Origin: an uncultured Cryomorphaceae bacterium
GTDB taxonomy: Bacteria > Bacteroidota > Bacteroidia > Flavobacteriales > Schleiferiaceae
Assembly (NCBI GenBank): GCA_937120475.1
Contig: CAKZJV010000007.1
Coordinates: 1,628,068 to 1,692,067 of the forward strand
Length of the DNA: 64,000 nt
Reading direction: 5' to 3'
This document shows, in pieces, positions 1 through 64,000 of this stretch; the first letter of the stretch is position 1; each line of letters opens with the position of its first letter. Both the position numbers and the translations under genes were made by a program. The notes beneath the pieces were generated by a model, which saw only the letters and a list, made by a program, of their open reading frames with translations, searched no databases and was not told where the DNA came from.

Positions 1-1
1 T

Positions 2-739
2 TACCAATCCAACCATGACCTCAACGTATCAGACGTTAAGCACATTGTAAACCAACTGGCTAAAAACCCTCGGGTAGATGCCAACCGGATTGGCCTAATT
101 TCCTACAGTGCCGGGGGATGGATCGCTCCGCAGGTAGCAGCCACCTCGGAAACACCGGTAGCCTTTCTGATCACACTAGTTGGTCCCACAACCAGTGTTT
201 TACAGCAACAACTGGACGGAATGGAAGCTTTTGTATTAGAGGAAGGCCTGGACGAAGCATCCCAAAAAGATGCTTTGCGCTATACCCGCCTACTGTTTGC
301 CAGGGACGACCAAAATAAAGTGTTCGATGAGCTGCAAAACCTGGTGGACCGGGGTAAAAAAGCCGGGTGGACCGAGTGGCTTGAAACGGATGACTACGTT
401 TACTCAGCGGATAGTTTTGATCAACTTTGGGTGCAACGTTTCAGCCATGATCCGGCCCCGGACCTGAAAGCCTACCCGGGTCCCTTTTTGGCTATTTTTG
501 GGGAGAAAGACTTTATTGTACCGTACCGGATACAAGTGGAACAGTTGGAAAGCCTGATGCAGGAGGCACAAAAAGAAAATTACCAGGTTAAAGTGCTGTC
601 CCAGGCCCGCCACGACCTGGAACACGGTTCACAAATCCGGGAATTAGGGGGTAATGCCCGCTATTTTAAATACGACCGGGTGGCCTACGGTGCGGTACAG
701 TATATCATTGATTTTTTGCGGGAGGAAGGGGTTTTATAG
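2..739 (+). CDS. Alpha/beta hydrolase, C-terminal part (gene enters from left edge)
   Basis: The reading frame is open from the first bases of the window, so the start lies upstream; about 245 residues are visible. An S-Y-S-A-G-G stretch after a beta strand (near base 105) fits the nucleophile elbow of alpha/beta hydrolases. Later come an Asp in F-G-E-K-D (near base 510) and a His in A-R-H-D-L (near base 615), in the order Ser-Asp-His expected for the catalytic triad. Bacteroidota have many such secreted or cytoplasmic esterase/peptidase-like proteins of the S9/dienelactone-hydrolase type. The substrate cannot be told from this fragment, and the N-terminus (signal peptide or not) is not visible. 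Confidence 0.8.
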   Translation, partial: YQSNHDLNVSDVKHIVNQLAKNPRVDANRIGLISYSAGGWIAPQVAATSETPVAFLITLVGPTTSVLQQQLDGMEAFVLEEGLDEASQKDALRYTRLLFARDDQNKVFDELQNLVDRGKKAGWTEWLETDDYVYSADSFDQLWVQRFSHDPAPDLKAYPGPFLAIFGEKDFIVPYRIQVEQLESLMQEAQKENYQVKVLSQARHDLEHGSQIRELGGNARYFKYDRVAYGAVQYIIDFLREEGVL

Positions 740-821
740 TTTTTAGGTTTTCTTTGGCACAAGAAGGTTACATTGGATTTTTTTCGATCTTATCGGTTTG
801 TAAGTACTTAGCAAGCCATTA

Positions 822-905
822 AGCCTTTTAAGGTACTTATTTTCAATTCATTAGAATTAAGCACTTTAAAAAGGTGCTATTGCGTTTATTCACTAGTTGT
901 AGGGC
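822..905. repeat. Imperfect fold-back sequence, left flank of the cassette-like gene (attC-like)
   Basis: Bases 822-838 and 859-878 are imperfect inverted repeats with unpaired single bases, enclosing a perfect 5-bp inner stem (845-849 with 854-858, loop ATTA). About 20 bases later comes GTTGTAGGGC (896-905), whose exact reverse complement opens the fold-back on the other side of the next gene (1792-1801). A bulged imperfect hairpin ending in GTT resembles integron attC recombination sites, but the GTTRRRY core is not exact, so this is an inference from architecture only. Confidence 0.4.
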
Positions 906-944
906 ATTAGAAACAGATACAGAACAATGATAAAATGAACCATT

Positions 945-1790
945 ATGACAGAAAAGGAAATAACAGAGTTAATTGTTAATCATATTTCTGAAAACCTATT
1001 TAAGGTAATTGGATTAATATTTACAGTTTTAGGAGTGATTATTTCTTCAACTTGGTTTGTTTGCAAAAAATGGTTTCAAAGAGAAATTAAGCATCTGCGT
1101 GATTCTAAATCATCTGAATGCAATATATTAAAAGAAAGAATTGAATACTTAACTCAAAAGCTGCAAGACAATAATTCCTATGCGAAAGGCATTATAGAAG
1201 TTGCGAAACATCAACTTTTGGAGGAACGAAATGAGATAAAGTCAATCGAAGACAATGAATTAGTTTCTGAGTATGAAAATAAAATTGCAAGAATAACCCA
1301 GAATTATAATGACCAAATAAAAATATTAACAGAAGAAAAGGATACTCTATATAATTTACTTAAAAAGTCTAAGATTGAAAAAACAGAAATGCTGGATAAG
1401 TTATATACTTTGGTGCTGTATTCGGAAAAACTTAATTATAATAAAGATTTTAAGTATCACATAAATCTTTGTTTTAATGATTTATCTAATAACCAGAATG
1501 ATTCCAACTTCTATTTCACGTATTCAAGATTTACTTTATTATTATCTACCTACATTATTCATTCATTTGAAATATTAAAAAAGGATAAGAAGAAGCTTGA
1601 TTTTAAGTTTTTTAACAATCGTTTGGACAATCTAAATCATACAATAAAAATTATCAAACCATTTATGTATGATAATGATAGCGATAACCCTCAGTTAAAA
1701 TCTTTAATAGATAAAATTAAAAAATCGCTTAATGATTTAAATGATAAAGGGAATGACAAAGAAAATATGGAAGATGAGGAAAAAGAATAA
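945..1790 (+). CDS. Hypothetical protein: one N-terminal membrane segment plus long coiled coil
   Basis: I do not recognise a family. The 281-residue protein has one strongly hydrophobic segment at about residues 20-42, followed by a basic Cys/Lys/Trp-rich edge. Residues about 45-150 are a highly charged, Glu/Lys/Asn-rich helical stretch that reads as coiled coil, and the C-terminal half is polar and helical. This suggests a membrane-anchored protein with a large cytoplasmic part. The gene is clearly more AT-rich and Lys/Asn-rich than its neighbours. It stands alone between two imperfect fold-back sequences, a sign of recent acquisition. The ATG at 945 places the membrane segment near the N-terminus. 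Confidence 0.7.
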   Translation: MTEKEITELIVNHISENLFKVIGLIFTVLGVIISSTWFVCKKWFQREIKHLRDSKSSECNILKERIEYLTQKLQDNNSYAKGIIEVAKHQLLEERNEIKSIEDNELVSEYENKIARITQNYNDQIKILTEEKDTLYNLLKKSKIEKTEMLDKLYTLVLYSEKLNYNKDFKYHINLCFNDLSNNQNDSNFYFTYSRFTLLLSTYIIHSFEILKKDKKKLDFKFFNNRLDNLNHTIKIIKPFMYDNDSDNPQLKSLIDKIKKSLNDLNDKGNDKENMEDEEKE

Positions 1791-1791
1791 C

Positions 1792-1891
1792 GCCCTACAA
1801 CAAATAAATATACGTAATGCGGGGTGATTTGCTTAATTTGAGTTTTCGAGCAATTAATAAGCAAAGTAGCGGTTTGTTAGTGAAATGCCCT
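1792..1891. repeat. Imperfect fold-back sequence, right flank of the cassette-like gene (attC-like)
   Basis: The element starts one base after the stop codon of the preceding gene with GCCCTACAAC, the exact reverse complement of 896-905. The outer arms (CTACAACAAAT, and TTTGTTAG at 1873-1880) pair with an unpaired extra base. Inside is an 8-bp perfect stem TTTGCTTA (1828-1835) with TAAGCAAA (1858-1865) around a 22-nt loop. The architecture, a long bulged stem right at the end of an AT-rich gene, is what an integron attC site looks like, but no integrase gene is in the window. Confidence 0.45.
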
Positions 1892-1906
1892 GAAATCCCG
1901 CACTAC

Positions 1907-1935
1907 CCTCGCTGGCGCGAGCGTCACGCTCGTGC
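1907..1935 (+). repeat. REP-like palindromic element, left copy
   Basis: These 29 bp are the exact reverse complement of 2537-2565 on the other side of the transposase gene. Each copy contains the internal palindrome CGAGCG-TCA-CGCTCG, which can form a 6-bp stem with a 3-nt loop. Short GC-rich hairpins in inverted orientation around a RAYT gene are the recognised substrate arrangement of this transposase family. Confidence 0.85.
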
Positions 1936-1972
1936 TGCAACCCTACTAAAAGTATAGCCGTACCTTTCCATT

Positions 1973-2524
1973 GTGAGCCGTAAGTATAAATTTCACGATA
2001 AAGAAGGTATTTATTTCATTTCGTTTGCTACCGTATACTGGGTAGACTTATTTACCCGGCCGGAGTATTTTAAGGTGGTAACCGATGCACTGCAGTATTG
2101 CCGTACACATAAAAGCCTGGAAATTTTCGGTTACTGTATTATGCCTAGTCATGTTCATTTACTATTTCGTTCAGCAAGTGGTGATCCTTCCAGTCTATTG
2201 CGGGATTTGAAAGGCTTTACGGCACGAGCACTATTGAAAGAGATTCAAAACCATCCACAGGAAAGTAGAAAAGAATGGTTACTCAGTATGTTTGAGGAGG
2301 CCGGTCAGAAAAATAGCAACGTAAGCCGGCACCAATTGTGGCAACAACACAATAAACCAATCGAGCTATGGTCTCATACCGTATTTCAGGAAAAACTGAA
2401 TTATGTACACAGAAACCCGGTCCAAAGCGGATTTGTTACGGAAGATGAAGACTGGAAGTTCAGCAGTGCGCGTAATTATGCTAGAGAAGATCAAACGGTG
2501 CTGGAAATTGATTTGATAGTTTGA
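1973..2524 (+). CDS. REP-associated tyrosine transposase (RAYT, TnpA-REP / Y1 family)
   Basis: The 183-residue protein has the hallmarks of the single-strand DNA transposase family that mobilises REP hairpins. The HUH metal-binding motif is in M-P-S-H-V-H-L-L-F (about residues 57-65). Near the C-terminus is the conserved Y-V-H-R-N-P-V-Q-S-G-F block (about residues 143-153), where the family has its Y-[IV]-[HE]-x-N-P-V motif. The length fits complete RAYTs. The frame opens with GTG, the only plausible initiator before the conserved N-terminal block. The gene stands alone and is framed by two inverted REP-like hairpins, so this is probably a complete RAYT-REP locus. RAYTs are usually vertically inherited single-copy genes, not typical insertion sequences. 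Confidence 0.92.
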   Translation: MSRKYKFHDKEGIYFISFATVYWVDLFTRPEYFKVVTDALQYCRTHKSLEIFGYCIMPSHVHLLFRSASGDPSSLLRDLKGFTARALLKEIQNHPQESRKEWLLSMFEEAGQKNSNVSRHQLWQQHNKPIELWSHTVFQEKLNYVHRNPVQSGFVTEDEDWKFSSARNYAREDQTVLEIDLIV

Positions 2525-2536
2525 TGTATAGTAAAG

Positions 2537-2565
2537 GCACGAGCGTGACGCTCGCGCCAGCGAGG
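2537..2565 (-). repeat. REP-like palindromic element, right copy
   Basis: Exact inverted copy of 1907-1935, starting 12 bp after the transposase stop codon. It carries the same CGAGCG/CGCTCG stem and may also act as a transcription stop for the transposase gene. Confidence 0.85.
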
Positions 2566-2955
2566 TAAAACACCACTCCACAGTGGACATCTTAGCCCGG
2601 CAATTTCTGGCGAGCAACTCCCGCTGATTGTATTAGAGTAAACTCAAGCTTTTAGCTCAAATTGCTACCACGAGCGTTTTTCAGTTACCGAAGCTCAAAC
2701 GTTCGTAAAACAACCCAACTTAAAATATAGCAACACCCACCCGACTCCCTGCCTGTCCGGGAGGTTGGTGCTGTTGTGACCTTAACACCAGGATCAAAAA
2801 TCATCCATAATGTATAGCAGATGAACCAAAAAAAAGCGATCCTTGTTGGTGTTAATCCGGTGAACTATTCTTGTTTTAACCTCCTCTCTTCATATATTTC
2901 AGAATTATTTACAATATATTGATTCCCATCAAGGTGAACTAAAACATAAAGCTCC
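2566..2955. other. Intergenic stretch without a gene; one bulged hairpin
   Basis: No coding signal was found on either strand. Bases 2731-2776 can form a bulged hairpin (CAACA with TGTTG at the ends, CTCCC with GGGAG inside) followed by GTGACC. It loosely resembles the fold-backs around the 945-1790 gene, but the match is too poor to call. The promoter of the following gene probably lies here; no clear TAnnTTTG box was recognised. Confidence 0.4.
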
Positions 2956-2961
2956 ATGGAT

Positions 2962-4146
2962 ATGAAGAAATTTTTACTGCTTGCCCTAATTTTATTTGCC
3001 ACTTTCTCATTTGCGCAAAGCTGGCAACCTATTGCCAATTTACCCAGTGGAAGGCACCATCCGGTAACCTTCACGCTCAATGGTAAAGGTTATGCGGTTA
3101 CCGGCACCAATTCGTCCAATAGTCCAACTAAAGACTTTTACGAATACGATCCCCTTACCGATAGCTGGAGTACGCTCACCAGCTTCCCCGGTGCAGCGCG
3201 GAGTTTTGGAATTGGACTTAGTCTCAATGGCAAAGGCTACCTGGGCTTTGGAGCTACTACAACCCAATACTTGTATGATTTATGGAGCTATGACCCACAA
3301 ACCGGTCAATGGACTCAACTGGCCATTTGCCCTTGTACCGGGCGAAGGCACCCGGCCATGATTGCCCTGGGCAACAAAATATACGTTGGGCTAGGTGATG
3401 ATGCTAACGGTAATCTACGCGACTGGTGGATGTATAATATAAATACTGATTCCTGGACCCAAATAGGGAACCTGCCAGGACCTCCCCGCCACCACCCTTT
3501 TCAATTTAAAGCCGATGGAGAACTGTTCGCAGGAATGGGCCATGGTGCTGGAATTTATGATGACTGGTATAAATTAGATACCACCACCAATAGTTGGACA
3601 GCAGTAAAGGACTTCCCTGGTGAAGCACGTGTGGCGGGCACCCAATTTAGCTGGAATGGTTTCGGGTTTGTACTAAGTGGTGATGGCAGCGACCATAGCT
3701 TTATGGCTACTGGCGAAATGTGGCGTTACGCTGCGGATACTGATTCCTGGACTCAATTTGCAGCGCACCCTGGCATCAGTCGCTGGGCACCAGGCAGCTT
3801 TGTGATCAACGATCACGTGTATTTCTTTGGTGGCTTCAATCGTTTGAACCAGCAATACCCATTAGCTGCCTACAAGTTTGACCTCGCAGGGGCCACCGTG
3901 AGTATTGAGGAACAAACCGTAGCTGGGCTTTCTATTTTCCCTAATCCCGGTAGCGATGTGATCCACTGGGATACGGATCAAAATGTAAGTGAAGTGCAGG
4001 TGCTCAATACCGTAGGTCAGCTTATTAAAAGCACCTCTGCACATTATAAGGAGCTAAACATAAGTTCTTTGCAACCGGGCATTTACCTGGTTCAATTTAA
4101 GGAGGGGGAGAAGGTTTTGCGAACCGTGAAATGGATAAAGGAATAG
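2962..4146 (+). CDS. Secreted Kelch-like beta-propeller protein with T9SS type A sorting domain
   Basis: The 394-residue protein begins with a clear signal peptide (MKK, a hydrophobic Leu/Phe-rich core, cleavage after F-A-Q near residue 19). Residues about 25-310 carry about six Kelch-type blades, each with a Y-D-P/x-T-D-S-W-x-x-L pattern and a following G-R-x-x-x-x-x-x-x-G-K-x-Y-x-G-x-G strand. The last ~75 residues hold the I-F-P-N-P-G motif and end in P-G-I-Y-L-V-x-F-K-x-G-E-K-V, a T9SS type A C-terminal domain, so the product is exported across the outer membrane. An ATG two codons earlier (2956) is possible, but the second Met gives the standard signal peptide. Substrate or partner is unknown; propellers of this kind often bind proteins or glycans. 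Confidence 0.85.
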   Translation: MKKFLLLALILFATFSFAQSWQPIANLPSGRHHPVTFTLNGKGYAVTGTNSSNSPTKDFYEYDPLTDSWSTLTSFPGAARSFGIGLSLNGKGYLGFGATTTQYLYDLWSYDPQTGQWTQLAICPCTGRRHPAMIALGNKIYVGLGDDANGNLRDWWMYNINTDSWTQIGNLPGPPRHHPFQFKADGELFAGMGHGAGIYDDWYKLDTTTNSWTAVKDFPGEARVAGTQFSWNGFGFVLSGDGSDHSFMATGEMWRYAADTDSWTQFAAHPGISRWAPGSFVINDHVYFFGGFNRLNQQYPLAAYKFDLAGATVSIEEQTVAGLSIFPNPGSDVIHWDTDQNVSEVQVLNTVGQLIKSTSAHYKELNISSLQPGIYLVQFKEGEKVLRTVKWIKE

Positions 4147-4190
4147 TTTAAAATAATCCTCTACAAATTAAATCCGTACAAGGTTAAAAC

Positions 4191-4225
4191 AGCCTTGAAC
4201 TTGCCTGCGGCAAGCAGGCCTTAAA
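4191..4225 (+). repeat. Short interspersed palindromic repeat, copy 1
   Basis: A 35-bp sequence with core CTTGCC-TGC-GGCAAG (hairpin) that recurs perfectly, in inverse orientation, 25 kb away at 29661-29695, and in diverged form at 4337-4368. It lies between the Kelch-like gene and the tRNA-Leu terminators. Confidence 0.75.
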
Positions 4226-4227
4226 AC

Positions 4228-4260
4228 AAAAAACCCTTGGCTTTCGCTCAAGGGTTTTTT
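4228..4260. terminator. Bidirectional rho-independent terminator (duplicated unit, left copy)
   Basis: AAAAAACCCTTG pairs with CAAGGGTTTTTT around a 9-nt loop, giving a perfect 12-bp stem with A and T tracts on the two sides. It can end transcription of the Kelch-like gene on the plus strand. The sequence closely resembles the terminator at 4395-4426 (same GGCTTTC loop start), consistent with duplication. Confidence 0.8.
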
Positions 4261-4320
4261 CTGTACAGGCGGAGAGACTCCCCTCAGCTGCGTTCGGGAT
4301 AAACTTCTCGTCTCTCCTGT
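4261..4320. repeat. Partial duplicate of the tRNA-Leu 3' end joined to a GC-rich hairpin
   Basis: Bases 4261-4280 are identical to 4428-4447, which cover the acceptor 3' strand and part of the T arm of tRNA-Leu plus three downstream bases. The rest of the tRNA is absent. Instead comes a sequence with CCTCAGCTGCGTTCGGGA, closed by GGAGAGAC (4271-4278) and GTCTCTCC (4310-4317). This looks like the scar of a tandem duplication or of integration/excision at a tRNA 3' end. Confidence 0.6.
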
Positions 4321-4336
4321 TCTCCTAAGAGTAAAC

Positions 4337-4368
4337 TTTGAACTTGCCCACGGCAAGCAGATCTTAAA
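4337..4368 (+). repeat. Short interspersed palindromic repeat, diverged copy 2
   Basis: A diverged version of 4191-4225 with core CTTGCC-CAC-GGCAAG. As in copy 1, it is followed by a terminator and then the tRNA-Leu 3' end sequence, showing that the whole unit (repeat, terminator, tRNA end) exists twice in tandem. Confidence 0.6.
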
Positions 4369-4394
4369 CCTTTACAACTTTAATACTTTCAATA

Positions 4395-4426
4395 AAAAAC
4401 CCTCTGGCTTTCACCAGAGGGTTTTT
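4395..4426. terminator. Terminator of the tRNA-Leu gene
   Basis: AAAAACCCTCTGG pairs with CCAGAGGGTTTTT around a short loop (perfect 13-bp stem). It begins 4 bp beyond the tRNA 3' end on the minus strand, so it is positioned to end the tRNA transcript; A and T tracts on both sides make it usable in both directions. Confidence 0.85.
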
Positions 4427-4430
4427 CCTG

Positions 4431-4512
4431 TACAGGCGGAGAGACTCGAACTCTCACACCTTGCGGCACTAGATCCTAAGTCTAGCGTGTCTACCAATTC
4501 CACCACGCCTGC
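4431..4512 (-). tRNA. tRNA-Leu (anticodon TAG)
   Basis: On the minus strand an 82-nt cloverleaf can be drawn. The acceptor GCAGGCG pairs with CGCCTGT (G1-U72 wobble), followed by discriminator A. The D arm has GGTAGAC. The anticodon stem GCTAGA/TCTAGT holds loop CTTAGGA with anticodon TAG, the variable arm is class II with a stem (TGCCGC AAG GTGTGA region), and the T loop reads GTTCGAGTC. The long variable arm and TAG anticodon identify a leucine tRNA. CCA is not encoded. Confidence 0.95.
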
Positions 4513-4521
4513 ATTATGTTT

Positions 4522-4552
4522 CAAAGATAATCATCTTCAAAACGGGCGGCAA
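4522..4552 (-). promoter_or_regulatory. Bacteroidota-type promoter of tRNA-Leu
   Basis: On the minus strand TTG (4552-4550), a 20-nt spacer and TATCTTTG (4529-4522) match the -33/-7 consensus TTG-N17-23-TAnnTTTG of this phylum exactly. The -7 box ends 10 bases before the tRNA 5' end. Confidence 0.75.
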
Positions 4553-4595
4553 ATATAAGTGATTTATAACACTTACACCATCCCCTTTTCAACGG

Positions 4596-4626
4596 TTGGG
4601 TAAACCTGTCAGAATATCTACATTTG
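4596..4626 (+). promoter_or_regulatory. Bacteroidota-type promoter of the flavin reductase gene
   Basis: TTG (4596-4598), a 20-nt spacer and TACATTTG (4619-4626) match the consensus exactly. Transcription would start near 4633, so translation must begin downstream, at the ATG at 4669 and not at the in-frame TTG at 4624, which lies inside the -7 box. Confidence 0.75.
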
Positions 4627-4668
4627 CTCTGCTTTTTCTCAAAGCTTTGTAACCCTAAGTTGGTACCC

Positions 4669-5571
4669 ATGAAATCTTTCGATCTTAAGAACCTGGACGG
4701 AAAAACAGCTCATGCCCATTTATTGGGAGCAGTGGGTCCGCGACCCATTGCGTTGGCCAGCACCATCGACAGTGATGGCAATGCCAACCTCAGTCCGTTC
4801 AGTTATTTCAACGTTTTCAGTTCCAACCCCCCGGTGCTTATTTTTTCACCGGCCAGAAGGGTTCGCAACAATACCACCAAGGATACTTTACACAATGCAC
4901 AAGCCACCCGCGAAGTGGTGATCAATGTGGTGAGCTATGACATTGTTCAGCAAACTTCACTGGCCTCTACCGAATACGATACCGAGGTAAACGAATTTGT
5001 AAAGTCCGGGCTCACGCCTATTCCTTCTGAAACGGTACAGCCCTTCCGCGTTAAGGAGTCACCGGTACAGTTCGAGTGCCGTGTGAACGACATCGTAAGC
5101 CTGGGCGAAAATGGAGGAGCCGGGAACCTCATTATTTGCGAGGTGCAGCGTATGCATGTAAATGATGAAATACTGGATGAAAACGGGATTATTGATCCAC
5201 GAAAGATAGACCTGGTGGCCCGCATGGGTGGCAACTGGTACTGCCGAGCGAATGGTGATGCCCTTTTTGAGGTAGAAAAACCACTGACCACCAAGGGTAT
5301 TGGCGTAGATCAAATACCTAAACGTATTCGCCAAAGCATGTACCTTAATGGTAATGATTTAGGCAAACTGGGCAATGTGGAACGCCTGCCGAACGACCAG
5401 GAGCTAAATGAGTTTGCCCAACGCTTCCGTGTACAGGAAATTTTCAGCAGTTCGTCCGATGGCATGGAGGTTAGAGAGCAGCTGCACCAGTATGCCAAGG
5501 AGTTACTGGACGAAGGAAAAGTACAAAAGGCCTGGAAGGCCTTACTATGTGACAAATTAAACCGTGTTTAA
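4669..5571 (+). CDS. Flavin reductase-like domain protein (FMN-binding split barrel)
   Basis: The 300-residue protein has an N-terminal FMN-binding split-barrel domain of the flavin-reductase/DIM6 family. G-P-R-P-I-A-L-A-S-T near residues 21-30, S-P-F-S-Y-F-N and S-N-P-P-V-L-I-F-S near 43-65, and E-F-C-R/E-C-R in the middle are typical of the flavin-binding loops. About 80 extra C-terminal residues are predicted helical. Members bind FMN and either reduce free flavin or act as FMN-dependent oxidoreductases; which one is not evident. The start is fixed by the upstream promoter. A DUF3127 gene follows 11 bp downstream and probably shares the transcript. Confidence 0.88.
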   Translation: MKSFDLKNLDGKTAHAHLLGAVGPRPIALASTIDSDGNANLSPFSYFNVFSSNPPVLIFSPARRVRNNTTKDTLHNAQATREVVINVVSYDIVQQTSLASTEYDTEVNEFVKSGLTPIPSETVQPFRVKESPVQFECRVNDIVSLGENGGAGNLIICEVQRMHVNDEILDENGIIDPRKIDLVARMGGNWYCRANGDALFEVEKPLTTKGIGVDQIPKRIRQSMYLNGNDLGKLGNVERLPNDQELNEFAQRFRVQEIFSSSSDGMEVREQLHQYAKELLDEGKVQKAWKALLCDKLNRV

Positions 5572-5582
5572 AATATTCAGAA

Positions 5583-5948
5583 ATGGAAATTTCAGGAGCT
5601 ATAAAAAAGATCGGGGAAACCCAGCAAATTACCGACTCCTTCCGCAAGCGGGAAGTAGTGGTTACCACTGAAGAACAATATCCGCAACATATACAAGTGG
5701 AGTTTATACAAGACCGTACCGGCCTGTTGGACGGTTATAACGTAGGCGATAAGGTGAACATCGGCTTTAACCTCAAAGGCCGTGAATGGACCTCACCCCA
5801 GGGTGAAGTAAAATATTTCAACACCGTACAGGGCTGGCGCATTGAAAAAGCCGGTGCCGCTGGTGCTAAAGGCGGTGGTAATGCTTCCGCCTCCGATATG
5901 CCACCTATGCCTCCCATGGGTGACGATGAGGACGACCTGCCCTTTTAA
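5583..5948 (+). CDS. DUF3127 protein, OB-fold-like, with an SSB-like acidic tail
   Basis: The 121-residue protein matches the Bacteroidota DUF3127 family: residues about 1-90 are a beta-rich domain starting M-E-I-S-G-A-I and containing F-R-K-R-E-V-V-V and G-F-N-L-K-G-R-E-W. The family is thought to adopt an OB-fold. After a Gly/Ala/Pro/Met-rich linker the protein ends in D-D-E-D-D-L-P-F, very close to the C-terminal tip by which single-stranded DNA-binding proteins recruit partner proteins. This suggests, but does not prove, a role in DNA transactions. It is probably co-transcribed with the preceding flavin reductase gene. Confidence 0.85.
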   Translation: MEISGAIKKIGETQQITDSFRKREVVVTTEEQYPQHIQVEFIQDRTGLLDGYNVGDKVNIGFNLKGREWTSPQGEVKYFNTVQGWRIEKAGAAGAKGGGNASASDMPPMPPMGDDEDDLPF

Positions 5949-5996
5949 GATAGTGGGGGTAGTGCGGAAATTTTTAAATTCCCGCTAAAAACCAAC

Positions 5997-7382
5997 GTGA
6001 ATTTTGCCGAACGCTTTGAGCGTGTTTTCCGAAGTTTACTACCGGCCCCGTTTACCATTGCGGTATTCCTAACCTTGCTTACTATGGCACTGGCCCTGGT
6101 TTTTACCAGGGCCAGTGGTGAACAAGCTCATTTTTTAGAGATACTGGGATACTGGCAAGAAGGTTTATGGAGTGCACCGTTGCTGGTATTTGCCGTTCAG
6201 ATGATGCTTATCCTGGTGCTGGGTCATGTGTTGGCCCTGTCACCCGCCATCAGTCGCCTGATCAACGGTTTAACAGATCGCATGGACAGCCCGGCCAAGG
6301 CGGCATGGATAGTGACCTTCACTACCCTTTTAGTAGCCTTTTTCAATTGGGGCTTAGGACTCATTTTCGGAGCTATAATAGCACGAAAAACCGGGGAACG
6401 CTTTGCGCAAAAAGGCCAGGCCCTTAACTATCCTTTGATCGGGGCAGCCGGTTATTCCGGTTTGATGGTATGGCACGGTGGTATTTCCGGCAGTGCGCCC
6501 ATCAAGGTGGTGGAAGAAGGTCACCTGGCTTCACTGATGCAAGGTATTTTACCGGCTAATGAGTTGGCTAACCTACCGGTTCGTATTCCTTTCGACCAAA
6601 CGGTGTTCAGTGGTATGAATATTTTGGCCACGGTCTTACTGCTGGGGCTTTTACCACCCCTCATGGCCTGGCTCATGAGGAAATCCAAATCCGAACCTCC
6701 CCGGCTAAGCATCAAATCGGTAAAAACCGACATCCGTACAGATACCCTAAAGGGAGCAGAAAAGCTGGACCACAGCCGCATTTTCTGCCTCCTCTTTGCT
6801 TTTCTCATATTGGCTTACGGACTGTACATTCCGGCTATGCAGGATAGTTTTTCTTTCAATTTCCTGACCCCTAATTACATCAACCTTATTTTGCTGGGGC
6901 TCGCCCTTTTGTTTCATGGCAGTTTTGCGCGTTTTTTGGCAGCTGTGGACGAGGCCATTGGTGGGGCCTCCGGCATCCTTATCCAGTTTCCACTCTATTT
7001 CGGGATTATGGGTATTATGAAGTACAGTGGACTGGTAGCCATGATCAGTCAATTCTTTATTTCCGTTTCCACGCCTCTCACCTTTCCCATTTTTACCTTC
7101 ATCAGTGCCGGGCTGGTTAACATTTTTGTGCCTAGTGGTGGCGGACAATGGAGCATACAGGGACCAATACTTATACAGGCGGCCGAACAGTTGGGGGTAT
7201 CCCTCCCCAAAAGCATTATGGCCTTGGCCTATGGTGACCAACTCACCAATATGCTTCAGCCCTTTTGGGCTTTGCCTCTTTTAGGTATTACGGGACTCAA
7301 GGCCAGGGACATCATTCCCTACACCCTGATTCTTTTAATGGCGGGGTTGGCAATCTTTGTAAGCATTCTGCTGTTGTATTAG
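5997..7382 (+). CDS. AtoE-type short-chain fatty acid transporter family protein
   Basis: The 461-residue protein is strongly hydrophobic, with about 11-12 membrane segments, and matches the short-chain fatty acid transporter (AtoE) family in length and motifs. It starts with A-E-R-F-E-R-V-F-R, has S-P-A-I-S-R-L-I near residues 82-89, a W-H-G-G-I-S-G-S-A-P block near 158-167, and F-V-P-S-G-G-G-Q-W near 376-384. Members are inner-membrane permeases thought to take up butyrate/acetoacetate-like acids. The start is GTG, the first codon before the conserved N-terminus. It lies 48 bp after the DUF3127 gene and 4 bp before aat. Confidence 0.88.
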   Translation: MNFAERFERVFRSLLPAPFTIAVFLTLLTMALALVFTRASGEQAHFLEILGYWQEGLWSAPLLVFAVQMMLILVLGHVLALSPAISRLINGLTDRMDSPAKAAWIVTFTTLLVAFFNWGLGLIFGAIIARKTGERFAQKGQALNYPLIGAAGYSGLMVWHGGISGSAPIKVVEEGHLASLMQGILPANELANLPVRIPFDQTVFSGMNILATVLLLGLLPPLMAWLMRKSKSEPPRLSIKSVKTDIRTDTLKGAEKLDHSRIFCLLFAFLILAYGLYIPAMQDSFSFNFLTPNYINLILLGLALLFHGSFARFLAAVDEAIGGASGILIQFPLYFGIMGIMKYSGLVAMISQFFISVSTPLTFPIFTFISAGLVNIFVPSGGGQWSIQGPILIQAAEQLGVSLPKSIMALAYGDQLTNMLQPFWALPLLGITGLKARDIIPYTLILLMAGLAIFVSILLLY

Positions 7383-7386
7383 TACA

Positions 7387-8052
7387 ATGCCCGTATATCA
7401 AATACCACCCGAAATATGGTTTCCACCCAAGGAAGAATACGAATCGCACGGCTTAGTTGCCCTGGGCGGTGATTTACATCCGGAACGTCTGGTACAAGCC
7501 TACCGCAGGGGTATTTTTCCCTGGTACAATGAGGGCGAACCCATCAGTTGGTTTTGCCCGGAAAAGAGGATGGTGCTTAAACCCGGTGAAGTACATCTTT
7601 CCAAAAGCAGCCGCAACCTATTGAACCGCGGTATTTTTGAAATACGCTGGAATACGGCTTTTAATAAAGTGATAGACCACTGCCAGAATATTACCCGGCC
7701 CGGTCAGGATGGTACATGGATCAACAGTGAATTAAAGGAAAGCATAACCGAGTTACACCGGCAGGGTGTGGTACATAGCGTGGAATGTTACCGTGAAAAC
7801 CGCCTGGTGGGGGGCCTTTATGGATTGGTGATCGGTAAGGTTTTTTGTGGGGAGTCCATGTTTAGCCTGGAAAGCAATGCCAGTAAAATAGCCTTCATAC
7901 ACCTGGCGCGAAAGTTACAGGAACTCAGCTTTGAACTCATCGATTGCCAGGTTTACAATACTTACACGGCCAGCCTGGGGGCTTACGAGATTGACCGCAA
8001 CGACTTCCTTGAGATTATCTACCGGCAACCACCGGAGCACAACTTGTTCTGA
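7387..8052 (+). CDS. aat: Leucyl/phenylalanyl-tRNA--protein transferase
   Basis: The enzyme transfers Leu or Phe from aminoacyl-tRNA to proteins with N-terminal Arg or Lys, marking them for the Clp-dependent N-degron pathway in the cytoplasm. The 221-residue protein has the typical N-terminal G-L-V-A-L-G-G-D-L block, the W-Y-N-E-G-E-P-I-x-W-F-C-P motif, G-T-W-I-N near residue 115, the G-G-L-Y-G-L-V-I-G-K-V-F-x-G-E-S-M-F-S core (about 141-159), and a C-terminal I-D-C-Q-V motif. Length fits the family. The start 4 bp after the transporter gene suggests the same transcript. Confidence 0.96.
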   Translation: MPVYQIPPEIWFPPKEEYESHGLVALGGDLHPERLVQAYRRGIFPWYNEGEPISWFCPEKRMVLKPGEVHLSKSSRNLLNRGIFEIRWNTAFNKVIDHCQNITRPGQDGTWINSELKESITELHRQGVVHSVECYRENRLVGGLYGLVIGKVFCGESMFSLESNASKIAFIHLARKLQELSFELIDCQVYNTYTASLGAYEIDRNDFLEIIYRQPPEHNLF

Positions 8053-8095
8053 ACCTTGGCCCATCTTTGAGGCTTATTGGTAAAACCAGTTTATT

Positions 8096-8674
8096 ATGAA
8101 GAAGCTCCTGCTACTCTGCCTTTTGTTTGCTTTCAGTATTCCTGCAAAGGCCCAATTTGATCCACAGGCGGCAGACCAGGAATTTCGGTCCATCAACCGA
8201 AAGGGAATGTGGGTACTGGCGGGCTGGTCGGTAAGCCAGTGTGCCGTTTCAGCCGCAGCCTTGAATAATGCCAATGGTGAAAACCTGGCTTTCCACCAAA
8301 TGAACCTGGCCTGGAACGGTGTAAACACCTTGATAGCGGGAGGTGCCCTTTGGTTGAGTTCAAAAACCCCTGAAGATCTTTCGGCAATGAGCGTTTTTGA
8401 GCGGCACCGCAGGATCAAACAAATACTGCTCTTTAATGCGGGGCTGGATGTAGCTTATGTTTTGGGTGGATTGTACTTACGCGAAAGTGCCCTCAGCAGA
8501 CCAGATCAAATGGATTTACGGAACGGTTACGGCAATGCCGTGATCATGAACGGAGCTTTCCTGCTGGTTTTTGATTTGGCGATGTATTTTTTTCAGAAAG
8601 ACTTTGGAGGTCGGGCTATTGATCCGCACCTGAGTTTCACGCCCAACGGCATAAGCCTGCGACTGGATTTTTAA
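8096..8674 (+). CDS. Hypothetical small membrane protein (Bacteroidota, possibly DUF6992-like)
   Basis: A 192-residue protein with a signal peptide (MKK, Leu-rich core, cleavage after A-K-A-Q) and about three or four further hydrophobic helices (about residues 40-60, 75-90, 108-124, 150-165). The charged loop F-E-R-H-R-R-I-K-Q lies between two of them. The family name is a weak recollection; no function is suggested. It follows aat by 43 bp. Its stop codon overlaps the stop of the convergent ABC permease gene by 4 bp (TTAA), so both terminate at the same point. Confidence 0.75.
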   Translation: MKKLLLLCLLFAFSIPAKAQFDPQAADQEFRSINRKGMWVLAGWSVSQCAVSAAALNNANGENLAFHQMNLAWNGVNTLIAGGALWLSSKTPEDLSAMSVFERHRRIKQILLFNAGLDVAYVLGGLYLRESALSRPDQMDLRNGYGNAVIMNGAFLLVFDLAMYFFQKDFGGRAIDPHLSFTPNGISLRLDF

Positions 8675-9753
8675 ACCCGCCTTACATCCAGCGCATCGCG
8701 CAGGGAGTTCCCCAGCATCATAAAGGATAGCACCAGCAGCATTATCGCCACACCCGGAGCAATGGCCAGGTAGGCTTTATCCACAATCAAGTAAGCATAA
8801 TGATCTTTGATCATGCTTCCCCAACTGGGCATAGGCGGTTGCGCCCCGATACCTAAAAAGCTCAAACCACTTTCAATGAGAATGGCGGCCGCAAAGTTGG
8901 CGGCTGAAATAACAATAACCGGGGCCAGGGCATTGGGCAATATGTGCCGGAAAATGATCTGCCGGTCTCCAAAACCCAAAACCCGCGCAGCTTGTACGTA
9001 CTCTTTCTCGCGGATGCTCAATACCTGCCCACGTACAATACGGGCTACTTCTACCCACATGGTAAATCCCACGGCAATAAACACCTGCCAAAAACCTTTA
9101 CCTAAAGCCAGGGTAATGGCAATCACCATTAGCAGGGTAGGTATGGACCATACTACGTTGATGAACCACATTACCACCTTATCAACCCACCCCCCGTAAT
9201 AACCCGCTATGGCACCCATGGGGATACCAATAAGCAAGGATATCAATACCGAAATAAAGCCCACTGCAAAGGAAACCCGTGCTCCCAAAAGAATACGGCT
9301 CAGTAGGTCACGACCGTATTTGTCTGTTCCTAAAAGGTAGGTACGGTATTCCAGGTGTTGTGCTTCATTAAAACCTCCCTTAAATTCTGAAAGAGCTATT
9401 TCCTTCCAAACCCCTGCCTCTGCTTCACCGGTATATTCGGTGTAGCCTATGTTCGGGGGAGCTAATTCAAAATTTTGGATAGGAATTACTTCGTAACGAG
9501 GGGGGGTCCCGTTAACCATTGCATCCACAAACCCGGTTTGAGGCACATTTTGCAAGGGCATTTTCAACACCTGCACCTTAAAACCCGGGTTGCGGTTGGC
9601 CAGTGCCAGGTGCATTTCATTGGCATTGGGCGTATTATCAGGGATGAGCCAGTAAGCAAATACCGAAACTAAAAAAGCAAGGAGGATGATCACCATCCCC
9701 CCTGCTCCTAAAGGGTCTTTACTGATTTTTTTCAGGACTCCTGCTTTTTCCAA
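8671..9753 (-). CDS. ABC transporter permease, DppC/OppC type (peptide/nickel family)
   Basis: The 360-residue inner-membrane protein has an N-terminal membrane helix (about 17-37), a periplasmic stretch of about 100 residues that is longer than in E. coli DppC, and a binding-protein-dependent transport domain with about five helices (about 160-355). The EAA loop (A-R-V-L-G-F-G-D-R-Q-I-I-F-R-H-I-L-P-N) that contacts the ATPase is intact near residues 250-268. It would form the permease heterodimer of a dipeptide/oligopeptide importer. No DppB partner, ATPase or binding protein is adjacent. It starts 8 bp after the tail-specific protease gene, so the two are probably co-transcribed. Confidence 0.9.
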   Translation of the reverse strand: MEKAGVLKKISKDPLGAGGMVIILLAFLVSVFAYWLIPDNTPNANEMHLALANRNPGFKVQVLKMPLQNVPQTGFVDAMVNGTPPRYEVIPIQNFELAPPNIGYTEYTGEAEAGVWKEIALSEFKGGFNEAQHLEYRTYLLGTDKYGRDLLSRILLGARVSFAVGFISVLISLLIGIPMGAIAGYYGGWVDKVVMWFINVVWSIPTLLMVIAITLALGKGFWQVFIAVGFTMWVEVARIVRGQVLSIREKEYVQAARVLGFGDRQIIFRHILPNALAPVIVISAANFAAAILIESGLSFLGIGAQPPMPSWGSMIKDHYAYLIVDKAYLAIAPGVAIMLLVLSFMMLGNSLRDALDVRRV

Positions 9754-9761
9754 GCAACGCT

Positions 9762-11876
9762 TTATTTAAGGTCTTGCGTTACGGCTAAGGCCTCCGACAG
9801 GTAAAGGTCGTTTCGAATGGATTTGAACCATTGATCGCGCTCCTTTTGCTTGTCCTCATTGGCATTCCACATTTCCATATCGGCCTGATTGGAGGCTACG
9901 GTTATTTCTTCTTCGCTTTGACGCATCCCCTTAAAGTAATCCGAGCGTTCACGCGCTTCTTGCTCTTCTTCACGATATTGATCATAATTGAGGCTTACCA
10001 ACGAATTTTCCTGCTCTGATTTCAACCACTGTGCATACTCATCTATCAGCTTGAACTTATCGTTTGTACTCACCCTCTGACGGCTGTTGTTAATAGCCAG
10101 ATCATATTTGCCGATACCCTTTTCCCAGGTTTGGTATTTGGCGGAGCCGATCTCATCATAAGGAAGGGCGTACTCTTGTTCTTTTTCACCGAATTCGATG
10201 TAGGCATAGTTATCCGGTAACACGATATCCGGATTTACACCCCGCAACTGGGGAGTGCCTCCGTTAATACGATAGTATTTTTGAATGGTGAGCTTCAAAG
10301 CTCCCAGGGGCTTCACATCGTTATAGGTAAAGTTTACGGCACGGTCCATATCGAGAATGTTCTGCACCGTACCCTTGCCGAAGGTAGATTTACTACCGAT
10401 AATAAGGCCACGATTGTAATCCTGTATGGCGGCCGCAAAAATTTCGGATGCCGAAGCACTGAATTGGTTTACCATTACCACCAACGGACCATCGTAATAC
10501 ACCCCTTTATCTTCATCTTTCAACACCTGCGGGGAGCGTCCGGGAGCCTTTACCTGCACCACCGGGCCTTCTTCAATAAAAAGACCCACAATATCAATCA
10601 CTCCTTGCAGGCTTCCTCCTCCGTTGTTACGCAGGTCCAGGATAATACCGTTCACATTCTCTTCTTTCAGCTTGGCAATTTCCTTTTTTACATCCTCCGC
10701 ACAATCACGGTTGCTGTTGTTGTAAAAGTCCACGTAAAACTTGGGGAGCTTAATGTAACCCACTTTATTATCGCCTTCACCCAGCACGGCTGAGCGGGCG
10801 AAGGTGGCTTCCAGCTCTACCACATCCCTTACGATAGGTATAACCATCCGGGAACCATCCAGTTTTTCAACGGTGAGCGTTACCTCGGTATCCTTTGGGC
10901 CACGAATATATTTTACCACTTTACGAACGCTCATGCCCACCACATCCAGGGCTTCGTCTTTACTTTCACCTTCCTGGGCTACTTTCAATATTTTATCACC
11001 TACTTCCAGATCGCCCTGTTTCCAGCAGGCACTACCGGTAATAATCTTGGATATCGTAACGTAATCACCCTTTTGCTGCAACTGGGCACCAATACCCTCC
11101 AGTTGTCCGCTCATGCTAATCTCAAAATCCTCCTGCCTCTCCGGTGGAAAATACTGCGTGTGCGGATCATAGACTACCGTGATGGAGTTCATATAGGTTC
11201 CTATCCAATCAATGCGGTCAAAATCACGCAAGGTGTTGAACCACTCTTCGTGCATTTCCAGTTCCTTTTCGCGAGCTTCCTGTTCAATTACCGCAAACTC
11301 TTTTAGGGTAACTGCTGTATCGGCTTTTTCCTGAGCCTTTTCCTGGGCATCCATTTTGTCTTCAATACGAACCAGCACCCGGTTTTTGAGGTATTTACGC
11401 CACCTGTCTTTTAATTCTTCATTATCACTGGCAAAGTCAGTCTTGCTTTCATCGGTTTCAAAGCTTTCATCCTGTGTAAAGTCAAAAGGCTCGGCCAGTA
11501 TTTCACGGTAATATTGCTCGGCCTGGGCAAAACGGGTTTCATATAGTTTATAGGCTTCTTCAAAAAATTCCAGTTCCGAATTTTTGATCTCTTCATCCAG
11601 TTTCTGTCGATAGATGGATAATTTCTTTACATCTTCCTTCAGTAAAAAGCGTTTGCTGTAATCCAAACTCTCGATAAAATGATCAAATACTTTTTCTGAA
11701 AACTCGTTATTGATTTCTTGCGGAGCAAAGTGCGAGGTGTTCAGTACATTGTACACCAGGTTGAGTATTACTTTATCCTTGCGATTGTCGGCTTCATCTT
11801 CCCCGGGGAGGTAAAAGCCCAAAGTGAGGGCCGCTATGACTCCCAAAAACAGGTACTTCCATTTATATATCTTCAT
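9762..11876 (-). CDS. prc: Carboxy-terminal processing (tail-specific) protease, S41 family
   Basis: The 704-residue protein is a periplasmic serine protease of the Prc/Tsp type. It starts with a signal anchor (residues about 5-22). A long helical N-terminal domain follows, then a PDZ domain (about 255-345, with G-I-G-A-Q-L and V-G-D-K-I-L-K-V). The S41 core has the N-G-G-G-S-L-Q strand, the catalytic Ser in N-Q-F-S-A-S-A-S-E (about residue 473) and the Lys in S-T-F-G-K-G-T-V-Q (about 498). A Glu/Lys-rich C-terminal region resembles the Prc C-terminal extension. Such enzymes degrade misfolded or tagged envelope proteins and trim peptidoglycan hydrolases. Start chosen at the ATG before M-K-I-Y-K-W; six codons further upstream is also open. 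Confidence 0.93.
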   Translation of the reverse strand: MKIYKWKYLFLGVIAALTLGFYLPGEDEADNRKDKVILNLVYNVLNTSHFAPQEINNEFSEKVFDHFIESLDYSKRFLLKEDVKKLSIYRQKLDEEIKNSELEFFEEAYKLYETRFAQAEQYYREILAEPFDFTQDESFETDESKTDFASDNEELKDRWRKYLKNRVLVRIEDKMDAQEKAQEKADTAVTLKEFAVIEQEAREKELEMHEEWFNTLRDFDRIDWIGTYMNSITVVYDPHTQYFPPERQEDFEISMSGQLEGIGAQLQQKGDYVTISKIITGSACWKQGDLEVGDKILKVAQEGESKDEALDVVGMSVRKVVKYIRGPKDTEVTLTVEKLDGSRMVIPIVRDVVELEATFARSAVLGEGDNKVGYIKLPKFYVDFYNNSNRDCAEDVKKEIAKLKEENVNGIILDLRNNGGGSLQGVIDIVGLFIEEGPVVQVKAPGRSPQVLKDEDKGVYYDGPLVVMVNQFSASASEIFAAAIQDYNRGLIIGSKSTFGKGTVQNILDMDRAVNFTYNDVKPLGALKLTIQKYYRINGGTPQLRGVNPDIVLPDNYAYIEFGEKEQEYALPYDEIGSAKYQTWEKGIGKYDLAINNSRQRVSTNDKFKLIDEYAQWLKSEQENSLVSLNYDQYREEEQEARERSDYFKGMRQSEEEITVASNQADMEMWNANEDKQKERDQWFKSIRNDLYLSEALAVTQDLK

Positions 11877-12041
11877 AATGACGCTCATTAACATTTAAAC
11901 AATATCGAAATTACACAAAGTAGCAGAATTGGTGGGCAATATTCCAGACATTTGCGGCAACTTTCAAGCCAAAAGTATGTTGCTAACCCGGCCAAGGCCA
12001 TGATGTTTCTGTTTTTAGGAATATTTTAACACTCTCCCATA

Positions 12042-14423
12042 TTGATACGAAAACTAACACTCTTGTTGCTCCTGCCTTTAACCATGCAGGCCCAGGAAAA
12101 ATTTACTTTAAGCGGTTACCTCAGGGAAGCTTCTTCGGGCGAAGAACTGATAGGAGTAAACGTTGTCATTCCTGAACTTGGGGTAGGAACCGTAACCAAT
12201 GAATACGGCTACTACTCCCTGAGTGTTCCCACTGGCGAATACTCAGTTTTGTACCAGTACATCGGCTATCAAGCCATCACCCGCCAGATAAATCTGCAGC
12301 AAAACATCCGTATGGATGTAGAAATGAAAGAGGCCTCCACCGAACTGTTGGAAGTGGAAGTGACCGATAGAAGACTGGATGCCAATGTGAGAAGCACCGA
12401 GATGAGCGTTTCGCAACTGGATGCCAAGGATATTCAAAAGGTACCCCAATTATTAGGTGAAGTGGATATCATCCGCACACTTACCTTGCTACCGGGTATT
12501 ACCACGGTAGGCGAAGGCGCCAATGGCTTTAATGTAAGGGGTGGTGCTGCCGACCAAAACCTTATCCTTTTGGACGAGGGTCCGGTGTACAACTCTTCCC
12601 ACCTGTTTGGTTTCTTTTCCGTTTTTAATGCCGATGCGGTTAAAGATGTAAAGCTCTACAAAGGAGGCATCCCGGCCAATTACGGTGGACGCCTGAGCTC
12701 CGTGGTGGATGTACGGCAAAAGGAAGGTAACAGCAAGCGTTTCGCTTTTAATGGCGGCCTGGGTCTATTGTCTTCCCGCTTATTGGTAGAAGGCCCTATA
12801 GTAAAGGAAAAAGTTTCCTATATGGTAGCCGCACGAAGATCTTACCTCGACCTTTTCCTGCAGTTAAGTGATGACCCGGATATCAACCAGAATATTTTGT
12901 ACTTCTACGACCTGAATTCCAAAATCAACTGGCGACTGGGCGAAAAAGATCGTTTGTTTCTATCCGGCTATTTCGGGCGTGATGTTTTTGGTATTGCCGG
13001 ACTCTTTGGCTTTGACTGGGGCAATGCTACAGGAACTTTGCGCTGGAACCATATTTATAACGAACGTCTTTTTTCAAATACCACCTTAATTTACAGTGAT
13101 TATACCTATAGCCTGGGAACCCCGGAAGATGATGCCGCACCCTTCCGGCTGGAGTCACGAATCCAGGACTATCACCTCAAGAGCTCTTATAACTACTACA
13201 TCAGCCCCAACAGTCAGCTGGATTTTGGGGTGGAGATTGTGGGCTATGAGTTCAGCCCCGGTGAAGTGACCGGTTTTCGTGACATACGGCTCCAAAAGGA
13301 GTATGGCCTCGAACCTAACCTATACATCAGCCATGAGAAGCGCTTTGGCAGCCGTTTTACCGTACAGTACGGTTTACGGTACTCCTCGTTTTATAAACTT
13401 GGAAAACAAAAATCCATCAATTATCTCGACCCGGAGTTTCCCGAAGCCGGAGAAGTGATAGATACCAGCCGCTTCGAAAGCTTTGAATTGATTAAAGCTT
13501 TTGACGGCCTGCAGGGCCTTGAACCCCGCATCAGTGTAAATTACCTGCTCAATGAAAATTCCAGCATAAAAGCCAGCTACAACCGGACCCGGCAGTATAT
13601 TCATTTGATTTCCAATACCACATCGCCCACTCCTATCGACCTTTACCGCTCAGCAGGCCGCTACATTGACCCTGCCACTATGCACCAATATGCGGTAGGT
13701 TATTTCCAAAATTTTGCTGAAAATACCTATGAGGCTTCCGTGGAATTATACTATAAGGATTTTATAGACTTGGTGGATTACAGGGCCGGAGCCAACCTGG
13801 TTTTTAATGAGTTCATCGAAACTGAACTGCTTAAAGGTATTGGCCGGGCTTATGGATTGGAACTTTTGGTGCGTAAACAACTCGGGAAATTAACCGGCTG
13901 GGCCAGCTACACCTTATCCCGTTCTGAACGAAAAGTGGATAGCCCGGACCCGGACAAAACCATTAGCGGAGGTGATTGGTATGCGGCCAATTACGACAAA
14001 ACACATGACATAAGCCTGGTTGCCAACTACCAGATCAATGATAAGTGGGATGTTGGAAGCAGCTTTGTGTTTCAAACGGGCCGACCCATTACCCTTCCCG
14101 AAGGAAGATTCCAGCATGAGGATATTACCATACCTATTTACCGCGACCGTAACAATGGCCGCGTACCTAACTATCACCGCCTGGATATTTCAGCTACGTA
14201 CACGCCTGAAAGAGATCCCGGTAAGCGGTTTTACTCCAGTTGGAATTTTGGTATTTACAATGTTTACGGCCGCAGGAATGCTTATAGTATATTTTTCAGA
14301 GCCGAGGCCAATGACCCTGATTCTGTAGGAGAAGCAAACTCCAATTTTTTCAATACACAGGCAGTACGCTTGTCCATTTTTGCCATTCCGATTCCGTTTG
14401 TTACGTGGAACTTTAATTTTTAG
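12042..14423 (+). CDS. TonB-dependent outer membrane receptor with N-terminal carboxypeptidase-like domain
   Basis: The 793-residue protein has a signal peptide (M-I-R-K, Leu-rich core, cleavage after M-Q-A-Q). It then has a CarboxypepD-regulatory-like domain (about 22-100: G-Y-L-R-E-A-S-S-G-E-E-L-I-G-V-N-V), a plug domain (about 115-230, with G-F-N-V-R-G-G-A-A-D-Q-N and D-E-G-P-V-Y-N) and a long beta-barrel to the C-terminal Phe. It imports an unidentified ligand across the outer membrane using TonB energy. The start is TTG, since no ATG precedes the signal peptide. A DUF4249 lipoprotein gene follows 3 bp later; this pair is recurrent in Bacteroidota and resembles a SusC/SusD-type receptor and lipoprotein arrangement. 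Confidence 0.92.
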   Translation: MIRKLTLLLLLPLTMQAQEKFTLSGYLREASSGEELIGVNVVIPELGVGTVTNEYGYYSLSVPTGEYSVLYQYIGYQAITRQINLQQNIRMDVEMKEASTELLEVEVTDRRLDANVRSTEMSVSQLDAKDIQKVPQLLGEVDIIRTLTLLPGITTVGEGANGFNVRGGAADQNLILLDEGPVYNSSHLFGFFSVFNADAVKDVKLYKGGIPANYGGRLSSVVDVRQKEGNSKRFAFNGGLGLLSSRLLVEGPIVKEKVSYMVAARRSYLDLFLQLSDDPDINQNILYFYDLNSKINWRLGEKDRLFLSGYFGRDVFGIAGLFGFDWGNATGTLRWNHIYNERLFSNTTLIYSDYTYSLGTPEDDAAPFRLESRIQDYHLKSSYNYYISPNSQLDFGVEIVGYEFSPGEVTGFRDIRLQKEYGLEPNLYISHEKRFGSRFTVQYGLRYSSFYKLGKQKSINYLDPEFPEAGEVIDTSRFESFELIKAFDGLQGLEPRISVNYLLNENSSIKASYNRTRQYIHLISNTTSPTPIDLYRSAGRYIDPATMHQYAVGYFQNFAENTYEASVELYYKDFIDLVDYRAGANLVFNEFIETELLKGIGRAYGLELLVRKQLGKLTGWASYTLSRSERKVDSPDPDKTISGGDWYAANYDKTHDISLVANYQINDKWDVGSSFVFQTGRPITLPEGRFQHEDITIPIYRDRNNGRVPNYHRLDISATYTPERDPGKRFYSSWNFGIYNVYGRRNAYSIFFRAEANDPDSVGEANSNFFNTQAVRLSIFAIPIPFVTWNFNF

Positions 14424-14426
14424 GTT

Positions 14427-15302
14427 ATGCACAGGATAATCACCCTACTTCAGTTTTTATGGATAACCGGTTTATTGATTTCCTGCCAGGATGTAACGGA
14501 AATCGATGTGCCTGATAGCGAAACGGCCGTTAGTATCAGTGGCCGCATTACCGATAGCAAGGGAGGCTACGTTACCGTAAGCACCACCGCTAATTATTTT
14601 GCCCAGGGCGAAACACCCCGGATTGACGGTGCCAGGGTTCGGTTGTTCGAAGATGGATTTATGGTGGCAGAAATGCTGCGTGACTCTGTACCCGGCTTAT
14701 ACACCACCACTTTTAATGGAACTATTGGTAAAAGTTATGAAATTGAAGTGGAAATACCGGAGGTAGATGCTACCCTTAAGGCCAGCACCTGGCGTTCAAA
14801 ACCTGAAGAATTGAAGCGTGTTTTTGAAATTGATTCCATAAATATAATGGAGCTTAACCGCAACAGTGTGCCCCAGGTATTCAACCCGGGGTTTTACGCT
14901 TTGATGTACTTTCAGGAACCACCGGGGGTTGGCGATGCCTACCGTATTACCCGCTGGAAAAACGATTCCCTATTCACGCAATCCATCTTCCTTTTTGACG
15001 ACTCCAACTTTGATGGGTTTTACGTAGGTGACCCGGCCGGGATACCTCCCTTTAATTATTACGGCCGTTTCGATGAGCAAGAGTCCGATAGCGCGGGGAT
15101 AGAGATCGCTTCCCTCACCCGTGAATATTTTGACTTCCTGGCCCTGGTAGCCAACCAGGTTTTTAACGTGGGCGGCACCTTTGACCCTCCTCCGGAAACC
15201 ATTATAGGCAATATCTACAATGCGGATAAGCCCGATGAATTTGGTTTCGGCTATTTTGGTGCATCGGCCTTGAGTACCGGAGGTATTCGCTATCAACCCT
15301 AG
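14427..15302 (+). CDS. DUF4249 lipoprotein
   Basis: The 291-residue protein has a lipoprotein signal peptide with lipobox L-L-I-S-C (Cys20). A beta-rich domain follows (S-I-S-G-R-I-T-D, then D-G-A-R-V-R-L-F-E-D-G) as in the DUF4249 family of Bacteroidota, whose genes usually follow a TonB receptor of the type found just upstream (3-bp gap). It is expected on the outer membrane as accessory to that receptor. Biochemical function and ligand are unknown; family members are mostly near this length. Confidence 0.88.
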   Translation: MHRIITLLQFLWITGLLISCQDVTEIDVPDSETAVSISGRITDSKGGYVTVSTTANYFAQGETPRIDGARVRLFEDGFMVAEMLRDSVPGLYTTTFNGTIGKSYEIEVEIPEVDATLKASTWRSKPEELKRVFEIDSINIMELNRNSVPQVFNPGFYALMYFQEPPGVGDAYRITRWKNDSLFTQSIFLFDDSNFDGFYVGDPAGIPPFNYYGRFDEQESDSAGIEIASLTREYFDFLALVANQVFNVGGTFDPPPETIIGNIYNADKPDEFGFGYFGASALSTGGIRYQP

Positions 15303-15341
15303 TCTTTAAAAGCTTATTATTTTTGCGGCAAAGCCAACTCA

Positions 15342-16649
15342 ATGGAAGAATTTAATCTGGAACACTGGGCAAGAGACTGGTTTCTTGAAAAAGGAGTAAC
15401 CGAACAAACGGCATCTTATTTAACCCTGGCACTGGATGTAGTGCTGCTTGTACTAATTAGCCTGATAGCCGATTTCATTGCCCGCAGGATCATCATGGGC
15501 TTTGTAAGCTCCTACGTAAAGCGTTCCAAGAATGATTATGACGATATCTTCCTGGAGAAAAAAGTTTTTTCAGGCCTTTCGCACCTGGTACCGGCACTGA
15601 TTATTTACTACACGCTACCCTGGTTGCTGGATGGTATAGTAATCTCCGTGGATATCTTTCTAAAGATTATCAACATCTACATGATCATCATTTTCCTGAT
15701 GGTGATCGCCCGTTTTTTAAGAAGCCTCGAATACATAGGTTTACGTACCGAACGCTTTGAAGGTAAGCCCATTAGCAGTTACATACAGGTTTTTATACTT
15801 ACCAGCTATATTATCGGTGGTATATTGATCATTTCCATGATTATTGGCCGTAGCCCGCTCACCATTCTTACCGCCTTTGGTGCGGCCACCGCGGTTATTC
15901 TTCTAATCTTCAGGGATACAATTCTGGGCCTGGTGGCCAGCATTCAAATTGCTGCCAATGATATGGTTCGCCTGGGAGATTGGGTGAGCCTGGATAAATA
16001 CGGGGCCGATGGGGATGTGATTGACATTAACCTTACCTCAGTAAAAGTCCGTAACTGGGATAAAACCATTACCACGGTGCCTACTTACTCATTCATAGCC
16101 GACTCCTTTAAAAACTGGCGCGGAATGCAGGCTATGGGCATCAGGCGCATCAAACGTTCCATAAATATCGATATCAGCTCTATTAAGTTTGTTAGTGATG
16201 ACATGCGCGACCGTTTTTTGAAATACCAACGGGTGAGTGATTATGTAAAACAAAGGCAAACTGAGATTGACCAGTTTAACCAGGAAACCAAAGCTGACAA
16301 ATCGGAACTGATCAATGGCCGCCACATGACGAACATTGGGGTTTTCAGGCGTTATGCCCTCCGCTATCTGGAGGAGCATCCAAAGATTGATCAAAAGGAA
16401 ACCGTTATGGTTCGGCAACTGCAACCTACCGAGGAGGGTCTTCCTCTGGAAATCTATGCTTTTAGCAGTGATATTGCCTGGGTAAACTACGAGAATATTC
16501 AGGCGGACATTTTTGACCACTTGATTGCTGCCGTAGAGAAGTTTGACCTGCGTATTTTCCAGAACCCTTCAGGAACTGATTTTAAAACACTCCAGCTCAG
16601 GGATGAAGTGGACGACCCTTCCAACGAAAGTTCTTCCCAAAAAGAATAA
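15342..16649 (+). CDS. Mechanosensitive ion channel family protein (MscS superfamily, YbdG-like)
   Basis: The 435-residue inner-membrane protein has about five membrane helices (about 25-45, 78-98, 103-125, 150-175, 180-205). The last carries the Gly/Ala-rich pore helix of MscS channels (G-A-A-T-A-V-I-L-L-I-F-R-D). The beta domain follows (D-M-V-R-L-G-D-W-V-S-L, about 218-228), then a cytoplasmic part with T-T-V-P-T-Y-S-F. Length and insertions fit the YbdG/YnaI-like branch rather than small MscS. It likely releases osmolytes on hypo-osmotic shock. The 3' end overlaps the convergent glycosyltransferase gene by 53 bp. Confidence 0.92.
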   Translation: MEEFNLEHWARDWFLEKGVTEQTASYLTLALDVVLLVLISLIADFIARRIIMGFVSSYVKRSKNDYDDIFLEKKVFSGLSHLVPALIIYYTLPWLLDGIVISVDIFLKIINIYMIIIFLMVIARFLRSLEYIGLRTERFEGKPISSYIQVFILTSYIIGGILIISMIIGRSPLTILTAFGAATAVILLIFRDTILGLVASIQIAANDMVRLGDWVSLDKYGADGDVIDINLTSVKVRNWDKTITTVPTYSFIADSFKNWRGMQAMGIRRIKRSINIDISSIKFVSDDMRDRFLKYQRVSDYVKQRQTEIDQFNQETKADKSELINGRHMTNIGVFRRYALRYLEEHPKIDQKETVMVRQLQPTEEGLPLEIYAFSSDIAWVNYENIQADIFDHLIAAVEKFDLRIFQNPSGTDFKTLQLRDEVDDPSNESSSQKE

Positions 16650-17709
16650 GGATGCCGGAGCCCACGATGTAAAAAGGGTACAACAAGGCTATTAGAAGAA
16701 ACCCTCTTAGGAGATGTACTTGCCCGGTTTGCCGGGCATATCTTTTGGTCAGAAGGTATTCCGGTGCAGACTTAAAGCCCAGCAGGGCCACAAAAATCCA
16801 GATGAAATCGAGGGATATAAATAGACCGGCCATAAAACAAAGTACAAGTATGCTGTTTTCAGCAGCCACCAGGTACGCAATCCTTTGGGCCGCTTTCATA
16901 GGATAGGATGGTGTTTTACCTCCCCAGCGGACACGCTGAAAAATAAAATCCCTGAAACGCTCCGGTGCCGTTGTTACCACCATGGCCGGGAGGTTTAAAA
17001 CCACCTGCTGCCGGTTTTCAAGAGCGAGCTTCTGCACAAAAAAAACGTCATCGCCACTGGCCCAGGCCTCCTTACCAGGATGATATTTCAACCAACTCCC
17101 TTTCCGGTATGCCAGATTGGCTCCGTTCGACATGACCGGCAACCCCCTTTGAATCAATGCGGCCCCACTTGCCTGCAATGAAAGAAATTCAAGGCAATAC
17201 AATTTTTGTAGCGTACGGCTACCTTTCATTTTTACAGTACCACAGCTGGCCAAAACCTGGCTGTTTTCGAAAGGCATCACCGCTTTTTGAACCCAGTCCC
17301 TTGCCGGAACGCAATCCGCATCGGTTTGAAGAATCAAGTCAAAACGCGTATTCTGAACTCCTTTCATAAGGGCCGCTTTTTTACCGGTGGATTGATCGAG
17401 GTGAAGAAGTTGCACGTTCAGATCACCAAACCGTTTTTGGAAGTCTTCAATTATGGCTACGCTTTCATCCTCGGAGTGATCATTTATCAAAACCACCTCC
17501 ATTTTTGTGAGAGGGTACAATTGCTGTGAAAGTGCGGTTAATAATGTAGAAAGGTGCTCTTTCTCATTGCGAAATGGGATCACCACTGATACTTCCGGGC
17601 TAAAGGAAGATTCCCATCTCTTGATTTTTTTTAGAGCCGGTATCAGCCACCCTATAAAAACAAAATAAGCGAGGCTAAGCAACAGGGCTATGAAAAGGAA
17701 TATGGCCAT
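16597..17709 (-). CDS. Membrane-bound glycosyltransferase family 2 protein
   Basis: The 370-residue protein has an N-terminal membrane helix (about 2-24), then a GT-A domain. The GT-A domain carries V-S-V-V-I-P-F-R-N-E (about 39-48), the nucleotide-binding I-N-D-H-S-E-D-E, the D-A-D metal motif in Q-T-D-A-D-C-V-P (about 131-138), and an R-V-R-W-G-G-K motif (about 239-245) where processive-like GT2s have their QxxRW. Two or three C-terminal helices end the protein. It probably adds a sugar to a lipid-linked acceptor at the cytoplasmic face; the sugar is unknown. It is transcribed divergently from ruvC with a 36-bp gap. Confidence 0.9.
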   Translation of the reverse strand: MAIFLFIALLLSLAYFVFIGWLIPALKKIKRWESSFSPEVSVVIPFRNEKEHLSTLLTALSQQLYPLTKMEVVLINDHSEDESVAIIEDFQKRFGDLNVQLLHLDQSTGKKAALMKGVQNTRFDLILQTDADCVPARDWVQKAVMPFENSQVLASCGTVKMKGSRTLQKLYCLEFLSLQASGAALIQRGLPVMSNGANLAYRKGSWLKYHPGKEAWASGDDVFFVQKLALENRQQVVLNLPAMVVTTAPERFRDFIFQRVRWGGKTPSYPMKAAQRIAYLVAAENSILVLCFMAGLFISLDFIWIFVALLGFKSAPEYLLTKRYARQTGQVHLLRGFLLIALLYPFYIVGSGILILFGKNFRWKGRPLHP

Positions 17710-17745
17710 GAGCCGTCAAAATTAATCCATTATTTTAGTGGCGGC

Positions 17746-18306
17746 ATGGAAAAGGAAAAAGTGATTTTGGGAGTGGACCCCGGCACCAATATTTTGGGCT
17801 ACGGAATTATCAAGGTGCGGGGTAATGTTATAGAGGTACTCACTTTAGGGGTAATTATGCTGAATAAACTACCCAATCATGCCAGCAAGTTAAAGTCCAT
17901 TTTTGAAAAGGTGAGTAGCCTGGTAGAGCAGTATTTGCCGGACGAAATGGCCGTTGAGGCTCCATTTTTTGGAAAAAACGTACAAAGTATGCTTAAGCTG
18001 GGCCGGGCACAAGGTGTAATTATGGCGGCAGGGCTAAGCCGGGGCATACCTATAGAAGAGTATTCGCCACGAACGATCAAACAATCCATAACCGGTAAGG
18101 GTAGCGCAAGCAAAGAGCAGGTAGCCTCCATGCTTGAGAGCATATTGAAAACGCGAATTGAAACCCGCTATATGGATGCTTCCGATGGCCTGGCGGCTGC
18201 CCTGTGCCATCATTTTCAATCTTCATCACCCTTGGGGAAAATGGGAAATGGTAAAGGCTGGGGACAGTTCATTAAAAACAACCCCGACCGTGTTTCAGGA
18301 AAGTAG
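17746..18306 (+). CDS. ruvC: Crossover junction endodeoxyribonuclease RuvC
   Basis: RuvC cuts Holliday junctions together with RuvAB in recombination repair. The 186-residue protein has the G-V-D-P-G-T-N start of the RNase H-like fold with catalytic Asp11, the second acidic residue in M-A-V-E-A-P-F-F (about Glu71), the G-R-A-Q-G-V motif, and C-terminal acids in D-A-S-D-G-L-A (about 143-149). Length and spacing are normal. It is a single gene here, with no ruvA or ruvB nearby; its stop is 2 bp from the convergent HIT gene stop. Confidence 0.96.
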   Translation: MEKEKVILGVDPGTNILGYGIIKVRGNVIEVLTLGVIMLNKLPNHASKLKSIFEKVSSLVEQYLPDEMAVEAPFFGKNVQSMLKLGRAQGVIMAAGLSRGIPIEEYSPRTIKQSITGKGSASKEQVASMLESILKTRIETRYMDASDGLAAALCHHFQSSSPLGKMGNGKGWGQFIKNNPDRVSGK

Positions 18307-18308
18307 GG

Positions 18309-18701
18309 TCAAAATTCGCTCCTGATCTTCTCCGCGGTGTTGGCCAACTCCTCTTGGGTAAAAGTTAGTTTAGGTCGGCTGAAATTAATATCCTGAACGC
18401 TATTGATAGGGATAAGGTGAATATGGGCATGCGGAACTTCCAGGCCTATCACCGCCACCCCCACCCGCTTACAGGGAATGGCTTTACCCACCGCATGCGC
18501 TACCTCACGTGCGAAGGCCCACAGATCTTTATGATCATCCACCGGTATATCAAAAATGTAATCTACCTCCTTTTTAGGAATTACCAGGGTATGGCCCTCG
18601 TGAAGGGGGTTGATATCTAAAAAAGCAAGATAGTTCTCATTTTCAGCTACCTTATGGCTGGAAATTTCCCCGGCTACGATTTTTGAAAAGATACTACTCA
18701 T
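18309..18701 (-). CDS. HIT family protein (histidine-triad nucleotide hydrolase)
   Basis: The 130-residue protein has the family's start (S-I-F-S-K-I-V-A-G-E-I-S), the I-N-P-L-H-E-G-H-T-L-V-I-P-K block, and the H-A-H-I-H-L-I-P triad near residues 96-103, whose central His is the nucleophile. HIT proteins hydrolyse adenosine phosphoramidates or dinucleotides; the precise substrate is not predictable. It starts 5 bp after greA ends, so greA and this gene form an operon. Confidence 0.93.
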   Translation of the reverse strand: MSSIFSKIVAGEISSHKVAENENYLAFLDINPLHEGHTLVIPKKEVDYIFDIPVDDHKDLWAFAREVAHAVGKAIPCKRVGVAVIGLEVPHAHIHLIPINSVQDINFSRPKLTFTQEELANTAEKIRSEF

Positions 18702-18706
18702 ACCAC

Positions 18707-19183
18707 TTAGTCCATACTTATATTTTCTATCTCAAAGGTCATTTTACCAGCGGGTACCTGGATTTCCACCATGTCGCCCACCTTTTTACCCATTAAACCT
18801 TTGCCGATAGGTGAATTCACCGAAATTTTGCCACTCTTCAGATCTGATTCAGATTCTGAAACCAGTTTATACTTCATTTTGGCTTTATTGGCCGTATTCA
18901 TAATGGTTACGGTGGATAGCACCATCACTTTAGAAGTATCCAGTTTAGAGCTGTCCAAAACACGGGCATTGGAAAGGGTTTCTTCCAATTTACTGATCTT
19001 CATTTCCAGCAAGCCCTGGGCTTCCTTGGCCGCATCGTATTCCGCATTTTCGGAAAGATCTCCTTTATCGCGTGCTTCCGCAATTTGTTGTGAAATGGCG
19101 GGACGCTCCACACTTTTCATATGCTCCAGTTCGTCCTTCAGCTTTTGCAAGCCCTCCTTGGTGAAGTAATTAATGTTTGCCAT
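18707..19183 (-). CDS. greA: Transcription elongation factor GreA
   Basis: GreA rescues backtracked RNA polymerase by stimulating transcript cleavage. The 158-residue protein has the N-terminal antiparallel coiled coil (residues about 8-75, including R-P-x-I-S-Q-Q-I-A-E-A-R-D-K-G-D-L-S-E-N, with the acidic tip at D-L-S-E-N-A-E-Y) and the C-terminal FKBP-like domain with N-S-P-I-G-K-G-L-M-G-K-K-V-G-D. It is first gene of a greA-HIT operon. Confidence 0.96.
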   Translation of the reverse strand: MANINYFTKEGLQKLKDELEHMKSVERPAISQQIAEARDKGDLSENAEYDAAKEAQGLLEMKISKLEETLSNARVLDSSKLDTSKVMVLSTVTIMNTANKAKMKYKLVSESESDLKSGKISVNSPIGKGLMGKKVGDMVEIQVPAGKMTFEIENISMD

Positions 19184-19198
19184 AGTCTATTGGTTAAA

Positions 19199-19233
19199 AA
19201 CAGAAAAAGACCACAAAATGGTCTTTTTCTGTT
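19199..19233. terminator. Rho-independent terminator downstream of the PorV/PorQ-like gene
   Basis: AACAGAAAAAGACCA pairs with TGGTCTTTTTCTGTT (perfect 15-bp stem, 5-nt loop), with T-rich arms in both directions. On the minus strand it follows the PorV/PorQ-like stop by about 34 bp and precedes greA. Confidence 0.8.
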
Positions 19234-19236
19234 ATG

Positions 19237-19244
19237 CAAAGATA
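19237..19244 (-). promoter_or_regulatory. Possible -7 box of the greA promoter
   Basis: TATCTTTG on the minus strand matches TAnnTTTG. A TTG exists 25 nt upstream, longer than the usual spacing. If used, transcription would begin inside the terminator hairpin at 19199-19233. Confidence 0.35.
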
Positions 19245-19266
19245 AAAAATCTATTCTACGCTTCTC

Positions 19267-20307
19267 TTACAAAGAGAATTGCACGCCTAAAGAGTGTACT
19301 CCATTAAAAGGATTCGTTGCACGGTAGGAATAGTCCAAGGCGAACTTGGTACCCGAGTCACCCAAAGGAACCGCCAGAGTAGCTCCAGCACTCAAACCGG
19401 TGAACACTGAAGTTTGCTGCTCATAAACGCGGTTATCAAAAATGGTGTACCCTACTCTTACGCCTACAATTTCCTTCACCATATACTGGGCACCCACGGT
19501 ATATTGATCCTTCTCAAAGGAGTTGGATTGGAATGCTGCGGCAAAGGTCAGCACCTGCGAATCAAAGATGAAATCATAGCTACCTCCCAAACTGAGGTTG
19601 GTAGGCAATTCAAAGGTGGCACTGCGCTCTTCATAAGCCTGCACATAACCTCCCTGGGGTACAGTGAGGTTAACACCCTTACCGTTACCTGAGTAAGAAA
19701 CAGCCGGACCTACATTTTTAAGGGTAATTCCGAATTTCAGTTGTTTATCCTTACCGGTAACATATTGCACACCCGCGTCAAAACAAAGGGCGTTTACGCT
19801 GAGGTTGTCCGATGATTGTGAAAACAACTTAATGTTAACCCCTCCGTAAATACTTTCAGTAAACTTCTGGGCATAACTAAGACCAATCGTTACTGCGCTA
19901 GGGTTAATGGTACCGATACCTCCGTCAGGGTTGGCTTCAGTAGTGCGTTCCCACTCACCGTAGTCCAAGCCCACGAAGCTGGCTCCCAAAACACCGTTAG
20001 AACCAACCTTTTGGTTAAAACCGGCCGAGCTGATGGTAATACCACCACCTACCAGCCACTGCGTACTGGTAAATCCAACATCGGTTCTGCGGGTTTGTGC
20101 GGTTCCGGCAATATTCAAAAAGCTGGCTTCAACACCTTGAACTCCGGCAATATTTACTCCTCCCCATCCCGAAGATCGGGCCCACGGATTGATCAGCAAT
20201 TCAGAGGCTCCTGCCGAACCCGAACGTTGTGGGTTACCAGCTTCCACCTGACCTGCTATCAAAAGGGATGCAGAGAGTACAATTATTTTTCTTACAGATT
20301 TCTTCAT
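19267..20307 (-). CDS. PorV/PorQ family outer membrane protein
   Basis: The 346-residue protein has a signal peptide (M-K-K-S-V-R-K-I, cleavage after V-E-A). It then begins with G-S-A-G-A-S-E-L-L-I-N-P-W-A-R and A-S-F-L-N-I-A-G-T-A, the conserved N-terminal pattern of PorV/PorQ/FadL-like 14-strand barrels in Bacteroidota. The rest alternates amphipathic strands with Gly/Ser loops and ends in Phe-Ser-Leu. PorV shuttles T9SS cargo to the cell surface; paralogues of this family are common and their clients unknown. It is third in an operon after a TonB receptor and a 1368-aa secreted protein (18-bp gap), so it may serve that neighbour. Confidence 0.85.
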   Translation of the reverse strand: MKKSVRKIIVLSASLLIAGQVEAGNPQRSGSAGASELLINPWARSSGWGGVNIAGVQGVEASFLNIAGTAQTRRTDVGFTSTQWLVGGGITISSAGFNQKVGSNGVLGASFVGLDYGEWERTTEANPDGGIGTINPSAVTIGLSYAQKFTESIYGGVNIKLFSQSSDNLSVNALCFDAGVQYVTGKDKQLKFGITLKNVGPAVSYSGNGKGVNLTVPQGGYVQAYEERSATFELPTNLSLGGSYDFIFDSQVLTFAAAFQSNSFEKDQYTVGAQYMVKEIVGVRVGYTIFDNRVYEQQTSVFTGLSAGATLAVPLGDSGTKFALDYSYRATNPFNGVHSLGVQFSL

Positions 20308-20325
20308 CTCCTGATTCTTGAAATT

Positions 20326-23300
20326 TTAGAATGCATTTAAGTCAACCGGTCTCAAGGTACCCATCCACTTAATTACTTTTTCACCAATTGGCCCGGCATC
20401 AATGTGGATTAAGTAAATACCACTGGCGATGGGCACGTTGAAATCGTTCTTAAGATCCCACTCTGTAAAAGTGAGACTATTATCCTTGTTGATCGTTCGA
20501 ACCAGGGTACCATTGGACATGAAAATACTGATCTTACAGGTTTCAGGAAGATTGGTGATTTTCACAATGTTATCCAACTGGCTGTCCTCATATTGAGAGG
20601 AACCGTTATAAGGGTTAGGAACTACCCTGATTAAATCCAAAGCTTCATTGGCCACGGAAAGCACCCTTTTCTCGGGAGCGTAACCCTGCGTTGAGAATAA
20701 ATATTCCGGATTGCCATCGTTAGGACGATCAATCTCAAATTCTCCATTGTAGTAAGTTCCCTGGTAAGGTTTACCCATACGCAATGAAACTTTCGTTTCC
20801 GTTGGGATACCGGCATAACTATCGAAGTTATACTGGCTGCTGGTAAGCAGTGGGAAGCCGATCCAGTACATACTTCCGAAAACGGTTTGCTGGTTTCGGA
20901 AGGAAGGTGTACCCGCACCGGTAAGCATGCTGTTTACCTGAGTGTAAATTGGGAAGTTAGTGATACTATCACCCCGGTAGGTCATATCCACCCAGTTAAA
21001 GTTGATCCTTACCGAATCAGCAAAAACATATACTGCATGCATACCGCCCAGAGCCCAGCCGTTGAGGGGGCGAAATAAATTGGCTGAAGGATTCCATAGC
21101 ATATCATCACCGTTCTCACTCTTCAACCAGGAAGATTCACCGAAGGCCATATTCAGCCTGCGACCGGTTTCAACGTTGATTGCGTAGCCGGGGAAGTAAC
21201 TCCAACCGGTAGGATCAGCGTTAGTAGGATCGGGTACAAGGCCTCCATTACCATCTTTACTAAGGGTAGTACCGGCCCGGAGCGTAAACGTAGGTCTTCC
21301 ACCCTCATTAGCCTCGGCCACATTTCCTAATTCAAATACAGGGCAACGCGTCCATTTGCTCTGATCACCGGTAATTACTACATCCACATTTCCAATATCG
21401 GCTACGGGATACATACTGGTAAAGTTTCCTTGCCTAAGTGCAAAACCACCTGATCGTGTACTTTCTACATAAGGCTCAGCACTCGCATAGGCTGCCGGGG
21501 CCCACGTACCGTTCAATATAGTTTCAAAAGCACCACGGGGGTCGCTTCTTCCGGTGGCACTGTAATCATCGTAAGGAGAACGGGTAGTAGCACTGATACC
21601 CTGAGTACCGGCTAATATCCAGTTAACCGGAGTTTGCGTGTCATCATCCTCAACACCGGTCAACCAATCCAGGCTTGGATTTTCATAAACAATTTCTCCG
21701 CCAATAACTCCATTGTTAGATGCTCCGTCAGGATCACCACTTCCGGGTCTTTCCTGGTTGAGTATCTCAATTGAAATTCCCAGGGTGTCGATGATCTGTT
21801 CTCCCAGGAAGGAAATGTCATAAGCTGAAGAATCAATAACTCCGCCATCCGATTCATCGTAAATGTACCAACGGGCATTTTCAGTTCCATCGGTAAAGGT
21901 TAGGCGGTACGTTCCCGCGGTAACGCTGGTAGGATCCACAATCTTCACCGTAAAGGGACCTGATCCCGGTAAATACTGGATTTCATTATTGGTAAGATTG
22001 AAAACAATATCATCTTCTGATTCCTGGGTAATTCTAAGGAAGTTACCCCCGTTACCGGCACCATCCAATCGGGTAATATCTACCTCATCACCATAAGAGG
22101 CATTAAGGCGGGTACCATCATTACGTACCTCAGGTTTGCTGGGAATAGCCAAATAAGGTTTTTGTCCGTTACCGATTTTCCTACCGGCCAGGTAGGGCTC
22201 TTTTTGTGAAGGAGCCGAAAGATTCCTCGGATCAGCTTCTTCAAACTGGTTTTGAGCATAGGCAATTACATAATAGTAATACTCCCTGTTATTAACCAGT
22301 CTGCGATCTCCTTCCGCAAAGGCATCTTCCGTAAAGCGGTAGGTTAGCTCAATACCTGTATTGTTCGCCTCGATGGTCATATCCATGGGCACCAAAGCCC
22401 CGTTTTCCAGACTTTGATCAATGGTAAAGTTTACCAACTGGCCCACATCATTTTTGAGATCGCTTTGCGCCACCAAACGGGATTGTTGTGTATTGTATAA
22501 TTGGTCAGGGCTAATATCCGGACCGTCAACCTGGAATATCTGGAATCCCTCAAAGCGATAGCTGAAGTAACCCGCTGCAATAGCACTGTCCACCTGAGCA
22601 TCGTCCCAGATGTCATTACCGAATTCGTCCTTTGGAATAGCGATAGCGGGATCTAATTGATCGTAGCCGATAAGCTGTGGATTAAAAGCGTTCTTCAATT
22701 TAAAGATAAGCTCACGATCCAACTCCACTATCTCCACCTCCATAGGAGCTGCGGTTGAAGGACCATCTAATATCTGGAAGCAATTGTCAAATAATTGCTG
22801 AGCCTTATCATCCGCCAGGATCACATCGTTTACCGAGGCAAAAAGGTCGGTACTGTTAAAGTTACGGGCCCACACCACTCCGGTAGTAATAAAGTTAAGG
22901 GCACCGGGCGCCAGGCTAAAAGGTCCGGCTGTGTGCAAACCACGTTTGTCCGCATCGTTATCCGGGGACTCCCACCAGCCACCATTTCCTATAGGTGCTG
23001 AGGGTTCATAAGCCCCGGTGGTATCAAACGAAAGTCCGGGATAAGCAAAGAAAGTTTTCTGTCCACTACCATCCGGGGTAAAACCGTCACCATTAGCAGT
23101 GCTTCCTTTACCAGAGGGAGTTTCAATTACCAGCGGATTACCGTTTTTCCAGTTTACGGTAAGATAGTTGTAAAACTCACGGGCTACGGCAGGGTCATTG
23201 GTGTTTTGTACACCACCACTACCGGTACGGTTGTAATACATGAAACCGGACATAATGATACGTTCGTTAATACCCAGATCAGGATTTTCATCCACACAGG

Positions 23301-24432
23301 TATCGCCACGTTTAATGCCATCTACACATCCATCACGATCATTATCCAAACCATCATAATAGTCGGCAAAAGGGCCCTGAAAGAAGTCGAAACCAACGGC
23401 CGGAGGATTTAAACCGTAACCTAGAGGTCCGGAGTCATTAGCCCTTGCATTGTAACAATATCCCAATCCACGGGCAATGTCACAACCAATAATATCGTCA
23501 TCGGAATTACCCAAATCCGGGTCAAACCACGTTCCGAAGAAGGTAGAGTCCAAACGGAAAGTGGATTTATTGATAATCCGGTAATTATTGAAGGTCATGT
23601 TGTTGATCTCATCATTAGAAGCGAAGGCAAAAGCTTGCGCCCTAATTTCAAATCCCAAGGCCCCGGCCTGGGTTTCGGTATGCACATTACCACGGTCATT
23701 GTAAACCCACCAAATAGTTTCATCACCGTAAAGCAGATCTACCTCTTTTTTCTGGCAATCGAACTGACGTTCGAGGTCATAGCCGGGGTAGTCGAACTCC
23801 CATTCATAAACACCGGGAGTACCATTTGAGTCTTGTTCAAAATAAGGTGCAAGTTTATTGCGCAGGCCTCCATTAATACCATTACCCGGCCATTCGCGAA
23901 TCACCTGGGGAACATTTCCTTCGTATCCGGGGAAACGGTCGGCAGCATCACAGCTTGGATCACCTTTACAGATCAACCATTGACGGTGCAAATCCACCTG
24001 GTCTCTGTAGATTAGCCAGTGACGGTCGTAATTATTACAGGTTTGGGCATCGGTACTGGCTTCTTCATTCAAAGGGCCGGGCCAAAAGTCAACTCCTCTC
24101 TGACGGTAGGTCATGGCCGCCAGTTTTAACTGACCGGCCTCGTCAAAACCTCCCAGCCATAAGGAACCGGCAAACATTGAGTGTTTACCACTTCCCTTGG
24201 GAACTTCGTATCGGGCGTTATCCAAATCCCACCACATATCTCCACTACCGAGGATCAGGGCACGTACGTTATTGATACTCAAATCCTGGTCGGATATGGA
24301 AGGTTGACAGTCTTCTGCCAATGCCTTCATTACCGATTTCTTGTTTGATGTACCTTTTGGAGGGTATTCCCGTGCTTGCACGATAACACCGCATACCATT
24401 AAAACTGCGAGTATTAAATTCTTTGCCTTCAT
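20326..24432 (-). CDS. Large secreted protein with C-terminal T9SS-like domain, partner of TonB receptor and PorV-like barrel
   Basis: The 1368-residue protein has a signal peptide (M-K-A-K-N-L-I-L, cleavage near V-Q-A). It has no recognised enzymatic domain but is rich in Asp/Gly/Asn/Tyr, including a D-G-L-D-N-D-R-D-G-C-V-D-G stretch (about residues 363-375) that looks like Ca-binding loops. The last ~100 residues begin R-V-V-P-N-P-Y-N and run through an Ig-like module with G-I-Y-L-I-H-I-D-A, related to T9SS type A/FlgD-like C-terminal domains. Export to the surface is therefore likely. It sits between a TonB receptor (27 bp upstream) and a PorV/PorQ-like barrel (18 bp downstream). Function unknown. 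Confidence 0.8.
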   Translation of the reverse strand: MKAKNLILAVLMVCGVIVQAREYPPKGTSNKKSVMKALAEDCQPSISDQDLSINNVRALILGSGDMWWDLDNARYEVPKGSGKHSMFAGSLWLGGFDEAGQLKLAAMTYRQRGVDFWPGPLNEEASTDAQTCNNYDRHWLIYRDQVDLHRQWLICKGDPSCDAADRFPGYEGNVPQVIREWPGNGINGGLRNKLAPYFEQDSNGTPGVYEWEFDYPGYDLERQFDCQKKEVDLLYGDETIWWVYNDRGNVHTETQAGALGFEIRAQAFAFASNDEINNMTFNNYRIINKSTFRLDSTFFGTWFDPDLGNSDDDIIGCDIARGLGYCYNARANDSGPLGYGLNPPAVGFDFFQGPFADYYDGLDNDRDGCVDGIKRGDTCVDENPDLGINERIIMSGFMYYNRTGSGGVQNTNDPAVAREFYNYLTVNWKNGNPLVIETPSGKGSTANGDGFTPDGSGQKTFFAYPGLSFDTTGAYEPSAPIGNGGWWESPDNDADKRGLHTAGPFSLAPGALNFITTGVVWARNFNSTDLFASVNDVILADDKAQQLFDNCFQILDGPSTAAPMEVEIVELDRELIFKLKNAFNPQLIGYDQLDPAIAIPKDEFGNDIWDDAQVDSAIAAGYFSYRFEGFQIFQVDGPDISPDQLYNTQQSRLVAQSDLKNDVGQLVNFTIDQSLENGALVPMDMTIEANNTGIELTYRFTEDAFAEGDRRLVNNREYYYYVIAYAQNQFEEADPRNLSAPSQKEPYLAGRKIGNGQKPYLAIPSKPEVRNDGTRLNASYGDEVDITRLDGAGNGGNFLRITQESEDDIVFNLTNNEIQYLPGSGPFTVKIVDPTSVTAGTYRLTFTDGTENARWYIYDESDGGVIDSSAYDISFLGEQIIDTLGISIEILNQERPGSGDPDGASNNGVIGGEIVYENPSLDWLTGVEDDDTQTPVNWILAGTQGISATTRSPYDDYSATGRSDPRGAFETILNGTWAPAAYASAEPYVESTRSGGFALRQGNFTSMYPVADIGNVDVVITGDQSKWTRCPVFELGNVAEANEGGRPTFTLRAGTTLSKDGNGGLVPDPTNADPTGWSYFPGYAINVETGRRLNMAFGESSWLKSENGDDMLWNPSANLFRPLNGWALGGMHAVYVFADSVRINFNWVDMTYRGDSITNFPIYTQVNSMLTGAGTPSFRNQQTVFGSMYWIGFPLLTSSQYNFDSYAGIPTETKVSLRMGKPYQGTYYNGEFEIDRPNDGNPEYLFSTQGYAPEKRVLSVANEALDLIRVVPNPYNGSSQYEDSQLDNIVKITNLPETCKISIFMSNGTLVRTINKDNSLTFTEWDLKNDFNVPIASGIYLIHIDAGPIGEKVIKWMGTLRPVDLNAF

Positions 24433-24459
24433 AAATCTTTAAATCTAAACTACTTGCTA

Positions 24460-27400
24460 TTAAAAGTTGTAAGAAATTCCCAAGCGAACCCTACGGGGTA
24501 AAGAGAAGTTAAACGGACTCTGCACCCTTCTGTTGTACTGATCCACAAATGCCTGGGCACTGGTTTGTTGGCTAATTTGACTTTGTGCTGATGAAGAAGC
24601 TAAATATCCATCATCATCGGGGCTACCGGTAAAGGGATATACATTCACCACGTTCTTAGTGTTAAACAGGTTCAGTATCTGGAAGTAAACTTCAAGAGAC
24701 TGATTTCTCTTTTCCTTGGACAAGTTGAATACTTTATTAATACGAGCATCAAAAGTAGTGCTCCAGGGTAAGCGCGCCCCATTGATCTGACCCTCTACCT
24801 GTGAAATAGAAGATGGGTTACCGATGGTTAATGGGTAAGGGTCGTTCCTTCTGGTATAAGGAGTTCCTGAAAGAGCATTCATAGTAATGTTGATACCGGC
24901 ATTTTCAAATACCCTTGAGTTACCCCAAACCGGTCCGTTATAATTTGACCCGGAGCCGTAACGATAATCTAAACGTACCAATATCTGGTGACGGTTATCG
25001 AAGGTAAGGGGAAGGATGTACCTAAGGTTGGGTTGGCCTGTGTTTGCCAGGTTTGCACCGGAAGTAGCACTGGAACCGGTACCATCGGCAAACTGGAGGG
25101 TATAGTTAGCGTCCAGTTTAATATTGTTGGTCCTTCTCAATTCGTATTCCAACGTAAAACCTTTTACTGTACCGAAGTCAAGGTTACTGTAGGCGATGTA
25201 CGTAATCGGATACGCCTGGCTGAAAGCCACCGTTTGAATCAAATCCCGGAGCTCACGGTAAAAGGCAGCAATTTTTAAGGCACTTCTATCGGTAAGTGTT
25301 TGCTTAAAACCTAATTCGTATTCTGTAGTCTTTTGTGGCCTGAGGTTAGGGTTGTTCAAAATACCCTGTGCTCTCCTGTTGGATAAATCCAGGTACTCGA
25401 ACGGATCAAGGCGTGACAGACCGGTAGTTGGTCTTTGGGCCAGTACATCGTAGTGAGCGATAAAAAGGGCTTCATCCGTAATGGGGAAGTTGAATGCAAC
25501 ACGCGGCATAACCACCGTTTGTGGATCATAGTCCTTGAAAGAAGCAGCCGTTGGTTGTTGATCCTGTAATTCAAAAACCCCTTCGTCATTCTCCACCAAT
25601 ACGGGTGGGTTCACCAGGAAAGGCTTGATACTACCACCGGCAGCATTCGCCAATTCCTGTGGATTGGCCAAAGGCTCACCCTGTGAGTTAAACCATTGGT
25701 TGTTCTCAGGATCGCGATACCCTACAATACTGGCACTTCCATAATCAAAGTTGTTTACATACACCACGTAATCTCCTCCAACCGAAGATGGAACAATCTC
25801 ATCACTTAGGTCAGTATTAGGCAGGTCCTGAACACTATAAGTGGGGTATAATACAAATGGGTCTTTCAACACTTGTTGATTCAGGTCGAAACGGTCCACA
25901 CGTACACCAATATTAAAAGTGAGGTCGTTGAATGTAAACTGATCCTGAATGTAACCGGCAATATAAATCGGTTGGAAAGCCCCTACCGGACGGGTAAAGT
26001 TTCCACGCTCATCTCTTTCAGTAAAGAAATCAGAAATACTGGGTTGGGTTTCGATAACATTACCGGTATAGTCGTAACCATAATAGCTTACAAAGTGAGT
26101 ACCGTTAGGGTTGATTAACTCGTCAGGCGAGAAAAAGTCCAGCGAAAACAGCGAAGGGTCTAACTCATGAATATTAATCTTCTCAGTACTTTGAGGATCA
26201 AGACCCAGGGCTAAACGTACGTTGCGGTCCAGTTCACTTTGATCTCCCTCCACGTAAAGGCGGTTATAGTTAATGGTATCCTGATACTGGCCATCTACAA
26301 TTACTGGCAGTGCAGTATTCAAATCCAACTGCTCAATACCGGTATTCTGCAACTGATCCATTAGTTGCCATAAACCAACGGCATTCAAGGCGTAAGCACG
26401 GTCACTACGTTGCTCGTATTCGAAACCAACAATTAAAGAGTGATCGCCAATATCAAAGTTGGTAGAAGCCGTTACACGAAACTGGCTGTTGCGATCGCGG
26501 TAGTAGTTTGCTCCAATGCCAATGGCTCCAAAACCCTGGGTAGTACCGGGGCTGCTCCAAAGACCATCGTACATGCTCCTTGGGTTCAGACCGTTTACCG
26601 GAATACCGGCACCACGGATATCGTCCAGGGTACGAACGGAAAGACCGGGGTTATCTTCTGCCAGATCATAATAAGTAGAGGTGTAGTTCCCTTTTACGCG
26701 GTTGTTCTCACCCTGCTCAAAGTCAACCCGTACCGGGCTGTCACCTACATATCTCCAGCCGAAAAGACCGGTTCCTTCACCGGTAGAGTCAATCTCATGC
26801 TCTCCATATACATAAAAGGGAACTTCAATAACGTCAAACCTACCTACGTGACCGTAGCGGAAAAAGTCTTCCTCGTAACGGTCGTCAAATATCCTGGTAT
26901 TGGTACGGGTGTAATCCACCTGAATGTTGTAAAAGGCATTCTTTATAAGGCTTCTGTTATCATCAGCCGAGGTACCAAACTGTTGCTGGAAACGTGCATA
27001 ACCACTCCAGTCGGAATCAATACCCCTCAGGTTATTCTTGTAATTGAAGATATGGTCAAGATAGCTATTCCTCATGTCATTGCTATAGGTCCATCTTCCA
27101 CCCAAAGTAAGGTTGGTGGTTTTGCTGGTTTTAATCTGTATGTTTCCGTTTAACCTGATTTGGTTGTTGAAGCTATTGGGCTGAAAGTCGATATCGCTAA
27201 GCTGATCTTCAGTAACGTATTCAGAGCGATACTGAATACTGGTACCGGAAGGATCGAGCAGAATCGGAGTGGTTTCCAGATCAATGAGAGCATCCTCATC
27301 CAACCTTACATATGGTATTGCTCCGGGGCGGCTTTCCTTTTGATATTCAAATTCGCTGGAAAGCAGGAAACCGATAATGGGCTGGTTATCTTTATTCTTA

Positions 27401-28194
27401 TAAATAGGGCCACCTATGGTAAGAGCTGCAAGGTTGTAGTCGTAATCCCCAAATGCATCGGTAGAAATAAGCTCCAACGGTGTGGAGGTAAGTATTTCAA
27501 AGTTTCCAAAATATTGACCGCTAGGTCCACGGGTAGTGGTACTGATCACACCTCCCACGGCATCACCGTATTGGGCAGGAAGACCACCGGTAATTACCTC
27601 TGTTTGCTGAATGGCCGCCTGGGGAATGTTTACTGAACCCCTCACCTTTACACCATCTATAAAGTAAACGGTTCCTTCACCACGCGCTCCCCGAATATTG
27701 GTATTACCGTTAGCATCCTGGGTTACACCTGCAGCCTGCGAAGCTACTGAGGTAATATCCCGTACAGCCATATTCTGAATGTCTTCAGCGGTGGTAACCT
27801 TACTGGATTTGGTTTTATCGATAAGCGGAGCCTCATAGGTAATGGTTACCTCACCAATGGTGTTGGAAGCTTCCCTCATTTTAAAATCCTGAATGGTAGG
27901 GGCGTTAGGAGAAATGATAATGTTGGTAAGGGTTATTTTGGCGTAACCTGTAAATGTAACTTCAACATTATACGTTCCCGGAGTTACGGGATTGATATTG
28001 TACTCACCATCAAAGTCGGTAGCGCCACCTGTTACAATCGCTCCGGCATCATCTTTGATTACTATGTTGGCCAATGGAATGGTTTCACCGCTTTGAGCAT
28101 CGATAACCTTTCCTCGTAGTGAACCAGGCCTTGTTTGTGCGAAAGTGCAGAATGACGAAAATGTAAGCAGCAGCACTAGTAATTTCTTTCCCAT
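24460..28194 (-). CDS. TonB-dependent outer membrane receptor with CarboxypepD-like domain (1244 aa)
   Basis: The protein has a signal peptide (M-G-K-K-L, cleavage after T-F-A-Q), then a carboxypeptidase-regulatory-like domain (about 25-110, with G-K-V-I-D-A-Q-S-G-E-T-I-P-L-A). A plug follows (about 120-240, with N-I-R-G-A-R-G-E-G and G-G-L-P-A-Q-Y-G-D-A-V-G-G-V). A very long barrel with large extracellular loops ends in Phe. At 1244 residues it is much longer than ordinary siderophore receptors, nearer SusC size. It heads a three-gene operon with a 1368-aa secreted protein and a PorV/PorQ-like barrel; no SusD homologue is present. The ligand is unknown. Confidence 0.92.
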   Translation of the reverse strand: MGKKLLVLLLTFSSFCTFAQTRPGSLRGKVIDAQSGETIPLANIVIKDDAGAIVTGGATDFDGEYNINPVTPGTYNVEVTFTGYAKITLTNIIISPNAPTIQDFKMREASNTIGEVTITYEAPLIDKTKSSKVTTAEDIQNMAVRDITSVASQAAGVTQDANGNTNIRGARGEGTVYFIDGVKVRGSVNIPQAAIQQTEVITGGLPAQYGDAVGGVISTTTRGPSGQYFGNFEILTSTPLELISTDAFGDYDYNLAALTIGGPIYKNKDNQPIIGFLLSSEFEYQKESRPGAIPYVRLDEDALIDLETTPILLDPSGTSIQYRSEYVTEDQLSDIDFQPNSFNNQIRLNGNIQIKTSKTTNLTLGGRWTYSNDMRNSYLDHIFNYKNNLRGIDSDWSGYARFQQQFGTSADDNRSLIKNAFYNIQVDYTRTNTRIFDDRYEEDFFRYGHVGRFDVIEVPFYVYGEHEIDSTGEGTGLFGWRYVGDSPVRVDFEQGENNRVKGNYTSTYYDLAEDNPGLSVRTLDDIRGAGIPVNGLNPRSMYDGLWSSPGTTQGFGAIGIGANYYRDRNSQFRVTASTNFDIGDHSLIVGFEYEQRSDRAYALNAVGLWQLMDQLQNTGIEQLDLNTALPVIVDGQYQDTINYNRLYVEGDQSELDRNVRLALGLDPQSTEKINIHELDPSLFSLDFFSPDELINPNGTHFVSYYGYDYTGNVIETQPSISDFFTERDERGNFTRPVGAFQPIYIAGYIQDQFTFNDLTFNIGVRVDRFDLNQQVLKDPFVLYPTYSVQDLPNTDLSDEIVPSSVGGDYVVYVNNFDYGSASIVGYRDPENNQWFNSQGEPLANPQELANAAGGSIKPFLVNPPVLVENDEGVFELQDQQPTAASFKDYDPQTVVMPRVAFNFPITDEALFIAHYDVLAQRPTTGLSRLDPFEYLDLSNRRAQGILNNPNLRPQKTTEYELGFKQTLTDRSALKIAAFYRELRDLIQTVAFSQAYPITYIAYSNLDFGTVKGFTLEYELRRTNNIKLDANYTLQFADGTGSSATSGANLANTGQPNLRYILPLTFDNRHQILVRLDYRYGSGSNYNGPVWGNSRVFENAGINITMNALSGTPYTRRNDPYPLTIGNPSSISQVEGQINGARLPWSTTFDARINKVFNLSKEKRNQSLEVYFQILNLFNTKNVVNVYPFTGSPDDDGYLASSSAQSQISQQTSAQAFVDQYNRRVQSPFNFSLPRRVRLGISYNF

Positions 28195-28432
28195 ATATCC
28201 ATGTTTAGGTTAGAAAAACCCTTGGGTTATTTTTAAAAGGGCGTAAATATAACATAAATTAATCCTTCTCAACAACGTGTAAATCGCAGTGAATGAAGGG
28301 CTCTCTCAATAAAAACTTGATAATGAAGCTTTTCTTCTTAACATTTCTTTAAGATTTGCAAAAGCTGCGTTGCAAGGATACGATTTAAAGGTCGTAAACA
28401 GTTAATAGTATCTTTACAATTAAATCATTTAA

Positions 28433-28861
28433 ATGCGATTTCTACTTTTATTGACTGTGCTTTTCATGATGGTTGCACCGGCTTGTAAAAAAAACCGGCA
28501 AACCGACTTTCCCAATGTACGGGTGGAGCAGTATGTTTACCTGAATAATCCCAGCAACTATGATTTAGCCACCCCTGGCGGCTGGACTTACCACGAGGGT
28601 GGGTACCGTGGAATTATTGTAGTTAGAAGGTTTATAAATGGCACACAAGATGATTTTGCGGCCTTTGATCGCGCCTGTCCCATTCATTACAGCGATGAGT
28701 GCAGCCAGCTTATAGTTACCGATGATAATATTTTCGGGGAGTGCCAGTGCAACAATGAAAAATACCTTCTTTTTGATGGGTCACCCTCCGATGGTGCGCA
28801 ACAAAGTCTTATTCAATACCGCACCGACTATCGTGATGGCGTGGTTTATATTTCCAATTGA
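28433..28861 (+). CDS. Rieske-like lipoprotein with degenerate cluster ligands
   Basis: A 142-residue protein with lipoprotein signal (lipobox ending in Cys18, A-P-A-C-K-K). The rest resembles Bacteroidota Rieske-type lipoproteins in order of elements: A-F-D-R-A-C-P-I-H, a spacer with C-S-Q-L-I-V, then G-E-C-Q-C-N-N-E-K-Y-L-L-F-D-G-S-P. A functional Rieske site needs C-x-H and C-x-x-H. Here the first is C-P-I-H and the second has no His, so binding of a 2Fe-2S cluster is unlikely; the Cys residues may instead form disulfides. It starts an apparent two-gene operon with the next membrane protein (4-bp gap). Confidence 0.7.
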   Translation: MRFLLLLTVLFMMVAPACKKNRQTDFPNVRVEQYVYLNNPSNYDLATPGGWTYHEGGYRGIIVVRRFINGTQDDFAAFDRACPIHYSDECSQLIVTDDNIFGECQCNNEKYLLFDGSPSDGAQQSLIQYRTDYRDGVVYISN

Positions 28862-28865
28862 AAGT

Positions 28866-29294
28866 ATGAAAATCCATTACCATCCCGCCCGCCTTAAAAG
28901 TAACCTAAGGTCATCACTACTCAGTTGTGTAGTGGGCGCCTGTATCATTATTACCGCTTATTCTTTGGGTGCAGATTCTCATTCGGTGCTAAGGTCCGTA
29001 GGGGGTGGTGTGCTGGGCGCAGGAGTGGCTACATTACTATTATATTTCTATGAGAAGCAATACCACTACCTTATTATTGAAAATAATACCATCCGAAAGG
29101 GGAGGCCCTGGGCTTCCAGGATTGCGCTCACCGATATTACCGGTGTAAAAAAATTTGCGGGTGATTATACCCTGATTACTCCCAGGCGTAAAATGACAAT
29201 CGATACACAAATCATCGATCCGCAGTCTTTAAAAAAGCTGGACGAAGTGCTCGAAAAAACGCAGGCGCAGCAGGGAGTAAGCACGCACCATTAA
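28866..29294 (+). CDS. Membrane protein with PH-like C-terminal domain
   Basis: A 142-residue protein with two hydrophobic helices (about 17-35 and 44-64), followed by a soluble beta-rich domain of about 70 residues (L-I-I-E-N-N-T-I-R-K-G-R-P-W, I-T-G-V-K-K-F, then a C-terminal helix). This layout resembles bacterial PH-domain membrane proteins. The ATG at 28866 was chosen because it lies 4 bp after the preceding stop; a longer in-frame extension would run back through the preceding gene. Function unknown. A strong terminator follows. Confidence 0.7.
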   Translation: MKIHYHPARLKSNLRSSLLSCVVGACIIITAYSLGADSHSVLRSVGGGVLGAGVATLLLYFYEKQYHYLIIENNTIRKGRPWASRIALTDITGVKKFAGDYTLITPRRKMTIDTQIIDPQSLKKLDEVLEKTQAQQGVSTHH

Positions 29295-29329
29295 AAAAGC
29301 CCCCCCGATTGCTCGGGGGGGCTTTTTTT
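29293..29329. terminator. Strong bidirectional terminator between convergent units
   Basis: AAAAAAGCCCCCCCGA pairs with TCGGGGGGGCTTTTTT around a 4-nt loop, starting at the stop codon of the PH-like gene. It can end both that transcript and the atpD-atpC transcript arriving from the other side. Confidence 0.9.
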
Positions 29330-29352
29330 AATACTTGATCTATTTAATCCGC

Positions 29353-29643
29353 TTATTCGGCCAGCACAATAACCTTGTTCTTCTGAACTTCTACCACCCC
29401 ACCTTTAATGGCCAGGCGTAAAATACGGTCGTTGCTTTTATCGGGTTCAATCTCTCCACTCAACTCATTGAACTTTTTGTATGAATCGGGTAAGTCGATT
29501 TTAACCACGCCCTCTTTGAGGGTACTGATCAGCGCAGCGTGATTATCCAATATCTGAAACAAACCTTCCTTGCCGGGCAACTGTACGGCATCGGCCGACC
29601 CTTTAAAGATGATGGTTTCAGGAGTTATAATTTCTAAATGCAT
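29353..29643 (-). CDS. atpC: F1 ATP synthase epsilon subunit (short form)
   Basis: The 96-residue protein matches the N-terminal beta-sandwich of the epsilon subunit (M-x-L-E-I-I-T-P-E, L-P-G-K-E-G-L-F-Q-I-L-D-N-H-A-A-L-I-S-T-L, and G-G-V-V-E-V). The C-terminal two-helix domain of about 45 residues found in E. coli is absent, as is usual in Bacteroidota, so the inhibitory function of those helices is missing. The subunit forms the F1 central stalk with gamma. It follows atpD after a 92-bp gap that holds a small palindromic repeat. Confidence 0.93.
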   Translation of the reverse strand: MHLEIITPETIIFKGSADAVQLPGKEGLFQILDNHAALISTLKEGVVKIDLPDSYKKFNELSGEIEPDKSNDRILRLAIKGGVVEVQKNKVIVLAE

Positions 29644-29660
29644 ACTCTCCAGTTCTAATG

Positions 29661-29695
29661 TTTAAGGCCTGCTTGCCGCAGGCAAGTTCAAGGCT
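29661..29695 (-). repeat. Short interspersed palindromic repeat, copy 3 (between atpD and atpC)
   Basis: A perfect 35-bp inverted copy of 4191-4225, with the CTTGCC/GGCAAG hairpin. Here it sits inside an operon, between two ATP synthase genes, so it is transcribed and could form a stem in the mRNA. Confidence 0.75.
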
Positions 29696-29735
29696 TAAAG
29701 CGAATTAATCACTTATATCCTTAAAAATTAAACTA

Positions 29736-31259
<1,524 letters not shown>

Positions 31260-31301
31260 CTATTTAATGTTAACAGAACGACTGTTTTTTAAATTCGGGT
31301 G

Positions 31302-31309
31302 CAAAAATA
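31302..31309 (-). promoter_or_regulatory. Possible -7 box of the atpD promoter
   Basis: TATTTTTG on the minus strand matches TAnnTTTG, about 50 bp before the atpD start. No TTG is at the expected -33 distance, only a T-rich stretch, so support is partial. Confidence 0.45.
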
Positions 31310-31338
31310 GATGTTTTTATTAAAAGCAGACAGGCCTG

Positions 31339-31365
31339 TTGGGCTTTTTATTTTTTCTAATTTTG
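31339..31365 (+). promoter_or_regulatory. Bacteroidota-type promoter of ribF
   Basis: TTG (31339-31341), a 16-nt spacer and TAATTTTG (31358-31365). The -7 box is exact; the spacer is slightly short. Transcription would start about 60 bp before ribF. The leader shows no FMN riboswitch. Confidence 0.55.
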
Positions 31366-31433
31366 AACATACTATTAACAGAAGTGTCATTTCTGTATCT
31401 CGTTGATTTTTAAATACCTTAAACTTCATTTTA

Positions 31434-32372
31434 TTGAAGGTTTACTACTCCCTGGAGGATTTCTCCAGACTACCATCGGCCGTGGTGACCACCGGTACTT
31501 TTGACGGTGTACACCGTGGGCATAAAAAAATACTGAACCGTTTGAATGACGTGGCGCAGCAAAATGGTGGCGAATCCGTACTGCTTACCTTTTTTCCGCA
31601 CCCCCGGATGGTGTTACAGCCGGATATGGAACTGAAAATGTTGAACTCCCAGGCTGAGAAGATTGAACTGCTTAAGCACACCGGGCTGGATCATCTTATC
31701 ATTCATCCTTTTACCAAAGACTTTAGCCGGATTACCTCTCTTGATTTTGTACGCAACATCCTGGTAAATACGGTAGGAGCTAAAAAACTGGTTATCGGTT
31801 ATGATCATCACTTTGGCCGTAACCGAGAAGGAAGCTTTGAGCACCTTAAGGAGTTTGGGCCTGTGTACGGCTTTGACGTTGAGGAAATACCGGCCGAGGA
31901 TATTGAAGATATTACCATTAGCAGTACCAAAATAAGAAATGCCCTATCGGAAGGAGATTTACAAACGGCCAATGAGTATTTGGGTTACTCCTTTCCCCTT
32001 ACAGGACGGGTTTCCGAAGGTGAAAAGCTGGGGTCTAAAATGGGCTTCCCCACCGCCAATATCCTGGTGGAAGAAACCTATAAGCTAATACCGGGCGATG
32101 GAGTATATGCCGTTGAAGTAATATTCCCTTCCCATAGCGAAGACCTGTACCACGGTATGTGCAACATTGGGGTTCGCCCTACTTTTAACGGGAAGTTCAA
32201 AACCATTGAAACCAACTTGTTCAATTTTAACCGTAATATATATGGTGAACAGATCACGTTGCGTTTTAAAGAGCGCCTGAGAGGCGAAATTAAATTTTCA
32301 AAGCCTGAGGAATTGAAGGAACAATTGAAGAAGGATGCGGAACATGCTCGCCAGGTATTGGGTACTCTTTAG
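31434..32372 (+). CDS. ribF: Bifunctional riboflavin kinase / FAD synthetase
   Basis: RibF phosphorylates riboflavin to FMN and adenylates FMN to FAD in the cytoplasm. The 312-residue protein has the adenylyltransferase domain first (about 1-180: V-T-T-G-T-F-D-G-V-H-R-G-H, I-S-S-T-K-I-R) and the kinase domain second (about 185-312: G-E-K-L-G-S-K-M-G-F-P-T-A-N-I, G-V-Y-A-V, N-I-G-V-R-P-T-F). The frame begins with TTG directly before K-V-Y-Y-S, the first initiator giving the full N-terminus. The 3' end overlaps the following LRR gene by up to 38 bp, implying translational coupling. Confidence 0.95.
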   Translation: MKVYYSLEDFSRLPSAVVTTGTFDGVHRGHKKILNRLNDVAQQNGGESVLLTFFPHPRMVLQPDMELKMLNSQAEKIELLKHTGLDHLIIHPFTKDFSRITSLDFVRNILVNTVGAKKLVIGYDHHFGRNREGSFEHLKEFGPVYGFDVEEIPAEDIEDITISSTKIRNALSEGDLQTANEYLGYSFPLTGRVSEGEKLGSKMGFPTANILVEETYKLIPGDGVYAVEVIFPSHSEDLYHGMCNIGVRPTFNGKFKTIETNLFNFNRNIYGEQITLRFKERLRGEIKFSKPEELKEQLKKDAEHARQVLGTL

Positions 32373-32904
32373 TTTTTTGTGGACACTGCCAGGCCTGGCT
32401 CAGGAATATAAGAGTATTGAAAAGGCACTGCAGGAGCCGGAAAAGGTGATTCACCTCAACTTGAGCCGTGAGCGCCTCACCACCCTGCCGGTGGAGATAA
32501 TTCAGTTTCAAAAACTGGAAACTCTTGATCTCAGCCGTAACAAAATGGATAGCCTGCCCACTTTTATCACCCAACTGACCAACCTCCGGCAACTGGACCT
32601 TAGCCGCAACCACTTTACCACAATTCCGGAAGTACTCAAAAAGATGGACACTTTGACCCATCTTAAAATGCCACGCAATCCCGTACGCCAAATACCAACC
32701 TATATAGAAGAGTTCCGGACCCTGCAATATCTTGATCTATGGGACACCGATCTGGAATTTATTGACCCCGCCATCGCGCAGTTGAAAAGCCTTCGCAAGC
32801 TGGATGTAAGAGCCACTTATTTAAAAAGCAAGGAGTTGGAATGGCTGGAAAAGGCGCGACCCGATATGGAGATCGAAAGTACTTACGGCTGCAATTGCGA
32901 TTAG
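32335..32904 (+). CDS. Secreted leucine-rich repeat protein
   Basis: A 189-residue protein with a signal peptide (cleavage after P-G-L-A-Q near residue 23; the ATG at 32344 would also serve). Five or six leucine-rich repeats follow, of the type L-x-x-L-D-L-S-R-N-K-M-D-S-L-P-x-F-I-x-x-L-x-x-L-R-Q. The C-terminus has C-N-C and could be disulfide-bonded. LRR proteins bind other proteins; no partner is evident. The gene starts inside ribF in another frame. Its stop overlaps the convergent era stop in TTAG. Confidence 0.85.
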   Translation: MRNMLARYWVLFSFLWTLPGLAQEYKSIEKALQEPEKVIHLNLSRERLTTLPVEIIQFQKLETLDLSRNKMDSLPTFITQLTNLRQLDLSRNHFTTIPEVLKKMDTLTHLKMPRNPVRQIPTYIEEFRTLQYLDLWDTDLEFIDPAIAQLKSLRKLDVRATYLKSKELEWLEKARPDMEIESTYGCNCD

Positions 32905-33782
32905 TGCCGGTAACCGAAACGCTTCAACTGGCTTTCATCCTGCCGCCAGTTTTTTCTGACCTTTATATGTAAGTCCAGGAAAACCTTTTTCTTAAAAAAC
33001 TCTTCCATGCGAATACGGGCATTGGTACCGGTTTTTTTGATCATCTTACCCTGGTGGCCAATGATGATACCTTTTTGAGTATCGCGCTCGGTGTAAATTA
33101 CCGCCCTTATCCGAATCAGTTTATCCTCCTCTTTAAATTCTTCCACGTCCACCTCTACCGAATAAGGAATTTCCTTTTTGTAGTTGAGGAGTATCTGCTC
33201 GCGGATCATCTCGGAGGTAAAGAAGCGTTCGTTGCGATCGCTCAAGGATTCTTTATCGAAGTAAGGAGGAGACTCGGGCAGCAACTCCACCAGTCTTTGT
33301 TTGAGTTCCTCCACGTTGAAGTTGTGCAGGGCGGAAACCGGGTACACTTCGGCCGCAGGAAATTGCTCCTTCCAATACTCCATTAAATCGGCCATCTTCT
33401 CCTGCTCAATAGTATCCACCTTGTTGATCAAAAGCAAAACCGGCTGCTCTACCTGCTTTAGCCTGTCAAAAAGTTTTTCGTCCTTAAGTGCTTTTTCCCC
33501 CGGCTCTATCATATACAGGAAGATGTCGGCATCTTCAAAAATGCTTTGCACAAAATCCATCATGCTCTCCTGGAGAGCATAAGCCGGTTGAATCACACCC
33601 GGAGTATCGGAAAACACCATCTGGTAATCCGCTTCATTGAGAATACCCAAAATACGATGACGGGTAGTTTGGGCCTTAGGAGTAGCAATGGATAAGCCCT
33701 CCCCTAAAAGAGCATTCATGAGGGTGGACTTCCCCACGTTGGGGTTACCGATGATGTTTACGAAGCCTGCTTTGTGTCCCAT
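32901..33782 (-). CDS. era: GTPase Era
   Basis: Era binds the 3' end of 16S rRNA and helps 30S ribosome assembly. The 293-residue protein has G1 G-N-P-N-V-G-K-S-T-L (about residues 9-18), G2 in K-A-Q-T-T-R, G3 D-T-P-G-V, G4 N-K-V-D, and a C-terminal KH domain with I-I-G-H-Q-G-K-M-I-K. An upstream in-frame ATG (33800) lies within the -7 promoter box, so the ATG at 33782 before G-H-K-A-G-F is preferred. Length then fits Era exactly. Confidence 0.96.
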   Translation of the reverse strand: MGHKAGFVNIIGNPNVGKSTLMNALLGEGLSIATPKAQTTRHRILGILNEADYQMVFSDTPGVIQPAYALQESMMDFVQSIFEDADIFLYMIEPGEKALKDEKLFDRLKQVEQPVLLLINKVDTIEQEKMADLMEYWKEQFPAAEVYPVSALHNFNVEELKQRLVELLPESPPYFDKESLSDRNERFFTSEMIREQILLNYKKEIPYSVEVDVEEFKEEDKLIRIRAVIYTERDTQKGIIIGHQGKMIKKTGTNARIRMEEFFKKKVFLDLHIKVRKNWRQDESQLKRFGYRH

Positions 33783-33797
33783 ATTGTAATTTCCGTG

Positions 33798-33805
33798 CAA
33801 AGATA
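33798..33805 (-). promoter_or_regulatory. Probable -7 box of the era promoter
   Basis: TATCTTTG on the minus strand matches TAnnTTTG and lies 16 bp before the chosen era start codon, giving a leader of about ten bases. A clear -33 TTG was not found. Confidence 0.45.
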
Positions 33806-33849
33806 ATCACTACCTTCTCGCAGTTATTCTATTTGCTTAACATCGTCTA

Positions 33850-34863
33850 ATGAAACACGTGTACGCGTTGATTTTTTCGGCCTTTACCTTCAGTGCTTCT
33901 GCACAAAACAGTATCGAACCTGGCTCTACCTGGACGGTTCAGGAATTGCAAACGATGGGTGGTTTTACCCAAATTGATACTACCATTGAGTGTGCTGAAT
34001 ATAGTATTACGGATTCCGTATTTAAATATAACAGGTGGTATTACCCGTTGTACAGCAGTGGGTATCATAACGGACAGGTATTTACCAATGATACGGTTGC
34101 GTTGCTCCGATCTCAAGGTCAAAAGATTTGGGCGCGTAGTTCTTCTTCCAATCGTTTCAGTGGGCCAAATTCCTTTGACACTAATGAATTTGTTCTGTAT
34201 GACTATAGCCTAATGATTGGTGATACGATTCAACTGAAATTCCAGGGAAACAAGTTTTACAACAATCGCGAAACCATTGAAACGTATCGGGTCATCAATC
34301 GTGACTCTCTTCACACCACATCCGGAAAACGTTTGCGACTAAGCCTTGTGTTTGACCGTGCCTCCCCCTCAAGTTTTATTATCTCAAATTACAGCAATTT
34401 AAGTGTCTGCGGTATTGATACGGTGATGGAATGGATTGAAAGCATTGGAACGCGAGAAGGTTTCTACTATCCCATTAATGGATCAGATTGCCAGGGCTTT
34501 TATCCTGACTACTTCATTCAAAGTCTCGTATGTTTCGAGATTGATAGTGTTCCCCAATTTATACCAACACCCGATTGTGATTGTGTTCAACAACAATCTT
34601 TAGCGGAGTTAGCTCTTGCAGAAGTTAAGGTGTTTCCCAACCCCGTCAATTCTGAAATAAGCCTGAAATTACCAGTGGAATGGACCAATAGGAATGGCAC
34701 CATTGAAATTTTAAATTTCCAGGGACAAAAGCTTATTGAACACCCGCTTGATAATAACCTTATCACGATAGCCTGGGATAAAAACTTCGTACGGGGTTTG
34801 TACATTTTGAATATTAGAATTAGCGGCACAATTACCTACAACACGAAGGTTTTAAAGGATTAA
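33850..34863 (+). CDS. Secreted protein of unknown function with T9SS type A sorting domain
   Basis: The 337-residue protein has a signal peptide (M-K-H-V-Y-A-L-I, cleavage after A-S-A-Q). Residues about 22-245 are a beta-rich region with no recognised family; there are Cys residues in T-I-E-C-A-E-Y, S-V-C-G-I-D, S-D-C-Q-G and P-D-C-D-C. The C-terminal ~75 residues (V-F-P-N-P-V-N-S-E, then I-L-N-F-Q-G-Q-K-L-I, then G-L-Y-I-L-N-I-R) are a T9SS type A domain. It is therefore exported to the surface or medium. It is divergent from era and monocistronic. Confidence 0.8.
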   Translation: MKHVYALIFSAFTFSASAQNSIEPGSTWTVQELQTMGGFTQIDTTIECAEYSITDSVFKYNRWYYPLYSSGYHNGQVFTNDTVALLRSQGQKIWARSSSSNRFSGPNSFDTNEFVLYDYSLMIGDTIQLKFQGNKFYNNRETIETYRVINRDSLHTTSGKRLRLSLVFDRASPSSFIISNYSNLSVCGIDTVMEWIESIGTREGFYYPINGSDCQGFYPDYFIQSLVCFEIDSVPQFIPTPDCDCVQQQSLAELALAEVKVFPNPVNSEISLKLPVEWTNRNGTIEILNFQGQKLIEHPLDNNLITIAWDKNFVRGLYILNIRISGTITYNTKVLKD

Positions 34864-35107
34864 GAAAAATTGGGGGTATTTTAAAACTTTGCAACATTTC
34901 AGCTTTTAAGCCTCCAATGGATTTTTCTGTTAAAAAAAGGCTTAGCTGCATTTTATCGAATCTACTCACACATACCCCACCTACCTTTGATAGGATTTAT
35001 GATTCTATTATAGGTTAATAGGGTTAAGGAAGGATTAACCTTATTATGCGGAAGGGATTGTAGTAAGAACCAGTAAATCACTGTACCTGTTGTACCCGCC
35101 AAAAGAA

Positions 35108-35137
35108 AAAGGGCCTTCAGAAATCTGAAAGCCCTTT
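35108..35137 (-). terminator. Terminator of the initiator tRNA gene
   Basis: AAAGGGC-x-TTCAG pairs with CTGAA-x-GCCCTTT around a 4-nt loop, located 9 bp beyond the tRNA 3' end on the minus strand and followed by T-rich sequence on that strand. Confidence 0.75.
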
Positions 35138-35146
35138 GTTTTCTAG

Positions 35147-35219
<73 letters not shown>

Positions 35220-35231
35220 ATATTAGGACGG

Positions 35232-35262
35232 CAAATATAAAGCGTTTCCCCAAATTGACCAA
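35232..35262 (-). promoter_or_regulatory. Bacteroidota-type promoter of the initiator tRNA
   Basis: On the minus strand TTG (35262-35260), a 20-nt spacer and TATATTTG (35239-35232) match the phylum consensus exactly; the box ends 12 bases before the tRNA 5' end. Confidence 0.75.
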
Positions 35263-35373
35263 AACTTAAGCCGTTAATCGCAAATACCCGCTCACATTTG
35301 TTAAAACTTTGGCCTTGCCCAACCAAAACCAAAAATTATTCGTTAGAAATAGTACTAACCCGAATTACTTGAA

Positions 35374-35463
35374 ATGAGAAGATTGAGAATGATTGGAGAA
35401 GTAATGCTGTACCTCCTGCTTTGCCTGATACTGGCCGGGAGCTTTTTAAACTTCAGCCTTTAG
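35374..35463 (+). CDS. Tiny single-span membrane protein, copy 1 (29 aa)
   Basis: The ATG opens a 29-residue frame: basic start M-R-R-L-R, then G-E-V-M-L-Y-L, then a hydrophobic helix ending G-S-F-L-N-F-S-L. It aligns without gaps over 24 residues with the 31-residue protein 75 bp downstream: 11 positions are identical, including G-E-x-M-x-Y-L, I-L-x-G and F-L-N. Two adjacent frames conserving the same peptide at this level argue that both are translated. Such a peptide would be an inner-membrane small protein with a short basic cytoplasmic end. It has no known family that I can name; its role might be to bind a larger membrane protein. The neighbouring sensor kinase system is convergent. Confidence 0.6.
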   Translation: MRRLRMIGEVMLYLLLCLILAGSFLNFSL

Positions 35464-35538
35464 GCTTATCCGTTAAGCCATTTACGAACCTTCAAAGCCC
35501 GCAGTCTGTTGCCTTTACCTAACCGAATAACGATTGCC

Positions 35539-35634
35539 ATGAAAAAGACTGCCGTAGTAGCCTTTGGAGAATTTATGATATACCTGGTATTTTGGTTTAT
35601 CCTGATCGGACTATTCCTGAATATCGGTTTTTAG
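35539..35634 (+). CDS. Tiny single-span membrane protein, copy 2 (31 aa)
   Basis: A 31-residue frame starting M-K-K-T-A-V-V-A-F-G-E-F-M-I-Y-L, with a hydrophobic helix that ends G-L-F-L-N-I-G-F. It is a paralogue of the frame at 35374-35463 (see there). The upstream regions also share similar blocks (CTTA..CCGTTAA before both), so the pair probably arose by tandem duplication. Its stop codon is directly abutted by the stop of the convergent response regulator gene (no spacer). No family known to me. Confidence 0.62.
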   Translation: MKKTAVVAFGEFMIYLVFWFILIGLFLNIGF

Positions 35635-36033
35635 TTACTCCTTTTTCAAATAGGTTTCAATGATAAACTGAATATTGTTGTAGATCAGGGGCTTGGTAAT
35701 AAACCCCTTTACTACATCATAGGCATTAGCCTTTTGCTGATCTTCCTTATTTAAGGAACTGCTCATCGCGAAGATCACCGAATTCTTGTGGCCGAATTGC
35801 TCTACGTAACTATCCAGGAAATCGAAGCCGCTTAAAAGTGGCATGTAAATGTCCAGCAAAATTACGTCCGGAAACGGTTCGGCTTTCTTTTCAAGCTCCT
35901 GCAGGTAATTCAGTGCATCGGTACCATCCGGGAACAGTTGAACCTCTGCCTCCGAATAGTTGCGTAGAATGATGTTCTTCAGCACAAAACTGTTTACATG
36001 ATCATTATCGACAATCATCAGGGTTAAGGCCAT
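35635..36033 (-). CDS. Single-domain response regulator
   Basis: The 132-residue protein is a CheY-like receiver only. It has the acidic pair near D9-D11 (I-V-D-N-D), the phospho-acceptor Asp61 in I-L-L-D-I-Y-M-P, Ser/Thr in A-M-S-S-S, and the conserved Lys in F-I-T-K-P-L. With no output domain it must act by protein contact, for example as a phosphate relay or sink. It is third in an operon after the histidine kinase and an AraC-type regulator (9-bp gap). Confidence 0.92.
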   Translation of the reverse strand: MALTLMIVDNDHVNSFVLKNIILRNYSEAEVQLFPDGTDALNYLQELEKKAEPFPDVILLDIYMPLLSGFDFLDSYVEQFGHKNSVIFAMSSSLNKEDQQKANAYDVVKGFITKPLIYNNIQFIIETYLKKE

Positions 36034-36042
36034 ATATCTCTT

Positions 36043-36783
36043 TTACAATTCCGCAGTTTTGGAAGGCGCAATACCATATTTCTCTTTGTAGGCCTTACCA
36101 AAATAGCTCATGCTTTTAAAGCCAAGGGCATAAGACACTTCAAAAATGGATTTATCCCCTTTTTCCAGCATGTGCTTGGCTTTGGTAAGCCTGAAATCAT
36201 TTAAATATTTTATCGGTGTCATTCCCGTAAGCTTTTTGATTTCCCGCTCCAGCTTGGAAGGAGTCATATTCATAAGGTTGGCAATTTCAGGAATGGAAAA
36301 ATTGCGAAACTTAAAGTGATTCACCAATAAAGCTTCCATGTGAGACAACATGGGGTCTTTTACACCAAATTCGTGGTGAATAGGCACTGACTTATCATAA
36401 ATATTACGCAATATTTCGCGCGAATTCAGCAAGTTATTAATTCGGGAAAGCAGAATATCGAATTTGAAGGGCTTTACAATGTAATCGTCAGCACCGAAAT
36501 TAAAACCCTCAATCTTACGTTCATCTTCGCCCAGGGCGGTAAGAAGAATAATAGGGATGTGACGAGTACTCTTGTTTTGCTTTAATTCATCCACTACTTC
36601 GTAACCATTGGCTTCCGGCATCATTATGTCACTAATGATAATATCCGGCACATCCAGTTTTGCACGGTCAATACCGTCACGGCCGTTGGTGGCCTTACTT
36701 ACCTCAAAATGGTCTTCCAGTAGAGTGGTCATCGTGGAGAGGAGCTTTTCATTATCCTCAACAATCAAAAGTTTCTTTTTCAT
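36043..36783 (-). CDS. Response regulator with AraC-type DNA-binding domain
   Basis: The 246-residue protein has a receiver (about 1-120; acidic D10, phospho-acceptor D52 in I-I-S-D-I-M-M-P, Lys in I-V-K-P-F) and a C-terminal AraC/XylS double helix-turn-helix (about 145-245; M-N-M-T-P-S-K-L-E-R-E-I-K-K-L-T-G and S-Y-A-L-G-F-K-S-M-S-Y-F-G-K-A-Y-K). This is the same output architecture as in hybrid two-component proteins of Bacteroidota. It probably activates transcription on phosphorylation by the kinase encoded 15 bp upstream. Targets unknown. Confidence 0.95.
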   Translation of the reverse strand: MKKKLLIVEDNEKLLSTMTTLLEDHFEVSKATNGRDGIDRAKLDVPDIIISDIMMPEANGYEVVDELKQNKSTRHIPIILLTALGEDERKIEGFNFGADDYIVKPFKFDILLSRINNLLNSREILRNIYDKSVPIHHEFGVKDPMLSHMEALLVNHFKFRNFSIPEIANLMNMTPSKLEREIKKLTGMTPIKYLNDFRLTKAKHMLEKGDKSIFEVSYALGFKSMSYFGKAYKEKYGIAPSKTAEL

Positions 36784-36798
36784 GACTTTTAGTTGGTT

Positions 36799-37884
36799 TT
36801 ACTTGGGTAGGCTTACAGTAAAGGTACTCCCCTCCCCCGGACTACTTACCAGGCCTACCTTTCCTTTATGTAAATCTACAAATTCCTTAACAATGGCTAG
36901 TCCTACGCCCGTTCCCTGCACGGTGCCTACGTTTTTAGCGCGGTAAAACGACTTGAAAACAGACGCTTGTTCTTCCTCGGGGATTCCTATGCCAAAATCC
37001 TGTATAATCATTTTCACATCTTCCTCATCATATTCAACGGCTACAATTACGCGGTCTTTTTTATCGGAAAACTTACAGGCATTCCCCAGCAGGTTGGTAA
37101 TAACAAAGCGCAATAACGTATAATCGGCCCTGATCTTTTCCGGTTTTTTAGCGGGTTTCAGCTGAATATCCGTATCGGGATACGCCTTTCGGATGTTTTC
37201 TTCCAGAACCTCCTTCACCAGCTCTTCAAGATCCAAAAGATCCGGTCTGAAAGTGGTTTGCCCCGTTGTGAGTTTTTTGAGCTCCAGCATATCGGCAATC
37301 ATGGAATTCAACCGGTCCACCTCTTCCTCAATGGAGCCGATAGCATTGTTCAGTACCTTTTCGCTCCTTTTAATGCGCAGCATCTCAATATTGGCCTGTA
37401 TTACCGCCAGCGGTGTTTTAAACTCATGACTGGCTATGGAATACAGGTTAGACTTAAAACGTGATATTTCCTGCTCCTTGGAGAGCGCAGCCATTAAGTC
37501 ATCGGTAAGATGTACACTCTCCGTAATATCGCGGGTGCTGGTCAGCAGGGTAAAATCCTTCTGAGGGTTTTTGCCAAAATAGGTGAAGGTGGTTTCCAGC
37601 CAGCGCAACTGACCCCGCCCGTGTTTTACCTGGTAACGTATGCGTGTTTCGGGGTGATCAAAAAAACGCTTCAGGGTAGTAAAGTCCATTTCATCGATAA
37701 AATCACTCGACAAAAAGTCGGTAAGTTTTTTACCGATAATTTCATGGGCCGGGTACCCTAATATGGATTTACTGGAAGGTGTGGCAAAGCGGATGGTGTT
37801 CTCGGAATCATGAATGCACACCAAATCGGTAGTATGCTCGGCAATTAATTCAAAAATCTTTTCCGGTGTAGCCATCCTGTTCAA
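36799..37884 (-). CDS. PAS-domain sensor histidine kinase (soluble)
   Basis: The 361-residue protein has a PAS domain (about 5-125), a dimerisation/phospho-acceptor domain with S-I-A-S-H-E-F-K-T-P-L (His about 153), and the ATP-binding domain with N box N-L-L-G-N-A-C-K-F-S, G1 D-F-G-I-G-I-P, F box and G2 G-T-G-V-G-L-A-I-V. There is no membrane segment, so the signal is cytoplasmic, read by the PAS domain. It heads a kinase / AraC-type regulator / receiver operon; signal unknown. Confidence 0.95.
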   Translation of the reverse strand: MNRMATPEKIFELIAEHTTDLVCIHDSENTIRFATPSSKSILGYPAHEIIGKKLTDFLSSDFIDEMDFTTLKRFFDHPETRIRYQVKHGRGQLRWLETTFTYFGKNPQKDFTLLTSTRDITESVHLTDDLMAALSKEQEISRFKSNLYSIASHEFKTPLAVIQANIEMLRIKRSEKVLNNAIGSIEEEVDRLNSMIADMLELKKLTTGQTTFRPDLLDLEELVKEVLEENIRKAYPDTDIQLKPAKKPEKIRADYTLLRFVITNLLGNACKFSDKKDRVIVAVEYDEEDVKMIIQDFGIGIPEEEQASVFKSFYRAKNVGTVQGTGVGLAIVKEFVDLHKGKVGLVSSPGEGSTFTVSLPK

Positions 37885-37980
37885 ATCACCGCTCGAAAAT
37901 AGTTATCTGAAGTTATACTTCAGCAACTTAGCGGGTATCTAGCCTGGTAGGCAGTATAAATTTTAAAACATCTTTAAACA

Positions 37981-38006
37981 AAAACCGCCTCAAAAAGAGG
38001 CGGTTT
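37981..38006. terminator. Terminator downstream of ahcY
   Basis: AAACCGCCTC pairs with GAGGCGGTTT around a 5-nt A loop, 24 bp beyond the ahcY stop on the minus strand. Confidence 0.75.
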
Positions 38007-38029
38007 ATGAAGTATGAAAATCTTAAAAA

Positions 38030-39346
38030 TTAATAGCGATAATATTCCGGCTTAAACGGACCTTCCTGCTCCACCCCGATGTATTCGGCCTGATCAGGAG
38101 TAAGTTTTTCGAGTTCTACACCGATTTTGGCAAGGTGCAGTTCGGCCACCTTTTCGTCCAGGTGCTTAGGTAAAGTGTACACTTTATTCTCATATTGATC
38201 AGCACGTACCCAAAGCTCGATTTGCGCCAAAACCTGGTTGCTGAAGGAGTTGGACATCACAAAGCTGGGGTGACCGGTGGCACATCCCAGGTTTACCAAA
38301 CGGCCTTGCGCCAGCAGGATAACGTCTTTACCATTAATGGTGTATTTATCCACCTGAGGCTTAATCTCCACGTGGCTTTGTCCGTGGTTTTTCTTCAACC
38401 ACGCCACATCAATTTCGTTATCAAAGTGCCCGATATTACAAACAATGGCTTTGTCCTTCATTTTTTCAAAGTGCGAGCCTTTGATGATATCTTTATTACC
38501 GGTAGCCGTAATCACGATATCTGCCTCTTCCACAGCATTATCCATTCGTTTTACCTCGTAGCCATCCATAGCCGCCTGCAGGGCACAAATAGGATCGATT
38601 TCGGTTACCATAACGCGGGCACCTGCACCACGAAGGGAAGCAGCCGTTCCTTTACCTACATCACCATAACCCGCAACTACAGCCACTTTTCCGGCTATCA
38701 TCACATCGGTAGCCCTGCGAATAGCATCTACAGCCGATTCACGGCAACCGTATTTGTTATCAAATTTAGACTTGGTAACTGAGTCGTTCACGTTAATTGC
38801 GGGCATCGGTAAAGTACCCTTCTTCATACGCTCGTACAAACGGTGAACACCGGTAGTGGTTTCTTCGGAAAGACCCCTTACATCCTTAGTCAGTTCAGGG
38901 TAACGATCTAAAACCATATTGGTAAGGTCGCCACCGTCATCCAATATCATATTGAGCGGCTGTCGGTCTTTACCGAAAAACAGGGTTTGCTCGATGCACC
39001 AGTCAAATTCTTCTTCGGTCATGCCCTTCCATGCATACACGGGAATTCCGGCTGCGGCAATAGCAGCAGCGGCATGGTCCTGAGTAGAATAAATGTTGCA
39101 GGAAGACCAAGTAACATCTGCTCCCAGCTCCACCAGGGTTTCAATGAGTACTGCGGTTTGTATGGTCATGTGAAGGCATCCGGCAATACGTGCACCCTTC
39201 AGCGGTTTATCTTTTCCGTACTCTTCGCGAATGGACATCAAACCGGGCATTTCTGCTTCGGCCAGCTCGATTTCCCTGCGCCCCCACTCCGCAAGACTGA
39301 TATCTTTAACTTTGTAGGGAATATATTTTTCAATCGTTTCGCTCAT
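38030..39346 (-). CDS. ahcY: Adenosylhomocysteinase
   Basis: AhcY splits S-adenosylhomocysteine into adenosine and homocysteine, regenerating the methyl cycle. The 438-residue protein has [23 protein letters not shown], the conserved N[12 protein letters not shown], the NAD-binding G-Y-G-D-V-G-K-G (about 230-237) and ends in Y-R-Y as in the family. The frame is open 12 codons further upstream, but the ATG at 39346 gives the family's normal N-terminus. No SAH or SAM riboswitch was seen in the short leader. Confidence 0.97.
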
Positions 39347-39379
39347 AATTCTTGTTATTGGGTGTATTTTTTCGGCTTG

Positions 39380-39387
39380 CAAAGGTA
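39380..39387 (-). promoter_or_regulatory. Possible -7 box of the ahcY promoter
   Basis: TACCTTTG on the minus strand matches TAnnTTTG, 33 bp before the chosen ahcY start and within the extended open frame, supporting the shorter start. No TTG was found at -33. Confidence 0.45.
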
Positions 39388-39425
39388 CTGTATCGGGCCC
39401 GAACTTAAAACTGTTTTAACTATTA

Positions 39426-40061
39426 ATGCCTTTATATCAAACTCTTTCGCATAAAGATATCGTAAAGATTACCCTCTGGCAGATCAACGAAACGGAAGAA
39501 GAGTTGAAGGAACAGGTACACCTTTTTCCTGCTGACCTGGAAAGAATGGATAAAATCAAACACCCGGTTAAAATTCGGGAGTTTTTAGCCTTGCGATGCT
39601 GCCTCAAACAACATTTCGGTGAAAACCTACCGGTTTTTTATACCCCTGAGGGTAAACCTTACCTGAAAAATGGAAATCATATTTCTTTTTCACACACGCA
39701 TGATTTTGCCGGTATAGTGGTTAGTTCAGGTAATGAAGTGGGCATAGACCTCGAGGCACACAGGGACGGCATCCAAAGAATTGCTCCTAAATTTTTAAGG
39801 CCGGAGGAAAAGCTTTCTTCCGACCCCGCTCACCATACCGGGCACATCACCTTTTACTGGGGTGCCAAGGAGGTTATGGTTAAAATAGAAGGAAACCGAA
39901 GGTTGAATTTTAAAAATCAATTGCAGGTAAAGCCTTTTGATTACCAGGACAAAACCAGTACCGAAGCTTTTTTTGAGGGATCGGCCAGCAAGGGACATTA
40001 CCGCTTGTACTTTGAGAAGCTTGAAAACCTTTATCTCACCTACGGCTGGAAAGTAAAATGA
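39426..40061 (+). CDS. 4'-phosphopantetheinyl transferase superfamily protein (Sfp-like)
   Basis: The 211-residue protein has the family's hallmark blocks: G-K-P-Y-L-x-N-G-N-H-I-S-F-S-H-T-H (about 78-94), V-G-I-D-L-E (about 105-110) holding metal ligands, and F-Y-W-G-A-K-E-V-M-V-K (about 142-152), the W-x-x-K-E motif. It transfers phosphopantetheine from CoA to carrier proteins. It could serve fatty acid synthase ACP or a secondary-metabolite carrier; no synthase gene is nearby. It is divergent from ahcY. Confidence 0.9.
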   Translation: MPLYQTLSHKDIVKITLWQINETEEELKEQVHLFPADLERMDKIKHPVKIREFLALRCCLKQHFGENLPVFYTPEGKPYLKNGNHISFSHTHDFAGIVVSSGNEVGIDLEAHRDGIQRIAPKFLRPEEKLSSDPAHHTGHITFYWGAKEVMVKIEGNRRLNFKNQLQVKPFDYQDKTSTEAFFEGSASKGHYRLYFEKLENLYLTYGWKVK

Positions 40062-40112
40062 CTTATTTAATTCCAGAATTTACCGGCAGGTTTAGTAGGT
40101 TTGCGCTGTAAA

Positions 40113-40856
40113 ATGGATGGTAAGGTATTACATATCATTACTGCGGCCCGAAGCCGTAACCAGAAGCTCCTGGCGGTGCTCATTGACCCTGATACGCCCG
40201 ATGATCAGCAGCTTTTGAAAATACTGGAACATGTGAACGATTCGGGGGCCGACCTGATTTTTGTAGGAGGCAGCCTGCTTACCCACGATTCACTGGACCA
40301 GTGCCTGGATATCATTAAGCAGAATACCCAGGTGCCGGTAATTCTTTTCCCCGGAAGCGTCATGCAAATTTCCGCCCGGGCCGATGCTATACTTTTCCTG
40401 TCCCTCATTTCCGGCCGCAACCCTGAATTGCTGATCGGTAGCCAGGTTATTGCCGCCCCGTATATCCGCCAAAGCGGCCTGGAGGTTTTACCTACCGGCT
40501 ACATGCTGGTGGACAGTGGGCGGGCCACCACTGCCAGTTATATGAGTAACAGCCTGCCCATACCTCACCACAAAAATGAAATTGCAGCCTGTACGGCCAT
40601 GGCTGGCGAAATGCTGGGCCTGCGACTTATTTACATGGATGGAGGCAGCGGTGCCGATCACCCCGTAAGTCCCACCATGATTGGTGAAGTGCGAAAAGCC
40701 ATTGAGGCACCCATTATTATAGGCGGGGGCATACGCAATGCCGAAACTGCTAAAAATATTGCCCGGGCAGGTGCTGATGTAATTGTAGTGGGTAATGCTA
40801 CTGAAAGCACTCCCCAGGTATTAAAAGAAATAGCCGAAGCCATTCATAATCTATAA
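40113..40856 (+). CDS. Geranylgeranylglyceryl/heptaprenylglyceryl phosphate synthase family protein (PcrB-like)
   Basis: The 247-residue TIM-barrel protein has A-V-L-I-D-P-D near residues 18-24, I-F-V-G-G-S-L near 49-55, V-I-L-F-P-G-S near 77-83, Y-M-D-G-G-S-G near 171-177, and the phosphate-binding I-I-I-G-G-G-I-R and D-V-I-V-V-G-N-A near the C-terminus. These are the signatures of the GGGP synthase family, which makes an ether bond between glycerol-1-phosphate and a polyprenyl diphosphate. Archaeal enzymes make membrane lipids; the role of the Bacteroidota members is not established to my knowledge. ATG at 40113 preferred over an in-frame TTG at 40101. Probably first gene of a run through pnuC. 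Confidence 0.9.
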   Translation: MDGKVLHIITAARSRNQKLLAVLIDPDTPDDQQLLKILEHVNDSGADLIFVGGSLLTHDSLDQCLDIIKQNTQVPVILFPGSVMQISARADAILFLSLISGRNPELLIGSQVIAAPYIRQSGLEVLPTGYMLVDSGRATTASYMSNSLPIPHHKNEIAACTAMAGEMLGLRLIYMDGGSGADHPVSPTMIGEVRKAIEAPIIIGGGIRNAETAKNIARAGADVIVVGNATESTPQVLKEIAEAIHNL

Positions 40857-40867
40857 AGCCTTTTACC

Positions 40868-41134
40868 TTGAATATTTCTGTAGAAATTTCCATGTATCCG
40901 CTTACCCCGGATTATTTTCCAGCTATTGATCTTTTTTTGGAGAATCTTCACAACACTCCTGGTCTCAAGGTGCAAACCAACGTAATGAGCACTCAGCTTT
41001 TTGGAGCATCTACCCTGGTGTTTCAAACCCTTGAACGGGAAATTGAAAAGGTGTATTCCAAGCTGGATCAATGTCCCTTTGTGATCAAAGTCCTGAAGGA
41101 AGATGTTTCGGGAATGGAAATCAAGGATTATTGA
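40868..41134 (+). CDS. YkoF/MTH1187-like thiamine-binding domain protein
   Basis: The 88-residue protein begins with N-I-S-V-E-I-S-M-Y-P-L and continues with an alpha/beta ferredoxin-like pattern (F-L-E-N-L, T-N-V-M-S-T-Q-L-F-G, F-V-I-K-V-L) typical of the YkoF/MTH1187 family, some members of which bind thiamine or its HMP moiety. The start is TTG; the next Met would remove the first beta strand. Its stop overlaps the PnuC-like start, suggesting a functional link to transport of a vitamin. Ligand not proven. Confidence 0.72.
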   Translation: MNISVEISMYPLTPDYFPAIDLFLENLHNTPGLKVQTNVMSTQLFGASTLVFQTLEREIEKVYSKLDQCPFVIKVLKEDVSGMEIKDY

Positions 41135-41676
41135 AAAACGGCCTTAAAATACTGGAAGCACTGGGTGTAATCTCAGGTTTACTCTACACCTGGCTCCTCA
41201 TAGAGGGCATGGAGATATGCTGGCTATTTGCCCTGATCAGCTCAGGCATTTACCTCTACCTCTGTTTTCAAAAAAGGATATATGCGGAATCATTACTCCA
41301 GGTTTTTTACTTGTTTACAGCCGTGTACGGTTGGATGCACTGGAATGAGACTAATGGGATAGTGGGCAGTAACCTCAGCTTACCGTTGCATGGCCTGGTC
41401 ATTCTGAGTGGTTTCGGAATGGTGGTGATCACCGGTTTTCTTTTGAAACGCCTTACGGATGCAGCCACCCCTTACGTTGACTCCTTCACCACCGTATTCA
41501 GTGTATTTGCTACGCTCTTAATGATCAACCTGATACCTGAAAACTGGCTGTACTGGATTGTTATCGATGCCGTTTCCATATACCTGTACCTGAAAAGAAA
41601 GCTCTACCTCACGGCAGGATTGTTCGGTTTATACACCCTTTTGGCCATAAAAGGCACTTTGGAATGGATGGGGTAA
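41131..41676 (+). CDS. pnuC: PnuC-family vitamin transporter (nicotinamide riboside or thiamine)
   Basis: The 181-residue inner-membrane protein has about six or seven helices and the PnuC motif V-Y-G-W-M-H-W (WxxW, about residues 68-74). The family imports nicotinamide riboside, or thiamine in the PnuT branch, by facilitated diffusion driven by intracellular phosphorylation. The start is a TTG whose last two bases begin the upstream stop (TTGA), indicating translational coupling. The downstream kinase gene starts inside its 3' end. The NadR-like kinase favours nicotinamide riboside; the YkoF-like neighbour favours thiamine. Confidence 0.85.
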   Translation: MKNGLKILEALGVISGLLYTWLLIEGMEICWLFALISSGIYLYLCFQKRIYAESLLQVFYLFTAVYGWMHWNETNGIVGSNLSLPLHGLVILSGFGMVVITGFLLKRLTDAATPYVDSFTTVFSVFATLLMINLIPENWLYWIVIDAVSIYLYLKRKLYLTAGLFGLYTLLAIKGTLEWMG

Positions 41677-42206
41677 AGAAGATTGTTGTTACCGGCCCGG
41701 AAAGCAGCGGAAAATCGCAGCTAAGCCAGCTGTTGGCTCAACATTTCCAAACCATACATATCCCCGAATACGCGCGGATGTACCTGGAAAAAAATGGCCC
41801 GGAATACAACTTCGATCAACTTCGTGAAATAGCCAAAAAGCACAAAGCCTTCCAAAGCGGAAAAATGAAGGAAGCCGATGAACTGGTTTTTTTGGATACC
41901 GACCTTATCAATTTTTCCGTGTGGAGCCAGGTGGCCTTTGGCAAAGTGGATGAATGGGTGGAGAAAGCCTGTAAGCTGGAAGTTGATCACATTTATCTTA
42001 TCCTATACCCCGACCTATCCTGGGAGCCCGATCCCTTGAGAGAACATCCCCACCAGAGGCAGTTTTTGTTTGAAAAGCACCGGCAGGCAGTGGCTGACGC
42101 TGGTCGCCCTTACCGGATCATTAAAGGCCTGGGTAAGCAAAGATTGGAAAACGCGATTCAGGCTACGAATGAATTGATACACCTGAATCGTAAGAATAGT
42201 CCTTGA
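41664..42206 (+). CDS. NadR-like ribosylnicotinamide kinase domain protein
   Basis: The 180-residue ATPase has Walker A in V-T-G-P-E-S-S-G-K-S-Q-L (about 9-20), then P-E-Y-A-R-M-Y-L (about 34-41), L-D-T-D-L near 73-77 and a lid-like W-E-P-D-P-L-R-E. This matches the C-terminal ribosylnicotinamide kinase domain of NadR; the nucleotidyltransferase and HTH domains are absent. It would trap nicotinamide riboside as NMN after uptake by the PnuC-like protein encoded just upstream (13-bp overlap). Another small substrate cannot be excluded. Confidence 0.88.
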   Translation: MDGVKKIVVTGPESSGKSQLSQLLAQHFQTIHIPEYARMYLEKNGPEYNFDQLREIAKKHKAFQSGKMKEADELVFLDTDLINFSVWSQVAFGKVDEWVEKACKLEVDHIYLILYPDLSWEPDPLREHPHQRQFLFEKHRQAVADAGRPYRIIKGLGKQRLENAIQATNELIHLNRKNSP

Positions 42207-42225
42207 TTTTTACGTTCTTTAGGCT

Positions 42226-42567
42226 ATGGATGCCGTAGAAAAATACATCGATGGATTTACCGGAAAAACAAAGGATTACCTGCGTCAAATGCGACAACTG
42301 GTTCTTGAAAATGCACCGGAAGCCGAGGAAAGCCTTTCCTACGGAATGCCTGCCTATAAGCTAAACCGCAAACCGCTGGTGTATTTTGGTGGGTATGACA
42401 AACACATCGGGTTTTACGCCACCCCAAGCGGGCACAGTACTTTTACTCAAAAACTGGCTGCCTATAAGCAAGGTAAAGGCTCAGTTCAATTTCCACTGGA
42501 TCAACCTTTGCCCCTGCAACTGGTTGGTGAAATAGTGCGTTTCAGGGTTCAGGAAAATTTAAAGTAA
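42226..42567 (+). CDS. DUF1801 domain protein (YdhG/iron-chaperone-like fold)
   Basis: The 113-residue protein has the family's pattern: M-D-A-V-E-K-Y-I, L-R-Q-M-R-Q-L-V-L, E-S-L-S-Y-G-M-P-A-Y-K, then Y-F-G-G-Y-D-K-H-I-G-F-Y and G-S-V-Q-F-P-L-D-Q-P-L-P. This domain resembles frataxin-like iron chaperones in fold, but function is not established. It lies 19 bp after the kinase gene. Confidence 0.88.
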   Translation: MDAVEKYIDGFTGKTKDYLRQMRQLVLENAPEAEESLSYGMPAYKLNRKPLVYFGGYDKHIGFYATPSGHSTFTQKLAAYKQGKGSVQFPLDQPLPLQLVGEIVRFRVQENLK

Positions 42568-42620
42568 ACCCATAGGTTGTTTCAATGGTTTCCGTAAGAA
42601 CTACTTTGATTTGCCATACT

Positions 42621-43130
42621 ATGAAAAAACTGCTTTTGCTTCTTATTTCAGCCCTTATTTTTTCCGCCTGTGCGGAAAGAACCGAATCCGTTACCATTGA
42701 ACCCGTAAGCTGGGACAAAAGGAAAAGCTCACCCAACCCAGCAGACTCCATGATAAATGGACAAACCTACCTTTCGGTTTATTCGCAGATATACAGCCAA
42801 ACCCAGCACCGTAAGTACGACTTAACCGCTACGGTAAGCCTGAGAAATACCGACCTTGATGACACTATTTACATCCACAGAACGACCTACTATAATACCC
42901 AGGGCCAGTTAATAAGAACCTTTTTTGATGAACCCATTTTTATCGCTCCCCTGGAAACCGTGGAAATTGTAATTGACGAAACCGACCAGGAAGGCGGAAC
43001 AGGGGGCAATTTCATTTTTGACTGGGCCATTAAACCCGGCACCAACCAACCCTTGTTCGAGGGAGTCATGATCTCCACATCCGGCCAGCAGGGACTTTCT
43101 TTCACCACTCAGGGCAAAAGGATCCATTGA
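42621..43130 (+). CDS. DUF3124 lipoprotein
   Basis: The 169-residue protein has a lipoprotein signal (M-K-K-L-L-L, lipobox F-S-A-C with Cys17). The following domain has G-Q-T-Y-L-S-V-Y-S-Q-I-Y, T-V-S-L-R-N-T-D and E-T-V-E-I-V-I-D-E-T-D, as in DUF3124. An in-frame ATG 12 codons upstream would bury the signal peptide, so the second Met is used. The marC-like gene follows after 1 bp. Function unknown. Confidence 0.87.
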   Translation: MKKLLLLLISALIFSACAERTESVTIEPVSWDKRKSSPNPADSMINGQTYLSVYSQIYSQTQHRKYDLTATVSLRNTDLDDTIYIHRTTYYNTQGQLIRTFFDEPIFIAPLETVEIVIDETDQEGGTGGNFIFDWAIKPGTNQPLFEGVMISTSGQQGLSFTTQGKRIH

Positions 43131-43131
43131 C

Positions 43132-43749
43132 ATGATTACAGCTATTATCACCAAAATACTTTTCCTTATTGCGGTTATAGACCCCCTGGGGTCGGTACCG
43201 GTGTACCTGGAGGCCACCAAACAACTGGACACCCTGCATAAGCGTAAAGTAGCTATACGGGCCTCGCTGGTAGCTTTCGCTATTTTGTTATTCTTTATTG
43301 TAGTGGGGCAGATCATTCTGGAGGGGATGCAGGTAACCCTGGATGCTTTCGAAATATCGGGGGGAGTGATCCTGTTTCTGTTTGCGCTTACCATGATATT
43401 CGGAGAGGGGAAACCCGAAACGGAGAAGCACATGATCAAGGATTATAAGCACGTGACCATCTTCCCGGTAGCCATACCGTCTATTGCTTCCCCCGGAGCG
43501 ATTATGGCGGTGGTATTACTTACGGACAATCATATCTATACTATCCAGGAACAGGCCCTTACCACGCTATTGGTACTGTTGGTAGTCATTATCACCATGT
43601 TTATATTGCTGGGCGCCCACCTGGTGCAAAAGAGAATAGGTGAATATGGTATTACCGTGATCAGTAAAATTATGGGCTTAATACTGGCCTCCTATGCAGT
43701 GCAAAGTATTTTGAGCGGGTTAAAGGATTTTTTCATTGTACTGGAATAA
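43132..43749 (+). CDS. MarC family membrane protein
   Basis: The 205-residue protein has about six membrane helices and the MarC signature F-L-I-A-V-I-D-P-L-G-S-V-P-V-Y-L (about 11-26), G-G-V-I-L-F-L-F-A-L, and I-P-S-I-A-S-P-G-A-I (about 115-124). MarC proteins were once linked to multiple antibiotic resistance, but the function is not established. It starts 1 bp after the DUF3124 gene, so both are probably co-expressed. Confidence 0.92.
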   Translation: MITAIITKILFLIAVIDPLGSVPVYLEATKQLDTLHKRKVAIRASLVAFAILLFFIVVGQIILEGMQVTLDAFEISGGVILFLFALTMIFGEGKPETEKHMIKDYKHVTIFPVAIPSIASPGAIMAVVLLTDNHIYTIQEQALTTLLVLLVVIITMFILLGAHLVQKRIGEYGITVISKIMGLILASYAVQSILSGLKDFFIVLE

Positions 43750-43973
43750 AAGTTTGACTCCCTCCCAGGCCTTTTGATTTCTAACCCTCAACCTGCGCAA
43801 CGATGCTGTGGGTAGGACGGTGGTGATGAGCAAAGTAATCCCGTAAATGTTCTTATTCCAGCAAGAGCTATCTGCGGTTTAAAGAAGTTGGATTTCAAAC
43901 TTATCATGGCAAACATTCTTTTCAGCGGTGTGGAAAATTCGCCTTAAGCCTGCTGTTCCTTAAATTGCAAGTC

Positions 43974-45035
43974 ATGAAGTCTTTAATTCTGCATGTAGGA
44001 CCTCCCAAGTGCGGTTCTTCCAGCGTTCAGCGTTTCTTCAAGAACCATAAAAAGCCCTTTGTGGAAAAAAGCCAGTTTGTGCGCCTGGATGGCTCTACTG
44101 TTCAGCAATTGGAACAGGGAAAGCTTACCACAGAAATCAGGAAAGCATTGAAGTTAAAAGGACATGTTATCCTGAGCCATGAGGCACTTTTCATAAAACC
44201 TGAGGCTCTTCGTACAATCGTAAAACTAGCCACAGAACGGGTTCCTGAAATCCGGCTAATCGGCTACAGCCGCAGGTCTTCCAGCTTTATGCTCTCCGCT
44301 TATCACCAATGGGGTTTTCGAAATCCGAAAGTGGTGCAACCGGTCAACCAGGTTTTACGGGAAAACGATATAGACCCCAGCCAGTTTTTGGGCTTTGAAA
44401 GACAATTAATTGCCTCTATTATCAAGGACTTTGATTTTGGTTCAACCCCGGTAATGGATTGGAATAAATCGTATGGCCACCTGGAAGACCTGTTAAGCTT
44501 TGCCCCGGTAAAAATGAAAGTTGGTTTTCTGCCGGTACCCGGTTCTGCCCCTAATCTCATCCTCGATTTCAGTCGAAAAGCAGGCCTTTCCCTTAAAAAA
44601 CGTTACCACCAGGTAAAGTTGCAGTCCAATCCAGGTTTTAACTCCCACCTCACGGAGTTTGTAAACAATGCCGTTGTTCAGCAACGCGAGGTACCCGGAC
44701 CTCACGATGACAACGATTTCTTTCATCAGGTTTCAGCCTTTCTACCATCACCGCTGGAAGTAAGTCCTTCCTTTACCGAACTGCTAAAGAATTATATAGA
44801 CACCTATTTCTATCCCTCCCACCAGGAATTTTGTCGTAAATACCAACTGAATACTGACTATTTTAAGGTTTCCGGAAACCCTTCCAAAGAATTGGTTTTA
44901 GAGGCCATCCAAAAAGAAATGCAAACCAGACTAAAGGAACACCGGATGACTCACGTGTACCGTGAAGTAATGGCCATCACCATGGAAGCTTTTTATAAGT
45001 ATGCCCGGCAAAGGCCATTTCCTAAGTCAGTATAG
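43974..45035 (+). CDS. Sulfotransferase-like protein
   Basis: The 353-residue protein starts with I-L-H-V-G-P-P-K-C-G-S-S-S-V-Q (about 5-19), which fits the PAPS 5'-phosphosulfate-binding loop of sulfotransferases. Further on, I-R-L-I-G-Y-S-R-R-S-S-S-F (about 98-110) fits the 3'-phosphate site. The rest is divergent, with W-N-K-S-Y near residue 164. It may transfer sulfate to a surface glycan. It is monocistronic with 224 bp of empty sequence upstream, and its neighbours give no pathway. An upstream in-frame TTG (43965) is less likely than the ATG. Confidence 0.7.
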   Translation: MKSLILHVGPPKCGSSSVQRFFKNHKKPFVEKSQFVRLDGSTVQQLEQGKLTTEIRKALKLKGHVILSHEALFIKPEALRTIVKLATERVPEIRLIGYSRRSSSFMLSAYHQWGFRNPKVVQPVNQVLRENDIDPSQFLGFERQLIASIIKDFDFGSTPVMDWNKSYGHLEDLLSFAPVKMKVGFLPVPGSAPNLILDFSRKAGLSLKKRYHQVKLQSNPGFNSHLTEFVNNAVVQQREVPGPHDDNDFFHQVSAFLPSPLEVSPSFTELLKNYIDTYFYPSHQEFCRKYQLNTDYFKVSGNPSKELVLEAIQKEMQTRLKEHRMTHVYREVMAITMEAFYKYARQRPFPKSV

Positions 45036-45189
45036 TGCTAAGAAAAAGGGACGTCCCCGACACCTCTTGAGTGCCTATTCAAAGTTCATTTCCCGGATTT
45101 GAATATGGAGCAAGATGCAAGTAAATTGCGCTGTTCCAGTCCCAAATTCTGCAAGTTGAAAAAACACCTTCATTTAAGGTGAACTCCTA

Positions 45190-45197
45190 TTTTTGCC
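45190..45197 (+). promoter_or_regulatory. Possible -7 box before the 45217 gene
   Basis: TATTTTTG matches TAnnTTTG, 19 bp before the start codon; no TTG lies at -33. A small hairpin (CACCTT/AAGGTG, 45167-45183) lies just upstream. Confidence 0.4.
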
Positions 45198-45216
45198 TGA
45201 ATCTTGACCTCAAAAA

Positions 45217-46440
45217 ATGAAAAAGCTAGCTTTCTGTACACTATTGCTATTCACCAGCACCGTATATGCCCAGGTGCTTTTTGAGGCCGGTTACTTTATT
45301 ACGGATTCGAATGAGAAGGTAGAATGCCTGATTAAAAATATGGATTGGAAAAACAATCCAACCGAATTCAGCTACAAACTAACGGAAACAGGGGAAGTAA
45401 AGGAAGCCAGCCTGCAAACGGTAAAGGAGTTCGGTTTGGGAACTACTACCAAATATGTGCGGTTTAAGGTAGCTATCGATAAATCCACAGAAAATACCAA
45501 CCAGCTGGATTACAATCGACAACCCGTTTTTGAAGAGGAGCTGTTATTTCTAGAATCCATTTTGGAGGGTAAGGCGTCCCTTTACTATTATGAGAATGGG
45601 GGTACCGCCCGATTTTTTTACGAAACCGAGAATACCGAAATAACTCAACTGGTTTATAAGAAATATTTGAAGGAGCGTAATCTAGTGGGTCACAACAATT
45701 ACTACAAACAGCAACTGTATAATTCCCTGAAATGTGAATCGATCAGTGCAAAAATGGCAGAAGGCCTGAGTTACAGTGTAAAATCTTTAAAACGTTTTTT
45801 CATGAATTATCACCAGTGTGAAAATGCCGAATTTGAAGATTATGCGGTGGAGGAGAGGAGAGATTTGTTCAATTTAACCATTAGGCCCGGCATAAATTAC
45901 AGTAGCCTGGTAGTGGAGAGTGCCACTTTTGCATCGTATTTAGGTGAATTTGATTCACAAATGAACTTTCGGTTGGGCCTGGAGCTGGAGCTTATTCTTC
46001 CATTCAACAAAAATAAATGGGGCCTGGTAATTGAGCCTACCTACCAAAGCTATAGTGCCCAAAAGGTAATCCCCGCACCCTCCCTTGCCGAGAGAGCCTT
46101 GGATACCGAGGTAGATTATCAATCTATTGAATTACCCATTGGAATACGGTATTATCTTTTCCTTAACGAGAACTCCAGGTTTTTTGCCAACGTTTTATAT
46201 ACATTCGATTTCGTAGGCAATTCAGATATCACCCAAAAACGATTGGGTACCGAAAATGTGTATCAGGAAATCAAACTTAAAAGTCGTCCATATCTTATGT
46301 TCGGGGTAGGTTATAAGTACCTGGACAGGTACAGCATTGAGTTGCGTCTTTTACCCCATCGGGATGTACTCTACCCTTATCTTTCATGGAGCTCTGACTA
46401 CCAAACCACCTCCCTCATTTTGGGCTATACCTTGTTTTAA
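45217..46440 (+). CDS. Outer membrane beta-barrel protein of unknown function
   Basis: The 407-residue protein has a signal peptide (M-K-K-L-A-F, cleavage after V-Y-A-Q). The N-terminal ~210 residues are soluble, with D-S-N-E-K-V-E-C-L-I-K-N and F-Y-E-T-E-N-T-E strands. A Bacteroidota-typical C-terminal barrel of about 190 residues follows (L-T-I-R-P-G-I-N-Y, E-L-P-I-G-I-R-Y-Y, F-G-V-G-Y-K-Y, ending Y-T-L-F). The layout resembles a periplasmic domain joined to a small PorT/OmpW-like barrel. No function can be assigned. Confidence 0.75.
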   Translation: MKKLAFCTLLLFTSTVYAQVLFEAGYFITDSNEKVECLIKNMDWKNNPTEFSYKLTETGEVKEASLQTVKEFGLGTTTKYVRFKVAIDKSTENTNQLDYNRQPVFEEELLFLESILEGKASLYYYENGGTARFFYETENTEITQLVYKKYLKERNLVGHNNYYKQQLYNSLKCESISAKMAEGLSYSVKSLKRFFMNYHQCENAEFEDYAVEERRDLFNLTIRPGINYSSLVVESATFASYLGEFDSQMNFRLGLELELILPFNKNKWGLVIEPTYQSYSAQKVIPAPSLAERALDTEVDYQSIELPIGIRYYLFLNENSRFFANVLYTFDFVGNSDITQKRLGTENVYQEIKLKSRPYLMFGVGYKYLDRYSIELRLLPHRDVLYPYLSWSSDYQTTSLILGYTLF

Positions 46441-46639
46441 CTACCTCATGGGCAGGTAATCAGCATCCCTCAACCCCGAGCTTTTGGCTATCACCTTATT
46501 GGAGCTTACTAAAAGCCCTTTTGTAGATTTGGGAAGGAAAGGTGCGAAGGCCATCATATTCAGTACTTCCAAAATATTACCAAAGGAACTTTGGAACCAC
46601 CTGGCCAGCTACCCGTAGATCCCGAAGGGGGTAACCGTT

Positions 46640-47212
46640 ATGAATGATCTGATCAAATTTTTAAACCAGCGTATTCCTTTAAGTGAGGAGGAGTTTAACT
46701 ATCTTAAAACCGAGGTTGAAATTCTTAACGTCCGCAAAAATCAAATTCTGTTATCCGAAGGCTTAGTTTCCAGCGAATTTTATTTCGTAATACAGGGCTG
46801 CTTAAGGCTGTATTACACTTCTGATTCCGAAGAAAAAACAGCTTACTTCTACACCGAAAATATGTTTGCCAGTTCCTACGAGAGTTTTAACAAGCGCATT
46901 CCTGCCAAACACGCTATTGCAGCGGTGGAAGATTCGATTTTAACCGTGTTTAAGTATGAACAAGTGGAACGTTTTTTAAGTTTTTCACCCCGCTTTGAAA
47001 TACTGGCCAGAATTGTAATGGAAGAAGAGCTAGCTGCCTGCCAATCTATTATATCCTCCTTTGTCACTCAAAATGCCGAGATGCGCTATCTGAGCCTGCT
47101 CCGGGATGAACGTAAACTTACCGAACGTATTCCCCAGTACCAGATTGCCACTTACCTGGGGGTATCACCGGAAACCTTAAGCAGGATACGTAAACGAATT
47201 GTGCGTAAATAG
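46640..47212 (+). CDS. Crp/Fnr family transcriptional regulator
   Basis: The 190-residue protein has a cyclic-nucleotide-binding-like domain (about 15-115: L-S-E-G-L-V-S-S-E-F-Y-F-V-I-Q-G-C-L-R-L-Y-Y) and a C-terminal winged helix with the recognition helix in Y-L-G-V-S-P-E-T-L-S-R-I-R-K. The usual cAMP-binding RxS is not evident and no Fe-S Cys cluster is present, as in most Bacteroidota members, whose ligand is generally unknown. Regulated genes cannot be told from context. Confidence 0.92.
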   Translation: MNDLIKFLNQRIPLSEEEFNYLKTEVEILNVRKNQILLSEGLVSSEFYFVIQGCLRLYYTSDSEEKTAYFYTENMFASSYESFNKRIPAKHAIAAVEDSILTVFKYEQVERFLSFSPRFEILARIVMEEELAACQSIISSFVTQNAEMRYLSLLRDERKLTERIPQYQIATYLGVSPETLSRIRKRIVRK

Positions 47213-47603
47213 AGAGTGCCTTATGCTTCCTGAACCCTCTTTAAGGGTTTTTGGAGTCGCCTTGCTTCTTTTCCTCCTTTTCGATTCTAAAGTGTTGCTC
47301 CTCTAAGCTTGTACCGTTACTGCGTGAGCTGGCCCTGGTCTTTGCGGGCCTCTCAATAATAACTCAAAGCTTACGCTCCAAGGTATAGTTGCAGTCAAAA
47401 GATTGTGACCGCCAGCAACATTCACCGGGAAGAAACAGTTTTCAGCATAAAACACCCGGTAGGCCATGATCGTTTTTCGGCCAGGTATTCACCCGGGAAT
47501 CTTTAATGGATAAGAAGGGTCCTTCTTAAACTGATCATTTCTTGACGATCATCAATGGAAGTAAGTTCGCCTGCACCCTACTTTTGAGATAAAGCCTTCT
47601 AAA
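47213..47603. other. Gene-poor stretch with a weak terminator
   Basis: AACCCT/AGGGTT (about 47233-47250) followed by a T run may end the Crp/Fnr gene. Nothing else is convincing: a 54-codon minus-strand frame (47303-47467) has no recognisable domain or signal, and the sequence reads like decayed or regulatory DNA. Confidence 0.4.
47579..47586 (+). promoter_or_regulatory. Possible -7 box before the DUF2834 gene
   Basis: TACTTTTG matches TAnnTTTG, 17 bp before the ATG; no TTG is at -33. Confidence 0.4.
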
Positions 47604-47933
47604 ATGAAAAATATCTATTTGATCCTCGCCTGGCTGGGCTTCATCGCCCCGAATATCCTGGTGGCCATAGAATCCGTTGAAACCGGCAATGTATTGCTCT
47701 ATACCCATTTGTTAAAAACCCTGGAGGATATGTTTGCCAATCGTATTGCCAGCATTTTTATGATTGATTTGCTATGGGCCGTGATGGTGTTCTTTTTCTG
47801 GACCTATAACGATAGTAAAAATAAGCAGGTTAAAAAGGTGGGCTTGGTTTGGCTGCTTACCATGGCCTTTGGGCTGGCTGGCGGATTTCCGTTGTATCTG
47901 TATTTTCGGGAAAAAGCAAGGGTCAGTGCTTAG
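47604..47933 (+). CDS. DUF2834 domain membrane protein
   Basis: A 109-residue protein with three membrane helices (about 4-22, 50-68, 80-100). Sequence features such as F-I-A-P-N, A-N-R-I-A-S-I-F-M-I-D-L-L and G-L-A-G-G-F-P-L-Y-L-Y-F-R are typical of DUF2834. The function is unknown. It is followed after 41 bp by another small membrane protein. Confidence 0.85.
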   Translation: MKNIYLILAWLGFIAPNILVAIESVETGNVLLYTHLLKTLEDMFANRIASIFMIDLLWAVMVFFFWTYNDSKNKQVKKVGLVWLLTMAFGLAGGFPLYLYFREKARVSA

Positions 47934-47974
47934 GGAGGAATTAAGTAAACCAAACCTTTAAATTAGCAAAAGCG

Positions 47975-48481
47975 ATGAAGATCTTCGACTTTGCCACCCG
48001 TTTAATGTCTATGTCTGATAAGGTTTGGCGCAGGCACGCCAACCCCTGGAGTGTCTGGACCCGCATACCACTGATCTTTGTTATGGCACCAGCCGCCTAC
48101 AGCTGGAAATACCTTGGATGGTGGGCCGTATTACCTCTATCACTCTGTTTTATCTGGGCCTACCTTAATCCCCGTATTTTCGCTCCGGTTAAGGCAATTG
48201 ATACCTGGGCCAGCAAAGCGGTTTTCGGGGAAAAAATATTTACGGAGCGAAAGAAAAAAGGCCACCGGATTCCCCTTCATCATATACAGGTCGCCAATAT
48301 CCTCACCATTTCCGCTTCCCTTTTTGCGCTGCTGATGATTTTGGGAATCGTTCTCCTGGACGCCTGGATGACCTTTGCCGGAACACTGGGAAGTTGGTTG
48401 AGCAAAATGTGGTTTATTGACCGTATGGTCTGGCTTTATGAGGATAAAAAAGAACTATTGGATCTCAAGGAAGAGGACTGA
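47975..48481 (+). CDS. Small membrane protein, DUF6653-like
   Basis: A 168-residue protein with a short soluble N-terminus containing R-R-H-A-N-P-W-S-V-W-T-R (about 19-30), two hydrophobic segments (about 32-62), a basic loop, and two further helices (about 108-140). The N-P-W-S-x-W-T-R pattern is what I associate with the DUF6653 family; that match is from memory and moderate. No function is known. Confidence 0.65.
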   Translation: MKIFDFATRLMSMSDKVWRRHANPWSVWTRIPLIFVMAPAAYSWKYLGWWAVLPLSLCFIWAYLNPRIFAPVKAIDTWASKAVFGEKIFTERKKKGHRIPLHHIQVANILTISASLFALLMILGIVLLDAWMTFAGTLGSWLSKMWFIDRMVWLYEDKKELLDLKEED

Positions 48482-48571
48482 ACCCATACCTGACCCGCGC
48501 TTAAAGCCATAGGGGCCAGCAGTAACAATTAATTCTTCTTGCCCTTAGGTTTAGCCCTTCTGTACCATCCT

Positions 48572-49624
48572 TTATTCCTTTCTTACAAACTCCCCGGTAT
48601 AAAACTGTTCAGCCTTGATTTCTGCTTTGGCCTTCATCAATCCATGTTCATTTACCCATTGCCAAAAGGTTTGCCAACGACTGGCTTCCATTCCTCCCCA
48701 GCTACCATCTTCCCTAAAATAAGCAGGTGCAATGCGTTGCTGCGCAGCCGTTATAAAAGCCTCATTTTCAAAATTCGGGTGATCGATATGGGCCATCAGT
48801 TCGGGTACCACGCCCACCGGATCTTGAGCCACTGCCGCATAGCCCCTGCGGCTTGCTCTGAGGAATTTCTTCAGCATACGCTCTTGCTTTTCGCTCATCT
48901 CCACCGGGGCCATCAATACCGAAGAGTAACCATATGGCACCCCGTGTTCATTGGGAATAAACTCGTTAAGCTCCACCCCGCCCTGTTGCGCCAGCACAGA
49001 CTCCCAGTGCACAAAAACCCAGGCGGCCTCCCCCTGGCCTTGCATAAAAGCATCCCAAACGTCAAGGCGGGCCGGGTGCTTAATAGCATACTTACCCTCA
49101 CCACCATTGTGGCGGATCATACCGGAAAGCACTTCTTCCTCCATAGGCGTATGATAACCCAGATACGTTTTACCGTCCAGGTCAGCAGGAGAATTGATGC
49201 CGCTACCCTTACGCGTTACAAAAGCGCTCATATCTTTTTGCAGCAAGCTGGCTACTGCTTTTCCTTTACTTTGGCCACTAGCCGAATCCAAAGCATAAAA
49301 GAACAGGTGCTCCGATGGACCAATACTGAGATCGGCCTCACCGTCCAGCATCCGCTTCAAAGGCTTTTTGGTGTAATTATCCACCTCCGGGGTGAACCAA
49401 TCCACATAAAGATTTTCCTCTTGATACCAACCACGCGCCTGCGCCAGAAAAATACCGGAGTGCAGCACGTTGGGTGTCCAGTCCAGTGCCAGGCGCAAGG
49501 TATCTACACCTGCTTCCTGAACAACTGTATCCTGCTGCGCTTCTTCAGTAGCAGGAGTTGGGTTTTTACAGGCCATAGCTCCCAGGCCTACTAAAGCCAG
49601 GGCTCCTATTTTTTTTAATAACAT
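48572..49624 (-). CDS. ThiY/NMT1-like substrate-binding lipoprotein (thiamine precursor uptake)
   Basis: The 350-residue lipoprotein (lipobox G-A-M-A-C, Cys19) has the THI5/NMT1-like binding fold: L-A-L-D-W-T-P-N-V-L-H-S-G-I-F-L-A near residues 46-62, G-W-Y-Q-E-E-N-L, D-L-S-I-G-P-S-E and L-D-G-K-T-Y-L-G-Y. ThiY-type proteins bind formylaminopyrimidine or related thiamine precursors for an ABC importer. It lacks the CCCFC iron motif of the fungal HMP synthases, so it is a binding protein rather than an enzyme. It is second after a TonB receptor in the TPP-riboswitch transcript (12-bp gap). No cognate permease or ATPase genes are adjacent. Confidence 0.85.
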   Translation of the reverse strand: MLLKKIGALALVGLGAMACKNPTPATEEAQQDTVVQEAGVDTLRLALDWTPNVLHSGIFLAQARGWYQEENLYVDWFTPEVDNYTKKPLKRMLDGEADLSIGPSEHLFFYALDSASGQSKGKAVASLLQKDMSAFVTRKGSGINSPADLDGKTYLGYHTPMEEEVLSGMIRHNGGEGKYAIKHPARLDVWDAFMQGQGEAAWVFVHWESVLAQQGGVELNEFIPNEHGVPYGYSSVLMAPVEMSEKQERMLKKFLRASRRGYAAVAQDPVGVVPELMAHIDHPNFENEAFITAAQQRIAPAYFREDGSWGGMEASRWQTFWQWVNEHGLMKAKAEIKAEQFYTGEFVRKE

Positions 49625-49645
49625 CCTATTCAAAAAATTTAGTGT

Positions 49646-51733
49646 TTAAAACTTAAGGCTCAAAGTAGCGTACACATGGCGAGGCGGTTGAACAAAATAG
49701 GCCGGTTCCGTAGTTCCGTTAAAAGGAGCACCGTAGGTATAGTACAACTCATCGGTAATATTATTGAGCTGTATGCTCAGGCTGTGCTCACGCCAAAAGT
49801 TCCAGCGGGCGGCTGCATCAAATACCAAAGACTCAGGTACCGTTAAATCCGGGTTATTGGTGAGTTCCATAAATGACTCACTCAAATAACGAGCAGAAAC
49901 CGAAAACTCCAGACCCTGCACCGGCTCGTAGGCCAGTGTACCCAGCAAGTTCAATTCAGGACTCAGGATAGGTGTTACATCTTCATATACCTCTTCCGAA
50001 TCCTCCGGCCGGTAGCTACTGATCTTAGCGTTGAGGTAGGTAGCCTGGGCCCGCAACTGAAAAGCCGGTAAAAATTGCCAGGCCCCGCTTAGCTCCAACC
50101 CTGCTCGGTAACTGCTCTCCTGGTTACGGTACACCTGCACAAAGCCTTCGGGAATGAATTCTCCGATGGGCGCAATCTCGTTTTCAAACAGCATGTAAAA
50201 ACCGTTTACCTGCAGGTTTACCTTTTCGGTGCGCCAGCGGGCACCGGCCTCAATATCATTTACGTATTCAGGATCTACACTGTTCTCATCCTGCACAATC
50301 GGCAGGTTAGATGCATTGATCTGTGTAGAACCCAGTATATCGAAGCGGGTAGGTTCGCGACCGCTCTTGCCGTACGAAGCGTACAACTGCCAGTTATCGT
50401 TCATGCTATACGTAACGCCCACCTTGGGGTTAATAAAGAGGTAATTGCGATTAGGAATGGCAGGGTCTTGACCCAGAAAATCAGGGTCTGGCGTAAAACT
50501 GATCTGTATGGCACGTAACTGCACGTCCCCAAAAAACTCAAAATCGCCCCACTCCTGCTGAATCTTTCCAAATACAGAAACCTCATCCTTTTGAGAGCGG
50601 TCATCGTAATAAGGTGATTCACGGTTAGGAATTATATATTCTACGTTGTTGCGCTGAAAGATATAGGCATGCACCCCGCCACTGAGGCTGGTGGTAGCAT
50701 TCTCAAAATCATGGTTCACAAAGCTCATTAAGCCATAATGATCATTGTGTAGCGGGTAATTGATTTGCTCAAAGTTGCCACTATCATTGGTATAGCCGGA
50801 TGGGAAGTCACCTCCTGCCCCACCGTAATAGGCCGTAGTAACCAATGAGGTACGTAGAGCCAGTCGCCAGGTATGTTGCAACTGGAATAACCACTGGCCA
50901 AAATCATCCACATCATTGGCCGAAATATAATTGGTGCGCGGGTCGCTCTCAATATCCGAAAGCGCTACGGGGAGGTAAGCCAGTCCGTTTTGCGAACGAC
51001 CGGCAAAACCGGTGAATTTCACTGCGTGCCGATCACCAAAGTAGCCCCCTGAAAAGAAAAGTGAGTTGGAATTGGTACCGGTATTGTATCGGTAGCCATC
51101 CGATTGTATATGACTAATACGACTGTAAAAAGAGGTGCGGTTTTTCATCAGGCCGGTATGTACCTCAGCACTGGCACGAGCGGTACCAAACGACCCCCCG
51201 GTTAACTGTAGTTCCGTGCCAGGTTGGTTACCGGTAAGCGAAAGTGACTCAAAATTAATGGAACCGGCATAGCTGGCCACTCCATTGGTACTGGTGCCCA
51301 CTCCTCTTTGTATCTGCACGGATTCAATGCTATTTCCAAAATCGGTGAAGTTGGAGAAGAATACGCCCTGGTCCAGCATATCGTTAAGGGGCACTCCGTT
51401 GAGCGTAATGTTGATACGGCTTTGATCGATACCCCGTAAACGCATTTGCCCGTAATTACTCAAACCGGTACCGGATTCGGAGTAGCTTACAATGGAGGGT
51501 GAGATCTCTTCCAACAGGAAAGCTCCATCCTGCCCCGTGTACACTTTTTCGATGTCTTTTTTAGCGACCGTAACCTGCGATACGGGTGCATTTTCACCGG
51601 CCCGAACAGCCTGTATGGTTACTTCTTCCAGTTCACTCACCTTTAAGGTGTCTCCGCTTTGAGCGTGTAAGCTTGAACTGAGCAGTTGAAGGCCTGCCAG
51701 GCCAGATAGGATAAACAGTGGATACCTTTTCAT
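49646..51733 (-). CDS. TonB-dependent receptor under TPP riboswitch control (thiamine or precursor uptake)
   Basis: The 695-residue protein has a signal peptide (M-K-R-Y-P-L-F-I, cleavage near L-H-A-Q), a plug (about 30-160: R-L-R-G-I-D-Q-S-R-I-N-I-T-L-N-G-V-P-L) and a barrel ending in L-S-L-K-F. It lacks the N-terminal carboxypeptidase-like domain seen in the other two large receptors. A TPP riboswitch lies in the leader, and a ThiY-like binding lipoprotein gene follows, so the transported compound is probably thiamine or its pyrimidine precursor. An open frame continues upstream through the riboswitch but is not coding; the ATG before the signal peptide is used. Confidence 0.92.
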   Translation of the reverse strand: MKRYPLFILSGLAGLQLLSSSLHAQSGDTLKVSELEEVTIQAVRAGENAPVSQVTVAKKDIEKVYTGQDGAFLLEEISPSIVSYSESGTGLSNYGQMRLRGIDQSRINITLNGVPLNDMLDQGVFFSNFTDFGNSIESVQIQRGVGTSTNGVASYAGSINFESLSLTGNQPGTELQLTGGSFGTARASAEVHTGLMKNRTSFYSRISHIQSDGYRYNTGTNSNSLFFSGGYFGDRHAVKFTGFAGRSQNGLAYLPVALSDIESDPRTNYISANDVDDFGQWLFQLQHTWRLALRTSLVTTAYYGGAGGDFPSGYTNDSGNFEQINYPLHNDHYGLMSFVNHDFENATTSLSGGVHAYIFQRNNVEYIIPNRESPYYDDRSQKDEVSVFGKIQQEWGDFEFFGDVQLRAIQISFTPDPDFLGQDPAIPNRNYLFINPKVGVTYSMNDNWQLYASYGKSGREPTRFDILGSTQINASNLPIVQDENSVDPEYVNDIEAGARWRTEKVNLQVNGFYMLFENEIAPIGEFIPEGFVQVYRNQESSYRAGLELSGAWQFLPAFQLRAQATYLNAKISSYRPEDSEEVYEDVTPILSPELNLLGTLAYEPVQGLEFSVSARYLSESFMELTNNPDLTVPESLVFDAAARWNFWREHSLSIQLNNITDELYYTYGAPFNGTTEPAYFVQPPRHVYATLSLKF

Positions 51734-51799
51734 ATCAATTTGCTTTAATACGAAAGGAAACCGGGGTGTACCTCCTTTAAATTTATTATTCCGTTTGTT

Positions 51800-51820
51800 G
51801 AGCTTCGTGTATAGAAGCTC
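51800..51820 (-). promoter_or_regulatory. Hairpin downstream of the TPP aptamer (possible expression platform)
   Basis: GAGCTTC pairs with GAAGCTC around a 7-nt loop, 5 bases past the aptamer on the minus strand and about 67 bases before the receptor start. It is not followed by a U tract, so translational control or antitermination is more likely than simple termination here. Confidence 0.4.
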
Positions 51821-51824
51821 CCCT

Positions 51825-51921
51825 TTACTCCCTACGCCAGCATTATCTGGATCAGGTATGGCCTTTGTTAAAAGACCCGGGTGTAATCTCAGCCCCACGC
51901 CAAAACGTGAAGCACCCCGTG
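51825..51921 (-). promoter_or_regulatory. TPP riboswitch (THI element)
   Basis: On the minus strand the conserved blocks occur in order: GGGGTGC, then CTGAGATTACACCC, then CCTGATCCAGATAATGC and GGCGTAGGGA. These are the thi box sequences that form the TPP-binding aptamer. The aptamer lies in the leader of the TonB receptor and ThiY-like genes, so high thiamine pyrophosphate should turn the operon off. Confidence 0.95.
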
Positions 51922-52026
51922 AGAAAGCGCGAAGGTATAAAGTGTTTCGGTTTTGGCAAAAATTCAGGCTCTTTCCGATTTTTTAACACGAATACTGTAG
52001 CCGGTTTTGCCAGAATCGATAATTTC

Positions 52027-52060
52027 GCCCCGCCCCGGAGCTCAGCTCGCGGGGCTTTTT
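52027..52060 (+). terminator. Terminator-like hairpin 13 nt before the receptor start codon (possible attenuator)
   Basis: GCCCCGC pairs with GCGGGGC (7 bp), and the loop contains GAGC-TCA-GCTC, giving an almost continuous GC stem, followed by TTTTT. No plus-strand gene precedes it, so it would act on the leader of the gene at 52074. Confidence 0.65.
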
Positions 52061-52073
52061 AATTCAACCCCAA

Positions 52074-54017
52074 ATGAAAAAAACACTCTTAGTAATCTGT
52101 CTTTTAGGCACTTCCATTTCTTACGGACAAAGTCGCCTGCTGGATACCGCCTTGGTTTCAGCCTCGAGGCTTAACACCAGTTTGCAAAGTGCCAACCGCA
52201 ATGTTCAGGTGATTGAAGGCGATGAAATTGCCAATGCCCCGGCCAATAGCGTTGCCGAGTTGCTGGATTTTGTAATTGGTATTGATGCACGCCAGCGCGG
52301 AATGTTCGGTACGCAAACCGATCTGAGTATAAGAGGCGGTACCTTTGAGCAAGTACTGGTTTTGGTAAACGGGGTTCGCCTGAGTGACCCCCAAACCGGA
52401 CACCACCTGATGAATCTCCCGGTACAGAAATCCGACATTGAACGGATTGAAGTACTGCTGGGTGGCGGCTCCTATATTTTTGGCGGTAATGCCTTTAGCG
52501 GGGCGGTAAATATTATTACCAAGGATGCCACCGAAGATAAAGTTACGGCCAGGGCCATGATCGGGTCTTTTGACAGTTACCAGGCTGGTTTTTCGCAACA
52601 ACTGGCCGGTGAGTACCACCAAACGCGCCTTTCAGTCAATACCTCGGCTTCGGAAGGCTTTAAACCCAATACTGATTTCAATAACACCAACCTGTACGGA
52701 CAAAGCACCCTTCGCCTGGGTAAGCACAACCTGAACCTTTCGGGGGGTTATACCTGGCAAAATTTTGGTGCGCAGAATTTTTATTCGGATAACTTTCCGG
52801 AGCAATACGAAAAGACCCGCACTTTATTTGTAAACGCTGGTTTGAAGTCGGGGGACAAGGTGACCATTGACCGCCAGGTGTATTGGCGCAGGAACTGGGA
52901 TGAATTCCAACTATACCGCGAAGGACCGGGCTTTTATGAATACGATAATGGCCTCTTCATAAAGGGTAATGATACAGCGGCTTCTTTTTATACCGGTCAT
53001 AACTACCACCGCTCCGATGTGTTGGGCGGCAAACTGGAAGTACAGTTCAGCTCGGCCTGGGGCAAAACATCACTAGGAGGTGAATACCGTTACGAAGAGG
53101 TAGTGAGCAACAACCTGGGTGAGCCTTTGGCTGCTCCTATTACCATCGATGCTGAAAGGGGTGCCTATTCCCTGGGCGTGGACCGCCACAACCTGTCCTT
53201 CTCAGTTCAACAATACAAAAAAGCAGGGCGTTTTGATCTTTCGGCTGCTTTAATGGTCAATTACACCACCCCCTACGAGCCGGGGCTTTACCCTGCCCTT
53301 ACTGCGGGTTACAACATCAACCGCAATCACAAACTGTATGGCTCTTTTAACCGCTCCTTCCGCCTACCCTCCTATACGGACCTTTATTACCGGTTAGGTG
53401 GTGCCGTGGGCAGCAAGGATCTGCGTCCTGAAAACTCACTCAACTACGAGTTGGGCTACAAATTCATGGCTAAGCACCATTTCTTTAATGTAAGTCTCTT
53501 CCGCAGGGAAGGCACCGATATTATCGACTGGATACAGCGTTGCGATACTTGTAACCTGGTGGCCAGCAATACCTCCCAGGTAAATTTTAATGGAGTTGAT
53601 GTAAGCTGGAGATTGAAAGGACTTGGCTTTCAGAACAGCCTGAATATGGACTTTTTAGAGGTAGGTTATAGCTACATCATTACGGATGATCAGGACCCGG
53701 ATTATGAATCATTGTATGTATTTGATTACCTCACCCATAAAGCCACACTACGCAGCCAGCACAGTATTATCAAGGGTTTAAAGCTGAGTTACTCCCTTAG
53801 CTATCAGCAGCGCAACGGTAGTTATACAGACGCTGAGAGTGGTGATCTCACGGATTACCCTTCAATATTTCTGGTGGATGCCAAATTGCTCTACCAGTGG
53901 AAGAGCTTTGATTTCTCGGTTTCGGGGCAAAACCTACTGGACAAACGTTACTTTGACCGTGGTAATGTGGAGTTACCCGGGGCCTGGTTATGGGCTGGAA
54001 TTGAAGTGAGCCTTTAG
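52074..54017 (+). CDS. TonB-dependent outer membrane receptor (BtuB-like size and fold)
   Basis: The 647-residue protein has a signal peptide (M-K-K-T-L-L-V, cleavage after S-Y-G-Q), then a short TonB-box-like stretch (T-A-L-V-S-A-S-R). The plug follows (about 40-150: L-D-F-V-I-G-I-D-A-R-Q-R-G, D-L-S-I-R-G-G-T-F-E-Q-V, V-N-G-V-R-L-S-D-P-Q-T-G-H), then a barrel ending in W-A-G-I-E-V-S-L. Size and plug resemble BtuB-like cobalamin or siderophore receptors. No cobalamin riboswitch was found, and the ligand is unknown. It is divergent from the TPP-regulated receptor. Confidence 0.9.
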   Translation: MKKTLLVICLLGTSISYGQSRLLDTALVSASRLNTSLQSANRNVQVIEGDEIANAPANSVAELLDFVIGIDARQRGMFGTQTDLSIRGGTFEQVLVLVNGVRLSDPQTGHHLMNLPVQKSDIERIEVLLGGGSYIFGGNAFSGAVNIITKDATEDKVTARAMIGSFDSYQAGFSQQLAGEYHQTRLSVNTSASEGFKPNTDFNNTNLYGQSTLRLGKHNLNLSGGYTWQNFGAQNFYSDNFPEQYEKTRTLFVNAGLKSGDKVTIDRQVYWRRNWDEFQLYREGPGFYEYDNGLFIKGNDTAASFYTGHNYHRSDVLGGKLEVQFSSAWGKTSLGGEYRYEEVVSNNLGEPLAAPITIDAERGAYSLGVDRHNLSFSVQQYKKAGRFDLSAALMVNYTTPYEPGLYPALTAGYNINRNHKLYGSFNRSFRLPSYTDLYYRLGGAVGSKDLRPENSLNYELGYKFMAKHHFFNVSLFRREGTDIIDWIQRCDTCNLVASNTSQVNFNGVDVSWRLKGLGFQNSLNMDFLEVGYSYIITDDQDPDYESLYVFDYLTHKATLRSQHSIIKGLKLSYSLSYQQRNGSYTDAESGDLTDYPSIFLVDAKLLYQWKSFDFSVSGQNLLDKRYFDRGNVELPGAWLWAGIEVSL

Positions 54018-54020
54018 GGC

Positions 54021-54353
54021 TTACTTCAGTTTTTCATTGCTGTGATGGCGGTCATGGTCGCGTTTGGTTTTCTTCTCCATGCGTTTATCAAAAGCGGCTT
54101 GGAGGTCAACCCCGGTTTGGTTGGCCAGGCATACGGTTACAAACAGTACATCTGCCAGTTCCTCGCCCAGGTCTTTGGCCTTGTCAGATTCCTTTTCGCT
54201 TTGTTCACCGTACCTGCGGGCAATGATGCGGGCTACCTCGCCTACTTCTTCTGTTAGCTGCGCCATGTTGGTGAGTTCGTTAAAATAACGCACTCCATGC
54301 TCCTGTATCCAACGGTCCACAATTTCCTGAACTTGTTTTATTCCCTGGCTCAT
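54021..54353 (-). CDS. MazG-like nucleotide pyrophosphohydrolase
   Basis: The 110-residue protein has the MazG/dUTPase-like all-alpha motif E-E-V-G-E-V-A-R-I-I-A-R (about residues 31-42) and the second acidic helix E-E-L-A-D-V-L-F-V-T-V-C-L-A-N (about 64-78), giving the ExxE...ExxD metal site. It hydrolyses nucleoside triphosphates to monophosphates, probably house-cleaning. Its stop is 3 bp from the convergent receptor stop. Confidence 0.92.
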   Translation of the reverse strand: MSQGIKQVQEIVDRWIQEHGVRYFNELTNMAQLTEEVGEVARIIARRYGEQSEKESDKAKDLGEELADVLFVTVCLANQTGVDLQAAFDKRMEKKTKRDHDRHHSNEKLK

Positions 54354-54380
54354 TCAATTATACTTAAAGGCACTAAAGTA

Positions 54381-54408
54381 AAAAGCCACAGGAAATCCTG
54401 CGGCTTTT
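54381..54408. terminator. Terminator between the 1513-aa surface protein gene and the MazG-like gene
   Basis: AAAAGCC-A-CAGG pairs with CCTG-C-GGCTTTT around a 4-nt loop, 26 bp beyond the stop of the large minus-strand gene. Confidence 0.75.
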
Positions 54409-54433
54409 AAACCAAATAATTACCTTATTGAGG

Positions 54434-57400
54434 TTACTTCACGATGAAAATTTTCTGTTCGCTTTGGGCTCCGGAAAGAATTTGCAAAACGTAGGTTCCG
54501 GCAGGTAGCGTGGATACTTCCAGGCTGATTTCCTTTGCACCGGCTGAACGGCTTTCTTCACTTTTAACAAGGGCTCCGTTTACATTGTAAACGTTCAGGA
54601 TAACGTCTTCCGTAAAACCAATGTTACTTACTACATTTAATACAGAACTAACAGGGTTCGGGTACAACTGGATTCCGTTCAAAGGACCTAATTCCTCCAA
54701 ACCAATCAGTTCTTCGATATCCAAAAGATAACGAGGCATAATCTGGTAGCCGCTCAGGTAAGGAATACTAGGGTCAAATTGGGTACCGATGCCCGTAAGG
54801 CGGAAGGAGTTGGTGAGTATTGGGGTACCATAAATATCGGTGTCCTCATCAATACGCATTACGTAGGTATTGGTACCATCGGAAACGTTTACATTGAAAG
54901 AACCGCCACTGGTTTGCCATTGTGCAGGGTTCACAATAGTTACACTATCCAGTTGAATCAATTGACTCTCGGTGGCTTCGCCCAATTGGGTAACTACCGT
55001 AGGTATATTCAAGGTGTTTCCTCCCGACCAAAGCCGGATGGTATCCGGCTCAATCTCCAACAAACCGTTGAACTGCAAAATACGACCGGAAACAGAGATG
55101 CTATCTCCTTCGGTAACCGTGTAACCAAATTGCTTGCTACTGCTGAATACGGCAATACCCCCGGTTTGATCGATAAGGGTAAACTGCAAACCGGCCGGCC
55201 TCAGGTTCACTCCGTAAACGATTCCAGTCAACTCACAATCCACATTTACCGAATCGGCTTCACCGTTAGGGTCCAGGTTATTAATCTGGTCAACGGTGTA
55301 ATTGGGATAAGGATCAAAACCGGTTCCGGTAACGTCAATACTCAAACGGGCCGCTCCAGCTAAATTCACTACCGAATCGGTAAAGGAAATATTGGCCGAT
55401 GGAGCAAAGCGAACGTAAATAGTGTCCTGCAAGGAGCCATTGTTCTGCGCAATAAAAAGCGAATCGGTATAACCCCCGTTAATATTAAAACTGATGGGGA
55501 ATTCGGCAGAGGTCACAATATTCAAATCACCCAAAAGGTATTCACCATCCACTACAAAAAACTGGGCGGCTGAAGTATCGTTCTCGACCACACTACCGAA
55601 GTTGAGGCTGGTAGCAGTCAGTGAACTCAGGCTGGCCGGAAGATTTACAATATCCGCTTGGTAACGCGGCAATACCTGGTAACCGGTGTCATAGGGTGCA
55701 GAAGGATCAAACTGCCCACCGATACCCGTTACATTAAAATAACCTACGGGTGCTGGTTGACCGTAAATGTTTACGTCATTGTCAATACGCATTTCAAACA
55801 CATCAGTGCCATTGGTGATATCTACATTAAAGCCGCTTCCGCTATTGGTCCACTGGGTGGGGTCCATCACGATTACTTCGTTGATCTGTATCAAGTCGCT
55901 TTCGGTAGCCTCACCGAGGTTGTTAACCACGGTAGGTTGTTTCAAGGTTTTACCGGAAGCGATCAGGCTCAGCGTATCTGGCTCAATTTCCAAAAGACCA
56001 TTAAACTGTACAATCTCACCTTTTACCATAATACTATCGCCTTCCTGAACGGTGTAGCCAAAGTTTCCGTTGAAGTTGAAAACTGCAATACCACCGGTGT
56101 TGTCACGCAGGGTAAACTGCAAACCGGCTGGCCTCAGGTTTACTCCGTACACTATTCCATAAAGGGTGGTATTTACTCCGGATGAATCGGCAACCAGATT
56201 AGCATCTAAACCATTGATCATATTAATATCATAGGCCGGGTAAGGATCCAGAACGTTGGCATTAAGGTGCGTCCAAACCGCAACATCACTTACGTTGGAA
56301 ATAGAATCGGAAACCATACCGATGCTGGTAGCTATAAAACGAACGTAAACCGAATCATCCAGCAGACCCATGGCATCAGGCATGGCCATCACACTGGTTG
56401 AAAAGTTGATACCATCCAGGCTCACCTCAAAATTAGCGGGAGCATTAATGGTCACGTTTTGGGTAAGATAGGTTCCGTCCAGTTGATAGGCCAGCACCGC
56501 TGAAGTATCCCCCAGGCTTACGTTGCCAAAGCTCAGTGTATCATTATTGGAAGTCAAAGTGGCGGGAATGGCCGTAATATCCGTCTGGTAACGTGGCAAC
56601 AACTGATAACCTTCAGTATAGGGCGAAGAATTATCAAACTGGCCACCGATACCGGTAATATTCAGGAAGCCGGTGGGTACAGGCTGGCCGTAAAGATTTA
56701 CATCATTATCAATTCGTACTTCAAAGGTATCGGTACCATTGGTTACATCCACGTTAAAACCGGAACCGCTGTTGGTCCATTGAGTAGCATCCACCAGGTA
56801 CACTTCCAACAGTTGAACGAGGTCACTTTCGGTAGATTCGCCCAGGGCGGCAACCACAGCGGGGGTTTTTAATACAGCATTAGACTTCAGGAACTCCACA
56901 GAATCGGGAGCCATTTGCAATAAACCGTTAAACTGGTTGAGTGAACCATATAAGGTGATGCTATCTCCCTCCTGAACATTGTAGGCGGAAACCGGACTAA
57001 AGTTGAAAACGTTGATTCCGGCCGTGGCATCGATCATGGTAAACTGTAAACCCGAAGGCCTGAGATTCACCCCGTACACTACGCCCGAAAGCGACATAGC
57101 CACGTTGGCGGAATCCGCAACCCCATTGGCATCCACTCCATTAACCTGGGCAATCTGGTAGTGTGGGTAGGGGTCAAAGCCCGATCCGTTAAGCACGGCA
57201 TAAACGGTATCCGCAGAGGGAGTGGTATGCATGATAGAATCGTTGTAATTGTCCACCATAGTTGGGTTGAATTTTACGTAGATATCCAATTGTGAGTTCA
57301 GGCCGCCAAACAATATTAAGGTATCGTTAAAAAGACCATTGGGAGAAAGGGATACCTCGTAGGGTGCGGGAGCAATAATTTCAATGTCGTCATAAATATT

Positions 57401-58975
57401 CTGTGCATCTATGGTGTATATCCTGGTTTCGGTAGTGTTGATCATTTTAGGACCAAAATCAAGGGGGCCACTGCTATACACTACGTCCATTCCGGGTTCA
57501 TTAACCACACAGGCTTGCATTTGGTGGTTACCAAAAAAGCTCACGTTACTATTTGGAAAAACCATCCATTCATTAGCTGCACTCAGCCCCCAGTTGGTTT
57601 GACCTTTACGCACCGTGCTGTCGCGCACCAAAGTATAGTCGTTAGTAGAACCGTTTACACCGTTGGTACCGGTTACCGTCCACTCGCTGCCAGGGTCGGT
57701 ACCTACTACGCCTATAACATCAATGATTACCCCGTTTTTTTCAAGGGTAATGGCGTCATCACCGGTGAAAATTCCGGCCCACGGAAAAGAATATACGCTG
57801 TCTGCCTCACTCTTTAAGGTAGCATTGGTGGCCGGATGATTAGTAGTGGCCGAAAATGTTTCACCGGGTGCCAGAACACCCACCATTGAACTGGTGCGGG
57901 TGGGTGACGCGCTTCCATTACCATACATATTTAAGGTATAGCTACTTAAATTTATGGCACTTGATGAGGGATTATAAATTTCAATGGAGTTATAAGGCAC
58001 CGATCCTTCCCGGTATTCTGAAATGAACAAATCAGAGCAGTCTGCTCCACTGGAAGATGCAGGGATGGAATCCGCCAGGTTGGTGGTAGTAAAACTGACC
58101 TCTGTACCTGCGCCCCAATTGTTGCCATCGCGGGAGAATATTTTGAAAAAATATTGGGTTTGATTGTCAAAGTTGGTTAGGGTAACCGTATTACCGGCAC
58201 CTGCATACATGGCAAATTCACCGGGCACTACTTCCATACCGTTTTTATAATTAGTGTTGGTAATGATGGAGGAAGTACTACCACCGGGTTTATAGCTAAT
58301 ACTGGATTCGGAAGCAATAATGAGAGCCTCATCCCAGCAAGTAGGTGGAATAGTCCAGTCCAACCTAATCTGACGCATCTGCTCTGTGGTCATAAAGTTA
58401 GTCACCATATTTGGCTGTTGGCAGGTGGTGGAATCCCCTAAAAGCACATTGTCAAAATAATGAGTTTCTGCACTTGAATTGTTATTGATGCCGACTCGAA
58501 TTTGTATGGAATCTCCGGTGGGAACATTGGCCCGGATATATTGGGCGCTGAAATTACCGCTGAGCTTTACCAACTCAACAAAAGCACCACCATCCAGCGA
58601 GTAAGAAAGCTGTATAAAATCTCCAGATTCGAAACCGGTAGCAGCCTGATCCACCAAAACGGAAGCAAATGGGGCACTCAAACCGGTAATATCTATTTGC
58701 GGTGAAAGCCAGTATCCGGTAGCTCCCGAAGTACCCGATCCGTCCATATTGGTGCCCGCAAAACGATCTCCACTTTGCACGTTAAAAGTCATGGCATTGG
58801 GGGCTCCCGACAGGTCAATGCTCCAGTTTACGCCACTAGTATTACCCAGACCTTTACCATTTTGATTGGTAAAACCTTCGTAATAAATGGTATCGGATTG
58901 CCCAGTTGCAAGCGATGAAATCCCTACCCATAATAATAGAGACCGGTAAATAAAAGAATACTTTTTCAGGAACAT
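54434..58975 (-). CDS. Giant secreted repeat protein with lamin-tail domain and T9SS type A sorting domain (1513 aa)
   Basis: After a signal peptide (cleavage after A-T-G-Q, about residue 26) come a jelly-roll-like region (about 27-185), a fibronectin-III-like part (W-T-I-P-P-T-C-W-D-E-A, about 190-300) and a lamin-tail domain (about 310-480: L-F-I-S-E-Y-R-E-G-S-V-P-Y-N-S-I-E-I-Y-N). Three long tandem units start near residues 598, 908 and 1218, each about 310 residues and each with D-P-Y-P, G-V-N-L-R-P-x-G-L-Q-F-T, Q-F-N-G-L-L, and T-G-I-G-x-Q-F-D. The C-terminus has Y-P-N-P-V-S-S-V and P-A-G-T-Y-V-L, a type A sorting domain. The units combine OB-fold-like (DUF5689-type) and Ig-like parts. 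Lamin-tail proteins are often extracellular nucleases, but no catalytic residues are recognised. Confidence 0.85.
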   Translation of the reverse strand: MFLKKYSFIYRSLLLWVGISSLATGQSDTIYYEGFTNQNGKGLGNTSGVNWSIDLSGAPNAMTFNVQSGDRFAGTNMDGSGTSGATGYWLSPQIDITGLSAPFASVLVDQAATGFESGDFIQLSYSLDGGAFVELVKLSGNFSAQYIRANVPTGDSIQIRVGINNNSSAETHYFDNVLLGDSTTCQQPNMVTNFMTTEQMRQIRLDWTIPPTCWDEALIIASESSISYKPGGSTSSIITNTNYKNGMEVVPGEFAMYAGAGNTVTLTNFDNQTQYFFKIFSRDGNNWGAGTEVSFTTTNLADSIPASSSGADCSDLFISEYREGSVPYNSIEIYNPSSSAINLSSYTLNMYGNGSASPTRTSSMVGVLAPGETFSATTNHPATNATLKSEADSVYSFPWAGIFTGDDAITLEKNGVIIDVIGVVGTDPGSEWTVTGTNGVNGSTNDYTLVRDSTVRKGQTNWGLSAANEWMVFPNSNVSFFGNHQMQACVVNEPGMDVVYSSGPLDFGPKMINTTETRIYTIDAQNIYDDIEIIAPAPYEVSLSPNGLFNDTLILFGGLNSQLDIYVKFNPTMVDNYNDSIMHTTPSADTVYAVLNGSGFDPYPHYQIAQVNGVDANGVADSANVAMSLSGVVYGVNLRPSGLQFTMIDATAGINVFNFSPVSAYNVQEGDSITLYGSLNQFNGLLQMAPDSVEFLKSNAVLKTPAVVAALGESTESDLVQLLEVYLVDATQWTNSGSGFNVDVTNGTDTFEVRIDNDVNLYGQPVPTGFLNITGIGGQFDNSSPYTEGYQLLPRYQTDITAIPATLTSNNDTLSFGNVSLGDTSAVLAYQLDGTYLTQNVTINAPANFEVSLDGINFSTSVMAMPDAMGLLDDSVYVRFIATSIGMVSDSISNVSDVAVWTHLNANVLDPYPAYDINMINGLDANLVADSSGVNTTLYGIVYGVNLRPAGLQFTLRDNTGGIAVFNFNGNFGYTVQEGDSIMVKGEIVQFNGLLEIEPDTLSLIASGKTLKQPTVVNNLGEATESDLIQINEVIVMDPTQWTNSGSGFNVDITNGTDVFEMRIDNDVNIYGQPAPVGYFNVTGIGGQFDPSAPYDTGYQVLPRYQADIVNLPASLSSLTATSLNFGSVVENDTSAAQFFVVDGEYLLGDLNIVTSAEFPISFNINGGYTDSLFIAQNNGSLQDTIYVRFAPSANISFTDSVVNLAGAARLSIDVTGTGFDPYPNYTVDQINNLDPNGEADSVNVDCELTGIVYGVNLRPAGLQFTLIDQTGGIAVFSSSKQFGYTVTEGDSISVSGRILQFNGLLEIEPDTIRLWSGGNTLNIPTVVTQLGEATESQLIQLDSVTIVNPAQWQTSGGSFNVNVSDGTNTYVMRIDEDTDIYGTPILTNSFRLTGIGTQFDPSIPYLSGYQIMPRYLLDIEELIGLEELGPLNGIQLYPNPVSSVLNVVSNIGFTEDVILNVYNVNGALVKSEESRSAGAKEISLEVSTLPAGTYVLQILSGAQSEQKIFIVK

Positions 58976-59096
58976 TTTTTTGAATTATTTTAATTTAATT
59001 ACCGGCCGAAAATAGATATATATGCCTCTCTGATAACTCGTATGTAGAGGTTTAATAAATGGTTAATTATTGCTTAATGTAATAGCGGGGCTCTTT

Positions 59097-61274
59097 TTAT
59101 CGGGATAATGTTAAAAAGCCTTTTAAGATTTCTGTTCCTTCCACCAGGTACATATAGGTACCGGCAGCACAATCGTTTCCATTGTGTTTACCGTCCCATT
59201 TAAAATTAAGATCGTTGGATTGGTAAACGAGACCGCCCCAACGGTTGTAAATGGAAATGGAAAATACCGGCCAGCCCTGGCCTGCTACCGTGAAGAAGTC
59301 ATTAATCCCATCGCCATTAGGGGTAAACACATTGGGCACTTCCATTTGGGGCTCCAATGGTTCTTCAATAAAAATGGTTACGGACCTGGTAAGGGTATCT
59401 GAGCAGCCCTTATCCGATGTAGCAACCAACGAAACCTGATAGGTTCCTTCCTCCGAAAAAGTATGGCCGGGCGACTCCTGTGAACTGCCAGAACCATCCC
59501 CAAAATCCCAGGTATAACTGAGCATATTTCCGATTGAAAAATTCTCAAATACTATGGTAGTGGGGTTTCCCTGGTCCGCAGCAAAGTCAAAATCGGACTG
59601 CACCTTTTCAAAATCCAACTGGTACGTAACGATGCTATCGCACAGGCCCGGAAAGGCCGGTTTGCTTATGGTAATGGAGGTGTCGGATGAAAGATAAAGC
59701 CCATTAATGAGAATAGAATCTCCTGCACACCGTTCCAGCTTAACTACTTTTTGAGGGAGTGGATTTATGGTGAGTTGGGTGTTGATCACACTGTCGCAAC
59801 CCGCAGTTCCAGCCAAGGTATCCCTATAGGTTCCGGCTATATTTTGCCACGCACCCTGCAAAAAAATACTATCGCCCTGGCAAAGGTCGATGTTCCTGAA
59901 GCCTTGTAAAATATTATCGATGGTAAGCCGGGTGGTAACAATGCTGTCACAACCGCTTGCTGAAACCAGGGTATCGCGGTAATTACCATCTACCTTACGC
60001 CATGCCCCTCCAATAAATAAACTATCACCATTACAAATGGTAACACTGGCAAAGGATTGCGCAATTGGTATAAGATTCAAAGCCGTGGTAATTACACTAT
60101 CGCAACCTCCGGTTGTTTGTAGTGTATCCACGTAATTCCCGGATGATTTCCGCCATTCCCCACCCAGAAAAACACTGTCGCCCGCACATATCTCAAGATT
60201 TTGGGCATGGTTGAAAGCGGCTAATACATTTAATTGGGTGGTGATGATACTGTCACAGCTATTTTGAGCCTGTAGCGTATCGCGGTAAAGTCCGGGGCTT
60301 TGGCGATAAGTACCGGCAATCAGTACGCTATCGCCATTGCATATTTCAATAGAATTCGAAATATCAAAGCTTGACAACACTTGCAGATTGGTTACCACTA
60401 CTGTATCGCACCCACTTCCGCTAACGATAGTATCCCGGTAAATTCCGGATATTTTCCTAAAACTATTTTGCAGAAAAACACTATCGCCCTGGCAGATCTG
60501 CAGGTTTTCATTGCGTTGTGGTTTAGGGAGAACCAGCAGGTTGGTCTGGTATATACTATCACAGAAATACTGAGAACTCAGTGTATCGTAAAAGGTGCCA
60601 GAATTCTTTCGGTAGGCACCTCCGATAAAAACACTGTCGCCCTGGCAAATGTTAAGCGATTGTTGCACCACAGCGGGAGTTGGGTTGTAAGAAGTAGAAT
60701 TTAAAGCCAGGCAGTTTGGAGCGGAAACAATCCAACCCTGAACGGCAACGGTAGAATTATTGGGCCAGGAATTAATTGAAGTTCCATCCGTTGATGTATA
60801 ACGGATGCAGTTATTATTGGTACGTACAATTTTCTTTTGGAAAAGCCCATTGGAAACGCTTCCAATACGGGGCGAAACGCTGGTTCCGTAAAGATTGATC
60901 ATGTCAATATTCTGCCCGCCTTTACTGAGACGGATACAGTCGTTTCCATTCACCCCGTTACTGCCAAAGTTAGCATCGGAGGGACAGCTTGAGCCACCGC
61001 CTTTTACTACATAAACATCGCCCGGAGCCAGAGTACCGCTTAGGTTGATGGTTCCGTTATTGGTAAGGTTACCGTTGTTGTGGCCACTGAGCACATAACC
61101 ACTCATATTGATGGGTGAAGGCGTAGGATTATAAATTTTCACCACCACTCCTGAACCGGAGGATTCATCCAGGTATTCCACCAGCATTAAATCGTCCAGT
61201 TGCGCCTGAACGGAAAAGCCAAAGACCATAAAAATCAAGGCTATGTAATGTTTCCTCATTACCAATTTCATCAT
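59097..61274 (-). CDS. Gliding-motility-type (CHU_C) secreted protein with lamin-tail domain and seven Cys repeats, paralogue B
   Basis: The 725-residue protein has a signal peptide (cleavage after V-Q-A-Q), a lamin-tail domain (about 25-190: V-V-K-I-Y-N-P-T-P-S-P-I-N-M), then seven tandem repeats of about 50 residues. Each repeat has the pattern I-C-x-G-D-S-[VIL]-F-I-x-G-x-[WY]-R-x-x-x-G-x-Y-x-D-T-L and G-C-D-S-I-x-x-T. A PKD domain follows (about 560-640: Y-T-W-D-F-G-D-G-S-G), then the gliding-associated C-terminal domain (P-N-V-F-T-P-N-G-D-G-I-N-D-F-F), which is a type B T9SS signal. Its start overlaps the stop of paralogue A (4 bp), so it is second of a two-gene operon. Confidence 0.88.
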   Translation of the reverse strand: MMKLVMRKHYIALIFMVFGFSVQAQLDDLMLVEYLDESSGSGVVVKIYNPTPSPINMSGYVLSGHNNGNLTNNGTINLSGTLAPGDVYVVKGGGSSCPSDANFGSNGVNGNDCIRLSKGGQNIDMINLYGTSVSPRIGSVSNGLFQKKIVRTNNNCIRYTSTDGTSINSWPNNSTVAVQGWIVSAPNCLALNSTSYNPTPAVVQQSLNICQGDSVFIGGAYRKNSGTFYDTLSSQYFCDSIYQTNLLVLPKPQRNENLQICQGDSVFLQNSFRKISGIYRDTIVSGSGCDTVVVTNLQVLSSFDISNSIEICNGDSVLIAGTYRQSPGLYRDTLQAQNSCDSIITTQLNVLAAFNHAQNLEICAGDSVFLGGEWRKSSGNYVDTLQTTGGCDSVITTALNLIPIAQSFASVTICNGDSLFIGGAWRKVDGNYRDTLVSASGCDSIVTTRLTIDNILQGFRNIDLCQGDSIFLQGAWQNIAGTYRDTLAGTAGCDSVINTQLTINPLPQKVVKLERCAGDSILINGLYLSSDTSITISKPAFPGLCDSIVTYQLDFEKVQSDFDFAADQGNPTTIVFENFSIGNMLSYTWDFGDGSGSSQESPGHTFSEEGTYQVSLVATSDKGCSDTLTRSVTIFIEEPLEPQMEVPNVFTPNGDGINDFFTVAGQGWPVFSISIYNRWGGLVYQSNDLNFKWDGKHNGNDCAAGTYMYLVEGTEILKGFLTLSR

Positions 61275-63409
61275 CTAATTAAATTTATCACCCCTGACTT
61301 TTGAGTATTACCATTAATGCTCATTACGTAGGTATAAACTCCTGCGGCACATTGCTGACCGTTAAAAGTGCCGGGCCATTCGAACTGACTGTTATACGAT
61401 TCAAAAACCTTTTGCCCCCAACGGTTGAAAATTTGTATGTAGAAGGCTGGATTACCCTGAATTGAAATCCTGAAATTTTCATTGATACCATCATTATTAG
61501 GCGTAAAACTGTTGGGTATAAATACCTCATATTCCGGCTCAGGAGCGGCTATAACCACCTGGTTGGAAATGGAATCCTGGCAGCCATTAGCCGTTCTTAT
61601 GGTAAGCCCTACGGTATAAAGGCCCGGGGAAGAGTAGTAATGAACGGGGTTAGGCTCTTCAGATATACTACCGTCACCAAATACCCACTGCTGGCTTTCT
61701 GCTGGGGATGACTGGTTGGTAAACTTTATACCCAGTTCATTGTCAATTCGGGCGTAATCAAAGGCTGCATTGGCATCATAGCGTATAACCTCTGCGGTTA
61801 TGGTGGAATCGCAGCCGGATGGATTGTTTTGATTGAAGGTAATTACCGTGTCCGTGGAATAGTATTGCCCATTGATCAGGGTGCTATCCTCCGGGCATAA
61901 TTCAATGATCTGGTACCCAAAGAAATTACTAACCACATCCAATCGGGTATTTACCAGACTATCACAACCATTCCACGAAACCAGGGTATCCGTGTAAAGC
62001 CCTGCATTACTTTGCCATGCTCCGGCTAAAAAGACACTGTCGCCATTACAAATTCGCTGGACTGTATTACCAACCGGAACCGGGTAGTTAGCCAAATAGG
62101 TAGCCGCTATGCTGTCGCAGCCATTAGGCCCCGTAAATGTTTGATCGTAAGTTCCGGGAGCACTGCGCCAGGCCCCGTTAATAAAGAGGCTATCTCCTGT
62201 ACAAACCATAACGGTATCGATGGACTGCCCCAGCGGCAGAACATTCAAAATGGTGGTAATTACGCTATCGCAACCTGTATTTGTGGATAGGGTGTCGTAA
62301 TAAATTCCGGCTGCGGTTTGCCAACTGTTTTGAAGAAGAAGGCTGTCGCCATTACATATCTCCACCGTTGCACTAAAGCTCTTTACCAGGGCTAGCCGCA
62401 AGAGTACAGAACTGATACTATCGCAACCATTGGCAGCTTGTAGCGTATCTGTATATAAACCGGCCTGGCTCCTCCAGTTTTGCCCTATCAGCACACTATC
62501 GCCCTGGCAGATCTCCACGGTATCTTCGGAAGAAGGAGATGGTAAGGTGTTGAGTATGGTTTGATGGATGCTATCACAGCCATTGGTTCCGGTAAGTGTA
62601 TCGTAATAGGTTCCCGCCAGCTTTTGCCAATTGTTCTCCAGGAAAATACTGTCGCCTTCGCAAATGGTTGCATTGGCTCCACTAAGGTCGTACGGAGTTA
62701 CCAAAAGCTGGGTTTCCACCACGCTATCGCAAAAAGCAGAACCGGTGTAAGTTTCGTAATAAGTACCGGCCGTTTTACGGTACAGCCCGTCAATCAGAAC
62801 ACTGTCGCCCTGGCAAATTTGCGTAAAAGTGCGCACCGAATCCCGGTTTGGCGTATAGGGTGAGCCCGGGCCAAAACACTGCACAGCGGTGGCATTCCAG
62901 CCGGGATGTGAAAAGATCATATTGGAAGGCCACGAGTTTGCGGACACACCGTTGGTGGAGGTATATCGAACGCAGTTACTATTCTTACGAATCAGGCGGT
63001 TGTGATAAAACAAGCCATTATTCTGCGCATAATTAGCGGAGGCATTGTTAATCATATCTACAAAAGCTCCGTTTTTAAGCAAGGCAACCGCATCGTTACC
63101 ATTTACACCACCCCCTATATTCTTATCCTTAGGGCATGGGTAGCCAGAGTTCCCCACTACGTAAACCGCACCGGAATTTAGTATTCCGGAAAGATTAACG
63201 GAAGCGGTAGGTGTGGCCACTCCATTATTATAAACCGCTACACTGTAGGTTGTAAGGTTAATGGCATTAGCCGTAGGGTTATAAATTTTTACGGCCAGAC
63301 CATTTCCCGAATTCCAATCCACATATTCCACAATCATCAAATCATCCAACTGGCCAAAACCAACAGAGGATAGTATTAAACCAAATAAGGTGAGAAAAAA
63401 TCGCTTCAT
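61271..63409 (-). CDS. Gliding-motility-type (CHU_C) secreted protein with lamin-tail domain and seven Cys repeats, paralogue A
   Basis: The 712-residue protein has the same order of parts as its neighbour: signal peptide (cleavage after V-G-F-G-Q), lamin-tail domain (about 22-185), seven repeats of about 50 residues (C-Q-G-D-S-V-L-I-D-G ... F-C-D-S; C-N-G-D-S-L-L-L ... G-C-D-S), a PKD-like domain (W-V-F-G-D-G-S, about 575-650), and a CHU_C domain (P-N-S-F-T-P-N-N-D-G-I-N-E-N-F-R). Each repeat has two Cys, spaced about 30 residues, likely forming one disulfide per repeat. It is first gene of a pair and appears to be a tandem duplicate. Confidence 0.88.
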   Translation of the reverse strand: MKRFFLTLFGLILSSVGFGQLDDLMIVEYVDWNSGNGLAVKIYNPTANAINLTTYSVAVYNNGVATPTASVNLSGILNSGAVYVVGNSGYPCPKDKNIGGGVNGNDAVALLKNGAFVDMINNASANYAQNNGLFYHNRLIRKNSNCVRYTSTNGVSANSWPSNMIFSHPGWNATAVQCFGPGSPYTPNRDSVRTFTQICQGDSVLIDGLYRKTAGTYYETYTGSAFCDSVVETQLLVTPYDLSGANATICEGDSIFLENNWQKLAGTYYDTLTGTNGCDSIHQTILNTLPSPSSEDTVEICQGDSVLIGQNWRSQAGLYTDTLQAANGCDSISSVLLRLALVKSFSATVEICNGDSLLLQNSWQTAAGIYYDTLSTNTGCDSVITTILNVLPLGQSIDTVMVCTGDSLFINGAWRSAPGTYDQTFTGPNGCDSIAATYLANYPVPVGNTVQRICNGDSVFLAGAWQSNAGLYTDTLVSWNGCDSLVNTRLDVVSNFFGYQIIELCPEDSTLINGQYYSTDTVITFNQNNPSGCDSTITAEVIRYDANAAFDYARIDNELGIKFTNQSSPAESQQWVFGDGSISEEPNPVHYYSSPGLYTVGLTIRTANGCQDSISNQVVIAAPEPEYEVFIPNSFTPNNDGINENFRISIQGNPAFYIQIFNRWGQKVFESYNSQFEWPGTFNGQQCAAGVYTYVMSINGNTQKSGVINLIR

Positions 63410-63455
63410 TTTATGGCCGCCTTGGGTAGTGCAACATCCATTTTGAATTGCCGTG

Positions 63456-63463
63456 CAAAAGTA
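63456..63463 (-). promoter_or_regulatory. Possible -7 box before the paralogue A gene
   Basis: TACTTTTG on the minus strand matches TAnnTTTG, 46 bp before the start codon; the -33 TTG is not clear. Confidence 0.4.
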
Positions 63464-63507
63464 AATTCAGGATGTTTTTCAGATATTAAGTACGTTTTAT
63501 ATACTCT

Positions 63508-63996
63508 TTAACTATTTGGAACTATTTTAACCAGATTCATAAGGTTAAAATTTCGGGAAATATGGGCGACCGACTTTTCTATACTTTCCAGTGAGGTATT
63601 TTTGATGGTTTTTTTCAGGAAGCTTCTCAACTCGGAACTCACTTTTTTACCCACCTTCATCTTGCTGAGCATCCTCTTTAGTAAACCCAGATCAGAATCC
63701 ATGGTAGCGTAGTACCCAATCCGTAAATTATTAAAGACGTGGAGCAGGATATTTTCGATGGCTGCCCAGCCGGAATACACGTCCAAAAACGAAAAGTACA
63801 CGCGGGAACGCAGCAGGATAGAGGAACTCTTTTCATGATTACCCCGGTAATACTCCTTCAGAGCCATTAAATATTCAAATTGCACTTGAGTGGACAGGTC
63901 GGTGGGTTCAAACTCCTCCGGCAGCATGGTATCCACAAAGTTCACCAAATCAGCATAAGACTCCATCTCTACTTTTTCCAGGCATTCGCTGTACAT
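63508..63996 (-). CDS. Hypothetical protein, possibly truncated at the right edge
   Basis: At least 162 residues of a helical, charged protein without membrane segments or recognised motifs. Leu/Arg/Lys-rich helices run throughout, such as L-L-K-R-M-L-S-K-M-K-V-G-K-K-V. The TPR-like spacing of Y-L-M-A-L-K-E-Y-Y-R-G-N (about 44-55) suggests a helical-repeat protein. The visible ATG is 4 bases from the edge and the frame is open beyond it, so the true start may be outside the window. Function unknown. Confidence 0.6.
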   Translation of the reverse strand: MYSECLEKVEMESYADLVNFVDTMLPEEFEPTDLSTQVQFEYLMALKEYYRGNHEKSSSILLRSRVYFSFLDVYSGWAAIENILLHVFNNLRIGYYATMDSDLGLLKRMLSKMKVGKKVSSELRSFLKKTIKNTSLESIEKSVAHISRNFNLMNLVKIVPNS

Positions 63997-64000
63997 AAAA

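What the first reader, a model, noticed from the sequence alone, without database searches (positions are those of the whole stretch)
35374..35634. Tandem genes for two paralogous 29- and 31-residue membrane peptides
Two very short frames 75 bp apart encode peptides that align without gaps over 24 residues: 11 identical positions, with shared G-E-x-M-x-Y-L, I-L-x-G and F-L-N. Each is one hydrophobic helix with a basic N-terminus. Their upstream regions also share blocks (CTTA..CCGTTAA). Random frames would not conserve the same peptide. They are below usual annotation limits, and the second abuts the stop codon of a response regulator gene on the other strand. This is a candidate undescribed small-protein family, perhaps regulating a membrane complex.
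Basis: partly seen in the sequence, partly recalled or inferred. Interest (0 to 1): 0.75.

Follow-up and report, generated by a model that had tools for sequence, protein, structure and literature searches.

The report
Stress-promoter-linked tiny membrane protein family
Two neighbouring, previously unnamed genes really do seem to make tiny one-helix membrane proteins; the same gene sits at the same place in related bacteria behind what looks like a stress-type on-switch, so it is probably a small stress-response membrane protein, although its partner is unknown.

Summary
Window 35374-35463 and 35539-35634 (+) encode 29- and 31-aa paralogues (12 identical alignment columns; 0 of 3000 shuffles score as high). 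They belong to a real lineage-restricted family: 9 peptides in 7 of 88 genomes of the window's family, each tail-to-tail with the same response-regulator gene, and absent from four relatives that keep that regulator. Codon changes are biased to third positions. No Pfam or PDB match, and only chance-level NCBIfam (E 0.035) and PHROGs (E 0.11) matches. Each is predicted to be one hydrophobic helix.

The same AAC-N17-CRT layout precedes one ECF sigma gene in 3 of 3 relatives. It resembles the near-palindromic 'PM2' motif of Bacteroides (PMC7366714).

Best reading: an alternative-sigma-controlled, N-in, single-span membrane regulator that docks on a membrane partner. Partner, sigma factor and phenotype are unknown.

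The parts
35319..35344 (+). Predicted alternative-sigma (ECF/PM2-like) promoter, CCAAC-N17-CGTT; AAC at 35321, CGTT at 35341
   Evidence: [A/C]AC-N17-CGTT in 7 of 7 carrier loci at -43 to -55 from the ATG; 5 of 5 one-per-lineage regions at N17 against at most 2 in 5000 dinucleotide shuffles
35374..35463 (+). Small membrane protein gene, paralogue 1 (29 aa)
   Evidence: 15 nt differences to G002, 12 at codon position 3
35539..35634 (+). Small membrane protein gene, paralogue 2 (31 aa), next to the regulator like the single-copy orthologues
35635..36033 (-). Stand-alone response-regulator receiver protein (132 aa), convergent neighbour in all 7 carriers
   Evidence: PF00072 E 1e-12
36043..36783 (-). 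Response regulator with AraC-type HTH (246 aa)
   Evidence: PF00072 and PF12833; syntenic in the 10 loci
36799..37884 (-). PAS-HisKA-HATPase histidine kinase (361 aa)
   Evidence: syntenic in the 10 loci (cut by the contig end in G020)
35146..35219 (-). tRNA-Met, divergent upstream neighbour; found in 5 of the 7 carrier loci (not G018, G020)

Best explanation
The two frames are genuine genes for a small single-span inner-membrane protein family. SHOWN: coding selection, conserved position beside the same response regulator, a conserved upstream element [A/C]AC-N17-CGTT; PREDICTED: one hydrophobic helix. INFERRED: the element is a promoter read by an alternative (ECF-type) sigma factor, so the peptide is made under a stress or starvation-like condition; the basic N-terminus stays in the cytoplasm; the helix with invariant E, Y, G, F, L and near-invariant W, S, N packs against a membrane partner and changes its activity or stability. 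The window's genus duplicated the gene and one copy has Cys in place of Trp, which suggests partner or condition specialisation. Rough step confidences: real gene 0.97; inner membrane, N-in 0.85; alternative-sigma promoter 0.75; regulator through helix docking 0.45.
For: Homologues at one locus in 7 of 88 family genomes. Synonymous bias: G000/G002 copy 1, 12 of 15 differences at position 3, 26 of 29 aa kept against a null mean of 19.3; G005/G067, 7 of 9 at position 3, 31 of 32 aa kept against 25.7; G000/G002 copy 2, 13 of 30 at position 3, 18 of 30 kept, P 0.0025. Mean Kyte-Doolittle 1.96 to 2.35 over 17 residues, 2-3 K/R before the helix, no charge after it, in 9 of 9. AlphaFold helix 2-31, mean pLDDT 87.6, for the G005 peptide. 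Promoter element at fixed spacing in 7 of 7 and no TAnnTTTG within 110 nt on that strand. The same AAC-N17-C[A/G]T layout stands before one group of ECF sigma genes and, divergently, on the other strand in 3 of 3 orthologues. Literature: PM2, a near-palindromic -30/-10 Bacteroides motif enriched at oxidative-stress genes (PMC7366714, section 8 and passages), and motifs like it proposed for ECF sigmas with TGTT near -10 (PMC12596196, passages).
Against: No partner, phenotype or expression datum. The promoter pattern as typed (CCAAC-N17-CGTTW) is hardly more frequent than its reversed control: 135 hits against 117 in 7 genomes. I looked upstream in 50 of the 73 sigma-2 matches listed in four genomes (four of the 50 are primary-sigma genes, and L143 was misread because its contig starts early): no ECF gene with the same CGTT element conserved among orthologues was found; a single G020 ECF locus, L160, has AAC-N17-CGTT 83 nt before a start codon, orthologues not compared. 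The helix-face test was not significant (P 0.21). Likeness of the motif to PM2 is by description, since the published logo was not seen, and the SigW-1 motif in PMC12596196 was itself non-significant.
Confidence: 0.5

Rival explanations
1. Membrane-modulating stress peptide of the YohP kind: it accumulates in the inner membrane under stress and alters the membrane itself rather than one partner protein.
For: Size, hydrophobicity and likely stress promoter match. YohP (27 aa) is starvation-linked; its production lowers membrane fluidity and potential and is reported to protect cells (PMC12719787, abstract and outline).
Against: Invariant E, Y, G, F, L across 9 peptides is more than bulk lipid effects would seem to need (inference).
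Confidence: 0.2
2. Auxiliary subunit specifically of the adjacent kinase/regulator module, for example a membrane tether for the kinase.
For: The regulator side of the locus is kept in 7 of 7 carriers while tRNA-Met and era are absent from the G018 and G020 stretches.
Against: Four relatives keep the whole module without the peptide, so the module can exist without it. Synteny may be inertia.
Confidence: 0.15
3. Type I toxin: a small hydrophobic toxin silenced by an antisense RNA, with tandem copies as in Ldr or Ibs loci (recalled).
For: 29-32 aa, hydrophobic, tandem in two species, convergent overlapping neighbour. The stretch 35341-35400 around the first start codon folds better than shuffles (z -2.17; 6 of 200 as good).
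Against: Single copy in 5 of 7 carrier genomes, one chromosomal site, not found in viral contigs. No Rfam match but the tRNA in 34700-36200. The predicted start site would leave only a short leader (inference), and the coding RNAs show no unusual folding (z -0.11 and -0.72).
Confidence: 0.08
4. The conserved function is the transcript, not the peptide: an RNA that runs into the 3' end of the response-regulator gene and lowers its expression by convergence; the frame is secondary.
For: Stops abut or overlap the regulator by 0-18 nt in 7 of 7 carriers.
Against: Third-position bias and aa conservation show that the peptide itself is selected.
Confidence: 0.07

Closest known systems
YohP (27-aa E. 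coli stress-linked membrane protein; PMC12719787, abstract and outline seen)
   Same: Tiny membrane protein produced in adverse conditions (for the present family: inferred from the promoter)
   Different: No sequence relation shown; other phylum; function of the present family untested
CydX, AcrZ, MgrB, KdpF (small membrane subunits and regulators; abstracts' beginnings for CydX and AcrZ in the search listing, the rest recalled)
   Same: A short hydrophobic helix that docks onto a larger membrane protein (works like, inferred)
   Different: No family model matched: 0 Pfam families for 9 members, one chance-level NCBIfam match at best E 0.035. Neighbours are a two-component system and tRNA-Met, not an oxidase, pump or transporter
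PM2 promoter motif of Bacteroides thetaiotaomicron (PMC7366714, section 8 and passages)
   Same: Two short elements about 20 nt apart, near-palindromic, distinct from TAnnTTTG
   Different: Found here by conservation, not by mapped start sites; different organisms; published logo not seen

Membership tests
Protein-coding small gene family | Homologous frames in relatives with excess synonymous change | tested here: met
Small single-span membrane proteins | One hydrophobic helix of about 17 or more residues, under 50 aa, positive N-terminus | tested here: met
   (prediction only)
Small single-span membrane proteins | Experimental membrane localisation | not testable with these tools
   needs tagging and fractionation
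ECF/PM2-type promoter | AAC-like upstream and CGT/TGTT-like -10 element at fixed spacing, no canonical box | tested here: met
   same layout at one ECF gene group; but only 135 against 117 control hits genome-wide
ECF/PM2-type promoter | Dependence on a named ECF sigma factor | tested here: inconclusive
   no ECF gene group with a matching conserved CGTT own-promoter found in 50 of 73 listed matches
Catalogued small membrane subunits (CydX, KdpF and others) | Match to a curated family model | tested here: not met
   0 Pfam; NCBIfam best E 0.035 and PHROGs best E 0.11, each in 2 of 9 members, chance level
Type I toxin | Antisense RNA and toxicity | not testable with these tools
   no Rfam support
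Type I toxin | Multi-copy or mobile distribution | tested here: not met
   one locus per carrier genome; none in viral contigs

The most novel reading that the evidence does not exclude
An undescribed family of 29-32-aa membrane proteins under an ECF/PM2-type stress promoter that arose once within one Flavobacteriales family (Owenweeksia-like bacteria), next to a kinase/response-regulator module, and acts as a stress-induced switch on that module or on a membrane enzyme, with a Trp-to-Cys copy adding a redox-sensitive variant in the window's genus.
Probability: 0.25. Interest if true: 0.65.

Novelty: new member of a known kind. Interest (0 to 1): 0.45.

Why it matters
It shows that an unnamed 29-31-aa gene pair is under selection and gives it a testable regulator and a likely culturable host: the complete 4,000,057-bp genome G005 has the length published for the Owenweeksia hongkongensis type strain (PMC3570807, passages). 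It also supplies a candidate AAC-N17-CGTT promoter class in Flavobacteriales, where few alternative-sigma promoters are mapped (recalled).

Tried and rejected

Regulon by pattern: CCAAC-N17-CGTTW gave 135 hits against 117 control hits in 7 genomes. I examined 20 of those 135, chosen by eye as AT-rich; the 30 loci that itself returned were not gone through. A few stand before genes (L095/L096, L098, L107). The L095/L096 site is shared by G005 and G067 of one genus, as is, from the matched strings, the L098 site; none was seen to recur in a second genus. No regulon claimed.

Rejected: the AAC..CGTT hit upstream of the primary sigma gene (L116-L118). The window's own genome (L115) lacks it, and the region holds another conserved element.

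Distant homologues: 42 weaker matches in the order and class samples had E >= 7.3e-4 per genome. I read 16 of the 42: fragments or parts of larger frames, such as an IGSFLN stretch in a frame of about 246 aa that I take from memory to be ComB-like. Two of the best (L180, L182) are the same stretch, with a similar hydrophobic run, in a 193-aa frame of two genomes; I take them as chance, untested. The other 26 were judged by E-value and length only.

One conserved helix face: not significant. Automatic orientation was wrong for some loci (L007, L011 at least); L007's place was redone as L216, and absence rests on the orientation-free profile searches. The ECF scan failed through a too strict motif and that took wrong starts; one search replaced them.

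Literature: searches returned no paper. I did not see the family in the listings (10 of 33 shown); most subscription papers are not held and supplements were not searched.

Full report
OBSERVATION. The window is G000:C7:1628068-1692067. Both frames exist as described: a 29-aa frame at 35374-35463 and a 31-aa frame at 35539-35634, plus strand, 75 nt apart, the second touching the stop codon of a minus-strand response-regulator gene (gap 0 nt). They share 12 identical columns including Met. Their ungapped score, 54, exceeds all of 3000 composition shuffles (maximum 43) and all of 3000 segment-keeping shuffles (maximum 48).

FAMILY. The 132-aa regulator was used to find the same place in relatives. 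Frames for the same peptide lie at its 3' end, convergent, in G002, G018, G023 and G005. A profile search of 88 whole genomes of the window's taxonomic family found nine peptides in 7 genomes: two each in G000 and G002, one each in G018, G023, G005, G067 and G020, all at E <= 3.3e-7; the 20 other genomes that passed the loose limit of E 1 did so with matches of E >= 0.0275 only, the best of them a 14-residue fragment. The wider profile gave the same 7 genomes at E <= 1.4e-13 among 395 of the order (12 others at E 0.0015 to 0.05), and in 395 of the class only the window's genome (28 others at E 7e-4 to 0.05); these draws are samples, not all species, and I read 16 of the 42 weaker matches (see Tried and rejected). 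All 7 lie next to the same regulator. Three carriers are public MAG contigs by equal contig length (L061 and L063 titled Owenweeksia sp., L062 Bacteroidia bacterium), and G005 has the exact published length of Owenweeksia hongkongensis, 4,000,057 bp (PMC3570807, passages); these identities are my inference. No relative in viral contigs.

PRESENCE AND ABSENCE. Eleven genomes are known to hold a close regulator orthologue (ten with E <= 4.1e-53, own included, and G067); the regulator was not sought in 50 of the 88 family genomes. Seven of the eleven carry the peptide; G016, G029, G009 and G011 do not, although all four keep the kinase-regulator-regulator order. In a tree of four concatenated neighbouring proteins (1173 columns, G020 with three of the four) the four non-carriers are separated from the seven carriers with support 100, which fits one gain or one loss. 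tRNA-Met was found in the loci of five carriers including the window and not in the stretches of G018 and G020, which also show no era-like frame.

CODING. Differences by codon position 1/2/3: G000/G002 copy 1, [2,1,12]; G005/G067, [2,0,7]; G005/G023, [13,3,20]; G067/G023, [12,3,21]; copy 2 of G000/G002 is weaker, [11,6,13], P 0.0025 against random substitution; the other pairs gave P <= 0.0001.

ANATOMY. All nine have 2-3 Lys/Arg before an invariant Glu (one, G023, also an Asp there), then 17 mostly hydrophobic residues (mean Kyte-Doolittle 1.96-2.35) and no charged residue after it. E12, Y16, G25, F27 and L28 (alignment numbering) are invariant besides Met; W20 is Cys in copy 1 of G000 and G002 only; Ser26 is Leu only in copy 2 of the window; Asn29 is Gln only in G020. 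AlphaFold gives one helix, residues 2-31, mean pLDDT 87.6. The positive-inside rule (recalled) predicts N-in. A helical moment of conservation was not significant (P 0.21), so a single contact face is not shown.

PROMOTER. Upstream of the first gene each of the 7 loci has [A/C]AC, exactly 17 nt, CGTT, 43-55 nt before the ATG, six with AAC and G023 with CAC. In five one-per-lineage regions 5 of 5 have it at N17; 5000 dinucleotide shuffles gave at most 2 at N17 and at most 3 at any spacer from 10 to 24. The pattern was found by eye in these same loci before it was tested, so the shuffles are a check, not an independent test. The spacer itself is poorly conserved, so shared ancestry alone does not explain the two elements. 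No TAnnTTTG (canonical Bacteroidota box, PMC7366714 passage) lies within 110 nt on the same strand in 7 of 7. The second gene of the pair has no copy of the element at N17 and may be co-transcribed. Among the sigma loci looked at, one orthologous ECF group (L149, L156, L159) has GCAACC-N16-C[A/G]TC before the sigma gene and again on the other strand, towards a divergent frame, 3 of 3 each: the same AAC-N17-CRT layout. In B. thetaiotaomicron a second, near-palindromic motif centred at -10 and -30 (PM2) goes with oxidative stress and stationary phase (PMC7366714, section 8 and passages), and PM2-like elements with TGTT near -10 have been proposed for ECF sigmas SigW-1 and SigH-1, the SigW-1 motif itself being non-significant in that paper (PMC12596196, passages). 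I therefore infer an alternative-sigma promoter. Against it: 135 hits against 117 control hits genome-wide in 7 genomes, and no particular sigma is identified (50 of 73 listed matches looked at). The stretch from CGTT over the first start codon also folds as RNA better than shuffles (z -2.17), so a regulatory RNA or DNA hairpin there is not excluded.

MECHANISM. Most likely a stress-induced inner-membrane regulator that docks by its conserved helix on a partner; see rivals for a lipid-acting peptide, a tether of the neighbouring kinase, a type I toxin and an RNA effect. The kinase's above-threshold Pfam matches are PAS, HisKA and HATPase. The 3' ends of peptide gene and regulator gene touch or overlap by 0-18 nt in all 7 carriers, so convergent transcription could link their expression whatever the peptide does.

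NOVELTY. No Pfam or PDB relative, and only chance-level NCBIfam (E 0.035) and PHROGs (E 0.11) matches, each in 2 of 9 members. The kind (tiny stress-linked membrane proteins such as YohP, PMC12719787 abstract) is known; the family is not in the libraries searched, and large small-protein catalogues (for example PMC11364881, listing only) could not be searched here.

Noticed in passing
L149, L156, L159 (G000:C7:2098900-2101200, G005:C1:2404100-2406400, G020:C62:3200-5500): An ECF sigma gene carries GCAACC-N16-C[A/G]TC upstream on its own strand and again on the other strand in 3 of 3 orthologues, a candidate self-regulated divergent ECF promoter pair.
   Followed up: partly
L115-L118, within about 110 nt upstream of the 287-aa primary sigma gene: A conserved block CTGACAATTA followed by AAGGAA(C/T)A(A/G)TTTTTG stands before the primary sigma gene in four genomes; unexplained.
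   Followed up: no
window 33850-34863 +: A 337-aa frame, with what I recall as a type IX secretion sorting-type C-terminus, lies between era and tRNA-Met in the window; no similar frame of 100 aa or more appears in the 10 other loci compared.
   Followed up: no
window 35464-35478: A short perfect hairpin (GCTTA/TAAGC) directly follows the stop of the first gene, without a T run; by eye it is not in the G002 sequence printed.
   Followed up: no
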